Shown here: one piece after another, positions 1 through 64,000 of the stretch
Layout: each line of letters begins with the position of its first letter
Position numbering within the stretch: position 1 is the stretch's first letter
Assembly: GCF_026898115.1 (NCBI RefSeq)
Contig: NZ_CP114036.1
Coordinates: 6,566,001 to 6,630,000 of the forward strand
From: Streptomyces sp. S465
GTDB taxonomy: Bacteria; Actinomycetota; Actinomycetes; Streptomycetales; Streptomycetaceae
DNA: 64,000 nucleotides
Direction of reading: 5' to 3'
Made by a program: the position numbers and the translations under genes
Notes under the pieces: generated by a model
The model's database searches: none
What the model saw: only the letters and a program-made list of their open reading frames with translations
What the model was told of the DNA's origin: nothing

Positions 1-25
1 GGACCGCTGCGGCGTTCGGCCGGGT

Positions 26-91
26 CCGGCCGGGGTCGCTCCCGAATCCGGCCGGGTCCGCTCCGGAACCCGGCCGGGTCCGCGCCGGGGT
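26..91. repeat. 22-bp tandem repeat abutting the glyA stop
   Basis: Three consecutive 22-bp units lie at 26-47, 48-69 and 70-91. All start CCGGCC and share GGTC/GGTCCG and a CC(G/C)(A/G/C) tail. The last unit runs into the first base of the glyA stop codon (91-93 on the minus strand). A partial, more diverged unit may occupy 4-25. It belongs to a series of 3'-end repeats found at many genes in this window. Confidence 0.7.
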
Positions 92-1371
92 TACTCCGAC
101 AGATGCGCGTACAGCGGGTGCTTGTCGGCCAGGGCGGTGACCCGTGCCTTCAGCGCCTCCGCCTCGGCCGCCCCGAAGGAGGAGGACGCCTTGAGCGTCT
201 CGGCGATCACGTCGGCGACCTCGCGGAAGTCGTCGGCGGTGAAGCCGCGCGTGGCCAGCGCCGGGGTACCGATCCGCAGACCCGAGGTGACCATCGGGGG
301 CCGGGGGTCGTTCGGGATGGCGTTGCGGTTGACCGTGATGCCGACCTCGTGGAGCCGGTCCTCGGCCTGCCGCCCGTCCAGCTCGGAGTGGCGCAGATCG
401 ACCAGGACCAGATGGACGTCGGTGCCGCCGGAGAGGACGGAGACGCCCGCTTCGCGCACATCGGGCTGGGCCAGGCGCTCGGCGAGGATCTTGGCGCCCT
501 CCAGCGTGCGCTCCTGGCGCTCCGTGAAGGCGGAGCTCGCCGCGACCTTGAAGGCCACCGCCTTCGCGGCGATCACATGCTCCAGCGGACCGCCCTGCTG
601 ACCCGGGAAGACCGCCGAGTTGATCTTCTTGGCCAGCTCGGCGGTGGAGAGGATCACACCGCCGCGCGGACCGCCCAGGGTCTTGTGGGTGGTGGTGGTC
701 ACCACATGGGCGTGCGGGACGGGCGAGGGGTGCAGCCCGGCCGCCACCAGACCCGCGAAGTGGGCCATGTCGACCATCAGGTACGCGCCGACCTCGTCCG
801 CGATCCGGCGGAAGGCCGCGAAGTCCAGCTGGCGGGGGTAGGCCGACCAGCCCGCGATGACCAGCTTGGGGCGGTGCTCCTTGGCCAGCCGCTCGACCTC
901 GTCCATGTCGACCAGACCGGTCTCGGCGTCCACGTGGTAGGGCACCACGTTGTACAGCTTGCCGGAGAAGTTGATCTTCATGCCGTGGGTCAGGTGGCCG
1001 CCGTGCGCCAGGTTCAGGCCCAGGATCGTGTCGCCGGGGGAGAGCAGCGCGAACATCGCGGCCGCGTTGGCCTGGGCGCCCGAATGCGGCTGGACGTTCG
1101 CCGCCTCCGCGCCGAAGAGTTCCTTCACCCGGTCGATGGCGATCTGCTCGACCACATCGACGTGCTCACAGCCGCCGTAGTAGCGGCGGCCGGGGTAGCC
1201 CTCGGCGTACTTGTTGGTCAGGACCGAGCCCTGGGCCTCCATGACCGCCGCCGGAGCGAAGTTCTCGGAGGCGATCATCTCCAGGGTGGACTGCTGGCGG
1301 TGGAGTTCGGCGTCGACAGCGGCGGCGACGTCCGGGTCGAGGTCGTGCAGGGAGCTGTTGAGAAGCGACAT
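91..1371 (-). CDS. glyA: Serine hydroxymethyltransferase
   Basis: GlyA is a cytosolic PLP enzyme that interconverts serine and glycine while loading or unloading 5,10-methylene-tetrahydrofolate. The 426-residue length is normal. The PLP-binding segment [16 protein letters not shown] places the Schiff-base lysine at about residue 230, and the N-terminal substrate signature IASENFAP is intact. It is the last gene of a minus-strand gcvT-gcvH-glyA group, 25 bp after gcvH, so it is probably co-transcribed and under the glycine riboswitch upstream of gcvT. The pairing fits: glycine cleavage supplies methylene-THF and GlyA uses it with a second glycine to make serine. Stop is TAA. Very sure of function. 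Confidence 0.97.
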
Positions 1372-1396
1372 CAGGGTCCCGATCGGAAGAGGAGGG

Positions 1397-1777
1397 TCAG
1401 TTTTCGGCGAAGGCGGTGTACTCGTCGGCGGAGAGCAGGTCCTCCGGCTCGCCGGTCACCCTCACCTTGAACAGCCAGCCGCCCTCGAAGGGGGCGGAAT
1501 TCACCAGCGCCGGGTCGTTCACCACGTCCTCGTTGATCTCGGTGACCTCACCGGAGACCGGCGCGTACAGGTCGCTGACCGACTTGGTGGACTCCAGCTC
1601 ACCGCAGGTCTCACCGGCGGAGACGGCGGAGCCGACGTCCGGGAGCTGGACATAGACGACGTCGCCGAGCGCGTTGGCCGCGAATTCGGTGATGCCGATC
1701 GTCGACACGCCGTCCTCGTCGGCGGCCGACAGCCACTCGTGCTCCTTGCTGTAGCGCAGCTGCTGGGGGTTGCTCAT
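1397..1777 (-). CDS. gcvH: Glycine cleavage system H protein
   Basis: GcvH is the lipoyl-carrying shuttle of the glycine cleavage system and passes the aminomethyl group from P protein to T protein. The 126-residue product has the family start [14 protein letters not shown] and the lipoylation site [10 protein letters not shown], lysine at about residue 65. I chose the ATG at 1777 because a GGAG ribosome site lies just upstream and it gives the usual length. The frame stays open a further 57 codons upstream only because it runs through a 15-bp repeat whose length is a multiple of three. It lies between gcvT and glyA. The P-protein gene gcvP is not in the window. Confidence 0.96.
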
Positions 1778-1855
1778 GGTCCGATTCTCCTGGATAGGGG
1801 GGAGGGCTTGGGAAATGGGTCTTAGCTGGTGGGATGCGACGCGCCGGGGAACGAG

Positions 1856-1945
1856 GGGACGCCTCCCGGGGAGCCGTCTTCCGGCAAGCCGTCTCCAGAG
1901 AAGCCGTTCCCTGGTAAGCCGTCTCCCGGGAAGGCGTCTCCCGGA
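1856..1945. repeat. 15-bp tandem repeat, six units, between gcvT and gcvH
   Basis: Six 15-bp units fill 1856-1870, 1871-1885, 1886-1900, 1901-1915, 1916-1930 and 1931-1945. The consensus is AAGCCGTCTCCCGGG on the plus strand, with 2-5 differences per unit. They occupy half of the 187-bp gap between gcvT and gcvH inside a probable operon. They do not span a stop codon, and no protein is likely to be made from them. Confidence 0.85.
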
Positions 1946-1964
1946 CAAGGGCGAGGGCGGTGGC

Positions 1965-3092
1965 TCAGCGCTCGCGCCGGTAGAAGGGGAGCGCCACGAC
2001 CTCGTACGGCTCCTGGCTGCCGCGGATGTCCACCGAGACCCCCTCGGTGCCGGGCTTGGCGTACTCCGCGTCCACGTACGCCATGGCGATCGGCTTGCCC
2101 AGCGTCGGGGAGGGCGCGCCCGAGGTGACCTGGCCGATCCGCGAGCCGTCGGCGGCCAGCACGGCGTATCCGGCGCGCGGCACCCGGCGGCCTGAAGCGA
2201 CCAGGCCGACCAGGGTGCGCGGGGTGACGCTGTCCGCCCGGCGGGACGCGGCCTCCAGGGCCTGGCGGCCGATGAAGTCGCCCGGCTTGTCGAACTTCAC
2301 CACCCGGCCGAGCCCCGCGTCGAAGGGGGTGGTGTCGGTGGACAGCTCATGCCCGTACAGCGGCATCCCCGCCTCCAGGCGCAGGGTGTCCCGGCAGGAC
2401 AGACCGCAGGGCACCAGGCCCACCGGGGCGCCCGCCTCGGTCAGCGCCTCCCAGACCCGCTCGGCGTCGCCCGGCGCCAGGAACAGCTCGAAACCGTCCT
2501 CGCCCGTGTAGCCGGTGCGGGCGATCAGGGCCGGGACGCCCGCGACGGTGCCCGGCAGCCCGGCGTAGTACTTCAGCCCGTCCAGGTCGGCGTCGGTCAG
2601 GGTGCGCAGGATGCCCGCGGACTCGGGCCCCTGGACCGCGATCAGTGCATACGCGTCCCGGTCGTCCCTTACGACCGCGGTGAAACCGCGGGCGCGCTCG
2701 GTCAGCGCGTCCAGCACCACCTGGGCGTTGGCGGCGTTGGCGACGACCAGGAACTCCTCGTCCCCGAGGCGGTAGACGATCAGGTCGTCCAGGATGCCGC
2801 CCTCGTCGTCGCAGATCATGGTGTAGCGGGCGCGGCCCACGGCGAGCGCGGACAGATGGCCGACCAGCGCGTGGTCCAGGGCCTGCCCGGCCTGCGGACC
2901 GATGAGAGAGATCTCACCCATGTGGGAGAGGTCGAAGAGCCCGGCGCGGGTGCGCACCGCCGTGTGCTCATCGCGCTCGCTGCCGTAGCGCAGCGGCATG
3001 TCCCAGCCGGCGAAGTCGGTCATGGTGGCGCCGAGCGCGCGGTGCCGCGCGTCCAGCGCGGTACGGCGTGGGGTGGGCGGGGCGTCGGTCAC
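1965..3092 (-). CDS. gcvT: Aminomethyltransferase (glycine cleavage T protein)
   Basis: GcvT transfers the methylene group from aminomethylated GcvH to tetrahydrofolate and releases ammonia. The 375-residue protein starts with the typical segment [17 protein letters not shown] and contains the folate-binding family pattern through [17 protein letters not shown] and [13 protein letters not shown], then the C-terminal GCV_T barrel domain (about residues 280-375). The start is GTG at 3092 with an AGGAG-like site upstream. It is the first gene of gcvT-gcvH-glyA. The 5' leader carries a two-aptamer glycine riboswitch, so expression should rise with glycine. Stop at 1965 is followed by the 15-bp repeat. 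Confidence 0.96.
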
Positions 3093-3160
3093 GGTTCAGG
3101 CTCCAGGAGGTCAGGTCGGGGTCGCGCGACGGAGAGGTCGGACGGCAAGGACGCGTACGT

Positions 3161-3374
3161 CCTCCCCATCTGTCATCGGAACCTGAGAGGTTCGCCGTGA
3201 CGCCCGTAAGGGGCCCGGCTTGCACCGTGGGTGGAGCCGCGCCCGCGCGGCCCGCTTTTCAGATCTGCCTCGTCCGCGCGGTATCGGGGCCTGAGAGATT
3301 CAAGGGAGGACTTGCTCCTTCGGCGCCCTGGACCTCCGGCACCACGGCCGGTGACCAAGGACTCTCCCGCGCGG
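3161..3374 (-). promoter_or_regulatory. Tandem glycine riboswitch controlling gcvT-gcvH-glyA
   Basis: Read on the minus strand, this leader has the hallmarks of the two-aptamer glycine riboswitch (gcvT motif). Aptamer 1 (about 3374-3285) begins GCGGGAGAGTCC, has GCCGAAGGAGCAAG in the middle and ends with AATCTCTCAGGC. Aptamer 2 (about 3265-3163) has CTGAAAAGCGGG, CACGGTGCAAGCC and closes with AACCTCTCAGGTTCCGATG followed by ACAGATGGGG. It lies 69 bp upstream of the gcvT start. In other bacteria this class usually turns glycine catabolism on when glycine binds, and I infer the same here. Confidence 0.95.
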
Positions 3375-3538
3375 CTTCAAACGGCCGGTATGGAGTTGCG
3401 GGGCACATCATCGCACGTATGGCCGAGAAGGGAAGTCCCGATCCGGGCGGTCCGCCGGAGGCAGCCTTGATGGACATTACCTTTTCTTGACACTCTGCGG
3501 GTACGAGCAGCGATGACCGACCTGGGAGGACGATCACG

Positions 3539-4243
3539 GTGCATGGGCAGGGAACGTACGCGACCGCACACAGGCTCCTGCCGACGCCGCCCGGCCGCGT
3601 CCCCTCCGGGCCGGCGGTCCGTCCCGGCCGAAGAGCCCCGGTGCGCGATCTGCGCGGCGCGGCGCCGGGCGGGGAGGCCGGCGCGGCCCCGGGCGAGTTG
3701 CGCTATCCGGCGGGAGACGTGCTGGTCGCCTCCGGGTTGCCGGGCAGCGGCAAGAGCACGCTGATCAATCGGACGGTGCCCCTGGTGGACGAGACGGGCG
3801 CCGTCGTCATGCGGGTGGACTCGCAGCACACGCGGGAGGCGTGGGAGCGCCGGCTGCCCGGCTGGCTGCCGTACGCGCTCTACCGCCCGCTGGTCCGGTG
3901 CGCCCACTACGCGGGGCTGCGCCGGGCGCTGCGCGCGGACGTGAGCGTCGTGGTGCACGACTGCGGTGCGCTGCCGTGGGTCCGCCGCTGGCTGGCGCGG
4001 GACGCCCGGCGCCGGGGCCGCAACCTCCATATGGTGCTGCTGGACGTGGACGCCACGGTGGCCCTGGAGGGGCAGGCCGCCCGCGGCCGCGGCGTCTCCG
4101 GCTATGCCTTCGCCCGGCATCTGCGCGCGATGCGGCGGCTGATCGAGAGGATCGAGCGGGGACGGCCGCCGGAGGGGTGCGCCTCGGCGGTGCTGCTGGA
4201 CCGGCCGGCCGCGAGCGCGCTGCGCGGTATCTCGTTCGAGTGA
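3539..4243 (+). CDS. P-loop NTPase / kinase-like AAA protein
   Basis: A 234-residue protein with a Walker A loop GLPGSGKST at residues 66-74, of the AAA_33/zeta-toxin-like kinase type that phosphorylates small substrates or RNA. The substrate cannot be read from sequence. A Walker-B-like hydrophobic strand ending in Asp (VSVVVHDCG) follows, and the C-terminal part is rich in Arg, as in nucleotide kinases. The first 55 residues are low-complexity Pro/Arg/Gly and look like a tail. The GTG start at 3539 is preceded by GGGAGGA at a good distance. It is divergent from gcvT across the riboswitch leader. Its stop codon lies inside the first unit of a 22-bp tandem repeat. Confidence 0.82.
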   Translation: MHGQGTYATAHRLLPTPPGRVPSGPAVRPGRRAPVRDLRGAAPGGEAGAAPGELRYPAGDVLVASGLPGSGKSTLINRTVPLVDETGAVVMRVDSQHTREAWERRLPGWLPYALYRPLVRCAHYAGLRRALRADVSVVVHDCGALPWVRRWLARDARRRGRNLHMVLLDVDATVALEGQAARGRGVSGYAFARHLRAMRRLIERIERGRPPEGCASAVLLDRPAASALRGISFE

Positions 4244-4320
4244 TCCCCGCGTCCCGTACGAGCGATCCCCGCCTCTCGTGCGAGCGATCCCCGAGTCTCA
4301 CGCGAGCGATCCCACCCGCG
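4237..4320. repeat. 22-bp tandem repeat spanning the stop codon of the P-loop gene
   Basis: Units at 4237-4258, 4259-4280, 4281-4302 and a partial one at 4303-4320 all begin CGAG(C/T)GATCCC. The stop codon TGA (4241-4243) of the P-loop gene lies in unit 1, and in later units TGA has become CGA. The rest of the 4244-4539 gap shows no gene. A TAGGGT (4496-4501) may be the -10 box for the SseB gene that follows. Confidence 0.85.
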
Positions 4321-4539
4321 CCGAAGGACCGGTGAGCGCCGGGTGACCTTGGCGGAAACCAGCCCTCCGCACCTCACCCAGCGTGACGACGGCGAGCCGG
4401 GCGGCGGAGGGGAGCGCCGCGGCCGCGGGCCGGGCGAGGTGGGGAAGTGCTGTGGAGATGACGCCCGCCCCGCAGGTCCCGCGCCGCCCAGCCGTTAGGG
4501 TGCTTTGGGCAGGTCGGACGAGATGGCGGTTGGACGAAG

Positions 4540-5346
4540 ATGAGCTTCCCGGAGCAGTACGGTGTGGCACCGGCTCATGGAGGATTCCCCGACGGCGCGC
4601 ATGCCGCGTATCCGGCGTTTCCCGGCAATGAGCTCGAAGAGGTGCTCGCCGCCTCCGTGGACGTCCCCGGGGCCGGGGCGCGCATTGTCGAGACGCTCTC
4701 CCGCAGCCACGTCTGGGTTCCGCTGCCCAACGGCGGGGGTCCGGACAGCCCGAACCTCGATCTGCCCACCATGGAGCTCGAAGGCGCCGCGTATGTCCCG
4801 GTGTTCAGCTCCGAGCAGCAGTTCCTCCAGGTCGTCGGCTCCCATATGTCCTTCACCATCGCCCCGGCGGTGGAGTTCGCCCGCGGCTTGCCGCCCCAGC
4901 TCGGCATCGCGGTGAACCCCGGTGGCGCGGTGGTCGTACCGCTGCCCCCGCCCGCCGTCCGGGAGCTGTGCCGCGCCGGGCGTACCGAGCTCGACGGCCC
5001 GGCCACCGGCGGCCGGGTGCGGCTCTTCGAACCCGACTGGCAGGACGAGCCGGTGGACTTCCTGGCCGCCGCCGGGATCGAGTTCGCCAAGGGCACCGGA
5101 GTGCGGACCGCCCGGCGCGCCCTGGCCAGCGTCGAGGGCGACGAGCCCGCGCTCTTCGTCGGCGTGCAGCTCGACACCCCGGGCCCGGACGGCCAGGCGC
5201 GCGCCGTGGACGCGCTGGGCCGCGCCCTCGGCGCGGTGCCGGTGCCGTGGAAGGTCCAGCTGGTCGCGCTGGACGTGGCGCAGGGGGACCCGGTGGCCGA
5301 CTGGATGCTGGGGCGCGTACGGCCGTTCTACGACCGTGACCTCTGA
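4540..5346 (+). CDS. SseB-family protein (first of a pair)
   Basis: A 268-residue cytosolic protein matching the SseB family (named for E. coli sseB, enhanced serine sensitivity). The N-terminal half carries the SseB core: a short helix (NELEEVLAASVD), the strand HVWVPLP, then YVPVFSSEQQFLQ. The C-terminal half (about residues 150-268) is the SseB C-terminal domain and ends DWMLGRVRPFYDRDL. Biochemical function is unknown. The ATG at 4540 follows a weak GGACGAAG site. The next gene is a paralogue with the same type of ending, and the pair sits beside glyA/gcvTH, which may be relevant to serine/glycine stress. Confidence 0.85.
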   Translation: MSFPEQYGVAPAHGGFPDGAHAAYPAFPGNELEEVLAASVDVPGAGARIVETLSRSHVWVPLPNGGGPDSPNLDLPTMELEGAAYVPVFSSEQQFLQVVGSHMSFTIAPAVEFARGLPPQLGIAVNPGGAVVVPLPPPAVRELCRAGRTELDGPATGGRVRLFEPDWQDEPVDFLAAAGIEFAKGTGVRTARRALASVEGDEPALFVGVQLDTPGPDGQARAVDALGRALGAVPVPWKVQLVALDVAQGDPVADWMLGRVRPFYDRDL

Positions 5347-5457
5347 CGTACCCCGGGGTCCGCTGCCGGGGCCCGTAAGCTGGTTTGATGACCAGGCGGA
5401 GTGTGAGCACGCTCCCCGGTGAGATGCGGGCAAGGCCGAGAGAAGGGGCGGACCCAG

Positions 5458-6252
5458 GTGAGCGCGGGCGCGGATTGGGGGGCGGCGGCCGGCCAGGTTG
5501 AGCGAGCGTTGCAGCAGGTCGCTCCCGGCCGGTACGACGCCTATGAGGCGCTGTTGCACGCCATCGGCGAGGGCCAGGTCTGGATGCTGCTGTGGCACGG
5601 CGCGCCCGGCTCGCCCGACGCCCAGTACGGCAACATGGACGTGGACGGCCTCGGTTACGCCCCGTGCGTGACCTCCGCCCAGGAACTGGCCGCGAGTGGC
5701 TGGAACCGCGCGCACGAGGTGGTCGACGGACGCCTGATCGCGGACTCCCTCTACCGCGACCGCTACGGCCTCTGGCTCAACCCGCACGCCCCCGGCGGCG
5801 GAGTCGGCATCCCCTGGCTGGACCTGCGCCGGATCGCGGGCGGTCTCGACCGGCTGCCCGCCGGGCCGCTCCGGGTGAGCGAACCCGGTATCGACATCCC
5901 GCAGTTCTACGCCCTGCTGGGGCAGAACGCGCATCGCACCCCCGTGGTGCGGTCCCTGCGGCGCGCCTGGGTGCAGCCGACGCTGGGCGCCCCGTATCTG
6001 GCGATCGGTCTGGATCTGTACGACACCAGCGCACCGTCCGTGCAGTCGGTGCGGCTGATGATGGAGCAGTCGATCACCGCTGTGCCGGACGGGCTGCCGG
6101 TCTCCACGGTCGCGCTCTCCGACGAGTACGACCCGGTCGCCCTGTGGATGCGGGCCAACGCCCGCCCGTTCTTCGACCGTGACGCCTACGGCACCGCGCC
6201 CGCCGCGCCGTCCTACGGCTACGGCTACCCGCCGCCGCGGCACGCCTACTGA
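5458..6252 (+). CDS. SseB-family protein (second of a pair)
   Basis: A 264-residue protein with an SseB-like core (WMLLWHGAPGSPDAQYGNMD, YAPCVTSAQELAASGW) and an SseB C-terminal domain ending LWMRANARPFFDRDAYG, plus a Tyr/Gly/Pro-rich tail. It is a diverged paralogue of the preceding gene: both end with PVA-W followed by RPF(Y/F)DRD. I chose the GTG at 5458 (AAGGGGCGGA upstream). The frame opens earlier, at a GTG at 5419, which would add 13 unlikely residues. A TAAGCT at 5377-5382 could be its own -10 box. The stop codon is inside a 25-bp tandem repeat. Molecular function unknown. Confidence 0.82.
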   Translation: MSAGADWGAAAGQVERALQQVAPGRYDAYEALLHAIGEGQVWMLLWHGAPGSPDAQYGNMDVDGLGYAPCVTSAQELAASGWNRAHEVVDGRLIADSLYRDRYGLWLNPHAPGGGVGIPWLDLRRIAGGLDRLPAGPLRVSEPGIDIPQFYALLGQNAHRTPVVRSLRRAWVQPTLGAPYLAIGLDLYDTSAPSVQSVRLMMEQSITAVPDGLPVSTVALSDEYDPVALWMRANARPFFDRDAYGTAPAAPSYGYGYPPPRHAY

Positions 6253-6340
6253 TCCGGGGCCGGGTCACGCGTACGGACCTGGTGCCCGGTCACGCGTGCT
6301 GATCCGCCGCCGCGTCGCGCCTGCTGATCCGGACGCCATG
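6241..6340. repeat. 25-bp tandem repeat spanning the stop codon of the second SseB gene
   Basis: Four 25-bp units lie at 6241-6265, 6266-6290, 6291-6315 and 6316-6340. The common pattern is CACGC(C/G)T(A/G)CTGATCCG followed by a GC-rich tail. The first contains the real stop (6250-6252), and units 3 and 4 repeat CTGATCCG, so TGA recurs at 6300-6302 and 6325-6327 in other frames. Confidence 0.88.
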
Positions 6341-6344
6341 GGAC

Positions 6345-6425
6345 GGTACCGCCCGCCCGGCCGGCGGGAGCGCCTGCCCCGCTGACGGGACCGCCTGCCC
6401 GGCCGGCGGGTTTGCCCGCCCGGCC
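6345..6425 (+). terminator. 24-bp direct repeat and terminator-like hairpin
   Basis: Two near-identical 24-bp copies (6345-6368 and 6387-6410) share CCGCC(C/T)GCCCGGCCGGCGGG. The second forms the left arm of a stem with a TTTG loop at 411-414 and a right arm to 6425, with one bulged base. It could terminate transcription from the SseB pair. There is no U-tract. Confidence 0.45.
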
Positions 6426-6730
6426 TTCCGGGTGAAAGAGGCCGAACACCCCATAGCGAGCGCGATGTTACTGCTGCGTTCTCGTGTCGCGACCGTCCGT
6501 ATAGCGGAGGGTCCTCCTCACATCACGGTTAGGCATCCATTGCCCGGGAGCACTGGCGGGTGATCACGAGCGCGTTGAAGACTCCCGCTCCAAGGGGTGC
6601 GGTTCCCGCGTACGTCCCCTTCCGACAAGGTTCCGTACGACAACGCGACTTTCGCCCAGGTTGTGAACAGAGCCGCCACAGCGGCGAGTCGTGGGCCGGT
6701 CACCACCGGTCGAGAGGGGTCTCCACCACG
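6426..6730. other. Leader/promoter region of the oligopeptide transport operon, no gene
   Basis: This stretch of about 305 bp holds no convincing gene. It is less GC-rich than its surroundings (6455-6545 and 6625-6680) and must carry the promoter of the downstream ABC operon. I cannot point to clear -35/-10 boxes. The permease frame is open through most of it but without a ribosome site. Confidence 0.6.
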
Positions 6731-7735
6731 ATGACGGCACCATTGCACGGCACGAGCACGGACAGCGATCCGGTCGCGACTGCCGATGTAGCGGCGGATG
6801 TGGTCAAGGCATCCGTCGAGGGCAGATCGCTGCGCCAGATCGCCTGGACGCGTTTGAAGCGAGACAAGCTCGCGCTGGCGGGTGGCATCGTTGTCGTCTT
6901 TCTGATCCTGGTGGCGATCTTCGCCCCGTTGATCGTGAGTCTGCTCGGGCATCCGCCCAACGAGTTCCACCAGGAGGAGATCGACCCGCTGTTCGGCACC
7001 CCGAAGGGCGGACTGGGCGGTATCAGCTCGGACTTCCTCTTCGGCGTGGAGCCGTCCAACGGCCGCGACGTGTTCAGCCGGGTCGTCTACGGCGCCCGGA
7101 TCTCGCTGCTGGTGGCCTTCCTCGCGGCGCTGGTCGCGGTGGTCCTCGGCACCGTGTTCGGCATCATCGCCGGATATTTCGGCGGCTGGGTGGACTCGCT
7201 GATCAGCCGGGTGATGGACATGCTGCTGGCCTTCCCGCAGCTGCTCTTCATCATCTCCCTGGTCTCGGTGCTCCCCAACGATCTGCTGGGACTCACCGGC
7301 AGCGGGGTGCGCATCGCCATCCTGGTCTCGGTGATCGGCTTCTTCGGCTGGCCGTACGTCGGCCGTATCGTGCGCGGCCAGACGCTGTCGCTGCGCGAGA
7401 AGGAGTACATCGAGGCCGCGCGGAGCCTGGGCGCCGGCCGGCGCTACATCCTCTTCCGCGAGCTGCTGCCCAACCTGGTGGCGCCGATCACCGTCTACAC
7501 GACGCTGATGATCCCCACCAACATCCTCACCGAGGCCGCGCTCAGCTTCCTCGGGGCGGGCGTGAAGCCGCCCACCGCATCCTGGGGGCAGATGCTCTCC
7601 AAGGCGGTCGGCACCTATGAGGACGACCCGATGTTCATGATCATCCCGGGTGCGGCGATCTTCATCACGGTGCTGGCCTTCAACCTCTTCGGCGACGGCG
7701 TCCGCGACGCGCTCGACCCGAAGGGCACCCGATGA
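6731..7735 (+). CDS. Oligopeptide ABC transporter permease (OppC/DppC type)
   Basis: An integral membrane subunit of a peptide importer, 334 residues. It has an N-terminal OppC_N helix (about 50-75, GGIVVVFLILVAIFAPLIV), then the binding-protein-dependent permease domain with five more helices, and the EAA loop EYIEAARSLGAGRRYILFRE that contacts the ATPases. The ATG at 6731 was chosen over an in-frame opening at 6560 because GAGAGGGG precedes it and the family begins about here. It is the first gene of a five-gene operon: permease, binding protein, permease, two ATPases. The next possible start overlaps its stop as ATGA, but the binding protein probably starts later. Confidence 0.92.
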   Translation: MTAPLHGTSTDSDPVATADVAADVVKASVEGRSLRQIAWTRLKRDKLALAGGIVVVFLILVAIFAPLIVSLLGHPPNEFHQEEIDPLFGTPKGGLGGISSDFLFGVEPSNGRDVFSRVVYGARISLLVAFLAALVAVVLGTVFGIIAGYFGGWVDSLISRVMDMLLAFPQLLFIISLVSVLPNDLLGLTGSGVRIAILVSVIGFFGWPYVGRIVRGQTLSLREKEYIEAARSLGAGRRYILFRELLPNLVAPITVYTTLMIPTNILTEAALSFLGAGVKPPTASWGQMLSKAVGTYEDDPMFMIIPGAAIFITVLAFNLFGDGVRDALDPKGTR

Positions 7736-7893
7736 CGGCGAGGCCCGCGGCACCGTCCGCGCAGGCCGCGGCACCCACCGCGCAGGGCCTGCCGCACCCG
7801 AACGCATCAGCCCCTGCCACAGCCGGCAGAAGGCTCCCCGAAGAATTCCGCGGCGCCATGCCCAGAACCGCTACCCCGGAGGTTGCAACCACT

Positions 7894-9654
7894 ATGAAAC
7901 GGCTCTCGAGAAGCAGGCGGATCGCCGGAGCGGCGGCTGTCGTAGGCGCTCTCCTGGCCACCGCGGCCTGTGGCGGCGGCGGTTCCGACGACGAGGGCTC
8001 GGGTCCCGGGTTCAACGCCGCGGTGAAGGGCATCGCCAACAAGTCCGCCAAGAAGGGCGGCACCCTCAAGTTCATCAACAAGCAGGAGTTCGACTCCCTC
8101 GACCCGCAGCGTCAGTACTACGGCTTCGCCTGGGACTTCTCGCGTTTCTACGCGCGCCAACTGATCTCCTACGCACCCAAGCCGGGCAACGCCGCCAACG
8201 AGCTGGTCCCGGACCTCGCCACCTCCACCGCCAAGATCACAGACGGCGGCAAGACGTACACCTACACCCTGCGCGACGGGATCACCTGGGAGGACGGCTC
8301 CCCGATCACCGCCCAGGACGTCAAGTACGGCATCGAGCGCATCTGGGCCAAGGACGTGGTCTCCGGCGGTCCCGGCTATCTGCGCCAGGTCCTGGACCCC
8401 AAGGGCGAGTACAAGGGTCCCTACAAGGACAAGTCCAAGGACAAGCTGGGCCTCAAGGCGATCCAGACCCCGGACGAGAAGACCGTGGTCTTCCACCTCG
8501 CCAAGCCCAACGGTGACTTCGAGCAGATGCTCGCGATGCCGACCGGCTCTCCGGTGAAGGCGGACAAGGACACCGGCGCCAAGTACACCAACCGGCCGTT
8601 CTCCTCCGGCCCGTACAAGGTGCAGTCGTACACCCCGGGCAAGAGCCTGTCGCTGGTCCGCAACCCGAACTGGAAGAAGGAGTCCGACCCGATCCGCCCG
8701 GCCCTGCCGGACAAGGTCACGGTCACCTTCAACTCCAACCTCGAGGCGATAGACCGGCTGCTGATCAAGGGTGACTACGACGTCTTCCTCAGCGCCACCG
8801 GCATGACCCCCTCGGGCCGCAACGACGCGCTCAAGCAGCACAAGGGCAACGTCGACAACATCACCACCAGCTTCGTCCGGTACGTCGACATCGCCACCAA
8901 GGTCAAGCCGTTCGACAACATCCACTGCCGCAAGGCGGTCATCTACGGCGCCGACTACAAGTCGATCCAGACCACCCGCGGCGGCCCGCAGGCCGGCGGT
9001 GACCTCGCCACCAACATGCTCCCCAAGAGCGTCAAGGGCGCGGACGACTACGACCCGTACGGCATCCTCAAGCGCGGCGGCAAGCCGGACGCGGCCAAGG
9101 CCAAGGACGAGCTGAAGCAGTGCGGCAAGCCGAACGGCTTCTCCACCACCATCGTGGCCCGCAACGACCAGCCCGCCGAGGTCGAGGCCGCCGAGGCGCT
9201 CCAGGCGTCGCTGAAGAAGGTCGGCATCACCCTCAACGTGGAGCCGATCCAGGGCCAGTCCTCCGCCAGCATCACCGGTTCGCCGTCGGTGATGAAGAAG
9301 CGCGGCTACGGCCTGTCGATGACCGGCTGGGGCCCGGACTTCCCCACCGGCCAGGGCTTCTCCCAGCCGCTGATCGACGGCCGCTTCATCGAGCAGACCG
9401 GTAACTACAACGTCTCCGAGACCAATGACCCGGAGATCAACAAGTTCTTCGACGAGGCGCTCAAGGAGACCGACCCCACCAAGGCCGGTGCCATCTACCA
9501 GCAGATGAACCACAAGGTCAGCGACCTGGCCGTGCAGATGCCGTTCATCTACGAGAAGAACATCACCTGGCGCAGCTCGCGGCTGACGAACGCCTTCTCG
9601 TCGGCGGCCTACAACGGCCGCTACGACTACTCCCAGCTGGGCGTCGTCAAGTGA
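7894..9654 (+). CDS. Oligopeptide ABC transporter substrate-binding lipoprotein
   Basis: Extracellular solute-binding protein of SBP_bac_5 type, 586 residues, that captures peptides and delivers them to the two permeases. The N-terminus has Arg/Lys, a hydrophobic stretch and a lipobox ending LLATAAC followed by GGGGS, so it should be lipid-anchored. Family landmarks include GGTLKFINKQEFDSLDP and the segment TYTLRDGITWEDGSPITAQDV. I chose the ATG at 7894 (GGAGG 11 bp upstream). An earlier in-frame ATG at 7732 overlapping the permease stop would put 54 residues ahead of the signal peptide. A strong hairpin follows the gene, which would help make more binding protein than permease. Confidence 0.93.
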   Translation: MKRLSRSRRIAGAAAVVGALLATAACGGGGSDDEGSGPGFNAAVKGIANKSAKKGGTLKFINKQEFDSLDPQRQYYGFAWDFSRFYARQLISYAPKPGNAANELVPDLATSTAKITDGGKTYTYTLRDGITWEDGSPITAQDVKYGIERIWAKDVVSGGPGYLRQVLDPKGEYKGPYKDKSKDKLGLKAIQTPDEKTVVFHLAKPNGDFEQMLAMPTGSPVKADKDTGAKYTNRPFSSGPYKVQSYTPGKSLSLVRNPNWKKESDPIRPALPDKVTVTFNSNLEAIDRLLIKGDYDVFLSATGMTPSGRNDALKQHKGNVDNITTSFVRYVDIATKVKPFDNIHCRKAVIYGADYKSIQTTRGGPQAGGDLATNMLPKSVKGADDYDPYGILKRGGKPDAAKAKDELKQCGKPNGFSTTIVARNDQPAEVEAAEALQASLKKVGITLNVEPIQGQSSASITGSPSVMKKRGYGLSMTGWGPDFPTGQGFSQPLIDGRFIEQTGNYNVSETNDPEINKFFDEALKETDPTKAGAIYQQMNHKVSDLAVQMPFIYEKNITWRSSRLTNAFSSAAYNGRYDYSQLGVVK

Positions 9655-9732
9655 CGGCCGGTCACCCGATCCGCCGCACACCTCAACCTCGCCGCACCCG
9701 ATAGGCCCGAAGGGCAGGTGATGGCCGCGGGT

Positions 9733-9774
9733 GGTGGCCCGTGATCCCCCTCCTCCGGGGGACCACGGGCCACC
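9733..9774 (+). terminator. Intra-operon hairpin after the binding-protein gene
   Basis: An 11-bp outer stem (GGTGGCCCGTG with its complement) and a 6-bp inner stem (TCCCCC/GGGGGA), split by one A-C mismatch, close on a TCCTCC loop. There is no U-tract. It lies between the binding-protein gene and the second permease gene. That position suits 3'-end protection of the abundant binding-protein mRNA and partial termination. Confidence 0.7.
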
Positions 9775-9789
9775 CCTGGGCCGCGCACA

Positions 9790-10784
<995 letters not shown>

Positions 10785-10788
<4 letters not shown>

Positions 10789-11930
10789 CCGATATGACCA
10801 AGTCCGGACAGCCCGAGGGCGGCGCCGGCGATCAGCCGGCCACCGGGACCGCCGCGGTGGGCGAGGTGGCCGCGGCCGGCTCGCCCGCCCCCACCGCCTT
10901 CCTCGAGGTGCGTGACCTGCGCGTGCACTTCCCGACCGACGACGGTCTGGTGAAGTCCGTGGACGGGCTCAGCTTCCGGCTGGAGAAGGGCAAGACCCTC
11001 GGCATCGTCGGCGAGTCCGGTTCCGGCAAGTCGGTCACCTCGCTCGGCATCATGGGGCTGCACACCGCCGGGCAGTACGGCCGCCGCAAGGCGCGGATCT
11101 CCGGTGAGATCTGGCTGAACGGCCAGGAGCTGCTCGGCGCCGACCCCGACGAGGTGCGCAAGCTGCGCGGCCGCGAGATGTCGATGATCTTCCAGGACCC
11201 GCTGTCCGCGCTGCACCCCTACTACACCATCGGCCGTCAGATCGTCGAGGCGTACCGGGTGCACCACCAGGTCACCAAGGAGGTGGCCCGCAAGCGCGCG
11301 ATCGAGCTGCTGGACCGCGTCGGCATCCCGCAGCCCGACAAGCGCGTGGACAGCTATCCGCATGAGTTCTCCGGCGGGATGCGGCAGCGCGCGATGATCG
11401 CGATGGCGCTGGTCAACAACCCCGAGCTGCTGATCGCCGACGAGCCGACCACCGCCCTGGACGTCACCGTGCAGGCGCAGATCCTCGACCTGATCCGCGA
11501 CCTCCAGAAGGAGTTCGGCTCCGCGGTCATCATCATCACCCATGACCTGGGCGTGGTCGCCGAGCTCGCCGACGACCTGCTGGTGATGTACGGCGGCCGC
11601 TGTGTCGAGCGCGGCCCGGCCGAGAAGGTCTTCTACGAGCCCCAGCACCCGTACACCTGGGGGCTGCTGGGCTCGATGCCCCGGATCGACCGCGACCAGA
11701 CCGATCGGCTCATCCCGGTCAAGGGCTCCCCGCCCAGCCTGATCAATGTGCCGTCCGGCTGTGCCTTCCACCCGCGCTGCCCGTACGCCGATGTGCCCAA
11801 GGACAACATCACCCGTACCGAGCGGCCGGAGCTGCGGGAGGCCGGCGGTGGCGGGCACTTCTCCGCGTGCCATATGACGCAGGAGGAGCGCACCCGGATC
11901 TGGACCGAAGAGATTGCGCCGAAGCTGTGA
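10785..11930 (+). CDS. Oligopeptide ABC transporter ATP-binding protein (OppD/DppD type)
   Basis: Cytosolic ATPase subunit, 381 residues. Walker A is GESGSGKS, the signature is FSGGMRQR, Walker B is [12 protein letters not shown] and the switch His is in ITHDLG. The C-terminal oligopeptide/dipeptide extension has the Cys-rich stretch [11 protein letters not shown] that binds an Fe-S or metal centre in some homologues. The ATG at 10785 overlaps the permease stop by four bases, with a second ATG at 10794. The first 40 residues are a Gly/Ala-rich leader not found in all homologues. It pairs with the next ATPase. Confidence 0.93.
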
Positions 11931-13027
11931 CCGACACGAAGGATCCGAAGATGACGGTCCCGGAGAAGGCGACGACGTCGCCCGAGCCCCTGCTCAAGGT
12001 GTCGGGCCTGGTCAAGCACTTCCCCATCAAGAAGGGGCTGCTGCAACGGCAGGCCGGTGCGGTGCAGGCGGTCGACGGGCTCGACTTCGACGTCCGGCCG
12101 GGGGAGACCCTGGGCGTGGTGGGCGAGTCGGGCTGCGGCAAGTCCACCATGGGGCGGCTGGTCACCCGGCTGCTCGAACCCACCTCGGGAAAGATCGAGT
12201 TCGAGGGCAAGGACATCACCCACCTGGGCACCGCCCAGATGCGGCCGATGCGCCGTGACGTCCAGATGATCTTCCAGGACCCGTACTCCTCGCTGAACCC
12301 CCGGCACACCGTCGGCGCGATCATCAGCGCGCCCTTCCGGCTCCAGGGCGTCACCCCGGAGGGCGGCATCAAGGCGGAGGTCCAGCGGCTGCTGGCGCTG
12401 GTCGGGCTCAACCCCGAGCACTACAACCGCTACCCGCACGAGTTCTCCGGCGGTCAGCGGCAGCGCATCGGCATCGCTCGCGCGCTGGCCCTCAAGCCCA
12501 AGCTGGTCGTCGCCGACGAACCGGTCTCGGCGCTGGACGTGTCGATCCAGGCGCAGGTGGTCAACCTGCTGGATGACCTCCAGGAAGAGCTGGGCCTCAC
12601 CTACGTGATCATCGCGCACGACCTGTCGGTCATCCGGCACGTCTCGGACCGGATCGCGGTGATGTACCTCGGGAAGATCGTCGAGCTGGCGGACCGCAAG
12701 GACCTCTACGAGCGGCCCATGCACCCGTACACCAAGGCGCTGCTGTCCGCGGTGCCGGTGCCGGACCCCAGGCGGCGCGCCAAGCGTGAGCGGATCCTGC
12801 TCAAGGGCGATGTGCCCTCGCCGATCTCCCCGCCGTCCGGCTGCCGCTTCCACACCCGGTGCTGGAAGGCGACCGAAGTGTGCAAGAGCCAGGAGCCGCC
12901 GCTGGTGGCGCTGGCCACCGGCCACCAGGTGGCCTGCCACCACCCGGAGAACGCATCGGACCAGGTACCGCAGGAGAAGGCCGGGGCCGAGTCGGCACGG
13001 AAGGTGACGAAGAAGACCGACAGCTGA
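11927..13027 (+). CDS. Oligopeptide ABC transporter ATP-binding protein (OppF/DppF type)
   Basis: Second ATPase of the importer. Walker [10 protein letters not shown], signature [15 protein letters not shown], Walker [14 protein letters not shown] and switch HDLS are intact, and the C-terminal Cys motif is [12 protein letters not shown] give the GTG at 11927, which overlaps the upstream stop (GTGA). An ATG at 11951 has a better-spaced GAAGGA site and would remove eight residues, so either is possible. The tail is Lys/Glu-rich. It is the last gene of the operon; the next gene has its own promoter-like sequence. Confidence 0.92.
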
Positions 13028-13067
13028 GACGGGACGGGGCCGGGACCGGGCTCGGGGCATCCGCTGT

Positions 13068-13073
13068 TAACAA
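13068..13073 (+). promoter_or_regulatory. Putative -10 box of a leaderless transcript (TRIC gene)
   Basis: TAACAA lies 6 bases before the GTG start at 13080, the spacing expected when transcription begins at or next to the start codon. I see no Shine-Dalgarno site and no clear -35 box. Confidence 0.4.
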
Positions 13074-13079
13074 TGGCGG

Positions 13080-13739
13080 GTGCTCATCGAACTGTTCACC
13101 CCGTCCGTCCAGCACGCCCTCGAAGTCGCCGGGATCTTCGTCTTCGCGATATCCGGCGCGCTGCTCGCCGTGCGCAAGAACTTCGATGTCTTCGGCATGG
13201 CGGTGCTCGCGGAGGTCACCGCGCTGGGCGGCGGGGTCTTCCGCGACCTGGTGATCGGCGCGGTGCCGCCCATCGCCTTCACCGACCTCGGCTACTTCCT
13301 CACCCCGCTCGTCGCCACCGCCATCGTCTTCTTCCTGCACCCCGAGGTCGAGCGGATCACGGCGGCGGTCGGCGTCTTCGACGCGGCCGGACTGGGGCTG
13401 TTCTGCGTCGAGGGCACGATGAAGGCCCATGACTTCGGACTCGGTCTCACCTCGTCCGTGACCCTCGGCATGGCCACGGCGGTCGGCGGCGGTGTGCTCC
13501 GCGACCTGCTCGCCCATGAGGTGCCCTCGCTGCTGCGCTGGGACCGGGACCTGTACGCCGTCCCGGCCCTCGTCGGCGCCTCGATCGCGGCCCTGCTGCT
13601 CCACTTCCACGTCCTGACGGCCGCCACCAGCGCGCTCGCGGCCGCCGTGGCGTTCGTGGCCCGGCTGCTGGCGATGCGGTTCGGCTGGCGCGCGCCGAGG
13701 GCGTGGAACCGGCGCAGCACGGCGACGGAGGAGGTCTGA
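13080..13739 (+). CDS. TRIC-like trimeric cation channel family protein (UPF0126)
   Basis: A membrane protein of 219 residues with about seven helices, made of two related halves. Each half ends in the family signature GGG(V)xRDL: GGGVFRDLVIGAVPP in half one and GGGVLRDLLAHEVPS in half two. Bacterial relatives of this family are trimeric potassium channels of the TRIC type; older annotation calls it YicG/UPF0126. The GTG at 13080 has no ribosome site and probably starts a leaderless mRNA. The C-terminus is basic. Downstream lies the remnant of an alpha/beta hydrolase on the other strand. Confidence 0.85.
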   Translation: MLIELFTPSVQHALEVAGIFVFAISGALLAVRKNFDVFGMAVLAEVTALGGGVFRDLVIGAVPPIAFTDLGYFLTPLVATAIVFFLHPEVERITAAVGVFDAAGLGLFCVEGTMKAHDFGLGLTSSVTLGMATAVGGGVLRDLLAHEVPSLLRWDRDLYAVPALVGASIAALLLHFHVLTAATSALAAAVAFVARLLAMRFGWRAPRAWNRRSTATEEV

Positions 13740-13740
13740 C

Positions 13741-13925
13741 GTCCTCCTGCACCAGGCGGCCGGCGCCCGGGATCAGCTCCCCGCCACACGTACGACGAGA
13801 ACGGCGTGCCGTGCAGAGCACGACCGGCGGCGCGTCCGGTGAGCCGAGCTCGGCCCAGCGGACCTCGCCGGAGGCGCTGCGGTAGGTGCGGTCTCGCTGT
13901 CGAGGGGCATGGCGAGGCGGCGGGG
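13741..13925 (-). pseudogene. Remnant of an alpha/beta hydrolase gene (N-terminal part)
   Basis: On the minus strand one frame reads DRTYRSASGEVRWAELGS then PDAPPVVL. A single-base shift moves into a second frame reading LHGTPFSSYVWRG, the oxyanion-hole HG motif of alpha/beta hydrolases. A second shift then returns to the first frame (ELIPGAGRLVQED). Together these make the first 55-60 residues of a hydrolase, broken by two frameshifts and lacking the rest, including the catalytic Ser and His. The remnant abuts the 3' end of the TRIC gene. Read it as a decayed, truncated gene. Confidence 0.7.
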
Positions 13926-13998
13926 TAAGACGGGGCGGAAGGCGGCGCGGAAGCCGTGCGCACAGGCACGCGGTACGTCGCACTCCCGCAACGCCTCG

Positions 13999-14004
13999 TA
14001 GAAT
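13999..14004 (+). promoter_or_regulatory. Putative -10 box of a leaderless transcript (cysteine desulfurase)
   Basis: TAGAAT ends 9 bases before the ATG at 14014. No Shine-Dalgarno sequence is present, so the mRNA probably starts at or within a few bases of the AUG. Confidence 0.45.
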
Positions 14005-14013
14005 CGGGGCACC

Positions 14014-15183
14014 ATGGTTTATCTCGACCACGCCGCCACCACCCCGATGCTCCCGGAGGCGGTGCAGGCGATGACCGCCCAGCTCGCCGTCACGGGCAAC
14101 GCCTCCTCGCTGCACGCCGCCGGCCGGCGTGCCCGCCGTACCGTCGAGGAGTCGCGTGAATCCCTCGCCGCTTCGCTGGGCGCCCGCCCGAGCGAGGTCG
14201 TCTTCACCGCCGGTGGGACCGAGGCCGACAACCTCGCGGTGAAGGGGCTCTACTGGTCCCGCAAGGACGCCGACCCGAGCCGCGTCCGGGTGCTCGCCAG
14301 CCCCGTCGAGCACCACGCCGTCCTCGACGCCGTCGACTGGCTCGCCGAGCACGAGGGGGCACGGGTCGAATGGCTGCCGGTCGACTCCCTCGGGCGGGTC
14401 CACCCCGACGCGCTGCGCGAGGCGATCGCCCGCGACCCCTCGGACGTCGCCCTCGCCACCGTCATGTGGGCCAACAACGAGATCGGCACCATCCAGCCGG
14501 TCCGCGAACTCGCCGCCACCGCGGCAGAATTCGGCGTTCCGCTGCATGCCGACGCGGTCCAGGCGTTCGGTCAGGTCGAGGTCGACTTCGCCGCCTCGGG
14601 GCTGGCCGCGATGACCGTCAGCGGCCACAAGATAGGCGGTCCCTACGGCATCGGCGCGCTGCTGCTCGGCCGTGAGCACACCCCCGTGCCCGTACTGCAC
14701 GGCGGCGGTCAGGAGCGTTCGGTGCGTTCCGGGACCCTCGACACCCCGGCCATCGCCGCCTTCGCGGTCGCCGGTGCGTACGCCGCCGAGCGCCGTGAGG
14801 AGTTCGCCCGCGAGATCGGCGCGCTGCGCGACGGGCTGATCACCGCCGTCCGTACGGCCGTCCCCGACGCCGTGCTCGGCGGCGACCCCGACCCGGCGGG
14901 CCGGCTGCCGGCCAACGCCCACTTCTCCTTCCCCGGCTGCGAGGGCGATTCGCTGCTTCTGCTGCTGGACGCGCAGGGCATCGAATGCTCGACGGGCTCG
15001 GCCTGCACGGCCGGTGTCGCCCAGCCCAGCCATGTGGTCCTGGCCACCGGCAGCGACCCCGACCTGGCCCGTGGCACCCTGCGCTTCTCGCTCGGCCACA
15101 CCTCGACCAAGGCCGATGTCGAGGCCGTCGCGGAGGCGATCGGCCCGGCGGTGGAGCGGGCGCGCGGCGCGGGGCTGAGCTGA
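14014..15183 (+). CDS. Cysteine desulfurase (NifS/IscS family)
   Basis: A PLP enzyme of 389 residues that takes sulfur from L-cysteine as an enzyme persulfide and passes it to acceptors. It starts [11 protein letters not shown] and has the PLP lysine in VSGHKIGGP (about K206). The active-site Cys is in STGSACTAG (about C331), inside the longer loop typical of IscS-like enzymes. Four genes downstream is mnmA, the tRNA thiouridylase that needs such a donor, so supply of sulfur for tRNA 2-thiouridine is the likely main role. There is no iscU or suf partner here. Confidence 0.93.
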
Positions 15184-15291
15184 CCGACCCGCCGGAGCGA
15201 GTAAAAGCACCGGAACGCGGCCCATCATAACCAGGGAATTCCCATTGTTCTCCCGGTCATTTCACCTGACCTACGGAACAGCGGTTTCCGC

Positions 15292-15321
15292 TTGAAAACG
15301 CGGAGATTCGTGGGAAAGGAT
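15292..15321 (+). promoter_or_regulatory. Candidate promoter for the lipoprotein gene
   Basis: TTGAAA (15292-15297) and AAGGAT (15316-15321), separated by 18 bases, resemble the Streptomyces housekeeping consensus. The gap from 15184 to 15409 is AT-richer than its surroundings and also holds a perfect GGGAATTCCC palindrome at 15234-15243. The leader to the ATG would be about 80 bases. Confidence 0.45.
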
Positions 15322-15409
15322 TTACCCCGTCAACGGACCTGCCATGCGCGGAAAGCGCATACGTCATCTCGCAGGTTGTTTTGCAACGGGGAAATCCGGG
15401 AGTTCATCG

Positions 15410-16855
15410 ATGTCGCAGCCTTCGCTGCCGCCGCACCACCCATCACCGCATCGGCCCGCGCGGCCGCGTGGGCCGATGCGACCGTCGTCGCCGTCGGGCC
15501 GGCGTGCCAAACCGGCCCTGAAGCTCATCGCGGGCGGGGTCCTCGCGGTCGCCCTGGTCAGCGGCTGCGGGTCCGGAGGTGATGACGACGGCGGTAAGAG
15601 CGGAGGGTCCTCCGGGGGCGCCCAGGCGAAGACGCTGGGCAAGGTCGCCATGCCGAAGGTCGGCAAGGAGACCAACACCATGGGCACCTGGGTGACGGAC
15701 ACGAATTTCGTCAAGGGTGAGGTCAATGAAATCGTCGGCTACTCGCTCGACGGTGCCACGTCGAAGTGGAAGATACCGCTCGACGGACAGATCTGCTGGG
15801 CGTCACCGCATATGACCGAGGAGGGTCTGACCGCGGTCCTGTTCCGGGATGGCGCAGGGGAAGACGCGCTGTGCACCCAGGTCGGTCTGGTCGACCTGAA
15901 GAAGGGCAAGCTGGTCTGGCAGAAGGAGGGGTCGGACACCGAGGGCAACGCCGGGGTGCAGTTCGACCAGGTCACCATCGGCGGTGGCACCGTGGCCGCC
16001 GGCGGCAGCGGCGGCGGGGGAGCCTGGTCGCTGGACGGCACACCCCTGTGGAAGCCGGAGTACCTCGCGGACTGCGACGACAACGGCTACGCGGGCGGCG
16101 ATGACAAGATCGTCGCGATCCGGGGCTGCGACAGCGAGGACTCCAGCACCCAGCGGCTGGAGGTGCAGACGGTGAATCCCCGGACCCGTGCGGTGACCTC
16201 GTCCTACCCGCTGGACGAGAAGGTCGAGTACGCACACGTGATCTCCACCGCGCCGCTCGTCGTGGCCGTCGACACCGGCGACTCGGACGCCGGAACGGGC
16301 ACCACGGACATCCTGACCATCGACGACAGCGGCAAACGGGGCAAGCTGCTCAGCACGATCGACGTGCTGGCCAAGGGGTACCAGCCCAACTGCCCGGCCA
16401 CGAGCGTCGAGGGGTGCACCGAGCTCGCCCTCGACAAGGCGAGCAGCACCCTCTACCTCTCCTCGGAGGTGGACGTGGACCACGGCGGCCCGGGGGACCG
16501 GATCACCGGCCTGAACCTGAAGACCGGCAAGGAGACCGGCAGGACGAAGATGGCCGAGAGCCGGTCGCTGACCCCCGTCCAGACCGAAAAGGACGGCTCC
16601 CTCATCGCCTATCTGGGCTCGATGTACAGCGAGGCGGGCGGAGTCGTGCGCATCGACCCCACGTCGTTCGCCATGGAGACGCTCCAGAAGCACCCGGACG
16701 ACATGAAGGACGCGGAATCCGGCATGGACGTCTACGGGGACTGCACCATGATCTACAAGGGCAAGCGGCTGTACATCGGCGACAGCCGGGCGTCCAGGCC
16801 CACCAGCGGCGACGGCGGGACCCGCCCGCTCGCGGTCGTCTTCGGCACGGCCTGA
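15410..16855 (+). CDS. Secreted beta-propeller (PQQ-like repeat) lipoprotein, function unknown
   Basis: A 481-residue exported protein. The N-terminus is Pro/His/Arg-rich, followed by the hydrophobic segment KLIAGGVLAVALVSGC, a good lipobox (LVSGC), and a Gly/Asp/Ser-rich linker. The rest resembles PQQ-like beta-propeller repeats, with segments such as GYSLDGATSKWKIPLDGQIC and VDLKKGKLVWQKEG, and several Cys that could form disulfides. The ATG at 15410 has GGGAG seven bases upstream; an earlier in-frame start at 15344 has none. Binding partner unknown. The gene at 21749 has a similar architecture. Confidence 0.82.
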   Translation: MSQPSLPPHHPSPHRPARPRGPMRPSSPSGRRAKPALKLIAGGVLAVALVSGCGSGGDDDGGKSGGSSGGAQAKTLGKVAMPKVGKETNTMGTWVTDTNFVKGEVNEIVGYSLDGATSKWKIPLDGQICWASPHMTEEGLTAVLFRDGAGEDALCTQVGLVDLKKGKLVWQKEGSDTEGNAGVQFDQVTIGGGTVAAGGSGGGGAWSLDGTPLWKPEYLADCDDNGYAGGDDKIVAIRGCDSEDSSTQRLEVQTVNPRTRAVTSSYPLDEKVEYAHVISTAPLVVAVDTGDSDAGTGTTDILTIDDSGKRGKLLSTIDVLAKGYQPNCPATSVEGCTELALDKASSTLYLSSEVDVDHGGPGDRITGLNLKTGKETGRTKMAESRSLTPVQTEKDGSLIAYLGSMYSEAGGVVRIDPTSFAMETLQKHPDDMKDAESGMDVYGDCTMIYKGKRLYIGDSRASRPTSGDGGTRPLAVVFGTA

Positions 16856-16896
16856 TCCGCTGATCCGCACGGCCTGATCCGCACGCCCTGATCGCG
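16846..16896. repeat. Short tandem repeat spanning the lipoprotein stop codon
   Basis: CACGGCCTGATCCG occurs at 16846-16859 (followed by an extra CTGATCCG to 16867) and at 16868-16881, then as CACGCCCTGATCGCG at 16882-16896. The first copy holds the real stop TGA (16853-16855). The repeat fills the 47-bp gap between two convergent genes. Confidence 0.75.
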
Positions 16897-16902
16897 GGCC
16901 GG

Positions 16903-17580
16903 TCAGCTCGCGGGCTGCTCCACGCGCACCGCTCGCACCAGCCGCATATAGCGGTCCCAGTCCCAGTGGCGGCCCGGGTCGGTGTGATCGGTGCCCGGCA
17001 CCTCCACATGGCCGACGATGTGCTCCCGGTCCCTCGGTATGTCGTACCGCTCGCAGATCGACGCGGTCAGCCGTGCCGAGGAGCGGTACATCGCGTCCGT
17101 GAAGGAGCTGGGCTCGCTGACCCACCCTTCGTGCTCGATGCCGATGCTGCGCTCGTTGTACGGGCGGTTGCCCGCGTGGAACGCCACGTCCAGCTCGCGG
17201 ACCATCTGAGCGATATGCCCGTCGCGGCGCACGATGTAGTGCGCCGCGGCGAGGTGCTCGGGGTCCTTGAAGACCCGCACCGCGTCGTCGTAGCTGCCCT
17301 GGACCACATGGATCACCACCCGGTCGATCGGGTAGTCGTCCGGCCGGTCCGCCCACCGCCAGTTGGCCCCCGAGGCCGCGATCCACTCCGCGCCCGGCTG
17401 GTCGACCGCGCCCGCCGTGCGCGGCTTCTCGATGCCGGGCAGCCGCCACCACATCCGGGCCAGTTCGTCCCGCGCGGCATACGCCGCGACACCGGCCGCG
17501 CCGAGCCCGGCCGCCGAGCCGCCGAGCAGCAGCGTACGTCTGCTGACCCGGCGTCCGCCGCCGGTCGTGGTCTCGCTCAC
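16903..17580 (-). CDS. Tat-exported N-acetylmuramoyl-L-alanine amidase (Amidase_2)
   Basis: A cell-wall hydrolase that cuts between N-acetylmuramic acid and the stem peptide. The N-terminus carries a twin-arginine signal (VSRRTLLLGGSAAGLGAAG). The Amidase_2 domain covers about residues 80-215: zinc ligand His in VVIHVVQGSYDD, IGIEHEGW, and the second zinc His region in DHTDPGRHWDWDRY. I used the GTG at 17580, with a second GTG shortly before the RR motif also possible. No cell-wall binding domain is present. It is convergent with the lipoprotein gene. Confidence 0.87.
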   Translation of the reverse strand: MSETTTGGGRRVSRRTLLLGGSAAGLGAAGVAAYAARDELARMWWRLPGIEKPRTAGAVDQPGAEWIAASGANWRWADRPDDYPIDRVVIHVVQGSYDDAVRVFKDPEHLAAAHYIVRRDGHIAQMVRELDVAFHAGNRPYNERSIGIEHEGWVSEPSSFTDAMYRSSARLTASICERYDIPRDREHIVGHVEVPGTDHTDPGRHWDWDRYMRLVRAVRVEQPAS

Positions 17581-17737
17581 GGAGGGTTCAACGCGCGGCG
17601 GAGGCCGTCCGGTTCCGACATTTTCCGGATCATGGCGGGAACCGTTCGTTCCGCGCCGTCGCCCTCTGGTCTCCGGTGTAGATGAACGTTGAACTGTCCA
17701 TGGTCTGTGTCCATCCGCTCGACGAGGAGCTGACGGT

Positions 17738-18649
17738 ATGCGCATCGGTTTCGCCCTCCCCCAGTTCGGCCCGCTGGCCCACCAGCCCGAGGACATCGCG
17801 AGATTTGCCCGCCGGACCGAGGAGCTCGGCGCGGACAGCCTGTGGGTCGGCGACCGCCTGCTCGCCCCGGTCGACCCGAGCGTCGGCTACGGGGGTACCG
17901 ATGTGATCCCGCCGGAATTCCGCACCGCGCTGGACCCCTTCACCGTGCTGGCCACCGCCGCCGCGGCCACCGAGCGGGTGCGGCTCGGCAGCGACGTCAT
18001 CAACGCCCCCTGGTACCCGCCCGCGGTGCTCGCCCGCTCCCTCACCACCATCGACCTGCTGAGCGGGGGCCGGCTGCTGGTCGGACTCGGCACCGGCTGG
18101 TCCCCCGAGGAGTACGAGGCCGTGGACATCCCCATGAGCGAGCGCGGCCGGCGCCTCGACGAATGCCTCGACGCCCTGCACGTCTGGTGGACCGAGAACC
18201 CGGTCGAGTACCGCGGAGACCACTGGACCGTGCCCGCCTCCCACATCGACCTCAAACCGGCCTCCCGCCCCCACCCGCCGGTCTACCTCGCCGCCTTCGC
18301 CCCCGCGGCCGTGCGCCGGGTGGCCCGGCGCGCCGACGGCTGGCTGCCCGTCGCGGTCGTACCCGCCAAGCCCGGAGCCCCCGACCCCGTCGCCGCGCTC
18401 ACCGAGCAGCTGGGCGGGGTACGGGCGGCGGTCGAGCGGGAGGGACGGGACCCGGCGGCGTTCGACGTGATCCTGCGCATCAACCCAAGCGCCGACGCCT
18501 CCGTGGACGACATCGTGACGACCCTGGTCCGGGCCGAGCGGGAGGCGGGCGTCCAGCACGCCTTCGTCGATCCGACCTACCTCGCGAAGAACGCCGACCA
18601 GGCCCTGGACCTCGTCGAGCGGGTGCTGGAGCGGGCCCGCGCGAGCTGA
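17738..18649 (+). CDS. LLM-class (luciferase-like) F420-dependent oxidoreductase
   Basis: A 303-residue TIM-barrel flavin/F420 enzyme. It opens MRIGFALPQFGPLAHQPED, with conserved LWVGDRLL, LGSDVINAPWYPPAVLARS and GGRLLVGLGTGWSPEEYEA. The last two are characteristic of actinobacterial F420-dependent members of the LLM family, whose substrates vary widely, so none can be named. The ATG at 17738 has GAGGAG nine bases before it. It probably has its own promoter (TAGATG near 17681). No pathway partner is adjacent. Confidence 0.85.
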   Translation: MRIGFALPQFGPLAHQPEDIARFARRTEELGADSLWVGDRLLAPVDPSVGYGGTDVIPPEFRTALDPFTVLATAAAATERVRLGSDVINAPWYPPAVLARSLTTIDLLSGGRLLVGLGTGWSPEEYEAVDIPMSERGRRLDECLDALHVWWTENPVEYRGDHWTVPASHIDLKPASRPHPPVYLAAFAPAAVRRVARRADGWLPVAVVPAKPGAPDPVAALTEQLGGVRAAVEREGRDPAAFDVILRINPSADASVDDIVTTLVRAEREAGVQHAFVDPTYLAKNADQALDLVERVLERARAS

Positions 18650-18679
18650 GCGGCGCGGCAGTAGCCGCACACGTGGCTT

Positions 18680-18685
18680 TATGCT
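18680..18685 (+). promoter_or_regulatory. Putative -10 box of a leaderless transcript (mnmA)
   Basis: TATGCT ends 9 bases before the mnmA ATG at 18695, with no Shine-Dalgarno sequence between. Confidence 0.45.
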
Positions 18686-18694
18686 GGCCTGGTT

Positions 18695-19855
18695 ATGACT
18701 GACTTCCCCGGTGCGCCCACAGGTCCTCGCGACGGCCGTCGGCTGCGCGTCCTCGCCGCCATGTCCGGCGGTGTGGACTCCGCGGTCGCCGCCGCGCGGG
18801 CGGCCGAGGCGGGCCACGATGTGACCGGCGTCCACCTCGCGCTCTCCGCCAATCCGCAGTCGTTCCGCACCGGCGCCCGTGGCTGTTGCACCATCGAGGA
18901 CTCGCGGGACGCGCGGCGCGCCGCCGATGTGATCGGCATCCCCTTCTACGTGTGGGACCTCGCCGAGCGCTTCCGCGAGGACGTGGTCGAGGACTTCATC
19001 GCCGAGTACGAGGCGGGCCGCACCCCCAATCCGTGCCTGCGCTGCAACGAGAAGATCAAGTTCGCCGCGCTGCTGGACAAGGCCATCGCCCTCGGCTTCG
19101 ACGCCGTCTGCACCGGGCACTACGCCACGATCGTCACGCGCGAGGACGGCTCCCGGGAGCTGCACCGGGCCAGCGACATGGCCAAGGACCAGTCCTACGT
19201 CCTCGGCGTGCTCGACGAGCGCCAGCTCGCCCACGCGATGTTCCCCCTCGGCGACACCCTGACGACCAAGGACGAGATCCGTGCGGAGGCGGAGCGGCGG
19301 GGCCTGGCCGTCGCCAAGAAGCCCGACAGCCATGACATCTGCTTCATCGCCGACGGCGACACCCAGGGTTTCCTGGCCAAGCACCTCGGTACGGCCGAGG
19401 GCGACATCGTCGACGAGGACGGCCGCAAGCTGGGCACCCACGAGGGCGCGTACGGCTTCACCATCGGCCAGCGCAAGGGCCTGCGCATCGGCCACCCGGC
19501 GCCCGACGGCAAGCCGCGCTACGTCCTGGACATCTCCCCGGTGAACAACACGGTCACGGTCGGCCCCGTCGAGGCCCTGGACGTCGCGGCGCTCACCGCC
19601 ATCAAGCCGCGCTGGTGCGGAGCCCCGCCGACGGGCCCCGGCACCTACACCGCCCAGCTGCGCGCCCACGGCGGCGAGACCGAGGTGACGGCCGAGCCGA
19701 TCGGGGGCAGTGAGCTGCGGGTGACCTTCACCGAGCCGGTACGCGGCGTCGCCCCGGGCCAGGCGATCGTGCTCTACGACGACACCCGCGTGGTCGGCTC
19801 GGCGACCATCGCGACGACCGAACGGGCGGCGGCCCGGACGGCGACGGCGAGCTGA
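18695..19855 (+). CDS. mnmA: tRNA-specific 2-thiouridylase MnmA
   Basis: MnmA adds sulfur to C2 of wobble uridine 34 in Lys, Glu and Gln tRNAs using ATP and a persulfide donor. The 386-residue protein has the PP-loop SGGVDS (24-29), the first catalytic Cys in NPCLRCN (C114) and the second in SHDICFI (C216), followed by the beta-barrel tRNA-binding domain. An extra Cys pair (GCC, about 64-65) is seen near the substrate loop. The ATG at 18695 fits the family start. The cysteine desulfurase at 14014 is the obvious upstream sulfur donor. The stop is followed by a stretch of decayed genes. Confidence 0.95.
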
Positions 19856-19869
19856 GGCCGACGCCTCCC

Positions 19870-20171
19870 GCTCGCACCAAACAGCGACACGCCGACGTGA
19901 CGGCGCTGATCCGACCGCCCGGCCCCCGCTCGACCCGCCGCTCCAGCCAGCCCTCCGCCTCCAGCTCGTTGAGCGCGGCGGAGATGCGGGCCCGGCCCTC
20001 CTTGAAGTGGGCGCAGAGCGCGTCGATGCGGATGGAGGCGCCGTCGGGGAGCGACCGCCCCACCGGGCGACGGCCACTCGGCATCCGGTCCGACAGGAGG
20101 CTCTTGGTGACGACGCAGCCGTGGACGCCGACGGGCGATCGCGTCCACCACGCCGCAAGGCATCTGACCAC
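19870..20171 (-). pseudogene. Decayed helix-turn-helix protein gene fragment
   Basis: On the minus strand a frame reads VVTKSLLSDRM, then SLPDGASIRIDALCAHFKEG and RISAALNELEAEGWLERRV. This is the winged-helix core of a Streptomyces family of small HTH proteins (a helix after SLPDGA, recognition helix in ISAALNELEAEGWL, wing ERRVERGPGGRI). The frame then runs into unrelated sequence instead of the family's C-terminal half, and no ribosome site or start is evident. I read it as a truncated remnant. A short intact DNA-binding protein is less likely. Confidence 0.5.
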
Positions 20172-20173
20172 GC

Positions 20174-20281
20174 TCAGTTGATGTTGGCCCGGGGCTGGCG
20201 GACGGCGAAGGCGATGAAGTCCGCCCAGGCGGGCGCGGTGACGGTCAGGGCCGGTATCGCCGTGTCCTTGACACCCTCCGC
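20174..20281 (-). pseudogene. C-terminal fragment of a DUF397 protein
   Basis: The minus strand encodes VKDTAIPALTVTAPAWADF followed by IAFAVRQ and a stop. This matches the C-terminal half of DUF397 proteins, small actinobacterial proteins usually paired with an XRE-type HTH/DUF5753 regulator. The N-terminal half (the KSSYS-type motifs) is missing, because the upstream DNA is the promoter of the next plus-strand gene. With the HTH fragment beside it, 19856-20344 looks like a graveyard of a small regulatory gene pair. Confidence 0.55.
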
Positions 20282-20331
20282 GTGGCGCGGAGCCGTGTGG
20301 GTGGGTGAGGGTGGGTGTCCGACCCGGCTCG

Positions 20332-20337
20332 TAGAGT
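20332..20337 (+). promoter_or_regulatory. Putative -10 box of a leaderless transcript (LOG-like gene)
   Basis: TAGAGT ends 7 bases before the ATG at 20345, with no Shine-Dalgarno sequence. Confidence 0.45.
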
Positions 20338-20344
20338 GGCGGCC

Positions 20345-20872
20345 ATGAACATCTGCGTCTTCTGCTCCGCCGCCGACCTCGACGACCGCTACACCGCCCC
20401 CGCCCGCGAATTCGCCGAGCTGATCGGCAAGGGCGGTCACACCCTCGTGTGGGGCGGGTCCGACGTCGGGCTGATGAAGGTGATGGCGGACGGCGTGCAG
20501 GAGCACGGCGGGCGGCTGGTCGGGATCTCGGTGGAGTTCCTGGCCGCCAAGGCCCGGGAGAACGCAGACGAGATGGTGATCGCCAAGGACCTCGCCGAGC
20601 GCAAGGCGCAGCTGCTGGCCCGTGCCGACGCCGTGGTGATCATGGTGGGCGGGACCGGGACGCTGGACGAGGCCACCGAGATCCTGGAGCTGAAGAAGCA
20701 CGGGCTGCACATCAAGCCGGTGGTGCTGCTCAACGCGGCGGGGTTCTACGACGGTCTGAAGCAGCAGTTCCAGCGGATGGAGGAGGAGGGGTTCCTGCCG
20801 GTGCCGCTGAGCGAGCTGGTCTTCTTCGCGGAGAACGGGGTGGAGGCCATGACGTACCTGGAGTCCGTCTAG
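20345..20872 (+). CDS. LOG-family / TIGR00730 Rossmann-fold protein
   Basis: A 175-residue protein related to LOG, the enzymes that release free cytokinin bases from nucleoside 5'-monophosphates. Bacterial members often act as general nucleotide phosphoribohydrolases and were once called lysine decarboxylases. It opens MNICVFCSAADLDDRYTAPA and has WGGSDVGLMKVMADG, then ERKAQLLARAD and the active-site loop VGGTGTLDEATE. That loop has Val in place of the usual first Pro of PGGxGTxxE, and the first loop has WGGSDVG instead of YGGGxxG. Activity may therefore differ or be weak. The ATG at 20345 appears to begin a leaderless mRNA. Confidence 0.82.
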   Translation: MNICVFCSAADLDDRYTAPAREFAELIGKGGHTLVWGGSDVGLMKVMADGVQEHGGRLVGISVEFLAAKARENADEMVIAKDLAERKAQLLARADAVVIMVGGTGTLDEATEILELKKHGLHIKPVVLLNAAGFYDGLKQQFQRMEEEGFLPVPLSELVFFAENGVEAMTYLESV

Positions 20873-20933
20873 TCCACGCGCCCGTTACGGGGAGCGCCGT
20901 GCCCGTTACCGGACGGGAGCGGCCGGCGGGAAG

Positions 20934-20956
20934 CCCGCGCCCGTTCCGGGCGTGGG
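20934..20956 (+). terminator. Hairpin after the LOG-like gene
   Basis: CCCGCGCCCG pairs with CGGGCGTGGG (one G-U pair) around a TTC loop. There is no U-tract. It lies between the LOG-like gene and the SDR gene. Just upstream the sequence CCCGTTAC is repeated at about 20881 and 20902. Confidence 0.45.
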
Positions 20957-21014
20957 ATCGCGCCAAGCCGGGACCGTCGTCGGGGCGCACCCCTGGGTGA
21001 GGCAAGCTGGGGGC

Positions 21015-21704
21015 ATGGGAACGCATCTGATCACTGGGGCAGGCTCGGGCATCGGCGCGGCGGTCACCGAGCGGCTGGCCGAGCGCGGCGAGGAGCTGTG
21101 GCTGCTCGCGCGGGACGCGGGGCGGGCGAAGGAGCTGGCGGGGCGGTTCCCGGGAGTGCGGACGGTCGTCGGTGACCTGGCGGACCCGGAGAAGCTGTCG
21201 TGGGCGTTCGGCCACCAGACGCTGCCCGACCGGCTGGACTCGCTGCTGCACATCGCCGGAGTGGTCGACCTGGGCGAGATCGGGGAGCTGACCCCGAAGG
21301 CGTGGAACCGCCAGCTCGCCGCCAACCTCGTCGCGCCCGCCGAGCTGACCCGGCTGCTGCTGCCCCAGCTGCGGCTGGCCCAGGGGCACGTCGTCTTCGT
21401 CAACTCCGGCGCCGGACTGCGCGCCAACCCCCAGTGGGGCGCGTACGCCGCCAGCAAGCACGGGCTCAAGGCGCTGGCCGACGCGCTGCGCGCGGAGGAG
21501 AGCGGCAACGGCGTACGGGTGACGACGGTCTACCCGGGGCGCACGGCCACCCCGATGCAGGTGAAGGTGCACCAGCAGGAGGGCAAGACGTACGACGCGG
21601 AGCGCTGGATCGCGCCGGAGACCGTGGCGACGACCATCCTGACCGCCCTCGACCTGCCGCGCGACGCCGAGATCACCGACCTCCAGGTGCGGCCGCGCGG
21701 CTGA
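21015..21704 (+). CDS. Short-chain dehydrogenase/reductase (SDR)
   Basis: A classical SDR of 229 residues with a Rossmann fold. The cofactor motif is TGAGSGIG near residue 7, catalytic Ser is in FVNSGAGLRANPQ, and the YxxxK pair is in YAASK. The segment DLADPEKLSWAF suggests an acidic residue at the cofactor-selecting position, but NADP versus NAD cannot be fixed. Substrate unknown. The ATG at 21015 is preceded by GGGGG. The gene stands alone and converges with the beta-propeller gene downstream. Confidence 0.85.
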   Translation: MGTHLITGAGSGIGAAVTERLAERGEELWLLARDAGRAKELAGRFPGVRTVVGDLADPEKLSWAFGHQTLPDRLDSLLHIAGVVDLGEIGELTPKAWNRQLAANLVAPAELTRLLLPQLRLAQGHVVFVNSGAGLRANPQWGAYAASKHGLKALADALRAEESGNGVRVTTVYPGRTATPMQVKVHQQEGKTYDAERWIAPETVATTILTALDLPRDAEITDLQVRPRG

Positions 21705-21748
21705 CGGGCGCGCCCCGCCCGGTTCCGCCGAGAGCCCTCGTCACGGCG

Positions 21749-23014
21749 TCAGTCGCTGACGATGGTGAGGCTGCCGGCAGCGTCGCCGGGAACGCCCTGC
21801 CATCCCACGGCCACGATGCCGTCCCGCACCGCCCGAACGTCCAGGCTGTCCTCGGAGTCCTCCCGGTCAGGCACGGGTACGGGGGCGGTGTGCAGCGGCT
21901 TCCCGCTTGTCAGGTCAAGGGCCAGGAGCCGGGCGGGACCGCGCTGACGGCTCTCTTGCGGCTGCTCCACGACGTACACGCGGCCGTCGGCGACCAGCGC
22001 CCGGCCGAACCTCCTGTCCTTCGGCGCGTGACGGGTCCACCTGACGCGGCCATCGTCCGTGCCGCGCGCTCGGAGCACGTTGTTTTCCTTCCACTGCTCG
22101 CCCTCCTTCCCGAACGTCGTCAGCACGGTGGTGCGGTTCTGTCCGTCCCAGGCCAGGTCCGGGTTGGGCGCGGTGCGGATGACCGGCTTGGTTCCGGAGA
22201 CGTCGATCACGGCCCCGCGGTCCGCGTTGTTCCAGTGGGGGGCGTACACGGTGTGGTCGGTGAGCGGCAGATAGCGAAGGCCGCCCATCCAGTCGGGGTG
22301 ACGCCAGCGCACCGTGCCGCGCCGGACGTCGATCCCCAGGACGACGTCTTCGGGGCGGGGCCCGCTGCCGCAGGTGGCCTCGACCCCGAAGGCGGTGCCC
22401 ACGGTGAACACGACGTCGCCGAGGTCGCAGGATGCGGGCACGTCGGCGGTCCACGACCGCTTCCCGGTCGTCAGGTCGACCGCGATGAGCTTGTCCCCGG
22501 TGTACGTCGCCACGACGCCGTTCGCTATCCACAGCCGGTCGCCGAAGCGGGACTTCTTGGGAAGGTCCTGGCGCCAGCGCCGCTCGGCGGAGCGCGCGTC
22601 GATGGCGATCAGCGTGCCGTCGTCGTACCGCAGGACCGCGGTGCCGTCCACGACGCGCACGGCCCTGATGACGTTCCCGCCCCGCTGGTAGTGCCAGTAC
22701 GTCGTGCCGGTACGCAGGCTGCGGGCTGTCAGGCCCTCGGGGGAGCCGTCGTCGTTCTCGTCGGCCTCATGGAAGGAGAGCCCGCCGTCGACCGCCACGG
22801 CGTTGTCGACCTTCCGCACGAAGCGGCCGGGCGCGGCCGGGGCGCCGGTGCCGAGGGTGGCGGGGTACGCGCCGTGCGGGCCGCTGACCCGCTCGCCGTA
22901 TGGGGGGTCCGGGCGGGTCAGCCACCAGGTCACCCCGGCGCCGGCGGCCAACGCGAGAACGACCAACAGCCCTAACGACCGGCGCGACCGCCAGTTGACC
23001 TCGACCACGACCAT
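21749..23014 (-). CDS. Membrane-anchored PQQ-like beta-propeller protein, function unknown
   Basis: A 421-residue protein with a basic N-terminus and one membrane helix (about residues 13-35, LGLLVVLALAAGAGVTWWL), so it is probably anchored with its propeller outside. The rest has PQQ-like blades with repeated A-x-D-x-x-(T/S)-G/W patterns, for example IAIDARSAERRWRQDLP and IAVDLTTGKRSWTADVP. It lacks the residues I would expect of a quinoprotein enzyme, so a scaffold or sensor role is more likely. The ATG at 23014 follows GGGGGG; an earlier in-frame start at 23047 has no such site. Similar in style to the lipoprotein at 15410. Confidence 0.8.
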   Translation of the reverse strand: MVVVEVNWRSRRSLGLLVVLALAAGAGVTWWLTRPDPPYGERVSGPHGAYPATLGTGAPAAPGRFVRKVDNAVAVDGGLSFHEADENDDGSPEGLTARSLRTGTTYWHYQRGGNVIRAVRVVDGTAVLRYDDGTLIAIDARSAERRWRQDLPKKSRFGDRLWIANGVVATYTGDKLIAVDLTTGKRSWTADVPASCDLGDVVFTVGTAFGVEATCGSGPRPEDVVLGIDVRRGTVRWRHPDWMGGLRYLPLTDHTVYAPHWNNADRGAVIDVSGTKPVIRTAPNPDLAWDGQNRTTVLTTFGKEGEQWKENNVLRARGTDDGRVRWTRHAPKDRRFGRALVADGRVYVVEQPQESRQRGPARLLALDLTSGKPLHTAPVPVPDREDSEDSLDVRAVRDGIVAVGWQGVPGDAAGSLTIVSD

Positions 23015-23069
23015 GCCCCCCCGGTCTCTGCGGCGTGACCATGACACCCTATCCAGTCGCGATCACCCC

Positions 23070-23075
23070 TACCCT
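23070..23075 (+). promoter_or_regulatory. Putative -10 box of a leaderless transcript (MetE-like gene)
   Basis: TACCCT ends 6 bases before the GTG at 23082, with no Shine-Dalgarno site. Confidence 0.45.
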
Positions 23076-23081
23076 TTCGGC

Positions 23082-24092
23082 GTGAGCGAGAAGCAGAAGC
23101 ACAGTTGGGGCGCCGGGGCCGCGAGTGGCGTCGGCTCGATGCCGGGCGGTGATGCCCGGGAGGCCGTGAAGACCGTCACCGGGTCGCTGGAGACGTTGCC
23201 GTATCTGCCGGAGCTGCCCGCGCGGGGGCCCGGCGCGGACATGATCGGGCGCACCGCCGGGCTGCTGGTCGAGCTGTACGCGCATGTGGAGCCGAGCGGG
23301 TGGCGGATCAGCGACCGGCCGGGCCGGGACACTCGGCGGGCGCGCTCCTGGCTGGGCGAGGACCTCGACGCGCTGGAGGAGTTCACCCAGGGGTACCAGG
23401 GGGCGCTCAAGGTGTCGGCCGTGGGGCCCTGGACCCTGGCCGCCTCCCTCGAACTGCGCGGCGGCGAGGCCGCGCTGAGCGACCCGGGCGCCTGCCGCGA
23501 TCTGACCGCCTCGCTCGCCGAGGGGGTGCGGGCGCATCTGGCGGAGGTACGCCGCCGGGTCCCGGGCGCCGAGGTGGTACTCCAGCTCGACGAGCCGTCG
23601 CTGACATCGGTGCTGCGCGGCAGCGTCCGTACGGCCAGCGGCTACCGCACTCACGCCGCCGTGGACCGGGGCGTGGTCGAGGGCGCGCTGCAGACTTTGG
23701 TGGAGGCGGCCGACGGGCCGGTGGTGGTGCACTCGTGCGCCCCGGCCGTGCCGTTCGGGCTGCTGCGGCGCGCGGGCGTCGCGGGGGTCTCCTTCGATCT
23801 GTCGCTGCTCACGGAGAGTGAGGAGGAGTCGATCGGGGAGGCCGTGGAGGGCGGGACGTCCCTGTTCATCGGCGCGGTGCCGGGCACCGATGCCCCGTTG
23901 TCGGACCCTGCCGGTAGCGTCGGGGGTGTCAGGACGCTGTGGCGCAGGCTGGGGCTGTCACCGGGGACTCTCGCGGAGTCCGTGGTGATCACCCCGTCGT
24001 GCGGGCTCGCGGGCGCGTCGCCCGGGTACGCCCGTGCCGCGCTGGCCCACTGCGTCCGGGCGGCGAGATCGCTCGCGGACAACCCTGAGTAA
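23082..24092 (+). CDS. MetE C-terminal-like (cobalamin-independent methionine synthase family) protein
   Basis: A 336-residue protein of the MetE/UROD-like barrel fold. It keeps GSMPG near the N-terminus, LQLDEPSLTSVL (catalytic-site Glu/Pro loop), VVHSCAPAVPFGLL and ITPSCGLAGASPGYA. The last two supply the His/Cys and Cys that bind zinc in MetE. At less than half the size of MetE it lacks the N-terminal repeat barrel and so probably uses another methyl donor or carries out a related reaction. It is usually annotated just 'methionine synthase' in Streptomyces. It directly precedes ligA (15 bp apart), and the two are probably co-transcribed. Confidence 0.8.
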   Translation: MSEKQKHSWGAGAASGVGSMPGGDAREAVKTVTGSLETLPYLPELPARGPGADMIGRTAGLLVELYAHVEPSGWRISDRPGRDTRRARSWLGEDLDALEEFTQGYQGALKVSAVGPWTLAASLELRGGEAALSDPGACRDLTASLAEGVRAHLAEVRRRVPGAEVVLQLDEPSLTSVLRGSVRTASGYRTHAAVDRGVVEGALQTLVEAADGPVVVHSCAPAVPFGLLRRAGVAGVSFDLSLLTESEEESIGEAVEGGTSLFIGAVPGTDAPLSDPAGSVGGVRTLWRRLGLSPGTLAESVVITPSCGLAGASPGYARAALAHCVRAARSLADNPE

Positions 24093-26413
<2,321 letters not shown>

Positions 26414-26704
26414 TACGGACCGCCCGTGGAGCGGCGGTTGGCGTAGCCGTTCCACCCATCCGGCGCAGTGGCCCGGCCATCTTGTCCGTTCAACGGGTAC
26501 AAAGCTGGCCGGATTACGACTGGGAGCACTTCCCGGCTACAGCCGGCGGGCATCACCCTTACAGCGCATAGCAGAAGGTCATGGATCGTCGGGCGGCATT
26601 CGGGGAACCGTCGCCGATCGCCGCCCGTCTTCCCCTTCTGCCGCCTACTGTTGAGGTGTGCGCCTGCCGTGGCGCTGGCACCGCCGGCTGTGAGAGGGAC
26701 GGGT
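26414..26704. other. Promoter region of the GGDEF-EAL gene, no gene
   Basis: About 290 bp without a supported gene. The GGDEF-EAL frame stays open back to 26468 but has no plausible ribosome site there and would put 79 basic, low-complexity residues before the first membrane helix. No clear -35/-10 pair was found. Confidence 0.55.
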
Positions 26705-28801
26705 ATGAAACCGACCGAAAGCGCCGCCCCGGCGTCGCGGCTGCGCCGGGCCGTGCTGCCCGCGCTGCCCGCCATGGCCGCTTTCGCACTCGGCATCGGA
26801 GTTTTCCGAGTGCTCGACGCGGGCAACGCGCTCTTTCCGGACGGCACCGTGGGCTGGTCGCTCGCCGTGCTCACCGGAATCATCGTCGGCCATCTGGTCG
26901 CCCTCGGCCGCGACCGCTGGTGGGGCGGCACCGGCTCGGGGGCCGCGTTAACCCTGGCCGCACTGCTGCTCTACGGCTGGATCCCGGCCGTGCTGGTCAG
27001 CCTGGCCGTGGTCGTCCTGGTCGGCGCCGCCCGCCGGCACCGGTGGCGGCAGGCGGTCCTGCACGGCGCGGTCGACATCCTCGGCGTGGGCGCGGCCGCC
27101 CTCACCCTCGCCGCCTTCGGCACCACCCCCTCCGTCGAGCACCCCTGGGTCACCGACACCTGGCACATGTCCGCCGTCCCCCAGACGGCCCTGGCGGCCT
27201 TCGTCTATCTCGCCGTGTCCCGCGCCCTGTTGTGGTGCTCCCTCGCCCCGCCCGGCGCCGGACTGCCCACCGTCGCCCGCACCGCCCTCTTCCGGCAGGC
27301 CCTCGTCGGCATCGCGCTCCTCGGCATCGCCCCCCTCATCGTCGTCGTCGCCGGGGACACCCCGCTGCTGCTCCCGCTGTTCGCGGTGCCGCTGGTCGCC
27401 CTCGACTCCACGCTGTGGATCGCCCGGGTCCGCGCCGAGGAGCAGCTGCGCGACCCGCTCACCGGGCTGCCCAACCGCCAGTGGCTGCTGGAGCGCACCT
27501 GGACCGCGCTGGACGAGGCCGAGCGGGCCGGCACCCGGACCGCGCTGGTGCTGCTGGACCTCGACCGGTTCCGCTCGGTCAACGACACCCTGGGCCATCT
27601 GGCCGGCGACCGGCTGCTGCTCCAGATCGCCGAGCGGCTGCGGCTCGCCCTGCCGCGCGGGGCGGAGGTCGCCCGCCTCGGCGGTGACGAGTTCGCGGTG
27701 CTGCTGCCCACCACCGACTCGCTCACCAGCGCCCAGCGCAGCGCCCGCGTGCTCGTCGGCGATCTCGGCTCCCCCCTCGATCTGGACGGGCTGACCCTGG
27801 TGCTGGAGGCCAGCGCCGGGGTCGCCGTCTACCCCGACCACGCACTGGACGCCGAGGGGCTGCTGCGCCGCGCCGACGTCGCGATGTACCAGGCCAAGCG
27901 GGACCGCAGCGGTGTCGAGCTGTACGAGGCGCGGCGGGACGGCAACACCCCCGACCGGCTCGGTCTGCTCGGCGACCTGCGGCGCGCCCTGGACGCGGGT
28001 GACGTCGAGCTGCACTACCAGCCCAAGGTCGGCTTCGACGGGCATGTGGCGGGCCTGGAGGCGCTGGTGCGCTGGGTGCACCCGGACCGGGGGAAGGTGC
28101 CGCCGGACGAGTTCATCTCCATGGCCGAGAGCTCCGGGCTGATGCCACGGCTGACCGAGTACGTCCTGGAGACGGCGCTCGGCCAGGTCGCGCGGTGGCG
28201 CGCCGACGGCCTCGAGGTGCCGGTCGCCGTCAACGTCTCCCCGCGCGACGTCCACACCCCCGGTTTCGCGGGCGCGGTCGCCGGGCGGCTGGCCCGGCAC
28301 GGGGTCCCGGCGGGCGCCCTCCAGCTGGAGATAACCGAACACGTCCTGCTGGAGGACCCGCAGCGGGCCGCCGACACGCTGGCCGGGCTCACCGGCCACG
28401 GCGTGAAGATGTCGCTCGACGACTTCGGAACCGGCTATTCCTCGCTGGTCCACCTGCGCCGGCTGCCGGTCAGCGAGCTGAAGATCGACCGTTCCTTCGT
28501 GGCCCGGCTGGCCGTGGACAACGAGGACGCGGAGATCGTCCGCTGCACGGTCGACCTCGCGCACTCCCTGGGCCTGCTCGTGGTGGCCGAGGGCGTCGAG
28601 GACGACGAGACCTGGGAGCGGCTGCGGGACCTGGGGTGCGACGCGGTGCAGGGCTGGCTGGTGGCCGCCGCGATGCCGCCGGAGGAGATGACGGCGTGGC
28701 TGCGGGCGCGGGGGGAGGGCGGCTGGCACCGCGAGCCGGCGGAGCCCTCGGACCAGGAAGCCGCTCCCGCGGAGGAGGACGCGGACCAGCCCGTGACCTG
28801 A
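26705..28801 (+). CDS. Membrane GGDEF-EAL protein (c-di-GMP cyclase/phosphodiesterase), RmdB-like
   Basis: A 698-residue bifunctional-type c-di-GMP protein. About residues 20-240 form 6-8 membrane helices. The GGDEF domain follows (DPLTGLPNRQWLLER at about 250, intact motif RLGGDEF at about 326). The EAL domain has an intact motif GLEALVRW at about 452, plus the metal and catalytic segments VNVSPRD, LEITEHVLLED, LDDFGTGYSS and KIDRSF. Both activities are therefore possible. By neighbourhood (just after ligA, before gatC) it corresponds to the Streptomyces phosphodiesterase RmdB. That link is from memory of gene order, not alignment. The ATG at 26705 has GAGAGGG upstream. The C-terminal 25 residues are acidic. 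Confidence 0.9.
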   Translation: MKPTESAAPASRLRRAVLPALPAMAAFALGIGVFRVLDAGNALFPDGTVGWSLAVLTGIIVGHLVALGRDRWWGGTGSGAALTLAALLLYGWIPAVLVSLAVVVLVGAARRHRWRQAVLHGAVDILGVGAAALTLAAFGTTPSVEHPWVTDTWHMSAVPQTALAAFVYLAVSRALLWCSLAPPGAGLPTVARTALFRQALVGIALLGIAPLIVVVAGDTPLLLPLFAVPLVALDSTLWIARVRAEEQLRDPLTGLPNRQWLLERTWTALDEAERAGTRTALVLLDLDRFRSVNDTLGHLAGDRLLLQIAERLRLALPRGAEVARLGGDEFAVLLPTTDSLTSAQRSARVLVGDLGSPLDLDGLTLVLEASAGVAVYPDHALDAEGLLRRADVAMYQAKRDRSGVELYEARRDGNTPDRLGLLGDLRRALDAGDVELHYQPKVGFDGHVAGLEALVRWVHPDRGKVPPDEFISMAESSGLMPRLTEYVLETALGQVARWRADGLEVPVAVNVSPRDVHTPGFAGAVAGRLARHGVPAGALQLEITEHVLLEDPQRAADTLAGLTGHGVKMSLDDFGTGYSSLVHLRRLPVSELKIDRSFVARLAVDNEDAEIVRCTVDLAHSLGLLVVAEGVEDDETWERLRDLGCDAVQGWLVAAAMPPEEMTAWLRARGEGGWHREPAEPSDQEAAPAEEDADQPVT

Positions 28802-28948
28802 GGGCGTCGCCCCTCGGCGTTTTGTCGCCGGATGCGGGCCGGTGAGTGGCGTGGTGCGCGCCCGCCGGCCCGCGGAACGACCGCCCGTGAACGACTGCCC
28901 GTAACGGGGCGCACCCAAAGCCTTTCGCGTGGCGAGCGTGGGGAGCCA

Positions 28949-28954
28949 TAGGAT
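28949..28954 (+). promoter_or_regulatory. Candidate -10 box of the gatCAB operon
   Basis: TAGGAT, a perfect match to the Streptomyces housekeeping -10 consensus, lies 39 bases before the gatC ATG. The leader contains a TGAGGATC ribosome site. The -35 region is not clear. Confidence 0.5.
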
Positions 28955-28993
28955 TGGGCCGAAACACTCCACACTCACCCTGAGGATCGCTGC

Positions 28994-29290
28994 ATGCCTG
29001 GCATCACGCGCGAGGAGGTCGCCCACCTCGCCCGGCTGGCGCGTCTGGAGCTGAAGGCCGAAGAGCTCGACCACTTCGCCGGACAGCTGGACGACATCAT
29101 CGGCGCGGTCGCCCGCGTCTCCGAGGTCGCCGACCAAGACGTTCCGCCGACCTCTCACCCGCTGCCGCTGACCAACGTCATGCGCTCGGACGAGGTCCGT
29201 CCGTCCCTGACCCCGCAGCAGGCGCTGGCCTGCGCCCCGGCCCAGGAGCAGCAGCGTTTCAAGGTGCCGCAGATCCTGGGGGAGGAGTGA
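28994..29290 (+). CDS. gatC: Asp-tRNA(Asn)/Glu-tRNA(Gln) amidotransferase subunit C
   Basis: GatC is the small subunit that holds GatA and GatB together in the complex converting Glu-tRNA(Gln) (and Asp-tRNA(Asn)) to the amide. At 98 residues it has the family start [17 protein letters not shown] and the middle [18 protein letters not shown], and the C-terminal VPQILGEE wraps the partner subunit. It overlaps gatA by four bases (GTGA), so the two are translationally coupled. Confidence 0.95.
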
Positions 29291-30789
29291 CCACCGTGAC
29301 CGATCTGACCAGGCTCACCGCGGCCGAGATCGCCGCCAGGATCGCCTCCGGCGAGGTCACCGCCGTCGAGGTGACCGAGGCGCACCTGGCCCGTATCGAG
29401 GCCGTCGACGAGAAGGTGCACGCCTTCCTGCACGTGGACCGTGAGGGGGCGCTCGCCCAGGCGCGCGCCGTCGACGAGAAGCGGGAGCGCGGTGAGGAGC
29501 TGGGCCCGCTGGCCGGCGTTCCGCTCGCGCTGAAGGACATCTTCACCACCAAGGGGATCCCGACCACGGTCGGCTCCAAGATCCTCGAAGGGTGGATCCC
29601 GCCGTACGACGCGACGCTCACCAAGCGGCTGCGCGACGCGGACGTGGTCGTCCTCGGCAAGACCAACATGGACGAGTTCGCCATGGGGTCCTCGACCGAG
29701 AACAGCGCCTTCGGCCCCACCGGGAACCCCTGGGACCTCACCCGTATCCCCGGCGGCTCCGGCGGCGGCTCCTCCGCCTCGCTGGCCTCCTTCCAGGCCC
29801 CGCTCGCCATCGGCACCGACACCGGCGGCTCGATCCGCCAGCCGGCCGCCGTCACCGGCACGGTCGGGGTCAAGCCGACGTACGGCGCGGTCTCCCGCTA
29901 CGGCATGGTGGCCTTCTCCTCCTCGCTCGACCAGGGCGGCCCCTGCGCCCGTACCGTGCTGGACGCGGCGCTGCTCCACGAGGTGATCGCCGGGCACGAC
30001 CCGCTGGACTCCACCTCCATCGACGCGCCGGTCCCGGCGGTCGTCGAGGCCGCCCGCAACGGCAGTGTCCAGGGCATGCGCGTCGGTGTCGTCAAGGAGT
30101 TCGCGGGCGAGGGCTACCAGGCCGGTGTCATGCAGCGCTTCAACGAGTCGGTGGAGCTGCTGCGGGAGCTGGGCGCCGAGATCGTGGAGCTCTCCTGTCC
30201 GTCCTTCGACAAGGCGCTGGCCGCGTACTACCTGATCGCGCCGTCCGAGTGCTCCTCCAACCTGGCCCGCTTCGACGCCATGCGCTACGGCCTGCGGACC
30301 GGCGACGACGGCACGAAGTCCGCGGAGGAGGTCACCGCGCTCACCCGCGCGGAGGGCTTCGGCCCCGAGGTCAAGCGCCGGATCATGCTCGGCACCTACG
30401 CGCTCAGCTCCGGCTACTACGACGCGTACTACGGCTCCGCGCAGAAGGTCCGCACGTTGATCAAGCGTGACTTCGAGAAGGCGTTCGAGCAGGTCGACGT
30501 GGTGGTCTCGCCGACCACCCCGACCACCGCCTTCCCGATCGGCGAGCGCGCCGACGACCCGATGGCGATGTATCTGGCCGACCTCTGCACGATTCCCGCG
30601 AACCTCGCGGGGAACGCGGCCATGTCACTGCCCTGCGGTCTGGCGCCGGAGGACGGTCTGCCGGTCGGACTGCAGATCATCGCCCCCGCCATGGCCGACG
30701 ACCGGCTCTACAAGGTCGGTGCCGCGGTCGAGGCCGCGCTCACCGCCAAGTGGGGCCACCCGCTGCTTGAGGAGGCACCGTCACTGTGA
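29287..30789 (+). CDS. gatA: Glutamyl-tRNA(Gln) amidotransferase subunit A
   Basis: GatA is the glutaminase subunit and feeds ammonia to GatB. The 500-residue amidase-signature protein has the Ser-cisSer-Lys triad: Lys in LALKDIF (K83), Ser in [11 protein letters not shown] (S158) and Ser in DTGGSIRQP (S182). The GTG at 29287 overlaps gatC. Its stop overlaps the GTG of the first of three 31-codon ORFs in a 92-bp tandem repeat, an unusual feature inside this operon. gatB follows after the repeat and one small gene. Confidence 0.96.
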
Positions 30790-30881
30790 GCGACGCGCGC
30801 GCGGCCACCGGGCCGCAGATGATGTCGGAAGCCGCACCTCTGCGCCGCGCGGGCGGAGAAGCGAACGGAGAGACCCTGTGA
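30786..30881 (+). CDS. 31-residue mini-ORF, repeat copy 1
   Basis: GTG start, 31 codons, TGA stop. It begins [13 protein letters not shown] and ends [12 protein letters not shown]. It overlaps the gatA stop and the next mini-ORF start, each as GTGA. Its ribosome site would be the end of gatA. It is hydrophilic, with no known domain. It may be translated by coupling, but it could equally be only a by-product of repeat expansion. Confidence 0.35.
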
Positions 30882-30973
30882 GCGACGCGCGCGCGGCCAC
30901 CGGGCCGCAGATGATGTCGGAAGCCGCACCTCTGCGCCGCGCGGGCGGAGAAGCGAACGGAGAGACCCTGTGA
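30878..30973 (+). CDS. 31-residue mini-ORF, repeat copy 2
   Basis: Identical in sequence to copy 1, with GGAGAG seven bases before the GTG. It overlaps both neighbours by four bases (GTGA). No function can be assigned. Confidence 0.35.
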   Translation: MSDARAATGPQMMSEAAPLRRAGGEANGETL

Positions 30974-31065
30974 GCGACGCGCGCGCGGCCACCGGGCCGC
31001 AGATGACGTCGGAAGCCGCACCTCTGCGCCGCGCGGGCGGAGAAGCGAACGGAGAGACGCTGTGA
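30970..31065 (+). CDS. 31-residue mini-ORF, repeat copy 3
   Basis: Same as copies 1 and 2 except Met13 becomes Thr; a second base change is silent (ACC to ACG). The stop overlaps the GTG start of the 79-residue gene as GTGA, so ribosomes leaving this ORF could restart on that gene. Confidence 0.35.
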   Translation: MSDARAATGPQMTSEAAPLRRAGGEANGETL

Positions 31066-31301
31066 GTGCGATCAAGAAGGCCAAGGGCTTCAAGAAGTCC
31101 AAGCCCGGCACCTACCTGTCCATCGCGACGTCGCTGTTCGGCGCGGTCAGCGTGGCCAAGCAGGTCAAGAAGGCCCGACTCGAGAACGACAAGCTACAGC
31201 TGGCCGACGCGGTGGTCTCGGCCGCCGCCATCGTCACCGGCGTCGCCCTGCTCGTCCGCGAGCTCAAGCGCATGGGCGACGACGACGTCCTCGCGGACTG
31301 A
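31062..31301 (+). CDS. Small basic membrane-associated protein of the gat operon
   Basis: A 79-residue protein of unknown function. It begins MSAIKKAKGFKKSKPGTYLS (strongly basic), with a mildly hydrophobic stretch SIATSLFGAVSVA, a Lys/Glu-rich middle, a hydrophobic helix ADAVVSAAAIVTGVALLV and an acidic end. One or two short membrane helices are likely. The GTG at 31062 has GGAGAG before it, supplied by repeat copy 3. It is conserved, as I recall, between gatA and gatB in Streptomyces, suggesting a real gene co-expressed with the amidotransferase. Confidence 0.75.
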   Translation: MSAIKKAKGFKKSKPGTYLSIATSLFGAVSVAKQVKKARLENDKLQLADAVVSAAAIVTGVALLVRELKRMGDDDVLAD

Positions 31302-31316
31302 GAGGTTAGTTTTTCC

Positions 31317-32822
31317 GTGACCGTCACTGAACTGGTGTCGTACGAGGACGCCCTCGCCGCCTACGACCCCGTGATGGGGCTCGAGGTGCATGTCGAGCTC
31401 GGCACCAAGACCAAGATGTTCTGCGGGTGTGCCACCACGCTGGGCGCCGAGCCCAACGCGCAGACCTGCCCCACCTGCCTCGGCCTGCCCGGCTCGCTGC
31501 CGGTGGTCAACGCGACCGGCGTCGAGTCCGCCATCAAGATCGGACTCGCGCTGAACTGCGAGATCGCCGAATGGTGCCGCTTCGCCCGGAAGAACTACTT
31601 CTATCCGGACATGCCGAAGAACTTCCAGACCTCGCAGTACGACGAGCCGATCGCCTACAACGGCTATCTGGACGTCGAGGTCGACGGGGAGGTCTTCCGC
31701 GTCGAGATCGAGCGCGCCCACATGGAGGAGGACACCGGCAAGTCCACCCACGTGGGCGGCGCGACCGGCCGTATCCACGGTGCCTCGCACTCCCTCCTCG
31801 ACTACAACCGGGCCGGTATCCCGCTGATCGAGATCGTCACCAAGCCGATCGTCGGCGCCGGGGACAAGGCCCCGGAGGTCGCCAAGGCCTACGTGACCGA
31901 GCTGCGCGAGCTCATCAAGGCGCTCGGAGTCTCCGAGGCGCGCATGGAGATGGGCCAGATGCGCTGCGATGTGAACCTGTCGCTGCGCCCGCAGGGCGCC
32001 GAGAAGTTCGGCACCCGCTCCGAGACCAAGAACGTCAACTCGCTGCGGTCGGTCGAGCGGGCGGTGCGCTTCGAGATCCAGCGCCACGCCGCGGTGCTGA
32101 GCGGCGGCGGCACGATCATCCAGGAGACCCGTCACTTCCACGAGGAGGACGGCTCCACGACCTCCGGCCGGGTCAAGGAGGAGGCCGAGGACTACCGCTA
32201 CTTCCCCGAGCCGGACCTGGTGCCGATCGCCCCCTCCCGGGCGTGGGTGGAGGAGCTGCGCGCCGGGCTCCCGGAGCTGCCGCGGGTGCGCCGCAAGCGG
32301 CTGCGCGAGGAGTGGGGCCTGTCCCGGCACGAGATGCAGTCGGTGCTCAACGCGGGCGCGATCGACCTGATCACCGCCACCATCGACGAGGGTGCCCCGG
32401 CCGACCAGGCCCGTAAGTGGTGGATGGGCGAGCTGGCCCGCCGCGCCAACGAGGACGGTGTGGAGCTCGCCTCGCTGCCGATCACTCCGGCGCAGGTCGC
32501 CCGGGTGTGCGCGCTGGTCAAGGAGGGTTCGCTCAACGACAAGCTGGCCCGTCAGACGATCGAGGGCGTCCTCGCGGGCGAGGGCGACCCGGACGAGGTC
32601 GTCGCCAAGCGCGGACTGAAGGTCGTCTCGGACGAGGGCGCGCTGGGCGCCGCGGTCGACGAGGCCATCGCGGCCAACGCGGCCATCGCCGACAAGATCC
32701 GCGGCGGCAAGGTCGCGGCGGCGGGTGCGCTGGTCGGCGCGGTCATGAAGGCCACACGCGGCCAGGCGGACGCGGCGCGGGTGCGTGAGCTGATCCTGGA
32801 GAAGCTGGGCGTCGAGGGCTGA
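31317..32822 (+). CDS. gatB: Asp-tRNA(Asn)/Glu-tRNA(Gln) amidotransferase subunit B
   Basis: GatB binds the mischarged tRNA, phosphorylates the acyl group and amidates it. The 501-residue protein has the family start [20 protein letters not shown] with the zinc Cys pair continued in [12 protein letters not shown], the [18 protein letters not shown] segment, and the C-terminal YqeY-like tail domain (about residues 350-500) that holds the tRNA. The GTG at 31317 follows AGAGG. It is the last gene of the gat operon, closed by a strong hairpin. Confidence 0.96.
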
Positions 32823-32834
32823 TCAGCCGTCCGT

Positions 32835-32873
32835 ACGGCGGCGGGGTGTGCCAGGTGCACGCCCCGCCGCCGT
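32835..32873. terminator. Bidirectional terminator between gatB and the M81 gene
   Basis: A 17-bp stem (32835-32851 with 32857-32873, one G-U pair) closes a five-base CAGGT loop. It lies between two convergent genes. It has no long U-tract, as is usual in Streptomyces. Confidence 0.85.
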
Positions 32874-32891
32874 CGTTCGTCCGGGCCCCGG

Positions 32892-34382
32892 TCACAGCAG
32901 CAGCGGCTCCAGGTGCGGGACCTCGAACCCCTCGTCGTCGAAGGGGTACAGCGGCCGGGCGAGGCGCCGGTGGCCGAGGCGGGCCAGATCCTGGTCGACC
33001 CCGCCGGGGGTGAGCGCGAGCCGCCAGTCCGCCGCCAGGTCGTACAGTTCGGGCTCCGGATAGCCGATCTTGACGACGACGAGGTCGTAGCCGCGCGGGT
33101 CCAGCTCCCCGAAGTCTGCCAGGGTGTGGAACGGTTTGCGGCGGCTGACCAGCACCGCCGTGACGCCCCCGTGCCGCACCGCCGCGAGGTCCCCGCCGAC
33201 CGGGTCGTCCCGGCGCAGGGCGACCACCTCGCCGGTCAGCTCGCAGGGCTCGGCGTGGTCCGCCGTCCCCCGGCTGATCCCGCCGCCGACGGACAGCCGG
33301 ACCGTGGCGCCCGGCCCGGCGGCGAAGCACTCCGCGACCGCCGCCGGATCGGTGATCCCGAGGTGCAGGGCGGTGGCGCGGCCGGCGGCCAGATCCTCGT
33401 TGGCCAGCAGCCGCCCGAGCATATAGGCCAGGTCCCCGGCGCCCCCGGCCGTGGGGTTGTCGCCCGAGTCGCTGATCAGGAACGGGCGGGCGGCGGAGGC
33501 GACGGCCTCGGCGACGCACTCGTCGGCGCCCCCGGTGGGGCCGACGAAGGCGAAGTCACGGCGCATCTCCCAGTACTCGCGGGCGAGCGAACGCGTCTGC
33601 TCGACCGCGAGCACGGGGTCGTCGCCGGTCACCACCACGGCCGCCCGGCAGCGCGGCTCGTCGGCCCAGGCGTAGCCCACCCACATCGCCGCGTCCACGA
33701 CGCCGTCCATCGCCTCCACGGCGGCCAGCCGCCCGTACAGCGACTTGGCGGGCTCCAGGCGGGTGCTGGTCCGCTCGCCGGGCAGCAGCACCGGGATCTG
33801 CACCCAGGCCAGATGCGGGCGGCCCTTGCCGGAGGCCAGACGCTCCACGAGCTTGCGGGCGGCGCGCTCACGGGTCTCCCAGGCATCCTCGTGCGGGGCG
33901 AGGCGGTGGGCGGTGATCAGGTCGAGCCGGCCGGCGAAGCGGCGGGAGACATTGCCGTGCGGATCCATGGCGGCGGAGATCAGCGCCTCCGGCCCGATCG
34001 CCTCCCGTACGGCCTCGGTCAGATCGCCCTCGGCGTCCTCCATACCCACCACGCTCATCGCGCCGTGGACGTCGTACACCAGCCCGTCCAGCGGCCCGGC
34101 CGCCCGCAGCCGCTCGATCAGCTCGCCCTTGATCCGGTCGTAGGCGCCGGGCTCGACCGGGCCGCCGGGGAGCGAGACGGCGTGGAGGATGGGCACCCAC
34201 TCCACCCGCCCAGCGAGATCGCCGTCCGGGCGCGCCCAGGCGTAGCGGTCCAGCAGCTCGGCGCCGCGGGTGATGCGGAAGTCGTCGTAGCCGGTGCGGT
34301 GCGGGCTGAAGGTACTGGACTCGATGTGCATACCGCCGATGCCGATGCGCGGGCGGCGGCCTCGGGACGCGATGGAGGTCAT
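32892..34382 (-). CDS. M81-family metallopeptidase (MlrC/microcystinase C-like)
   Basis: A 496-residue protein of the M81 family, whose founder MlrC opens linearised microcystin; the substrates of soil members are unknown. The N-terminal DUF1485 domain has RIGIGGMHIESSTFSP, YDVHGAMSVVGMEDAEGD and MDPHGNVS, supplying Glu/His/Asp metal ligands. A C-terminal MlrC domain (about residues 310-490) begins FLISDSGDNPTAGGAGD. I chose the ATG at 34382, preceded by GGGAGAGC. In-frame ATGs at 34400 and 34421 also exist, the first with its own GGAGAGC because this 13-bp piece is duplicated. It has no neighbour that explains it. Confidence 0.85.
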   Translation of the reverse strand: MTSIASRGRRPRIGIGGMHIESSTFSPHRTGYDDFRITRGAELLDRYAWARPDGDLAGRVEWVPILHAVSLPGGPVEPGAYDRIKGELIERLRAAGPLDGLVYDVHGAMSVVGMEDAEGDLTEAVREAIGPEALISAAMDPHGNVSRRFAGRLDLITAHRLAPHEDAWETRERAARKLVERLASGKGRPHLAWVQIPVLLPGERTSTRLEPAKSLYGRLAAVEAMDGVVDAAMWVGYAWADEPRCRAAVVVTGDDPVLAVEQTRSLAREYWEMRRDFAFVGPTGGADECVAEAVASAARPFLISDSGDNPTAGGAGDLAYMLGRLLANEDLAAGRATALHLGITDPAAVAECFAAGPGATVRLSVGGGISRGTADHAEPCELTGEVVALRRDDPVGGDLAAVRHGGVTAVLVSRRKPFHTLADFGELDPRGYDLVVVKIGYPEPELYDLAADWRLALTPGGVDQDLARLGHRRLARPLYPFDDEGFEVPHLEPLLL

Positions 34383-34681
34383 GCTCTCCCTCTGGGTCAT
34401 GCTCTCCGACTTCCCGCACATTCATGGAGTGAAGTCCACAAAGGGGGTAAAGGGAATTTTCCGCTGGTACGGAGTGCACCGACGTCCCGGGGCTGATACG
34501 GCACGGTCGACGGTGCCCTGACGGTGCCCTAAGGACCCTCCCCGGGCTTCCTCGGCCGTGCCGGTACGGCGCCTAAGGCCCTGGGCCGAGCGGAGATCGG
34601 GCAGCCTCCCGATGTGCCGGACCCTCCTGGGCGGCGAGGGTGGACGCATTCCACGAAACCGTCGCCACCAGGGAGAACGCC
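34383..34681. other. Divergent intergenic region, M81 / small protein
   Basis: About 300 bp with no supported gene. It must hold the promoter of the M81 gene (AT-richer part at 34420-34470). ACGGTGCCCT is repeated at about 34508 and 34520. No sigma-factor consensus could be fixed. Confidence 0.5.
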
Positions 34682-34870
34682 ATGTTGCACCACGAGTTGC
34701 ACCGCATCCGCGAGGCCGAGCTGCTGCGTGAGGCCGCTGCCCACCGGCTGGGCCGGGAGGCGGCGGTGGAGCCCGGCGGCCGGTCGGCGGACGACTTCGC
34801 AGGACGGGTGAGCCCGGCCCCGCGGTGGCGCGGCCGTCGCGCACAGCGGTCCTACCGCACGGCGGCCTGA
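34682..34870 (+). CDS. Small hypothetical protein, 62 residues
   Basis: A short protein beginning MLHHELHRIREAELLREAAA, predicted as an amphipathic helix, with a basic Arg-rich end. Similar proteins with the LHHELHxxRxAELxREA pattern are common in Streptomyces, but no function is known to me. The ATG at 34682 is preceded by AGGGAGA at 8 bases, which supports translation. It lies just upstream of the large LuxR-type regulator. Confidence 0.7.
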   Translation: MLHHELHRIREAELLREAAAHRLGREAAVEPGGRSADDFAGRVSPAPRWRGRRAQRSYRTAA

Positions 34871-35048
34871 CCGCGGCCGGGGAGTGCCGCTCAGCGTGAG
34901 CACCGTAAGGACGGCCGCCGCGACAACGGGCGCCGTAAGGGTGGATGCCGGGGGAGCGGGCGCTGGGGGAGCGGGCGCCGGGAAGGCGGGTGGTGCCGGG
35001 GACACCGGGGCCCGAAAAGCCGGTGCAGCCGGGGCGGGGCCCTGTGCG

Positions 35049-38000
35049 ATGCTCGTCGACGTGCACACCACGTCTGTCAGCCCGGTGTTCGTCGGCCGCG
35101 CCGAGGAGTTGGCCACCCTCAGGGACGCGCTCGCCCGCGCCACCGCGGGCGAGCCCCAGGTGCTGCTGGTGGGCGGGGAGGCGGGGGTCGGCAAGACCCG
35201 GCTCGTCGACGAGTTCCTGGCCTCGGCCGTGGCCGAAGGGGCCGTCGCGGCGGTCGGCGGCTGCGTGGAAATCGGCGCCGACGGTCTGCCGTTCGCGCCC
35301 GTGTCCACCGTGCTGCGCTCACTGCGCCGCACGCTCGGCCCCGAGCTGGACGGGGCCGCCGCCGGCCAGGAGGGCGAACTGGCCAGGCTGCTCCCCGAGT
35401 TGGGCGAGACCGCCCGCGCGTCCCACGACGGGGACGGCCGGGCCCGGCTGTTCGAGCTCACCGTCCGGCTGCTGGAGCGGCTGGCCGCGGAGCGCACCCT
35501 CGTCGTCGCCATCGAGGATCTGCACTGGGCCGACCGCTCCACCCGCGAACTCCTCGGCTATCTCTTCCGCTCGCTGCTCAGCGCCCGGCTGCTGGTCGTG
35601 GCCACCTACCGCTCCGACGACATCCACCGCCGCCATCCGCTGCGCCCCTTCCTCGCCGAGGTGGACCGGATGCGCGAGGTGCGGCGCATCGAGCTCCGCC
35701 GCTTCACCCGGGGCGAGGTGCACGCCCAGCTCACCGGGATCAACGGGGCCGAGCCCGAGCGCGACCTGGTCGACCGGATCTTCGAGCGCAGCGACGGCAA
35801 CGCCTTCTTCGTCGAGGAGATCGCCCGCTCCCTCAACGAGGGCTGCGGCACCGGGCTCAGCGAATCGCTGCGCGATCTGCTGCTGGTGCGGGTCGAGGCG
35901 CTGCCCGAGGAAGCCCAGCGGGTGGTGCGGATCCTCGCCGAGGGCGGCTCCTCCGTGGAGTACGCACTGCTGCGCGCGGTCGCCCGGCTCGGCGAGGACG
36001 AGCTGATCGACGCCCTGCGCTCGGCCGTGGGCGCCAACATCCTGCGCCCCACGGCCGACGACAGCGGCTACCGCTTCCGGCACTCGCTGGTGCGCGAGGC
36101 CGTGGTGGACGATCTGCTGCCCGGTGAGCGCTTCCGGATCAACCGCCGCTTCGCCGAGGCCCTGGAGGCCGAGCCCGTGCTGGTGCGGGCCGACGAGCGG
36201 GCCGCCCGGCTGGCCAGCTACTGGTACCACGCGCGGGACCCCGCCAAGGCCCTCCCCGCCGTGCTCAGGGCGTCCGTCGAGGCACGGCGGCGGTACGCCC
36301 ACGCGGAGCAGCTGCGGCTGCTGGAGCGGGCCATGGAGCTGTGGGAGGACGCCCCCGAGGAGATACGGGAGGCGCAGCGCCCCCTGGACCACGCGGAGGC
36401 GTACCCCGCCTGCGGCTGTGCGGACCAGGCGCTGCGCCGGCTCGATCTGCTGGCCGAGGTGGTGGTGGCCGCGCGGCTGTCCGGGCAGCGGGAGCGGGCG
36501 CTGGCCGTCAGCAAGCGGGCGCTGCGGGCCCTGCACCGAAGCGGTGACGACCCGCTGCGGGCCGCCTGGTTCTGGACCCAGCGATCCGGGCTGATGACGG
36601 GCCTGGCGCGGGGCGACGGCTGGGCGGAGCTGAGCCGCGCCCAGGAGCTGGTGCGGGGACTGCCGCCGTCCCCCGTGCACGCCGAGGTCATGGCGCAGGT
36701 GGCGGGCTGGACGATGACCCACCGGCCCGGCCCGGAGGGACTGGCCGCCGCCGAACGGGCGGTGGAACTGGCCCGGATGGTGGGCGCCGAGAGCACGGAG
36801 CTGAACGCCCGGCTGACGCTGGCCTACTTCATCGCGGACTCCGGAGACCCCGACCACGGGCTGGCCGAGATGCGCGAGGTGTGCGCCCAGGCCGTGGCGC
36901 TCGGCGACATCAGCGTCCTGGGCCGGTGCTACGTCAATCTTGCCTCGGCGCTGGAGGGGGTCGGCCGGTCGGCCGAGGCGGTGGAGACCGCCGAGGAGGG
37001 CGCCCTGATCCTGGACCGCGTCGGTCTGGTGGACTCCCGGGCCTGGGTGTACGGGAATCTGGCCGAGTCGCTGTTCGCCCTGGGCCGCTGGGACGAGGCG
37101 GAGGCGGCGGCCCTGAAGACCCGGCGGCTGGCCCTCGGCACCAAGCCGCGCGGCACCGCCGCCAGCCGGCTCGCCCAGCTCGCACTGGCCCGCGGCGAAT
37201 GGGACACGGCGGAGCGCGAGCTGGCCGCCGCCCGCGAGCACTACGGCGCCCACAACACCGAACCGCAGTACACCCTCCAGGTCGCGGGGCACACCATCGA
37301 ACTCGCGGCGGCGCGCGGCCGGATCCTGGAGGTCCGGGCCGTGCTGGACCAGGTCGTGGAGGCCGGCTTCCCGCCCGGGACGCAGCGCTACGCCTGGCCG
37401 CTGCTGTACGCGGCCACCGCCGCCGAGTCGGCCGCCCGCGGACTGCCCACCGCCGAGCCGGGCCGGGGCGAGGTGCTGGCCCGCATCCGCGCCGCCGCGA
37501 AGCGGGTGTCGCAGCCGGTGCCGGTATGGCGCGCCTACGCGGCGATGCTCCAGGCGGAACTGGAGCGCGCCGAGGGGCGGGACCGGCCCGACCTCTGGGC
37601 CGAGGCCACGGATGCCTTCGCGGCGCTGGACTGCCCGTATCCGCTGGCCCGTGCCCGCAACCGCTGGGCGGAGGCGCTGCTCGCCCCGGGCCGGGGCGCC
37701 ACGGCCACGGCCCAGGCCGATCGCGAACACGCCGCCGAACTGCTCGCCCAGGCGCATGCCGTGACCGAGTGGCTGGGCGCCCGCCCGCTGCGCGAGGAGA
37801 TCGAGCTGCTGGCCCGGCGCGCCCGGCTGCCCCTGGCCTCCGCCGCGAGCCGCGCCGCGCTCGACGCGCCCACGGCAGGCGCCCCCGCGCTGTCCCCGGC
37901 CCTGGGCTCCCCGGCGGGCTCCCCGGCCCCCGCCGCCGAACCCGCCGATCCGGCCGAGCAGCTGGGACTGACGCCCCGGGAGCGGGACGTGCTGCGGCTG

Positions 38001-38183
38001 GTCGCCGCGGGGCGCAGCAATCGCCAGATCGCCGAGAACCTGTTCATCTCCCCCAAGACGGCGAGCGTGCACGTCTCCAACATCCTGGCCAAACTGGGCG
38101 TCTCGGGTCGGGGCGAGGCGGCGGCCGTGGCCCACCGGCTACGGCTGGTCGACGGCCTGACCGACGGCGCGACGGCACGCTGA
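35049..38183 (+). CDS. LAL-type LuxR transcriptional regulator with AAA ATPase domain
   Basis: A 1044-residue regulator of the 'large ATP-binding LuxR' class. At the N-terminus is an AAA_16 ATPase (FVGRAEELATL, Walker A GEAGVGKT at about 43-50, Walker B-like VVAIEDLHWADRS). The middle (about 400-950) is TPR-like helical repeats. The C-terminal LuxR HTH spans about 975-1040 (LTPRERDVLRLVAAGRSNRQ, then ISPKTASVHVSNILAKL). Such proteins often control secondary metabolism, but no cluster lies nearby. I chose the ATG at 35049. The frame opens at 34884, but the extra 55 residues are Gly/Ala repeats with no ribosome site. Confidence 0.88.
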   Translation: MLVDVHTTSVSPVFVGRAEELATLRDALARATAGEPQVLLVGGEAGVGKTRLVDEFLASAVAEGAVAAVGGCVEIGADGLPFAPVSTVLRSLRRTLGPELDGAAAGQEGELARLLPELGETARASHDGDGRARLFELTVRLLERLAAERTLVVAIEDLHWADRSTRELLGYLFRSLLSARLLVVATYRSDDIHRRHPLRPFLAEVDRMREVRRIELRRFTRGEVHAQLTGINGAEPERDLVDRIFERSDGNAFFVEEIARSLNEGCGTGLSESLRDLLLVRVEALPEEAQRVVRILAEGGSSVEYALLRAVARLGEDELIDALRSAVGANILRPTADDSGYRFRHSLVREAVVDDLLPGERFRINRRFAEALEAEPVLVRADERAARLASYWYHARDPAKALPAVLRASVEARRRYAHAEQLRLLERAMELWEDAPEEIREAQRPLDHAEAYPACGCADQALRRLDLLAEVVVAARLSGQRERALAVSKRALRALHRSGDDPLRAAWFWTQRSGLMTGLARGDGWAELSRAQELVRGLPPSPVHAEVMAQVAGWTMTHRPGPEGLAAAERAVELARMVGAESTELNARLTLAYFIADSGDPDHGLAEMREVCAQAVALGDISVLGRCYVNLASALEGVGRSAEAVETAEEGALILDRVGLVDSRAWVYGNLAESLFALGRWDEAEAAALKTRRLALGTKPRGTAASRLAQLALARGEWDTAERELAAAREHYGAHNTEPQYTLQVAGHTIELAAARGRILEVRAVLDQVVEAGFPPGTQRYAWPLLYAATAAESAARGLPTAEPGRGEVLARIRAAAKRVSQPVPVWRAYAAMLQAELERAEGRDRPDLWAEATDAFAALDCPYPLARARNRWAEALLAPGRGATATAQADREHAAELLAQAHAVTEWLGARPLREEIELLARRARLPLASAASRAALDAPTAGAPALSPALGSPAGSPAPAAEPADPAEQLGLTPRERDVLRLVAAGRSNRQIAENLFISPKTASVHVSNILAKLGVSGRGEAAAVAHRLRLVDGLTDGATAR

Positions 38184-38196
38184 CCGCTCACCTGAG

Positions 38197-38264
38197 GACG
38201 GACGGGCCGCCCGGGACGGACGGGCCACCCGGGACGGACAGGCCGCCCGGGACGGACGGGTCGC
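38197..38264. repeat. 18-bp tandem repeat after the LuxR gene
   Basis: GACGGACGGGCCGCCCGG occurs at 38197-38214, then with one change each at 38215-38232 and 38233-38250, and as a diverged copy at 38251-38264. It starts 14 bp after the stop and does not include it. Each GGCCGCCC core can form small hairpins, so it might also act in termination. Confidence 0.85.
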
Positions 38265-38307
38265 GCTAGGTAGGTGCGCGCTGTGCGAGCGCCGGCAGCT
38301 CCCCGGG

Positions 38308-38475
38308 TCAGCCGCCTTCGCGGGGCCGGATCACCACCCGGCCGGAGTCGAGGTCTATGGGGCCCTTCCCCGGGTCGTTGCTGCCCGTCTCGTCCAGCGT
38401 GAACTCCAGCCGGTTGCGCTCTTCCTCGGTGTGTTTGCGGCTGGGCGCGAACAGTTCCTCGATGAGGTTGAACAT
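38308..38475 (-). CDS. DUF6191 small protein
   Basis: A 55-residue protein starting MFNLIEELFAPSRKHTEEER and ending with the VVIRP pattern, matching the small DUF6191 family found widely in Streptomyces. Function is unknown. The family has an amphipathic N-terminal helix and a GPIDLxSGxVVIR C-terminal strand. The ATG at 38475 has a GGGGGTCGTC leader (GGGGG about 5 bases before the ATG). It lies between the convergent LuxR and sugar dehydrogenase regions. Confidence 0.8.
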   Translation of the reverse strand: MFNLIEELFAPSRKHTEEERNRLEFTLDETGSNDPGKGPIDLDSGRVVIRPREGG

Positions 38476-38598
38476 GACGACCCCCGTAGGCGTGCGACTG
38501 CCGCCAGTGTAGGCAGACTCTTCACAGAACGGGCACGCCGCGACATGTCCGGCGAACTCGGCGCCACGATTGGCCGGTTCGCCCGCCCTTCGGCCTCC

Positions 38599-39789
38599 TC
38601 AGCGGACCTCCAGCCGCAGGATGCGGTCGTCCTGCCCACCCGGCTTCCCACGTCCGTCGGTGTTGCTCGTCGTCAGCCACAGCCCCCCGTCGTCCGCCGC
38701 CACCACGCTGCGCAGCCGCCCGTACTTCCCGTCCAGGAACGACTGCGGCTTCGCCGTCGGCTTGTCGCCCTTCAGCGGGATGCGCCACAGCCGCTCACCG
38801 CGCAGCCCCGCCATCCAGATCGAGCCCTCGGCGAAGGCGATTCCGCTCGGCGACGCGTCCTTGGGCTTCCACTGCTCGACCGGGTCGACGAAGCTCTTCT
38901 CACCGGCCTTGCCCTCGGCCTTCGGCCAGCCGTAGTTCTTGCCCGGTTCGATCAGATTGAGCTCGTCCCAGGTGTCCTGGCCGAACTCGGAGGCCCACAG
39001 CCGCTTGTCCTCGTCCCAGGCCAGGCCCTGCACATTGCGGTGCCCCCAGGAGTAGACGGCCGACTCGGCGTCCGGATTGCGGGGCGCGGGCTCGCCGTCC
39101 GGGGTCATCCGCAGGATCTTGCCGCCCAAGGAGTCCGTGTCCTGGGCGAGCCCGCGGTCACCGCTCTCTCCCGTGCCCGCGTAGAGCATCTTGTCCGGAC
39201 CGAAGGCGATCCGGCCGCCGTTGTGGATCGTGCCCTTGGGGATGCCCTTGAAGATCGTGTCCGGGGCGCCCAGCTGATCGCCCGCGGGACGCCTGTCGTC
39301 GTACATCATCCGGGCGATGCGGTTGTCCGAATCGGTGGTGAAGTACGCGTAGATCATATGGTCCGCGCCGAAGTCGGAGGAGACCGCCAGCCCCAGCAGC
39401 CCGCCCTCGCCGGCGGCGGAGACCCCCGGGACGGAGCCCACCTCGGTCTTCTTCCCCGTGTCCGCCGAGACCTTGAAGATCTTCCCGGTGTCACGCGAGG
39501 AGACCAGCAGATCCCCGCCGGGCAGCGCCGCGAGCCCCCAGGGGGAGTCGAGCTTCGTGGTGAGGGTGCGCACCACCTTCACCGAGCCCTTCGCGGGCGC
39601 CGCGGACTCTGTCGGCGAAGGCGTGCCCGCGTCGGACCTTTCGCTTCCCGACTTCGCGGGTGTGGAAGTCCGGCCGACCGGTCTGGTGATGCTGTCGCCG
39701 TCGGACGAGCAGCCGGCCACGAGCAAGACGGCGGCAGCGGCGAGAACAGAGGTGACGCGAGGACGTCGCACGGTCGGATTCCTCTCCAT
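38599..39789 (-). CDS. PQQ-dependent sugar dehydrogenase-like lipoprotein
   Basis: A 396-residue exported beta-propeller of the glucose/sorbosone dehydrogenase (GSDH, YliI-like) family. The signal ends in the lipobox LLVAGC, then a Ser/Thr/Pro-rich linker (about 25-60). Conserved segments are LDSPWGLAALPGGDLLVSSR, TIHNGGRIAFGPDKMLYAGT and SWGHRNVQGLAWD, which shape the active site and calcium site in the family. Streptomyces generally cannot make PQQ, so it may use imported cofactor or lack this activity. The ATG at 39789 gives a typical signal; a GTG at 39795 is an alternative. Confidence 0.85.
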   Translation of the reverse strand: MERNPTVRRPRVTSVLAAAAVLLVAGCSSDGDSITRPVGRTSTPAKSGSERSDAGTPSPTESAAPAKGSVKVVRTLTTKLDSPWGLAALPGGDLLVSSRDTGKIFKVSADTGKKTEVGSVPGVSAAGEGGLLGLAVSSDFGADHMIYAYFTTDSDNRIARMMYDDRRPAGDQLGAPDTIFKGIPKGTIHNGGRIAFGPDKMLYAGTGESGDRGLAQDTDSLGGKILRMTPDGEPAPRNPDAESAVYSWGHRNVQGLAWDEDKRLWASEFGQDTWDELNLIEPGKNYGWPKAEGKAGEKSFVDPVEQWKPKDASPSGIAFAEGSIWMAGLRGERLWRIPLKGDKPTAKPQSFLDGKYGRLRSVVAADDGGLWLTTSNTDGRGKPGGQDDRILRLEVR

Positions 39790-39797
39790 GAACACGT

Positions 39798-39809
39798 GTG
39801 CCGCGGCAC
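39798..39809. promoter_or_regulatory. 12-bp perfect palindrome upstream of the sugar dehydrogenase
   Basis: GTGCCGCGGCAC lies 9 bases before the start codon and next to CACGTG. It could be an operator or may simply reflect GC-rich sequence. Confidence 0.3.
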
Positions 39810-39890
39810 GGCACTGATTCTTATACACCGCTGCCCCGCACCGGGTTCCCGTCCCCGGACCGAGCCCGGACCGGGCCCCGTTCCCCGCAC

Positions 39891-40032
39891 CGGCCCCCAG
39901 CGCCACGACCTCAGCGCCACGATCCCGCCCCACGGCCCCGGCTTCCCCGCCCCACGGCCCCGGCTTCCCGGCCCCTCGGCCCCGGCCCCTCGGTCCCGGC
40001 CCCACGGCCCCAGCCCCACGGCCTCAGTCCCA
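39891..40032. repeat. 14-bp tandem repeat spanning the aldo/keto reductase stop codon
   Basis: On the minus strand, units such as TGGGACTGAGGCCG (40032-40019) follow one another nine times: 14 bp each at 40019, 40005, 39991, 39977; 22 bp (14+8) at 39955 and 39933; 13 bp at 39920; 14 bp at 39906; 15 bp at 39891. The first unit contains the stop TGA of the aldo/keto reductase gene (40024-40026). Confidence 0.88.
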
Positions 40033-41022
40033 CGACCCCAGCGCCGTCGGCAGTTCCGCGATCTCCGCGAGGTCCTCGTGCGACAGCAGCACATCGGCCG
40101 CCGCGCAGTTCTCCGCCGCCCACCGCGCCCGCTTCGTCCCCGGCACCGGCACCACATGCGGCCCCTGCGCCAGCAGCCAGGCCAAGGCCACCTGCGCCGG
40201 GGTCACCGTGTCCCCGTGCCGCTGGGCGACCCGCCGCAGACCGGCCACGATCGGCTGGTTCGCGGCCATCATCTCCGCCGTGAACCGCGGATGCCGGGCC
40301 CGCATGTCGTCCGGCTCGAAGCCCTGCCCGGGGGTCAGCGTCCCGCTCAGGAAGCCGTTGCCGAGCGGCATCGCCGCCAGGAAGCCGACCCCGCGCGAGG
40401 CGCACCACGGCACCAGCGCCTCCAGCGCCTCGGGCGACCACACCGACAGCTCCGCCTGCACACAGCTGACCGGGAAGACCTGTTGGACCCGCTCCAGCTG
40501 GCGCACCGTGGCGTCGTGCATCCCGGCGCCCGCCCGCCGCTGCGCCCGTGCACCCACGGCGCACAGTCCCAGCGCCCGCACCTTCCCGGCCGCGACCAGC
40601 TCCGCCATCGCGCCCCAGGTCTCCTCTATCGGCACCTCCGGGTCGGCCCGGTGGAGCTGGTAGAGGTCGATCACATCGGTCTGGAGCCGGCGCAGCGAGG
40701 CGTCGCAGGCCCGTTTCACATAGCCGGGCCGCCCGTTGGCCACGATGTGCTGCTCACCCACCAGCAGTCCGCATTTGGTGGATACGAAGGCGTCCGCCCG
40801 TCGCTCCCTGAGCACCCGCCCCACCAGCAGCTCATTGGTGAAGGGGCCGTACATGTCGGCGGTGTCCAGCAGGCTCGCGCCCGAGTCGAGCGCGGCGTGC
40901 ACGGCGCGCTCCGAGTGCTCGCCGCTGCGCTGCGAAGCGGTGTACGCCCAGCTCATCGGCATGCATCCAAGGCCGATCGCACCCACTTCGAGCGCCGCCG
41001 CTCCGAGTCTCCTGCGCTCCAC
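40024..41022 (-). CDS. Aldo/keto reductase
   Basis: A 332-residue TIM-barrel oxidoreductase, NADPH-dependent by family. The catalytic tetrad is visible: Asp and Tyr in LLDTADMYGPFTNE, Lys in FVSTKCG and His in DLYQLHRAD. The NADPH-binding C-terminal segment is PVPGTKRARWAAENCAA. The GTG at 41022 is preceded by GGGAGGGG; the frame is open further but without a ribosome site. Substrate unknown. It is divergent from the 2-hydroxyacid dehydrogenase with 76 bp between starts. The stop lies in a 14-bp tandem repeat. Confidence 0.87.
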   Translation of the reverse strand: MERRRLGAAALEVGAIGLGCMPMSWAYTASQRSGEHSERAVHAALDSGASLLDTADMYGPFTNELLVGRVLRERRADAFVSTKCGLLVGEQHIVANGRPGYVKRACDASLRRLQTDVIDLYQLHRADPEVPIEETWGAMAELVAAGKVRALGLCAVGARAQRRAGAGMHDATVRQLERVQQVFPVSCVQAELSVWSPEALEALVPWCASRGVGFLAAMPLGNGFLSGTLTPGQGFEPDDMRARHPRFTAEMMAANQPIVAGLRRVAQRHGDTVTPAQVALAWLLAQGPHVVPVPGTKRARWAAENCAAADVLLSHEDLAEIAELPTALGSWD

Positions 41023-41086
41023 CTGGCCTGACCCCTCCCGTTCCCTCGGACCCCAAACTAACCTCTGCCAACCCTGGGTGATCGCA

Positions 41087-41092
41087 TAGCCT
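41087..41092 (+). promoter_or_regulatory. Putative -10 box of a leaderless transcript (2-hydroxyacid dehydrogenase)
   Basis: TAGCCT ends 6 bases before the ATG at 41099. No Shine-Dalgarno sequence is present. Confidence 0.4.
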
Positions 41093-41098
41093 CCTGGC

Positions 41099-42097
41099 AT
41101 GAGTGCAGACCACAGCGATACGCTCCGGCGCCACGACGCGACGCACGGTTCATCCGAGGCGCGTGACCTGGTGTGGCTGCCGATCCCGCCCGAGGAGATC
41201 GACGGCCTGCCCGACACCCTCGAATACGCCCACTGGGACGGCGGTCCCGACTTCCCCACCGACCCGGCGCGCTGCGCGTTCTACTGCGTCCCCTACATGA
41301 AGAAGCCGGAGGTGTGCACCCGCCCGCTGGCCGCCATGACCAACCTGCGGGTGGTGCAGACCCTCACCGCCGGAATAGACCACATCAAGCCCGCGCTGGC
41401 GGATCTCGCGCCCGGAGTGCGGCTGTGCAACGCGCGCGGGGTGCACGACGCGAGCACCGCCGAGCTCGCCCTCACCCTCATCCTGGCCTCGCTGCGCGGC
41501 ATCCCCGACTTCGTCCGGAACCAGGACGCCGGGGAGTGGCGCTCCGGCTTCCGTCCCGCGCTCGCCGACAAGTCGGTACTGATCGTCGGCTACGGGGCCA
41601 TCGGCAGCGCCATCGAGGACCGGCTTGTGCCATTTGAGTGCGAGCGGGTGGCGCGCGTCGCGCGCTCCCCGCGCACGACCGAGCGCGGCCCGGTGCATCC
41701 GATCGACGAACTGCCCCGACTGCTTCCGGAAGCCGATGTGGTGGTGCTGGTCACACCGCTCACCGAGGCCACCCGCGGTCTGGCCGGGGCGGACTTCCTG
41801 TCCCGGATGAAGGACGGGGCACTGCTGGTGAACGTCGCGCGTGGCGCGGTGGTGGACACCAAGGCCCTGCTCAGCGAGGTCGAGTCGGGTCGGCTGCGGG
41901 CCGCGCTCGATGTGACCGACCCCGAACCACTGCCCGCCGGGCATCCGCTGTGGCACGCTCCAGGAGTGCTCATCACCCCGCATGTGGGCGGCCCCTCGTC
42001 GGCGTTCCTCCCGCGTGCCAAGCGGCTCTTGCGGGACCAGCTGGACCGCTTCGCGCGCGGTGAGTCGCTGGAACATCTCGTCGCCACCACGGGGTAG
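41099..42097 (+). CDS. D-isomer-specific 2-hydroxyacid dehydrogenase
   Basis: A 332-residue NAD(P)-dependent dehydrogenase of the phosphoglycerate/hydroxypyruvate type. The Rossmann motif is VGYGAIGSAI, the substrate-binding Arg is in LLVNVARGAVVDT, Glu in DPEPLPAGHP and catalytic His in ITPHVGGPSS. The C-terminal half follows 2-Hacid_dh_C. Substrate is uncertain; glyoxylate or hydroxypyruvate reduction would suit the amino acid genes around. The start is ATG 41099, probably leaderless. serA, a longer relative with regulatory domains, lies 8 kb downstream. Confidence 0.86.
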   Translation: MSADHSDTLRRHDATHGSSEARDLVWLPIPPEEIDGLPDTLEYAHWDGGPDFPTDPARCAFYCVPYMKKPEVCTRPLAAMTNLRVVQTLTAGIDHIKPALADLAPGVRLCNARGVHDASTAELALTLILASLRGIPDFVRNQDAGEWRSGFRPALADKSVLIVGYGAIGSAIEDRLVPFECERVARVARSPRTTERGPVHPIDELPRLLPEADVVVLVTPLTEATRGLAGADFLSRMKDGALLVNVARGAVVDTKALLSEVESGRLRAALDVTDPEPLPAGHPLWHAPGVLITPHVGGPSSAFLPRAKRLLRDQLDRFARGESLEHLVATTG

Positions 42098-42287
42098 ACA
42101 TGCCTCTGGCACCACATACAGGCACCGATTGACTTCACTCCGTATATACAACGCCGTAGTCGGTTACGGTGCGTAGATGGCCTATGTCCCTGAGTGACCA
42201 GTCTGGTGTATCGTCCCGAACGGGGGCTGCGCCACTGACCTGACGGCGTCAGCGATGGACCGGAACTCGAGGGGGGCGACGGGCGAT
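42098..42287. promoter_or_regulatory. Upstream region of the PAS-GGDEF gene with candidate control sites
   Basis: This AT-richer stretch holds TTGACT at 42129-42134 and TATATA at 42143-42148, but spacing is not right for a standard promoter. TTACGGTGCGTAG (42164-42176) matches the BldD pattern TNAC-N5-GTNA except for its last base, and BldD is known to control c-di-GMP genes in Streptomyces. ACCAGTCTGGT (42197-42207) is a perfect inverted repeat. None is proven. Confidence 0.3.
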
Positions 42288-45200
42288 GTGTGGCCGATGG
42301 ACCGACAACCCGACGCAGCTCAGGCGTCAACCGCGACACTTCCGCGCAGCCGCGCGGTTCTCCGACTCGATGAGGCCCGCGGGGATAGCGCTCCCGGGGT
42401 TCCCGAGGCGTCAGCGGTCCGCCACGCAGTGGATGGCAGTCCGGTGAGCGCCTCCGGAGCGGTGCTCGCCCGGTCGTCGGTCTCCGGCGGCGCGGGGCTG
42501 TTGCCGCAAGTGGTCCTCGTCCTGGCCTGCGGCGGCTACGCGGCGGGCGCGGCCCTGGGCTGGGGCTCGTCCCGGCTGGCCCTGTTCATGGGCGACTTCG
42601 GGCTGAGCGCCGTCGCGTTCGCCGCCGCGGCGTCCTGTCTGTGGCACGGCCGGCGGCACGCCGGGCGGCTGCGCCCGGCGTGGCTCATGTTCGCGGTCTC
42701 CTCGGCCATGGCCGCGCTGGGGAACGCCGTATGGGGCTGGTACGAGGTGGTGCTCGGGCGCCCCGTGCCGACCCCCTCGGCCGCCGACTTCTGCTTCCTG
42801 CTCTTCGCCCCGCCCGCCATCGTCGGGATGCTGGTGCTCGCCAAGCGCCCGACGAGCCGGGCCCGGTGGATCTGTCTGGGCCTGGACGCCTGGCTGATCG
42901 CCGGATCGCTGGTCACGCTCTCCTGGAGCCTCGCCCTCGCCCACACCGGACAGTTCGGCGGGGACGGCGCCTCCGTGGCCCGCCGGGCCCTGGCGCTCGC
43001 CTATCCGCTGCTGGACATCGTGCTCGTCAGCATGGTGATCGTGCTGCACTTCCGGCGCTCGTCGGCCAACCGCTCCGCGATCAACACCGCGATCGCCGCC
43101 TTCGCGCTCACCGTGCTGTGCGACGCGCTGTTCACCTCGCCGCTGCTGCGCGAGCACTACCGCTCCGGGCAGATACTCGACGCCGGGTGGTTCGCCGGGT
43201 CCGCGCTGCTGGCCTACGCCCCGTGGGTGGCCCGCCGCGAGGCCGCCCAGAACCCGCCGCCGGCGCGCCGCTCCGCCCAGCAGAGCGTCCCCATCGCCGG
43301 CTCGCTCGCCGCACTCGCGCCCTATCTCGCCGCCGCCGTCTGCACCCTGGGGGTCCTGTTCAACGTGATGGACGGCCGGCCGATCGACGGGGTGGTGCTC
43401 CTCACCGCCTGCGCGGTCGTGCTCGCGCTCGTCGTCCGGCAGGCGATCATGCTGATGGACAACATCCGGCTCACCCAGGAACTGGCCCAGAAGGAGAACC
43501 ACTTCCGCTCCCTGGTGCAGAGCTCCAGCGATGTGATCATGATCGCCGCGCCCACCGGGATCCTGCGCTACGTCAGCCCGGCCGCCTCCGGGGTCTACGG
43601 CCGTGACGCGGATGAGCTGGAGGGCTCCGAGCTGGCCTCCCTCATCCACCCCGAGGACCTCGGATCGGTGGTGCACGAGGTGCGCCGGTTCCTGGCCGCC
43701 TCACCGGGCGAGGAGCCCACCACCCGCATCGAATGCCGCTTCCGCTCCGGCTCCGGCGACTGGCTCAACGTGGAGTCGACGATCAACCGCCACCACGGCG
43801 GGCTGATCTTCAACAGCCGCGATGTCACCGAGCGGGTCCGGCTCCAGGCCCAGTTGCAGCACAATGCCGAGCACGACCCGCTCACCGACCTGCCCAACCG
43901 CGCGCTGTTCACCCGGCGGGTCCGGCACGCGGTCGCCGGCCGCCGCCGTACGGACGCGGGCACCGCCGTGCTCTTCATCGACCTCGACGGCTTCAAGGCG
44001 GTCAACGACACCGTCGGCCACCACGCCGGTGACGAACTGCTGGTGCAGGCCGCCCGCCGGCTCCAGGAGTCCGTCCGGTCCGGGTCCGGCGACTGCGCGG
44101 CCCGGCTCGGGGGCGACGAGTTCGCCGCTCTCATCGTCGGCGACGGCGCGGGGGACGAGGGCGCGCGCGAGCGGCGCATCATGGAGATCGCCGACCGGCT
44201 GCGGGTCCGGCTCTCCCAGCCCTACCGGGTCGAGGGCGGCACCGAGGTCCGCGTGGCCGCCAGCATCGGCGTCGCCTTCGCCGAGCCCGGGACCAGCCCC
44301 GGCGCCCTGATGCGCAACGCCGATCTGGCGATGTACCGCGCCAAGGCCGCGGGCAAGAACCGCGTCGAGCTGTACGCGCCGCAGATGCAGGCCGAGGTGG
44401 CGCGCCGGGCCGAGGTCGCCACCAGACTGCGCGCCGCCCTGCACGACGGGGAGTTCGTCCTGCTGCACCAGCCCGTCGTCGAGCTGACCAGCGGCCGGAT
44501 CACCGCGGTCGCGGCGCAGGCCCGCTGGCGCTCGGCCCAGGGCATCCTGTTCACCCCCGCCGAGTTCCTCCGGGTCGCCGACAACGGCCGTGGCGGCGGC
44601 GAGGACACGACCCGCACCGCCGAGCTGGCCCACTGGATGCTGGAGGCGGCCGTGGAGCAGGCCGCCCAGCGGCGCCGCGACGGCCACCTCGTGCCGGTCT
44701 GCGTACGGCTCCCCGCGAGCCGGCTGGTGGACAAGTCGATGCCGCCCAAGGCCGTGGAGGCCCTGCTGACCCGCCATGGGCTGCCGTCCAGCGCGCTGAT
44801 CCTGGAGCTGACCGACAGCGATCCACGCGTGCCGCTCGACGAGCTCGAGCACCGCCTCGGCGCGCTGCGCCGCCTGGGGGTGCGGATCGCCCTCGACGGC
44901 TTCGGCAGCGGCTATGCCGCGATCAGGGCGCTGCGCAGGCTCCCCATCGACGTACTGAAACTGGACCCCGGGCTGGTCGAGGGCGTGGTCGAGTCCTCAC
45001 GGCTCCACAAGATCACCGCAGGGCTGCTGAGGATCGCCGGCGACCTCGGGATGCAGTCCATCGCCGAGGGGGTGGAGTTGCCCGAGCAGATCGTTACCCT
45101 GCGCGGTATGGGATGCACCCACGCCCAGGGGGCGGCCTTCAGCGGACCGCTCGATGAGCACCGGCTGCGCCGGGCGCTGCTGCGCGGCGGTTATCCGGTG

Positions 45201-45377
45201 CCGCGCTCGGAGCCCCCGCTGCTGGTCGGCGGCGGCGTCCTGCCGCTCCGGCACGGTGGCCACGGCGGACATGCCGGCCACGGGGGCCACGGCGGCTCCC
45301 ATGGGCCGCGCCGTACGGAACCGCACACCCACCCGCCGACCCGCTCAAATACTGAGACGCCCGTCCCACCCACTTGA
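42288..45377 (+). CDS. Membrane PAS-GGDEF protein with a degenerate EAL domain
   Basis: A protein of 1029 residues. It has a variable N-terminus, then about eight membrane helices (about 70-370), a PAS domain (NHFRSLVQSSSDVIMIAAPT, about 405-520), a GGDEF domain with intact RLGGDEFAAL (about 607) and a C-terminal EAL fold. In the EAL fold the signature is AQA (VAAQARW, about 742), VNVS is replaced by VCVRLP and DDFGTGYSS by DGFGSGYAA. The phosphodiesterase should therefore be dead while the cyclase can work. The tail is His/Gly-rich (HGGHGGHAGHGGHGG). The GTG at 42288 has GAGGGGG upstream; an ATG at 42255 is an alternative. It lies directly before the ilv leader. Confidence 0.88.
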   Translation: MWPMDRQPDAAQASTATLPRSRAVLRLDEARGDSAPGVPEASAVRHAVDGSPVSASGAVLARSSVSGGAGLLPQVVLVLACGGYAAGAALGWGSSRLALFMGDFGLSAVAFAAAASCLWHGRRHAGRLRPAWLMFAVSSAMAALGNAVWGWYEVVLGRPVPTPSAADFCFLLFAPPAIVGMLVLAKRPTSRARWICLGLDAWLIAGSLVTLSWSLALAHTGQFGGDGASVARRALALAYPLLDIVLVSMVIVLHFRRSSANRSAINTAIAAFALTVLCDALFTSPLLREHYRSGQILDAGWFAGSALLAYAPWVARREAAQNPPPARRSAQQSVPIAGSLAALAPYLAAAVCTLGVLFNVMDGRPIDGVVLLTACAVVLALVVRQAIMLMDNIRLTQELAQKENHFRSLVQSSSDVIMIAAPTGILRYVSPAASGVYGRDADELEGSELASLIHPEDLGSVVHEVRRFLAASPGEEPTTRIECRFRSGSGDWLNVESTINRHHGGLIFNSRDVTERVRLQAQLQHNAEHDPLTDLPNRALFTRRVRHAVAGRRRTDAGTAVLFIDLDGFKAVNDTVGHHAGDELLVQAARRLQESVRSGSGDCAARLGGDEFAALIVGDGAGDEGARERRIMEIADRLRVRLSQPYRVEGGTEVRVAASIGVAFAEPGTSPGALMRNADLAMYRAKAAGKNRVELYAPQMQAEVARRAEVATRLRAALHDGEFVLLHQPVVELTSGRITAVAAQARWRSAQGILFTPAEFLRVADNGRGGGEDTTRTAELAHWMLEAAVEQAAQRRRDGHLVPVCVRLPASRLVDKSMPPKAVEALLTRHGLPSSALILELTDSDPRVPLDELEHRLGALRRLGVRIALDGFGSGYAAIRALRRLPIDVLKLDPGLVEGVVESSRLHKITAGLLRIAGDLGMQSIAEGVELPEQIVTLRGMGCTHAQGAAFSGPLDEHRLRRALLRGGYPVPRSEPPLLVGGGVLPLRHGGHGGHAGHGGHGGSHGPRRTEPHTHPPTRSNTETPVPPT

Positions 45378-45410
45378 CACCCGATATGCGCCGGGGGGAG
45401 GGTCGGAGCC

Positions 45411-45452
45411 ATGCGCACCCGAATTCTCGTACTTGGACAGCGCGTCGGCTGA
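45411..45452 (+). CDS. ilvB leader peptide (attenuation)
   Basis: A 13-codon ORF, MRTRILVLGQRVG then TGA, preceded by GGGGGGAGG eight bases upstream. It has Ile-Leu-Val-Leu in a row and a later Val, the amino acids made by the downstream operon. A hairpin starts immediately after its stop, and an intrinsic terminator follows 40 bases later. This is the layout of transcription attenuation: shortage of charged Ile/Leu/Val tRNA stalls the ribosome and prevents termination. Similar leaders are described upstream of ilvB in other Actinobacteria such as Corynebacterium glutamicum. Confidence 0.85.
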   Translation: MRTRILVLGQRVG

Positions 45453-45474
45453 GCAGGGTTCCTTGAAACCCTGC
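45453..45474 (+). promoter_or_regulatory. Leader hairpin downstream of the ilv leader peptide
   Basis: GCAGGGTT pairs with AACCCTGC across the six-base loop CCTTGA, an 8-bp perfect stem beginning one base after the leader peptide stop. It is a candidate pause hairpin or alternative to an antiterminator. Confidence 0.65.
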
Positions 45475-45493
45475 GGACCCTCACCGGCGCGCT

Positions 45494-45527
45494 CCCCTCG
45501 CTTGCCTAACGGCACGAGGGGTTTTTT
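45494..45527 (+). terminator. Intrinsic terminator of the ilvB attenuator
   Basis: CCCCTCG pairs with CGAGGGG, an inner TGCC/GGCA stem closes on a TAAC loop, and six T residues follow directly. This is one of the few textbook U-tract terminators in the window. It lies 80 bases before the ilvB start, where it can only make sense as an attenuator. Confidence 0.9.
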
Positions 45528-45607
45528 GTTGCACTGGCACTTGGTGCACCGTCCCGCACCGCCCTCTCCCTCCCGCACAGAACCTCATCTTCGAGAAGAG
45601 ATTGCCG

Positions 45608-47458
45608 ATGACCGAGCAGGCCTCCGGGTCCCATCATCCCCAGCCTCGGCCCCGTAGCGGCGGACCGCAGTCCGCCCCGGTCGAGCACGTCACGGGCGCT
45701 CAGTCCCTCATCCGCTCGCTCGAGGAAGTGGGTGCCGACACCGTCTTCGGCATCCCCGGCGGCACGATCCTCCCCGCCTACGACCCGATGATCGACTCCT
45801 CGAAGGTCCGGCACGTGCTCGTCCGCCATGAGCAGGGCGCGGGCCACGCCGCCACCGGCTACGCCCAGGCCACCGGCAAGGTCGGCGTCTGCATGGCGAC
45901 CTCGGGCCCCGGAGCCACCAACCTGGTCACCCCCATCGCCGACGCCAACATGGACTCGGTCCCGATGGTCGCGATCACCGGCCAGGTGGCCTCCAAGGCC
46001 ATCGGCACGGACGCCTTCCAGGAGGCGGACATCTGCGGCATCACCATGCCGATCACCAAGCACAACTTCCTGGTCACCAAGGCCGAGGACATCCCGCGCA
46101 CGATCGCCGAGGCGTTCCACATCGCCTCCACCGGCCGCCCCGGCCCGGTCCTGGTCGACATCCCCAAGGACCTGCTGCAGGCGCAGACCACCTTCTCCTG
46201 GCCGCCGCAGACCGATCTGCCGGGCTACCGCCCGGTCACCAAGCCGCACGCCAAGCAGATCCGCGAGGCCGCCCGCCTGATCACCCAGGCCGAGCGCCCG
46301 GTGCTGTACGTCGGCGGCGGCGTGATCAAGGCCCAGGCCACCGCCGAGCTGAAGGTCCTGGCCGAGCTGACCGGCGCGCCGGTCACCACCACCCTGATGG
46401 CGCTGGGTGCCTTCCCCGACACCCACCACCTCCACCTGGGCATGCCGGGCATGCACGGCACCGTCGCCGCGGTCACCGCCCTCCAGAAGTCCGACCTGAT
46501 CGTGGCGCTCGGCGCCCGCTTCGACGACCGCGTCACCGGCAAGCTCGACTCCTTCGCCCCGCACGCCAAGATCATCCACGCGGACATCGACCCGGCCGAG
46601 ATCGGCAAGAACCGGGCCGCCGACGTGCCGATCGTCGGGGACGCCCGCGAGGTCCTCGCGGACCTGGTCGTCGCCGTCCAGGCCGAACACGACGCGGGCC
46701 GCACCGGTGACTACACCGGCTGGTGGGAGGACCTGAACCGGTGGCGGGAGACCTACCCGCTGGGCTTCGACCAGCCCGCCGACGGCAGCCTCTCCCCGCA
46801 GCAGGTCATCCAGCGGATCGGGCAGCTGGCGCCGGAGGACACGATCTTCACCGCGGGCGTCGGCCAGCACCAGATGTGGGCCGCCCACTTCATCGACTAC
46901 GACACCCCCGCGACCTGGCTGAACTCCGGCGGCGCCGGCACCATGGGCTACGCCGTCCCGGCCGCCATGGGCGCCAAGGCGGGCGTCGGCGACCGTACGG
47001 TCTGGGCCATCGACGGTGACGGCTGCTTCCAGATGACCAACCAGGAGCTGGTCACCTGCGCGCTGAACAACATCCCGATCAAGGTCGCGATCATCAACAA
47101 CGGCGCGCTGGGCATGGTCCGCCAGTGGCAGACCCTCTTCTACAACCAGCGCTACTCCAACACCGTGCTGCACTCGGGCCCCGACGCGGTCGGGCAGCCG
47201 AACGCGGGCACCCGCGTCCCCGACTTCGTGAAGCTCGCGGAGGCCATGGGCTGCGTCGGGCTGCGCTGCGAGGACCCGTCCGAGCTCGACGCCGTGATCG
47301 AGAAGGCCAACGCGATCAACGACCGCCCGGTGGTCGTGGACTTCATCGTCCACGAGGACGCCATGGTCTGGCCGATGGTCGCGGCCGGCACCTCCAACGA
47401 CGAGATCCTGGCGGCGCGCGACACCCGCCCGGACTTCGGCGACGGCGAAGACGACTGA
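45608..47458 (+). CDS. ilvB: Acetolactate synthase large (catalytic) subunit
   Basis: IlvB joins two pyruvates, or pyruvate and 2-oxobutyrate, in the first common step of valine, leucine and isoleucine synthesis, with TPP, FAD and Mg. The 616-residue protein has the N-terminal TPP domain with [14 protein letters not shown] and catalytic Glu in [13 protein letters not shown], the central FAD domain, and the C-terminal TPP/Mg motif [16 protein letters not shown]. The ATG at 45608 has GAGAAGAG upstream. It is the first gene of ilvB-ilvN-ilvC, behind a leader-peptide attenuator. Confidence 0.97.
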
Positions 47459-47491
47459 GGCCAGGACCGAGAGAGAGAAGAGACCGAGCCC

Positions 47492-48016
47492 ATGTCCAAG
47501 CACACGCTCTCCGTCCTGGTGGAGAACACCCCCGGCATCCTCGCCCGGATCGCCGCCCTGTTCTCCCGCCGCGGCTTCAACATCGACTCGCTGGCCGTCG
47601 GCGTCACCGAGCACCCCGACATCTCCCGCATCACCATCGTGGTGAATGTCGAGGAGCTGCCGCTGGAGCAGGTCACCAAGCAGCTCAACAAGCTCGTCAA
47701 CGTCCTGAAGATCGTCGAGCTGGAGGACGGCCAGGCGATCCAGCGGGAGCTGGTCCTGGCCAAGGTCCGCGCCGACAACGAGACCCGCTCCCAGATCGTC
47801 GAGATCGTCCAGCTGTTCCGCGCCAAGACCGTGGACGTCTCCCCGGAGGCCGTGACCATCGAGGCCACCGGCAGCAGCGACAAGCTCGAGGCCATGCTCA
47901 GGATGCTGGAACCGTACGGCATCAAGGAGCTGGTCCAGTCCGGCACCATCGCCATAGGGCGCGGTGCCCGCTCCATCACCGACCGGAGCCTGCGCGCGCT
48001 CGACCGGTCCGCCTGA
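47492..48016 (+). CDS. ilvN: Acetolactate synthase small (regulatory) subunit
   Basis: The regulatory partner of IlvB; it binds valine and sets feedback inhibition. The 174-residue protein has an N-terminal ACT domain (HTLSVLVENTPGILARIAAL, FNIDSLAVGVTEHPDISRIT) and the C-terminal ALS_ss_C domain (about 85-165). Its start has an AGAGAGAGAAGAGA site, 33 bp after ilvB. Also called ilvH in some genomes. A 14-bp hairpin separates it from ilvC. Confidence 0.96.
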   Translation: MSKHTLSVLVENTPGILARIAALFSRRGFNIDSLAVGVTEHPDISRITIVVNVEELPLEQVTKQLNKLVNVLKIVELEDGQAIQRELVLAKVRADNETRSQIVEIVQLFRAKTVDVSPEAVTIEATGSSDKLEAMLRMLEPYGIKELVQSGTIAIGRGARSITDRSLRALDRSA

Positions 48017-49141
<1,125 letters not shown>

Positions 49142-49169
49142 GCGCGCCTGGCGGCGCGGCGGCCGCGCC

Positions 49170-49210
49170 CCGGGTGCGGTGGGGGTTCCGCGAACCCCCA
49201 CCGCACCCGG
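49170..49210. terminator. Perfect 19-bp hairpin after ilvC
   Basis: Arms 49170-49188 and 49192-49210 are fully complementary around a CGC loop (CCGGGTGCGGTGGGGGTTC and complement). No U-tract follows. It should end the ilv transcript before serA. Confidence 0.88.
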
Positions 49211-49413
49211 TTCGCGCTTTGTCCATCGCGCACCACCACGTGCGGGTGATCCAGCCGCATCGGCGCATGACGCAGGCCCGAACGCCACTACACTCATCAA
49301 CAGCAAGCGCGTCAGGCTCACAGCGTCGTGCGTCTTCCACGCGGCTGACCCCTTCACCGCCAGCGGCCGTCGGGACGGCCGTCCGCTGAGGACTAGTGAG
49401 GACTGAAGACCAC

Positions 49414-51015
49414 GTGAGCACTGCTTCCACTGGTAAACCCGTCGTACTCATCGCCGAAGAGCTCTCTCCGGCGACGGTTGATGCCCTGGGCCCGGATTTC
49501 GAGATCCGGAACTGCAACGGCGCGGACCGAGCCGAGCTGCTTCCCGCCATCGCCGATGTGGACGCGATCCTCGTCCGCAGCGCGACCAAGGTCGACGCCG
49601 AGGCCATCGCCGCGGCGAAGAAGCTGAAGGTGGTCGCTCGCGCGGGCGTCGGCCTGGACAATGTGGACGTCTCGGCCGCCACCAAGGCGGGCGTCATGGT
49701 CGTCAACGCGCCGACGTCCAACATCGTCACCGCCGCCGAGCTCGCCTGCGGTCTGCTGGTGGCCACGGCCCGGAACATCCCGCAGGCCAATGCCGCGCTG
49801 AAGAACGGCGAGTGGAAGCGCAGCAAGTACACCGGTGTGGAGCTGAGCGAGAAGACCCTTGGCGTCGTCGGCCTCGGCCGCATCGGCGTCCTGGTGGCTC
49901 AGCGGATGTCCGCGTTCGGCATGAAGGTCGTCGCGTACGACCCGTATGTGCAGCCCGCGCGGGCCGCGCAGATGGGCGTGAAGCTGCTCTCGCTGGACGA
50001 GCTGCTCCAGGTCTCGGACTTCATCACGGTCCACCTCCCCAAGACCCCCGAGACGGTCGGCCTGATCGGCGACGAGGCGCTGCACAAGGTCAAGCCGGAG
50101 GTCCGGATCGTCAACGCCGCGCGCGGCGGGATCGTGGACGAGCAGGCGCTGGCCGCCGCCCTCAAGGAGGGCCGGGTGGCCGGGGCCGGGCTGGACGTCT
50201 TCTCCAAGGAGCCGTGTACCGACTCCCCGCTGTTCGAGTTCGACAATGTGGTGGTCACCCCGCACCTGGGCGCCTCCACCGGTGAGGCCCAGGAGAAGGC
50301 GGGTATCGCGGTCGCCCGCTCGGTGCGGCTGGCGCTGGCCGGCGAGCTGGTCCCGGACGCGGTGAACGTCCAGGGCGGTGTCATCGCCGAGGACGTACGC
50401 CCCGGGCTGCCGCTGGCCGAGAAGCTGGGGCGGATCTTCACCGCGCTCGCGGGCGAGGTCGCGGTCCGCCTCGATGTCGAGGTGTACGGCGAGATCACCC
50501 AGCACGACGTCAAGGTGCTGGAGCTGTCGGCGCTCAAGGGCGTCTTCGAGGACATCGTCGACGAGACCGTGTCGTATGTGAACGCCCCGCTGTTCGCGCA
50601 GGAGCGCGGTGTCGAGGTGCGGCTCACCACCAGCTCGGAGTCGACCGAGCACCGCAATGTGGTGACCGTGCGCGGCACCCTCGCGGACGGCGAGGAGGTC
50701 TCGATCTCCGGCACGCTGGCCGGCCCCAAGCACCAGCAGAAGATCGTCGCGGTCGGCGAGTACGACGTGGATCTGGCGCTCGCCGACCACATGGCCTTCC
50801 TCCGCTACACCGACCGCCCCGGTGTGGTCGGCACGCTCGGCCGCATCCTGGGCGAGGCGGGGATCAACATCGCGGGCATGCAGGTCTCGCGGGCGGTCGC
50901 GGGCGGTGCCGCGCTGGTGGCGCTCACCGTGGACGACACGATTCCGCAGCCCGTGCTCACTGAGATCGCCGAGGAGATCGGCGCCACCTCGGCCCGCTCG
51001 GTCAATCTGGTCTGA
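49414..51015 (+). CDS. serA: D-3-phosphoglycerate dehydrogenase
   Basis: SerA oxidises 3-phosphoglycerate to phosphohydroxypyruvate, the first step of serine synthesis. The 533-residue protein is the long actinobacterial type: catalytic and NAD domains (VVARAGVGLDNVDV, VVGLGRIGVLVAQRM, catalytic His in VVTPHLGASTGEA), then the intervening ASB domain (about 320-450) and a C-terminal ACT domain (FLRYTDRPGVVGTLGRIL) for serine feedback. The GTG at 49414 gives the usual start; a GTG at 49396 is in frame too. Its stop lies in a 23-bp repeat. Confidence 0.96.
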   Translation: MSTASTGKPVVLIAEELSPATVDALGPDFEIRNCNGADRAELLPAIADVDAILVRSATKVDAEAIAAAKKLKVVARAGVGLDNVDVSAATKAGVMVVNAPTSNIVTAAELACGLLVATARNIPQANAALKNGEWKRSKYTGVELSEKTLGVVGLGRIGVLVAQRMSAFGMKVVAYDPYVQPARAAQMGVKLLSLDELLQVSDFITVHLPKTPETVGLIGDEALHKVKPEVRIVNAARGGIVDEQALAAALKEGRVAGAGLDVFSKEPCTDSPLFEFDNVVVTPHLGASTGEAQEKAGIAVARSVRLALAGELVPDAVNVQGGVIAEDVRPGLPLAEKLGRIFTALAGEVAVRLDVEVYGEITQHDVKVLELSALKGVFEDIVDETVSYVNAPLFAQERGVEVRLTTSSESTEHRNVVTVRGTLADGEEVSISGTLAGPKHQQKIVAVGEYDVDLALADHMAFLRYTDRPGVVGTLGRILGEAGINIAGMQVSRAVAGGAALVALTVDDTIPQPVLTEIAEEIGATSARSVNLV

Positions 51016-51085
51016 GATCCGGTCTGACACTGGTCCGAGACCCGGTCTGATCCGGTCTGATCCAGTCTGAGACTGGTCCGAGCCG
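51007..51085. repeat. About 23-bp tandem repeat spanning the serA stop codon
   Basis: CTGGTC(T/C)GAGA starts units at 51007, 51030 and 51073, with GGTCTGATCC-type pieces between. The first unit includes the serA stop TGA (51013-51015). The word GTCTGA recurs at 51022, 51045, 51055 and 51065. Confidence 0.82.
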
Positions 51086-51100
51086 CGTAGGCAGTCACCC

Positions 51101-51144
51101 ACCTGGGCCCGGCCCCCCGCTTCGGCGGGAGGCCGGGCCCAGGT
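51101..51144 (+). terminator. Terminator after serA
   Basis: A 14-bp perfect stem (ACCTGGGCCCGGCC with its complement), one mismatch, then a 5-bp CCCGC/GCGGG stem capped by a TTCG tetraloop; CTTTG follows. Confidence 0.9.
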
Positions 51145-51234
51145 CTTTGTATGCCGAGGCGACAGCCCTGCCGAGGGGGCTCGGAGACTATTTCATCGAG
51201 TGTTGAATAAAGCGCGTCGGCTCGCTACGCTCAG

Positions 51235-51265
51235 AGCTATATGGAGAAAATTTCTCCATATAGCT
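51235..51265. promoter_or_regulatory. 31-bp perfect palindromic operator of the TetR/MFS pair
   Basis: AGCTATATGGAGAAA and its exact complement lie on either side of a single central A. It is unusually AT-rich for this genome. It lies 26 bases before the TetR start and overlaps the likely promoter, as expected for an autoregulated TetR repressor that also controls the downstream MFS gene. Confidence 0.88.
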
Positions 51266-51291
51266 GTCCTATGCGCTGTCAGGAGAGCCCC

Positions 51292-51999
51292 GTGTCCGCA
51301 GACACCGACGCCACCGCCGACTCCTCGGCCCCCATGCGCGCCGACGCGCGGCGCAACCGGGAGCAGATCCTGCGCGCCGCCCGCGAGGTCTTCGCCGATC
51401 AGGGGCCGGACGCCCCGCTGGACGAGATAGCCCGGCGCGCCGGGGTGGGCATCGCCACCCTCTACCGCCGGTTTCCGCGCCGCGCCGATCTGCACCGAGG
51501 GGTCGCCGTCGAGGTCCTGACCGCGCTGGGCGAGGCCGCGCACCGAGCCGCCGCCGAGGAGCACGATCCTTACCTGGCGCTGCGCCGCTTCATGCACGCC
51601 GCCCTCGACCTCAAGATCGGCTCGGTGATGCCCTCGCTGCTGGGCCGTTTCACCGTCGACGACATCCTCGACGGCGTCCCGGGCGACGCCGTCGACCCGG
51701 TCGACGCGCTGCTCGTCCGCGCCCAGGCCCAGGGGCGGATCCGGCTCGATGTGGTCTTGGGCGACATCACGCTGATGATCGTCCGGCTGTCGCGGCCGCT
51801 GCCCGGTGGCGGCCGGTTCTCCGCCGACGACGCCCTCGCCCACCGTCAGCTGGACGTCTACATCGACGGCCTGCGCCCCACCGGCTCCCCACGGCCCACC
51901 ACTGAGCTCGGCGGCCCGGCCGTCGACGCCGTGGCGTTCAAGCGCTTCCGGGAGCAAATGATCGGCGAGGCGTACGACGCCCAGGCCGACGACGACTGA
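51292..51999 (+). CDS. TetR-family transcriptional regulator
   Basis: A 235-residue repressor-type protein. The N-terminal TetR HTH spans about residues 15-62 (ARRNREQILRAAREVFADQG, LDEIARRAGVGIATLYRRFP), followed by a C-terminal ligand domain with a TetR_C-type core. The GTG at 51292 has GGAGA seven bases upstream; an earlier ATG at 51241 lies within the operator palindrome and would not be used. It is followed 45 bp later by an MFS exporter, so it probably controls that gene through the 31-bp palindrome. Confidence 0.9.
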   Translation: MSADTDATADSSAPMRADARRNREQILRAAREVFADQGPDAPLDEIARRAGVGIATLYRRFPRRADLHRGVAVEVLTALGEAAHRAAAEEHDPYLALRRFMHAALDLKIGSVMPSLLGRFTVDDILDGVPGDAVDPVDALLVRAQAQGRIRLDVVLGDITLMIVRLSRPLPGGGRFSADDALAHRQLDVYIDGLRPTGSPRPTTELGGPAVDAVAFKRFREQMIGEAYDAQADDD

Positions 52000-52044
52000 C
52001 CTCCCTCTCCGCCCGCCTTCGGGAAGACCCAGAAAGGCATCGCC

Positions 52045-53541
52045 ATGTCCCAGTCCCAGCCCTCAGACGTGCCGCCCGGGGCGAACCCCCGGCGCTGGCT
52101 CGCGCTCGTCGTCATCGGCCTGGCCCAGCTGATGATCGTCCTCGACATCACCATCGTGAACATCGCCCTGCCGTCGGCCCAGAAGGACCTCGGCATCTCC
52201 GACGGCGACCGGCAGTGGGTCATCACCGCCTACACCCTGGCGTTCGGCAGTCTGCTGCTGCTCGGCGGCCGGATCGCGGACTACACCGGCCGCAGGCGCA
52301 CCTTCCTCATCGGCCTGGCGGGCTTCGCCGGGGCCTCCGCGCTCGGCGGCACCGCCCCCGGCTTCGAGGTGCTGCTCTCGGCCCGCGCCCTCCAGGGCGC
52401 GTTCGCCGCGCTGCTCGCCCCCTCGGCGCTGTCGCTGCTCGCGGTGAGTTTCACCGAGGCTCGTGAGCGCGCCAAGGCGTTCGGCATCTTCGGCGCGATC
52501 GCGGCGGGCGGCGGTGCGATCGGTCTGGTCGTCGGCGGACTGCTGACCGAGTACCTCGACTGGCGCTGGTGCCTGTACGTCAATGTGCCGATCGCCGTCG
52601 TCGCCGCGCTCGGCTGGTCCGTGCTGCCCGGCGACGCCCGTGCCGAGGGCCGGGCCCGCTTCGACATCCCCGGCGTGCTGCTGGCGGTGTGCGGGCTGGT
52701 GGCGGTGGTCTACGGATGCAGCGAGGCCGAGTCCGAGGGCTGGGGCTCCCGGCTGGTGACCGGGCTGCTCATCCTGGGCGCGGTCCTGCTCTTCGCCTTC
52801 GTCATGGTGGAGCGGAGCGTGGCGCGGCCGCTGCTGCCGCCGCGCGTGATCGGGGACCGCACCCGCGGCAGCGCCTATCTGGCGGTCGGCCTCTCGGTGG
52901 TCGGCATGTTCGCGATGTTCCTCTTCCTCACGTACTACATGCAGCTCGTCAAGGGGTACTCGGCGCTGCTCACCGGGGTGGCGTTCCTGCCGATGACCGG
53001 GGCGGTGCTGGTCGGCGCGGGCGGAGTCGCCTCGCGCCTCATCCCCAAGGTGCCGCCGCGCCTGCTGGTGGTGCCCGGTCTGCTGATCACGGCCACCGGT
53101 GTCGCCCTGCTGGTGCCCCTGGACGTCGACAGCTCGTACGCGGCGGGGGTGCTGCCCGCCGAGCTCCTGGTCGGCTTCGGCATGGGCCTGGTGATGGCGC
53201 CCTCCATGAACTACGCGACCCACGGGGTGGGGGAGGGGGACGCGGGCGTCGCCTCCGCCACCGTCAACACCGCGCAGCAGATCGGCGGATCGATCGGTAC
53301 GGCGATGCTCAACACCATCGCCACCAGCGCGACCTCCGACTACATGGCCTCGCACGCCGGACTGCCGACACGGCGGACCGCCAAGGCCGGTCTGGTCGAA
53401 GGCTTCTCGGACGCGTTCGTCGTCTCGTCCTCGATCCTCGTGGGCGCCGCGGTGGTCGTGGCGCTGCTGATGAACACTCCGCGCCCGGTACGGAAGCCGG
53501 GTGCGGACAGCGGCACCCCGGTCCCCGCGCACCTGGGCTGA
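52045..53541 (+). CDS. MFS drug-type exporter, DHA2 (14-helix) family
   Basis: A 498-residue proton-driven exporter of the EmrB/QacA group. The opening WLALVVIGLAQLMIVLDITIV is the DHA2 helix 1 with the conserved Asp and Val-Asn-Ile-Ala-Leu-Pro continuation, motif A is GGRIADYTGRRRTF and motif C-type helix 5 is IAAGGGAIGLVVGG. Fourteen helices are expected. It is the probable target and partner of the preceding TetR regulator, and likely exports a small toxic compound. It ends with a strong hairpin. Confidence 0.9.
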   Translation: MSQSQPSDVPPGANPRRWLALVVIGLAQLMIVLDITIVNIALPSAQKDLGISDGDRQWVITAYTLAFGSLLLLGGRIADYTGRRRTFLIGLAGFAGASALGGTAPGFEVLLSARALQGAFAALLAPSALSLLAVSFTEARERAKAFGIFGAIAAGGGAIGLVVGGLLTEYLDWRWCLYVNVPIAVVAALGWSVLPGDARAEGRARFDIPGVLLAVCGLVAVVYGCSEAESEGWGSRLVTGLLILGAVLLFAFVMVERSVARPLLPPRVIGDRTRGSAYLAVGLSVVGMFAMFLFLTYYMQLVKGYSALLTGVAFLPMTGAVLVGAGGVASRLIPKVPPRLLVVPGLLITATGVALLVPLDVDSSYAAGVLPAELLVGFGMGLVMAPSMNYATHGVGEGDAGVASATVNTAQQIGGSIGTAMLNTIATSATSDYMASHAGLPTRRTAKAGLVEGFSDAFVVSSSILVGAAVVVALLMNTPRPVRKPGADSGTPVPAHLG

Positions 53542-53563
53542 CGGCCGCGGTCCGCGTTCCGGC

Positions 53564-53595
53564 GGCCCTCCGCTCCACGACCGGAGCGGAGGGCC
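53564..53595 (+). terminator. Terminator after the first MFS gene
   Basis: A 13-bp perfect stem (GGCCCTCCGCTCC with complement) and a six-base ACGACC loop. Confidence 0.85.
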
Positions 53596-53728
53596 TGTGC
53601 CCAGGGCGCGGAAAGCGGTCGGCCCGTGTCAATGCCGGGAGGCGCCGCCACTCGTGTGGGTGGCGTCCCCGGCGTTCCTGCCCGCTACCCTTGGTCACGC
53701 GGCCAGAATCCCGTCCATGGGAGGAACC

Positions 53729-54313
53729 ATGACTGCTGAACCGCTTCCGGCCTGGGCGTTTCCGCCCCCGGGCGGATTCACCGCAGACGATCTTGACCGC
53801 ATGCCGGAGCTCCCGCCGCACACTGAGCTGATCGACGGGAGCCTCGTCTTCGTGAGCCCGCAGAGGCGTTTTCATTCGCTGGTCATGTACTTGCTGGAGA
53901 AGGGACTCTGGGCATCGGTACCTGAGTCACTCCGGGTCTGTCGCGAGATGACCATCGCCCTCGACAAGCGCAACCGGCCCGAGCCCGATATCTCCGTCCT
54001 ACGCGCCGAGGCCCTATCCGCTGAGGCGCGTGAGACGGGTTATGACGCGGCCGACGCCGTGCTCGTGGTGGAGGTTGTGTCGCCCGAGTCGGAGTCACGT
54101 GACCGCAAGCGCAAGCCGCAGCTCTACGCCGAGGCGGGGATTCCGCACTTCTGGCTGGTCGAGCAGGGTGCGGGCCGCCGTCCGGTCGTCCAGGTCTTCG
54201 AGCTGAACACGGTGACGCGCACGTATGTGCCGACCGGCATCTACCACGAGCGGCTCAAGCTTCCGGTCCCGTTCACCATCGACATCGACCTGACCGAGAT
54301 CGACCACTTGTGA
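53729..54313 (+). CDS. Uma2-family (DUF820) PD-(D/E)xK protein
   Basis: A 194-residue member of the Uma2 family, a nuclease-like fold of the PD-(D/E)xK type. The core is visible: LIDGSLVFVSPQ, PEPDISVL (Asp), VVEVVSPESESRDRKRK (Glu and Lys) and LYAEAGIPHFWLVE. These proteins are very common in Streptomyces, often in several copies, and no physiological role is settled. The ATG at 53729 has GGGAGG upstream. Its base composition is slightly less GC-biased than its neighbours. It is convergent with the GH6 gene. Confidence 0.85.
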   Translation: MTAEPLPAWAFPPPGGFTADDLDRMPELPPHTELIDGSLVFVSPQRRFHSLVMYLLEKGLWASVPESLRVCREMTIALDKRNRPEPDISVLRAEALSAEARETGYDAADAVLVVEVVSPESESRDRKRKPQLYAEAGIPHFWLVEQGAGRRPVVQVFELNTVTRTYVPTGIYHERLKLPVPFTIDIDLTEIDHL

Positions 54314-54329
54314 GCCGGGAGCGCGTCTC

Positions 54330-55286
54330 TCAGCCCGCCAGCTCGTACGCGTAATCCGGTGAGAACGTGCCCGCCGCGCCCGCGCAGCCGTCCAGTTCGC
54401 CGGGCGGTTTGATCCACAGGTAGGCGTCGATGGCGGGGTCGCCGGTGTTGGCCGTCGGGTTCTCGCCGACCTTGCGGCCGTGGGGATCGCACCAGGTGTT
54501 GTCGGAGGCGGGGCCGTTGCCGTTGCGGCTGGTGTCGATGACGGCGGTGAGCCCCGAGGAGGTGCCGAGCTGGGTGAGCACGCTCTTGGCGAAGGCCACC
54601 TCGTCCGTCGTGCGGCGGAAGTTGGAGACATTGCTGTAGATGCCGTCGCCGCTGGTCAGCACGCCGGCCGAGCGGAGCCGTGACGCCTGGACGGCGGCGC
54701 TGTTCCAAGCGGAGTGGCCGGCGTCGAAGTAGACCCGGGCGTTGGGGTTCGCGCTGTGGATGGCGGTGGCGGCGCGGGCCAGCGAGGCGTAGCGGCCGCT
54801 CAGCTCGGAGGACGACAGACAGCTGATGAGCGCTATCGAGTCGGGTTCGAGGATGACGACGACGGGCCCGCTGCCCAGCCCGGCGGCGAAGCCGCGCACC
54901 CATGCGTCATAGCTCGCGAGGTCGGGGGCGCCGCCCGCGGAGGCCCCGCCGCAGTCGCGGTTGGGGATCTGATACGTCACCAGCACGGGGGTCTCGCCCT
55001 TGGCGGAGGCGGCGGAGGTGACCTCACGGACGTCCTCGGTGACGGTGGTGGGGGTGTACCGGGAGAACCACACCGCCTGGGGCTGACTGGCGATCCGCGA
55101 GGCGATGCGCGGCTGTCGGGAGTCACCCGGATTGGCCGCGACCCACTTGTTGACCTGCGATTCGGGGTCGTTGAAGAAGCGTGTGCCGCCCGGCAGTTCG
55201 CCCGCGACGGCCTGTGGTGTGTGGGCCGCGCCGATCAGGAAGGCGGCGGCGAGCCCGGCCGCCGCTAACGCTCTGGTGATGCGCAC
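54330..55286 (-). CDS. Secreted glycoside hydrolase family 6 (beta-1,4-glucanase)
   Basis: A 318-residue enzyme with an N-terminal signal peptide (ALAAAGLAAAFLIGAAHT, cut near AVA-GE) and a single GH6 domain. Family landmarks are TYQIPNRDCGGASAGGAP, the general acid Asp in VVVILEPDSIAL, YFDAGHSAWNSA, VIDTSRNGNGP and the base Asp in KPPGELDGC, all intact. There is no carbohydrate-binding module, so it is probably an endoglucanase acting on soluble or amorphous cellulose. The start is GTG at 55286. I see no CebR-type operator upstream; instead a degenerate repeat array lies there. Confidence 0.92.
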   Translation of the reverse strand: MRITRALAAAGLAAAFLIGAAHTPQAVAGELPGGTRFFNDPESQVNKWVAANPGDSRQPRIASRIASQPQAVWFSRYTPTTVTEDVREVTSAASAKGETPVLVTYQIPNRDCGGASAGGAPDLASYDAWVRGFAAGLGSGPVVVILEPDSIALISCLSSSELSGRYASLARAATAIHSANPNARVYFDAGHSAWNSAAVQASRLRSAGVLTSGDGIYSNVSNFRRTTDEVAFAKSVLTQLGTSSGLTAVIDTSRNGNGPASDNTWCDPHGRKVGENPTANTGDPAIDAYLWIKPPGELDGCAGAAGTFSPDYAYELAG

Positions 55287-55424
55287 GGTGCGTCACTCCT
55301 CTCGCGTGGGGCTGCTCAGTCCATTGGCCGCCGTCCCTGGCCGCCGTCCTCTGGTTGCCGCCGGGTGGGAGATGGTTGCCGCCGTTCGACGGAAATTCGA
55401 CGCGCGCGGCCCCGGTGCGCCGTA

Positions 55425-55745
55425 CCGGGGCGGGGTCGCCGTGCGGCGTCCGGGTGTCCGCGGTGGCCGTGCGGCGTCCGGGTGCGTGCGGTCGCCATGC
55501 GGGGTACCGACGCGTGACGCCGCCGTGCGGCGCATCGAGTCCGTGTGGCTACCGTGCGCCGTATGGACGCATGGGGTCATCGTGTGCCGTACCGAGTGCG
55601 CGCGGCCACTCTGGTTCGTACGGACGCGTGCGGACACGACGCGGTGCACCGCGCGCGTACGGCAGCCACGCGGCGTACCGACGTGTGCGGCTACCGAGCG
55701 CGTGAGGTCGCCATGCGGCGTACCGCGTACCGTCCGGCTGCCACC
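55425..55745. repeat. Degenerate 28-29-bp tandem array, about ten units
   Basis: A core like GTGCGGCGTACCGA recurs at about 55441, 55469, 55497, 55525, 55554, 55583, 55611, 55640, 55668 and 55712. The regular spacing is 28 or 29 bp, with a 44-bp step before the last. Units are 55-85% alike. It fills most of the 507-bp space between the GH6 start and the second MFS gene, where I see no gene. In one minus-strand frame it would read as imperfect ten-residue repeats (GTPHGDRT-like), but no start or ribosome site supports translation. Confidence 0.75.
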
Positions 55746-55748
55746 ACC

Positions 55749-55780
55749 GGAGGGGCCCCACCGCCTGGCGGGGCCCCTCC
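55749..55780 (-). terminator. Terminator after the second MFS gene
   Basis: GGAGGGGCCCC and its complement form an 11-bp stem around a ten-base ACCGCCTGGC loop. It lies 14 bp past the MFS stop. Confidence 0.82.
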
Positions 55781-55793
55781 GACGTTCCACGGC

Positions 55794-57479
55794 TCAGCGG
55801 CCCGGCACCGTCTCCGGCGCCGCCGTGTGCGCCGCCCCGCCGTGGTGGCCCATCGCCCCGCCGTGGCCCGCCGTCCCCGCGCGGTCGGCCGTCCCGCCGG
55901 CGCCCGTTGAGACGGCATCATCGGCCGCCTCGTCGGCCGTGGGCCCCACCCCGCGCAGCGTCATCAGGGCCAGGACGGCGGTGGCGACCAAGACCACCGC
56001 CCCGGCCGCACACGCGAGCCGCATCCCGTGGGTGAACGCCTCGCGGGCCGCGTCCAGTAGCTCTGTCCCGGCTTGCCCCTTCAGCCGGCCGGCCACCGCG
56101 ATGGCGGCACCCAGGGTCTCGCGCACCTGGTCCAGCGCGTCGGTGGGCAGTGAGCCGGTGCCGGCCGCCGAGTCGTGGACCTCGCTCCGGTAGACGGCGG
56201 TGCCGACGCTGCCGAGTACCGCCATGCCCATCGCCCCGCCGAACTCCTGGCCCGTCTCCAGCAGTGCGGCCGCCGAGCCGGCCCGCTTCGGCGGGACGGT
56301 GCCGATGGCCATGTCGGTGACCAGCGACATCACCATGACGATGCCGCTGGCCAGGACGGCGGCGCCGATCAGTACGGTCCGCAGCGCGTCCGTACCGGCC
56401 AGGGCCAGGATTCCGTAGCCGATGGCTCCGGTCAGGAAACCGGCGCCGATCACATGGGCCCGGTTCGCCCCGCGCTGGACCAGCGCGGCCGCCGCCGGCC
56501 CGGCGATGCCGACGCAGACCGACGGCGCCAGGCTCCACAGCGCCGCCTCCAGCGGGCCCTTGCCGAGCACCGACTGGAGGTACTGGGTGGTGAAGTAGGC
56601 CGAGCCCATCATGGCGAAGGTGGCCAGCGCGTTGAGCGCGATCGACGGGCCGAAACCGCGGTGGTGGAACAGCTCCGGGCTGATCATCGCATCGCGCCGG
56701 GTGAGCTGACGCCGTACGAAGACGGCGCCGATGGCGAGTCCGGCCACGATGGCCAGTACCGGGATCGGGCCGGCGCCGTTGTCGGCGGCCGTCTTCTTCA
56801 GGCCGTAGATCACCGGAAGCACGGCGGCCATCGACAGCGGCACGCCCGCCAGATCGAACGCCCCGGGCTTCGGGTCCTTGAACTCCGGCACCAGGAGCGG
56901 CACCAGGACCAGCAGCAGCACCATCGCCGGGACATTGATCAGGAAGACCGAGCCCCACCAGAAGTGCTCGATCATCACCCCGCTCAGCACCGAGCCCAGC
57001 GCGACGCCGCCCGCCATGGCCGACGACCAGATCGCGATCGCCTTGGCCCGCTGCTTCTCGTCGAGGAAGAGATTGCGGACCAGCGCCATCGTCGAGGGCA
57101 TCAGCGTCGCGCCGCCGATCCCGAGCACCGCCCGTGCCGCGATGAGCATTTCCGCGCTCGGCGCGTATGCCGCCGCGACGGACGCGGCGCCGAAGGCGGC
57201 GGCCCCGAACATCAGCAGCTTCCGCCGTCCGAAGCGGTCGCCCAGCGCGCCCATGGTGATGAGCAGCCCGGCGAGGGCGAAGGCGTAGATGTCGAAGAGC
57301 CACAGCTGCTGGGTGGCGCTGGGGTGCAGCTCCCGGCTGATGGCCGGCACCGCGAAGTACAGCACCGACACATCCATGGAGACCAGGAGGAGCGGCAGCA
57401 TCAGGACCACGAAGGCGGTCCATTCCTTGCGCCCGGCGCGGCGGCCGGTGGCGGGCGAGGGCGGGGTCGAGGTCGTCAT
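55794..57479 (-). CDS. MFS drug-type exporter, DHA2 (14-helix) family
   Basis: A 561-residue exporter related to SmvA/QacA proteins. The opening helix FVVLMLPLLLVSMDVSVLYF has the conserved Asp, motif A is GALGDRFGRRKLL and motif C region GGVALGSVLSGVMIE. The C-terminus is a Gly/Ala/His-rich tail. It is transcribed divergently from a TetR gene with 96 bp between them that carry repeated operator-like sites, so it is the likely target. Substrate unknown; quaternary ammonium or other biocides are typical of relatives. Confidence 0.9.
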   Translation of the reverse strand: MTTSTPPSPATGRRAGRKEWTAFVVLMLPLLLVSMDVSVLYFAVPAISRELHPSATQQLWLFDIYAFALAGLLITMGALGDRFGRRKLLMFGAAAFGAASVAAAYAPSAEMLIAARAVLGIGGATLMPSTMALVRNLFLDEKQRAKAIAIWSSAMAGGVALGSVLSGVMIEHFWWGSVFLINVPAMVLLLVLVPLLVPEFKDPKPGAFDLAGVPLSMAAVLPVIYGLKKTAADNGAGPIPVLAIVAGLAIGAVFVRRQLTRRDAMISPELFHHRGFGPSIALNALATFAMMGSAYFTTQYLQSVLGKGPLEAALWSLAPSVCVGIAGPAAAALVQRGANRAHVIGAGFLTGAIGYGILALAGTDALRTVLIGAAVLASGIVMVMSLVTDMAIGTVPPKRAGSAAALLETGQEFGGAMGMAVLGSVGTAVYRSEVHDSAAGTGSLPTDALDQVRETLGAAIAVAGRLKGQAGTELLDAAREAFTHGMRLACAAGAVVLVATAVLALMTLRGVGPTADEAADDAVSTGAGGTADRAGTAGHGGAMGHHGGAAHTAAPETVPGR

Positions 57480-57488
57480 GGCGGCGAA

Positions 57489-57545
57489 TATACGGATGTA
57501 TTAAACGTGCGTCTAGTACGGCCGTGTAAAACAGGCGTCTTGGAC
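57489..57545. promoter_or_regulatory. Divergent promoter/operator between the MFS and TetR genes
   Basis: Two direct repeats, TAAACGTGCGTCT (57502) and TAAAACAGGCGTCT (57527), lie beside the inverted repeat ATACGGATGTAT (57491-57502). TTGGAC (57540-57545) with TACCCT (57564-57569), 18 bases apart, makes a good promoter for the TetR gene, whose ATG then starts 6 bases after the -10 (leaderless). Confidence 0.6.
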
Positions 57546-57575
57546 GCTCGTATGGGGCCGGGATACCCTGGGGCC

Positions 57576-58190
57576 ATGGGACATCGAGAGGATCTGCTGG
57601 CCGGTGCCAAGCGCTGTTTGCAGGAGAAGGGCTGGTCCCGTACGACGGCCCGGGACATCGTGGCCGCCTCGGGCGCCAACCTGGCCTCCATCGGCTACCA
57701 CTACGGCTCCAAGGACGCCCTGATGCGGGAGGCGCTCTTCGCGACCATGAGCGACTGGGCCGATGACGTCCAGCGGTCCCTCGAGGCGGAGGCCACGACC
57801 GGCGAGGGCTCGGACGCCGGGCTGCGGGATCGGTTCGAGACCGGGTGGACCCGGGTGCTCGAGCTGTTCGACAAGCACCAGGCGGTGTGGCGCTCCCAGT
57901 TGGAGGCCACCTTGCAGGTCCGGCACGACCCCGAGCTGCGCGAGGCCTTCGGCCGGGTCCAGCCGGCGGGGCGCCAGGGACTCGTGGCACTCCTCCACGG
58001 CATCGACGAGGGCGAGGTCGACGAGGAGACCTCACGGGTCATGGGCGCGTTCTACATGACGCTGGTGAGCGGGATGGTCGTCCAGATGGCCATCGACCCC
58101 GACCTCACGCCCAGCGCCCAGGACCTGGTCGAGGCGATGCGGCGGATCGTCGGCGACGCCCCCGCGGCCCCCGCGCCCCCCGCCGGCTGA
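57576..58190 (+). CDS. TetR/AcrR-family transcriptional regulator
   Basis: A 204-residue regulator. HTH at about residues 5-50 (LLAGAKRCLQEKGWSRTTAR, DIVAASGANLASIGYHYGSK) and a TetR_C-like helical domain with EATLQVRHDPELREAF. Divergent from the DHA2 MFS gene, which it most likely represses. The ATG at 57576 is probably leaderless; another in-frame ATG at 57552 lies upstream of the presumed -10 box. The stop codon is in a 22-bp duplication that also contains the stop of the convergent PucR gene. Confidence 0.88.
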   Translation: MGHREDLLAGAKRCLQEKGWSRTTARDIVAASGANLASIGYHYGSKDALMREALFATMSDWADDVQRSLEAEATTGEGSDAGLRDRFETGWTRVLELFDKHQAVWRSQLEATLQVRHDPELREAFGRVQPAGRQGLVALLHGIDEGEVDEETSRVMGAFYMTLVSGMVVQMAIDPDLTPSAQDLVEAMRRIVGDAPAAPAPPAG

Positions 58191-58229
58191 CCTCGAGTCT
58201 CAGTGCCGCTGACCTCGGGCCTCAGCGCC
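58186..58229. repeat. 22-bp tandem duplication holding the stops of two convergent genes
   Basis: Units 58186-58207 and 58208-58229 share GCTGACCTCG(A/G)G(T/C)CTCAG(T/C)GCC. Unit 1 contains the TetR stop TGA (58188-58190) and unit 2 the PucR stop (58222-58224, TCA on plus). Confidence 0.85.
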
Positions 58230-59469
58230 ACGGCGGCCCGAGGCGGGCGGCTTTGAGGGTCATGTGGAGCAGCAGCCGGTCCTCGCCCGCGTCGAGGTCG
58301 AGCCCGGTGAGCTGCCGCACCCGGGAGAGGCGGTAGTACAGCGTCTGCCGGTGGATGCCCAGCCGCTGGGCGGTGCGTCCGGCCTGGCCCGCACAGTCGA
58401 GGAAGGTCTCGGCGGTGCGGGCGAGTTCGGCGTGGGCGGGCTCCAGCAGGGGGCGTACGGCGGCGTCGGGCCGCAGCGCGGGCAGGGTGGCCAGCAGGCG
58501 GTACGGGCCGATGGCGGACCACTCCGCGACCGGGCCCAGACGGGCATCGGCGTGCGCCGCCCGCGCGGCGGCCAGGGCCTCCTGCCAGGCGGCGGACAGC
58601 TCCTCCAGTCCGCGCCGGGGAGCGCTGACCCCGGCGGCCGCCTTCGGGGGCGGTCCGTCCGGGGCGCTGCCGGCGGTGGTGGCCCGCGGGGAGCGCAGCA
58701 GTTGCTCGGCCGTCGCGCGGGCCGGGTCCAGGGCGGTGGCCGTGCGCAGCCGGATCAGCGCCGCCAGACCCGCCCCGGCCGCCGTGCTCCCGGGCAGCAC
58801 GCACGCGGCCACGATGCCCGGCAGATGGGGGAGGCCGGGATGGTCCGCGTCCTCACCGGTCCCCGGCGTCCAGGGCACCACCGCCACCAGCGCCAGTGGC
58901 CCGTCGGCCGCCCCGCGCAGCGCGGCCCCCAGCCCGGCGCGGGCGGCGTCCCGGCCGGCCGGCGGCCCGGTCAGCACCTCGCGCAGCAGCTCGCCGAGTT
59001 CCTCCCCGGCCCGTGCCTCGGCCGCCAGCAGCGCTCCGATGCGGGCCGCGGTCTCCATCGCGCGGGCCAGCCGGGGGTCCGGTGCGCCGCCGGGGCCGCC
59101 CAGCTCCAGATCGGCCAGATGGCCGTCGTCCAGCAGCCAGACATAGCCGTGTACCACCCCGCGGTGCCGGACGGGCAGGCAGATGCGGCCCATGAAGACC
59201 CCGGCCGCCGGGTCGGGCGGAATCCGCAGCGGCGCCTGCGCCCGTGCGATGCCGAACGCCTCGAACCAGGCCCGCACCGCCGCCGTCGAGCGGCGCTGGA
59301 GGATCGAGCGGGTGCGGACCGGGTCCAGGGCCGGCTCCTCCGTGTCGTCACTGTCGTCGCTGTCCTGGGCGCCGAAGGCGATCAGCGCGAAGTCGCGGTT
59401 CTCCAGGGTCGCGGGCGCCCGGAGCACCGTCGTGATCTCGTCCACCAGCTGCTGGTAGTCGTCGCGCAT
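58222..59469 (-). CDS. PucR-family transcriptional regulator of proline catabolism
   Basis: A 415-residue PucR/CdaR-type regulator. The C-terminal HTH_30 domain is clear ([20 protein letters not shown]), preceded by a GGDEF-like central region and an N-terminal sensory half. It is divergent from proline dehydrogenase, with 164 bp between, and in Streptomyces this position goes with control of the proline catabolic genes. I infer that role from context. The ATG is at 59469. Confidence 0.87.
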
Positions 59470-59510
59470 GGGTCCCGCCTTTTCCCGGATTCGCCCCTCA
59501 CATTCTCATA

Positions 59511-59551
59511 CAGATGTCTGAGATCTCGGCCACGGATGCGTGACAGCTGTC
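59511..59551. promoter_or_regulatory. Candidate operators between pucR-like gene and proline dehydrogenase
   Basis: Two inverted repeats, CAGATGTCTG (59511-59520) and GACAGCTGTC (59542-59551), are about 31 bases apart, roughly three helical turns. Both lie in the divergent promoter region, where a PucR dimer could bind. No -10/-35 could be fixed. Confidence 0.4.
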
Positions 59552-59633
59552 GATGGCCCGGGATCCGAGCGATCCTTAAGTTTCACGGTGAGTTGTCGAT
59601 GCCGTTCGTCGGCCGTCATCGTGGAGGTGCCCC

Positions 59634-60560
59634 GTGCTGGGTCCCGTACTGCTCGCCGCTTCGCGCAGTGCCGCCATCCGCCGTGCCGTCTCGGCCGCGC
59701 CGGTCACCCGCCCGATGGTGGACCGCTTCGTCGCCGGGGAGCGGCTGGCCGAGTCCCTCGCGGTCGTACGGTCGCTGACCTCCCGCGGCCTGGAGGTCAC
59801 CCTGGACCATCTGGGCGAGGACGTGACCGACCGGGCCGAGGCGCTGCGCAGCCGGGACGCCTATCTGGCGCTGACCGAGGCGCTGGCCGCCGAGGGGCTC
59901 GCCGGGCGGGCGGAGATGTCCGTGAAGCTCTCCGCCTTCGGACAGGCGCTGCCCGGGGGGCACGATCTGGCGCTGTCCCATGTCACCCCGGTGGTGGAGG
60001 CCGCCGCCGCGGCGGGCACGACGGTCACCCTCGACATGGAGGACCACACCACCGTGGACTCCACCCTCGCCGTCCTCGGCGAGCTGCGCACCCGGTTCCC
60101 GCAGACCGGCGCGGTCCTCCAGTCCTATCTGTTCCGGACCGAGGACGACTGCCGGGCGCTGGCGGGGGAGGGTTCCCGGGTGCGGCTGGTGAAGGGCGCG
60201 TACGACGAGCCGGCGGGCGTCGCCTACCAGGACAAGCGCGATGTGGACCGCTCGTATGTGCGCTGTCTGAAGATCCTGATGTCCGGTGAGGGCTATCCGA
60301 TGATCGGCTCGCACGATCCGCGCATGGTCGCCATCGCCCAGGATCTGGCGCACCGGCTCGGGCGCAAGCCCGATGAGTACGAATTCCAGATGCTGTACGG
60401 GATCCGCGTGGCCGAGCAGGAGCGGCTGGTGGCGGAAGGTCACCGTATGCGGGTTTATGTTCCGTATGGCACAGACTGGTATGGGTACTTCATGCGCCGT
60501 CTTGCCGAGCGCCCCGCCAACCTCACGTTCTTCCTGCGCTCGCTGGTCGGCCGTCGCTGA
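59634..60560 (+). CDS. Proline dehydrogenase
   Basis: A 308-residue FAD enzyme that oxidises proline to pyrroline-5-carboxylate, passing electrons to quinone. It is the short monofunctional type, not a fused PutA. Family segments include EMSVKLSAFGQALPGG, VTLDMEDHTTVDSTL, VRLVKGAYDEPA and the FAD/substrate motif YGTDWYGYFMRRLAERP with its Arg pair. The GTG at 59634 has GGAGG upstream. It forms a two-gene unit with the P5C dehydrogenase 89 bp downstream. Confidence 0.95.
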   Translation: MLGPVLLAASRSAAIRRAVSAAPVTRPMVDRFVAGERLAESLAVVRSLTSRGLEVTLDHLGEDVTDRAEALRSRDAYLALTEALAAEGLAGRAEMSVKLSAFGQALPGGHDLALSHVTPVVEAAAAAGTTVTLDMEDHTTVDSTLAVLGELRTRFPQTGAVLQSYLFRTEDDCRALAGEGSRVRLVKGAYDEPAGVAYQDKRDVDRSYVRCLKILMSGEGYPMIGSHDPRMVAIAQDLAHRLGRKPDEYEFQMLYGIRVAEQERLVAEGHRMRVYVPYGTDWYGYFMRRLAERPANLTFFLRSLVGRR

Positions 60561-60649
60561 CCCCGGGCCGCCCCCGACCCCCGAGGCGCCCCGAAGACCC
60601 CTCGGCATCGCAGACCTCGTAACGACGATCGAAGGAGACAACGGCCACC

Positions 60650-62281
60650 ATGGACGCCGTCACCCAGGTCCCCGTGCCGGTGAACGAGCCGGTGCACACC
60701 TACGCCCCCGGCACCCCGGAGCGCGCCCGCCTCGAGACCAAGCTCAAGGAGCTCGGCGAGAACCCCATCGACCTGCCGATGACCATCGGCGGGGAGAAGC
60801 GGATGGGCGGCGGGACGCGCTTCGACGTCGTCCAGCCGCACCGCCACTCCGCCCGTCTGGGCACCTACGCCAACGCCACCCGCCAGGACGCGCAGGACGC
60901 GATCGACGCCGCCCTGGCCGCGGCCCCGGCGTGGCGCGCGCTGAGTTTCGACGACCGTGCCGCGGTCATCCTGAAGGCCGCCGATCTGCTCTCCGGCCCG
61001 TGGCGGGAGACGCTCGCCGCGTCCACCATGCTGGGGCAGTCGAAGACCGCGCAGCAGGCCGAGATCGACACCCCCTGCGAGCTGATCGACTTCTGGCGGT
61101 TCAACGTCCACTACGCCCGCCAGATCCTGGCCGAGCAGCCGGTGACCAACTCGCCCGGGGTCTGGAACCGCACCGACCACCGGCCGCTGGAGGGGTTCGT
61201 CTACGCGATCACCCCCTTCAACTTCTCCGCCATCGCGGGCAACCTCCCGACCGCCCCGGCCCTGATGGGCAATGTGGTGATCTGGAAGCCGTCCCCGACC
61301 CAGACCCACGCGGCCGTGCTGCTGATGGAGCTGCTGGAGGAGGCCGGGCTGCCCAAGGGCGTGATCAACCTGGTCACCGGCGACGGCAAGGACGTCTCCG
61401 AGGTGGCGCTGGCCCACCCGGACCTCGCGGGCATCCACTTCACCGGTTCGACCAAGACCTTCCAGTACCTGTGGAAGACGGTCGGCAACAACATCGAGAA
61501 CTACAAGACCTACCCGCGCCTGGTCGGCGAGACCGGCGGCAAGGACTTCATCGTCGCCCACCCGTCCGCCGACCCGGCGGTGCTGAAGACGGCGATGACC
61601 CGCGGCGCGTTCGAGTTCCAGGGCCAGAAGTGTTCCGCGGCCTCCCGCGCCTATGTGCCGCGCTCCCTGTGGGAGAACGGCCTCAAGGAGGAGTTCGCCA
61701 CCGAGGTCAACGGGCTGACCATGGGCGATGTGACCGACCTCGGCAACTTCATGGGCGCGGTCATCGACGAGCGCGCCTTCGCCAAGAACAAGGCGGCGAT
61801 CGACCGGGCGAAGTCCGATCCGACGATCGAGGTCGTCGCGGGCGGCACCTACGACGACAGCGAGGGCTGGTTCGTCCGCCCGACCGTGCTGGTCTCCACC
61901 GACCCGGAGAACGAGATCTTCAGGGACGAGTACTTCGGCCCGATCCTCGGGGTGTTCGTCTACGAGGACGACGAGTACGACGCGATGCTCACGCAGATGG
62001 AGTCGGCCGCCCCGTACGGGCTGACCGGCGCCGTCATCGCCCAGGACCGCGCCGCGGCCGCCGCCACCTGCGAGGCGCTGCGCTTCGCGGCCGGCAACTT
62101 CTACATCAACGACAAGCCGACCGGCGCCGTCGTCGGCCAGCAGCCCTTCGGCGGCGGCCGCGCGTCCGGCACCAACGACAAGGCGGGCGCCAAGCAGAAC
62201 CTGATGCGCTGGACCTCCACCCGCTCCATCAAGGAGACCCTGGTCCCGCCGACCGACTACCGCTACCCGCACATGGGCTGA
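60650..62281 (+). CDS. 1-pyrroline-5-carboxylate (L-glutamate gamma-semialdehyde) dehydrogenase
   Basis: Oxidises the semialdehyde form of pyrroline-5-carboxylate to glutamate with NAD+, completing proline breakdown. The 543-residue aldehyde dehydrogenase is of the PruA type: catalytic Cys in FQGQKCSAASRAYV, general base Glu in LVGETGGKDF, NAD motif HFTGSTKTFQYLWK, and C-terminal PFGGGRASGTNDKAG. The ATG at 60650 has GAAGGAGA at a longish distance. A perfect 18-bp hairpin ends the transcript. Confidence 0.96.
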   Translation: MDAVTQVPVPVNEPVHTYAPGTPERARLETKLKELGENPIDLPMTIGGEKRMGGGTRFDVVQPHRHSARLGTYANATRQDAQDAIDAALAAAPAWRALSFDDRAAVILKAADLLSGPWRETLAASTMLGQSKTAQQAEIDTPCELIDFWRFNVHYARQILAEQPVTNSPGVWNRTDHRPLEGFVYAITPFNFSAIAGNLPTAPALMGNVVIWKPSPTQTHAAVLLMELLEEAGLPKGVINLVTGDGKDVSEVALAHPDLAGIHFTGSTKTFQYLWKTVGNNIENYKTYPRLVGETGGKDFIVAHPSADPAVLKTAMTRGAFEFQGQKCSAASRAYVPRSLWENGLKEEFATEVNGLTMGDVTDLGNFMGAVIDERAFAKNKAAIDRAKSDPTIEVVAGGTYDDSEGWFVRPTVLVSTDPENEIFRDEYFGPILGVFVYEDDEYDAMLTQMESAAPYGLTGAVIAQDRAAAAATCEALRFAAGNFYINDKPTGAVVGQQPFGGGRASGTNDKAGAKQNLMRWTSTRSIKETLVPPTDYRYPHMG

Positions 62282-62303
62282 CCCCGCGCCCCGCGCCCCC
62301 GGT

Positions 62304-62345
62304 GCTCCGCCCCCGGACCGCTTCGGCGCGGTCCGGGGGCGGAGC
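62304..62345 (+). terminator. Terminator of the proline catabolic unit
   Basis: A perfect 18-bp stem (GCTCCGCCCCCGGACCGC with complement) and a TTCGGC loop, 22 bp after the stop. Confidence 0.92.
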
Positions 62346-62814
62346 GCTGTGCGGAAGGGGGGCGCGTAGGGGCGAATCTGTGGACGTCCGGCGCGCGGCG
62401 GTGCTAGCGTCAAGCGGTCAAGTAGGCACTATTTACCGCAGTTTACGTGGGTAACCAGGAATCGGGTCGCCCGCGGCGATCTGTGATCGGCCGCCGTGGT
62501 CGAGGTCGGACGGGGGTCGGCCTCGGCCGCCGGTGGAACGCCGACTGCTTGATCACCCTGAGTCAGTGGCCGGTATCGCGCTGTTCGCGTCTCAGATAGT
62601 AGGACGTCCCACTAATTGTGCAGACACTGACGTCCCGCTGCCTTACTTTTGTGGAAGCCGAACGTCTCGCTGCATCCAGCGATGGCGGCCGCGGCCGGTG
62701 CACCGGCGCAGGCGACCCCTGCCGCACCCAGGCCCCCGCCCCTTCCGGCAGCCACCTTCTCGGGGAACTTTCCTTCCTCCCGGTCCGCCGGGGTTCAGCA
62801 GAGGAGACGTGATC
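62346..62814. other. Long leader/intergenic region with a palindrome, no gene
   Basis: About 470 bp without a supported gene before the 40-residue protein. Two AT-richer patches (62400-62460, with TTTAC twice, and 62580-62650) look like promoter regions. TAGTAGGACGTCCCACTA (62597-62614) is an 18-bp inverted repeat with one mismatched pair, a candidate operator. The last 100 bp are Pro/Ala-coding-like GC-rich sequence with no start. Confidence 0.5.
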
Positions 62815-62937
62815 ATGGCCGAGACGACTGTCCGCAGGCGCCGCCGCAAGACCGACGACACCGACCGCAAGAAGGCCGCCGCCGCGCTCCAGCGCGCCCT
62901 CGACCGCCGGGACAACGGCGGCGCCACCGGTCACTGA
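62815..62937 (+). CDS. Small basic protein, 40 residues
   Basis: Starts MAETTVRRRRRKTDDTDRKK and continues with an Ala/Leu/Arg helix (AAAALQRALDRRDN). It is strongly basic at the N-terminus. The ATG at 62815 is preceded by GAGGAGA at an ideal distance, which is the main reason to believe in it. A GTG two codons earlier is also in frame. No function known. Its stop is in a 20-bp tandem duplication. Confidence 0.6.
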   Translation: MAETTVRRRRRKTDDTDRKKAAAALQRALDRRDNGGATGH

Positions 62938-62960
62938 CGGGCGCCACCGGTCACTGACGA
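62921..62960. repeat. 20-bp tandem duplication holding the stops of two convergent genes
   Basis: GCGCCACCGGTCACTGACGG (62921-62940) is repeated at 62941-62960 with only the last base changed. TCACTGA provides a stop in both directions: the small gene ends in copy 1 (62935-62937) and the metallophosphoesterase in copy 2 (62951-62953). Confidence 0.95.
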
Positions 62961-64000
62961 GGGGGCCGGGTGACCTCGAAGCGGTCCACCCGCTCGCCCG
63001 ACTCCGCCAGGGCCGTCACGGTCAGCCTCGGACGGGAACCCGCCTCCACCTCCACGGCGAGGAAGGAGAAGCCGGTGTAGCGGACCCGGGACCAGTCCGC
63101 GGTGTCCTGGCTCTTCTCCCCGTCCTTCGTCCAGTGGTAGGTCTTCACCTCGTCGAGGTCCTCGATGTGCCCCTCGTAGCTGTCGGGCACCGGGAACTCG
63201 TACAGGCGCGCTCCCGCTCCGCCCGCCGTCACATAGACGATCCCGTCGTGCACCGCGTCGGCGCTTCCCTCCACGGGGACCCGGCGCGCCACCTTGCCGC
63301 CCCGGATGGCGTCGGTCCGCTCGTAGACGTGGTTGTGGCCGTTGATGACCAGGTCCACCTGGTGCTTGTCGAACAGCGGCACCCAGGCGTCGCGCACCCC
63401 GCCGTCCGAGGCGTGGGCGCTGGTGGTGGAGTAGGCGCAGTGGTGGAAGAAGACCACCAGGAAGTCGATGTCGGGCCGCTCGCGCAGCTGTTCCAGGCGC
63501 CGGTCCAGCCAGCGGGTCTGCGCCCCGTCCGTGTACCCCGTGTTGGCGGTGATCTCGTACGACACGTCATTGGCGTCCAGGGCGACCACGCCCACGTTGC
63601 CGTAGACGAACGCGTAGACACCGGGTGCCTTGCGCGGGTCCGGGCCGTTGTCCGGCAGGGACCAGCGGGCCAGCTGGCCGCCGTAGCCGTCGGGGGAGTA
63701 CCACGCCTCCATGTCGTGGTTGCCGGTGGTCACCATCCACGGCACGCTCGCCGCGACCGAGTCCGTCTGGGCGAGGAAGGAGTCCCACACCCGCGCGTCA
63801 TAGAGGTCGGACTTCTTCCCGTGGCCGGTGGTGTCGGCGTAGCACAGGTCCCCGGCGTGCAGATGGAACGACGGGTTCTGGCCGAGGATCAGCTGGTCGT
63901 TGGCGAGCGCGTCATAGCTCACCCCCTGGTCGCCGAAGGCGGTGAAGACGAACCTGCCGGGTCGGTCCGGCGCGGTGCGGAAGGTGCCCACGGACGCGAA
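62951..64000 (-). CDS. Metallophosphoesterase, purple acid phosphatase-like (partial, 5' end off the window)
   Basis: At least 349 residues of a secreted-type phosphoesterase with two metals. Family motifs in order: VFTAFGDQGVS, HAGDLCYADTTG, VTTGNHDMEAWY, VVFFHHCAYS and INGHNHVYERTDA, the full set of purple acid phosphatase ligands. The frame is open to the window edge (FASVGTFRTAPDRPGRF), and this join normally follows an N-terminal fibronectin-like domain, so the true start is outside. A GTG at 63991 is an internal Val codon. Confidence 0.9.
   Translation of the reverse strand, partial: FASVGTFRTAPDRPGRFVFTAFGDQGVSYDALANDQLILGQNPSFHLHAGDLCYADTTGHGKKSDLYDARVWDSFLAQTDSVAASVPWMVTTGNHDMEAWYSPDGYGGQLARWSLPDNGPDPRKAPGVYAFVYGNVGVVALDANDVSYEITANTGYTDGAQTRWLDRRLEQLRERPDIDFLVVFFHHCAYSTTSAHASDGGVRDAWVPLFDKHQVDLVINGHNHVYERTDAIRGGKVARRVPVEGSADAVHDGIVYVTAGGAGARLYEFPVPDSYEGHIEDLDEVKTYHWTKDGEKSQDTADWSRVRYTGFSFLAVEVEAGSRPRLTVTALAESGERVDRFEVTRPPRQ

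Follow-up and report, generated by a model that had tools for sequence, protein, structure and literature searches.

Tandem 92-bp repeats in the gatCAB operon of Streptomyces sp. S465 probably belong to a dispersed miniature element found at stop/start overlaps of coupled genes

The gatCAB operon of Streptomyces sp. S465 carries three tandem repeats of 92 bp which, with a probability of roughly 0.8, represent one copy type of a miniature element, non-autonomous and dispersed in Streptomycetaceae, that sits at the DTGA of coupled genes and has been locally amplified at gat. This reading draws on sequence comparison, starting from a stretch of 64,000 nucleotides of the S465 genome (hereafter, the window). 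Tandem Repeats Finder placed a 92-bp array of 3.1 copies with 98% matches at 30784-31066, between gatA and a 79-aa gene; its score of 552 is the highest of any tandem array in the window. A repeat search likewise returned three copies spaced by 92 bp, two of them identical and the third changed at two of 99 positions, and both searches thus agree with the first-pass annotation, which had described two identical copies and one with two changes. The parts of the locus are the following.

28994..29290, + strand: gatC, from the ORF list; its TGA overlaps the gatA start (GTGA); NCBIfam TIGR00135, E 2.9e-24
29287..30789, + strand: gatA; its TGA forms the 5' end of unit 1; NCBIfam TIGR00132, E 1.8e-187
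30786..30881, + strand: element unit 1, a 31-codon ORF running to DTGA
30794..30805, + strand: 5' arm of the covarying stem in unit 1 (A1 columns 9-20), recurring at +92 and +184
30844..30855, + strand: 3' arm of the same stem (A1 columns 59-70), recurring at +92 and +184
30867..30872, + strand: Shine-Dalgarno-like GGAGAG of unit 1, read from the sequence, with counterparts at 30959-30964 and 31051-31056
30878..30973, + strand: element unit 2, a 31-codon ORF identical to unit 1
30970..31065, + strand: element unit 3, a 31-codon ORF with two changes relative to units 1 and 2; codon 13 is ACG
31062..31301, + strand: ORF of a conserved small gene (79 aa), starting at the 3' DTGA of unit 3
31317..32822, + strand: gatB; NCBIfam NF004013, E 1.4e-276

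Because the unit of 92 bp is one nucleotide short of a multiple of three, each of the three ORFs restarts at a GTGA overlap. CTGTGAG is read at all four junctions (30786, 30878, 30970 and 31062), so the proposed chain of ORFs joined by stop/start overlaps is confirmed. GGAGAG had been assigned to every junction and precedes three of the four; the gatA/unit-1 junction follows gatA's own GAGGAGGCACCGTCACT, and it is GAGGAGG, a motif belonging to gatA, that stands before it. The 79-aa gene (31062-31301) was matched by no family of Pfam or NCBIfam at E 0.001. A similar ORF follows gatA in all 24 same-genus relatives examined. A search of 30500-31500 against Rfam gave nothing at E up to 1.

In 23 of the 24 relatives the overlap at gat is plain, ...CTGTGA leading straight into the small gene with no unit between them, and the 24th (G008) has one longer copy. 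Among the genomes of our set the element is found at gat in ten, as three units in S465 and as a single one in nine others, whose gatA is 85.0-96.5% identical over about 600 bp. Comparison of the gatA-gatB gap, which the first-pass annotation had suggested, thus shows a copy number of 0, 1 or 3 among what are different species and not strains of one species. The expansion was also thought to be recent, and it does look so, given that each of the nine other element-bearing genomes has one copy. Codon 13 reads ATG in units 1 and 2, ACG in unit 3 and, by eye, ACN in all nine single gat copies. Units 1 and 2 therefore share a derived base at this codon and look like later duplicates; by this comparison, unit 3 is the unchanged unit at codon 13.

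Members of the same family occur far from gat. Searching the S465 genome with the unit produced strong matches at distant places on both strands, and the family model R1, which is a sequence-only model, has 13 matches in this genome at E up to 0.001, the three gat units included. The earlier placement of the repeats inside the gatCAB operon is therefore right as to location, with the amendment that the unit is present elsewhere in the same genome as well. The S465 copies share one anatomy: the 5' end reads [AG]TGAG, its TGA being mostly the stop of the upstream frame, and at the 3' end a purine-rich stretch is followed by the DTGA from which the next frame begins. NCBIfam gave names to the following sites: nuoB/nuoC, aroC/aroK and a position upstream of ribBA in S465, and cysC/cysD, argC/argJ and the upstream side of hisB in other genomes. 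At aroC/aroK of S465 (L006:1507-2127) the element and shikimate kinase (AroK) lie in one open frame, in which the kinase match begins at residue 38. The N-terminus of ribBA (L005:1601-1690) weakly matches the unit.

R1 matches 77 of the 199 genomes sampled from the genus at E up to 0.001, leaving 122 with no match, and in the family Streptomycetaceae it matches 49 of 150 genomes and nine of 17 genera at E up to 0.0001; the large genome searches used stricter filters, by which weak matches were lost. In a sample of the phylum 30 of 296 genomes were matched at E up to 0.01, four of them in the genus, and the 26 matches outside it are weak (at most 23.9 bits). Sixteen of these weak out-of-genus loci (L145-L160) were read and none held a clear copy. 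DTGA does occur within the 16-nt span around the projected start in five of the 16, where one or two would be expected from the DTGA rate of the window, and single remote relatives outside the genus may exist. Plasmid and phage collections contained no match at E up to 1e-5.

Including that of the window, 23 arrays were found among all loci; the period is 92 in ten, 89 in eight, 90 in three, 87 in one and 93 in one, frequencies that carry no meaning because many array loci were fetched for their arrays (L246-L265) and the rest by similarity. Streptomyces sp. WAC05374 has one of them, 3x92, and G166 another, with nine 89-bp units (G166:C772). In the three loci with period-90 arrays (L247, L261 and L282) the inner junctions read GCGA or CTGA in place of GTGA, giving in-frame repeated peptides and no chained ORFs. 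Five other loci (L003, L004, L036, L071 and L094) represent a subtype with an extra in-frame segment of 24 nt and an ORF of 39 codons.

Junctions were compared in 12 genomes each at cysC/cysD and nuoB/nuoC (G001 had no usable match at either locus and G022 a partial one at cysC/cysD). At nuoB/nuoC S465 is filled and 11 of the 11 relatives compared are bare. Of ten cysC/cysD loci set against the reference L065, seven are bare, one (L227) has no element and an altered junction, G008 is filled, and S465 carries a diverged insertion of ~120 bp that begins like the element. The bare junctions of relatives indicate that the element is an insertion which leaves both neighbours whole.

The preference of the element for stop/start junctions was quantified with a flank-blind search, using a pattern of 31 bases that starts after the TGA. 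Its 29 matches lie in 27 stretches, each with Streptomyces in its title, and DTGA stands directly 5' of all 29 (28 GTGA and one ATGA). As background, only four of the 307 GCGAC sites in the window follow DTGA, and three of those four are the gat units themselves. We also examined copies found with the family model, keeping 164 unique copies from 193 matches, of which 160 had a readable 5' end. We set aside copies lying close to the end of a locus and those whose 5' match began beyond model position 8. Copies with the same sequence over 80 nt and the 40 nt upstream of them were removed, here and in the count of junction classes below, with the result that an array of identical units (the nine at G166:C772, for instance) is under-counted. 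DTGA occupies model position 1 in 151 of the 160 copies and is missing from the 5' end of nine, a count that leans towards DTGA since the model holds DTGA columns and was built from 26 of these copies; the flank-blind count is free of this bias. Among the 151 copies starting with DTGA, the ORF is no longer than 60 codons in 140, where it closes at DTGA in 137 cases and at CTGA in three, and the other 11 run on in frame and are thus fused; with the flank-blind pattern, an ORF closing at DTGA within 60 codons follows 26 of the 29 matches. Upstream, 135 of the 151 copies and 27 of the 29 flank-blind matches have a frame that stays open over 60 codons or as far as the locus reaches, counts that are weak alone, open frames being common by chance in such GC-rich DNA. 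Altogether we distinguish 50 junction classes among 138 sites, and 32 of the classes have a single occurrence; by type, 123 sites are coupled, 12 fused and three of another kind. The DTGA bias may arise from targeting by an enzyme or from survival only at harmless places, either of which fits the data. Of 137 copies, 117 have a Shine-Dalgarno-like motif ahead of the 3' DTGA, compared with a mean of 68 and a maximum of 82 in composition-shuffled sequences; ahead of the 5' start, in host sequence, the motif has a similar frequency (114 of 137).

Inside the element, columns 9-20 pair with columns 59-70. In 26 sequences 94.2% of the cells of this stem are paired, and seven of its 11 pairs are changed on both sides, a figure matched by none of 500 shuffles. 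In a set of 69 distinct copies, 91.3% of the cells are paired (shuffled maximum 87.7) and 36 cells are compensatory, against a shuffled mean of 6.7 and a maximum of 14; the number of pairs with compensatory change in this larger set is again seven, which shuffles also reach (mean 4, maximum 7). The stem contains 18 G-T cells versus seven A-C cells (shuffled means 38 and 28). In 11 copies from eight junction classes, read without gaps, tandem G-A replaces two Watson-Crick pairs. Together with the excess of G-T over A-C, this weakly hints that it is the sense strand that folds, as mRNA or as single-stranded DNA. Calculated folding energy does not distinguish one unit from shuffles (z 0.19 for RNA and -0.19 for DNA), nor the array. 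A candidate second hairpin, pairing A1 columns 16-21 with 26-31, was rejected, one of its six pairs being changed on both sides, a level reached by 212 of 500 shuffles.

That the element reached its junctions by moving is inferred from bare and filled sites. A copy and its nearest neighbour share a junction class 42 times out of 92, compared with a shuffled mean of 5.4 and a maximum of 15, so the pattern reflects vertical descent in part and otherwise a spread to new junctions. Both ends of the element carry TGA; the flanking bases do not fix the length of a duplication, and the cut points at cysC/cysD are ambiguous. The sole mobiliser tested was the Y1 transposase (REP/IS200-type), and it does not co-occur with the element, which is found in 22 of 66 Y1 genomes where 25.5 are expected (p 0.28); the S465 genome has no match to a Y1 transposase. 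Y1 transposase as the mobiliser was therefore rejected.

Among known elements, the closest parallel is MIRU (mycobacterial interspersed repetitive units), the tandem repeats by which tuberculosis strains are typed and for which Supply et al. in 1997 reportedly proposed DTGA as the target. MIRU seems to be mobile according to PMC12548453, which has it inserting at start codons and carrying an internal ORF with a coupling of -4 nt; tandem copies in variable number are described in PMC2734929 and PMC4213456. Like MIRU, the Streptomyces element is a short repeat dispersed over one genome, with the 13 matches in S465 and the 50 junction classes described above; it has a small ORF in the same direction that overlaps both neighbours at DTGA, and its tandem copy number varies at one locus. 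The two differ in the size of their ORFs, mostly 30-32 codons in the Streptomyces element and mostly 16-18 in the mycobacterial ones that were read, and in host family; the comparison of the compensatory stem covers the Streptomyces element alone. Mycobacterial copies were located with what we take to be the MIRU motif, two mismatches being allowed. It is present in 62 of 118 genomes of a genus that appears to be Mycobacterium, and the control columns with the reversed pattern hold none. Inspection of 30 mycobacterial copies showed DTGA within 14 nt on the 5' side in 18, and in 12 of those the ORF closes at DTGA. The 62 of 118 is a wider distribution than that given in PMC4213456, where units at senX3-regX3 are assigned only to M. 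leprae and the tuberculosis complex, perhaps with reference to that locus only. R1 was given 28 of the 30 loci with mycobacterial copies and found no match at E up to 10, and homology to mycobacterial MIRU was rejected on this ground. By analogy, then, the element works like MIRU, and kinship by descent finds no support in its sequence. A GGGGG...CCC / GGGGGAG palindrome is nested in frame in Streptomyces copies (L078 and L080) and also in a mycobacterial MIRU copy (L173), and may be a second tiny dispersed element common to both groups.

Rickettsia palindromic elements (RPE) are likewise small and palindromic, contain an ORF and are fused in frame to genes, according to PMC10969869 and PMC2229807. 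The 12 of 138 sites at which the Streptomyces element is fused in frame resemble them, but with 123 of 138 sites being stop/start junctions the element does not share their location within genes. The literature covered by our search, outside which most subscription papers lie, contains no report of such a family in Streptomyces, and two MITE reviews (PMC10969869 and PMC2229807) gave no hit for the word Streptomyces. The comparison extends to two further kinds of element. MITEs and REP/RAYT elements are small and non-autonomous, have a hairpin and occur in several copies per genome. All of this applies to the Streptomyces element as well. It differs from a MITE in that the window copy has no terminal inverted repeat (30500-31600 contains no inverted pair of 12 nt or longer, and the stem arms are internal), and from REP/RAYT or IS200-type elements in showing no association with Y1 transposase.

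Several other readings of the gat repeats have to be weighed. The first-pass annotation had raised a repeated micropeptide, and a functional 31-residue peptide amplified for dosage would agree with the tendency of the frame to stay open, as the ORF ends at DTGA or continues in frame in 148 of the 151 copies that have DTGA at the 5' end. It would also agree with the net indels, found in 52 copies and multiples of three in 37 of them, many of which belong to arrays and are not independent. Against it, pN/pS is 0.881 when 69 distinct copies of 31 codons are compared in 1,666 pairs, and 0.875 outside the stem, which, the copies being related to each other, is a strong indication and not a formal test. 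Mean diversity at codon positions 1, 2 and 3 is 0.206, 0.276 and 0.230, so that position 2 is at least as variable as position 3. Twelve of the other 15 copies with net indels have lost 2 nt, and those whose translation was read have a shifted reading frame over the 3' half (...RGRRSEQ in place of ...RRAGGEAN), several of these 2-nt-deletion copies still closing at DTGA or running on. The unit matches nothing in Pfam or NCBIfam. A functional peptide thus finds no support and is very improbable.

A structured cis-regulatory RNA, acting through the stem in mRNA and spread by selection rather than as a selfish element, would explain the compensatory changes and is in keeping with the sense-strand hints from G-T cells and tandem G-A. 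We nevertheless regard it as unlikely, since the named host genes have no common function, 122 of the sampled genus genomes lack a match, Rfam has no match at gat, and the stem could equally serve movement as single-stranded DNA. Tuning of the GatA:GatB ratio, in which every overlap costs some re-initiation and three units lower the output of the small protein and GatB, can point to chained overlaps and Shine-Dalgarno-like motifs that are real and to a gat copy number that differs between genomes. It is nonetheless quite unlikely as the reason for the repeats: the same family sits at 50 junction classes, and a junction that is bare in 23 of 24 same-genus relatives speaks of no conserved need there. 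With the family at many unrelated operon junctions, the unit is not a gatCAB device, and the likeliest meaning of the chain of overlaps is harmless entry into an operon rather than regulation of gatCAB; an incidental effect of the units on expression is possible. That the array is an assembly artefact or a chance repeat is scarcely credible in view of its score, of the arrays in other assemblies (3x92 in Streptomyces sp. WAC05374, others with a period of 92 or 89), and of the single copies at the same gat junction in nine other genomes.

For the reading that we prefer, a miniature element of operon junctions, the following scenario can be proposed. The element would have arrived as a mobile element and would insert at, or survive mainly at, the DTGA overlap between translationally coupled genes. 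The sequence itself shows that the left end supplies the upstream gene with its stop and opens a short ORF of the element, that the right end provides a Shine-Dalgarno-like stretch and a DTGA serving as stop of that ORF and start of the next frame, and that compensatory changes keep the internal stem. Ribosomes would cross the mini-ORF by termination-reinitiation, so that an insertion would cost little, and the peptide itself would have no function. In S465 a single insertion at gat would then have been amplified to three tandem units by recombination or slippage.

A broader and decidedly tentative proposal, which we consider more doubtful than not, is that actinobacterial mini-elements in general live by homing to operon junctions. 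MIRU and the family in Streptomycetaceae, and so at least two families that have no detectable relation in sequence, might have converged on recognition of the stop/start overlap, or might share the machinery for it, with the moving sense strand folded as the conserved hairpin and DTGA as the target. Whatever the case, the lifestyle proposed for MIRU, residence in a stop/start overlap of an operon that is still translated, would extend to a second large group of bacteria through an apparently unrelated sequence, and how such elements move and find coupled genes becomes testable in Streptomyces strains that are harmless and kept in laboratories. The element would account for short ORFs between core metabolic genes and offers variable tandem markers. 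The open frame of aroK in S465, which runs through a copy (from a putative start codon), suggests in addition a possible route to new protein N-termini.
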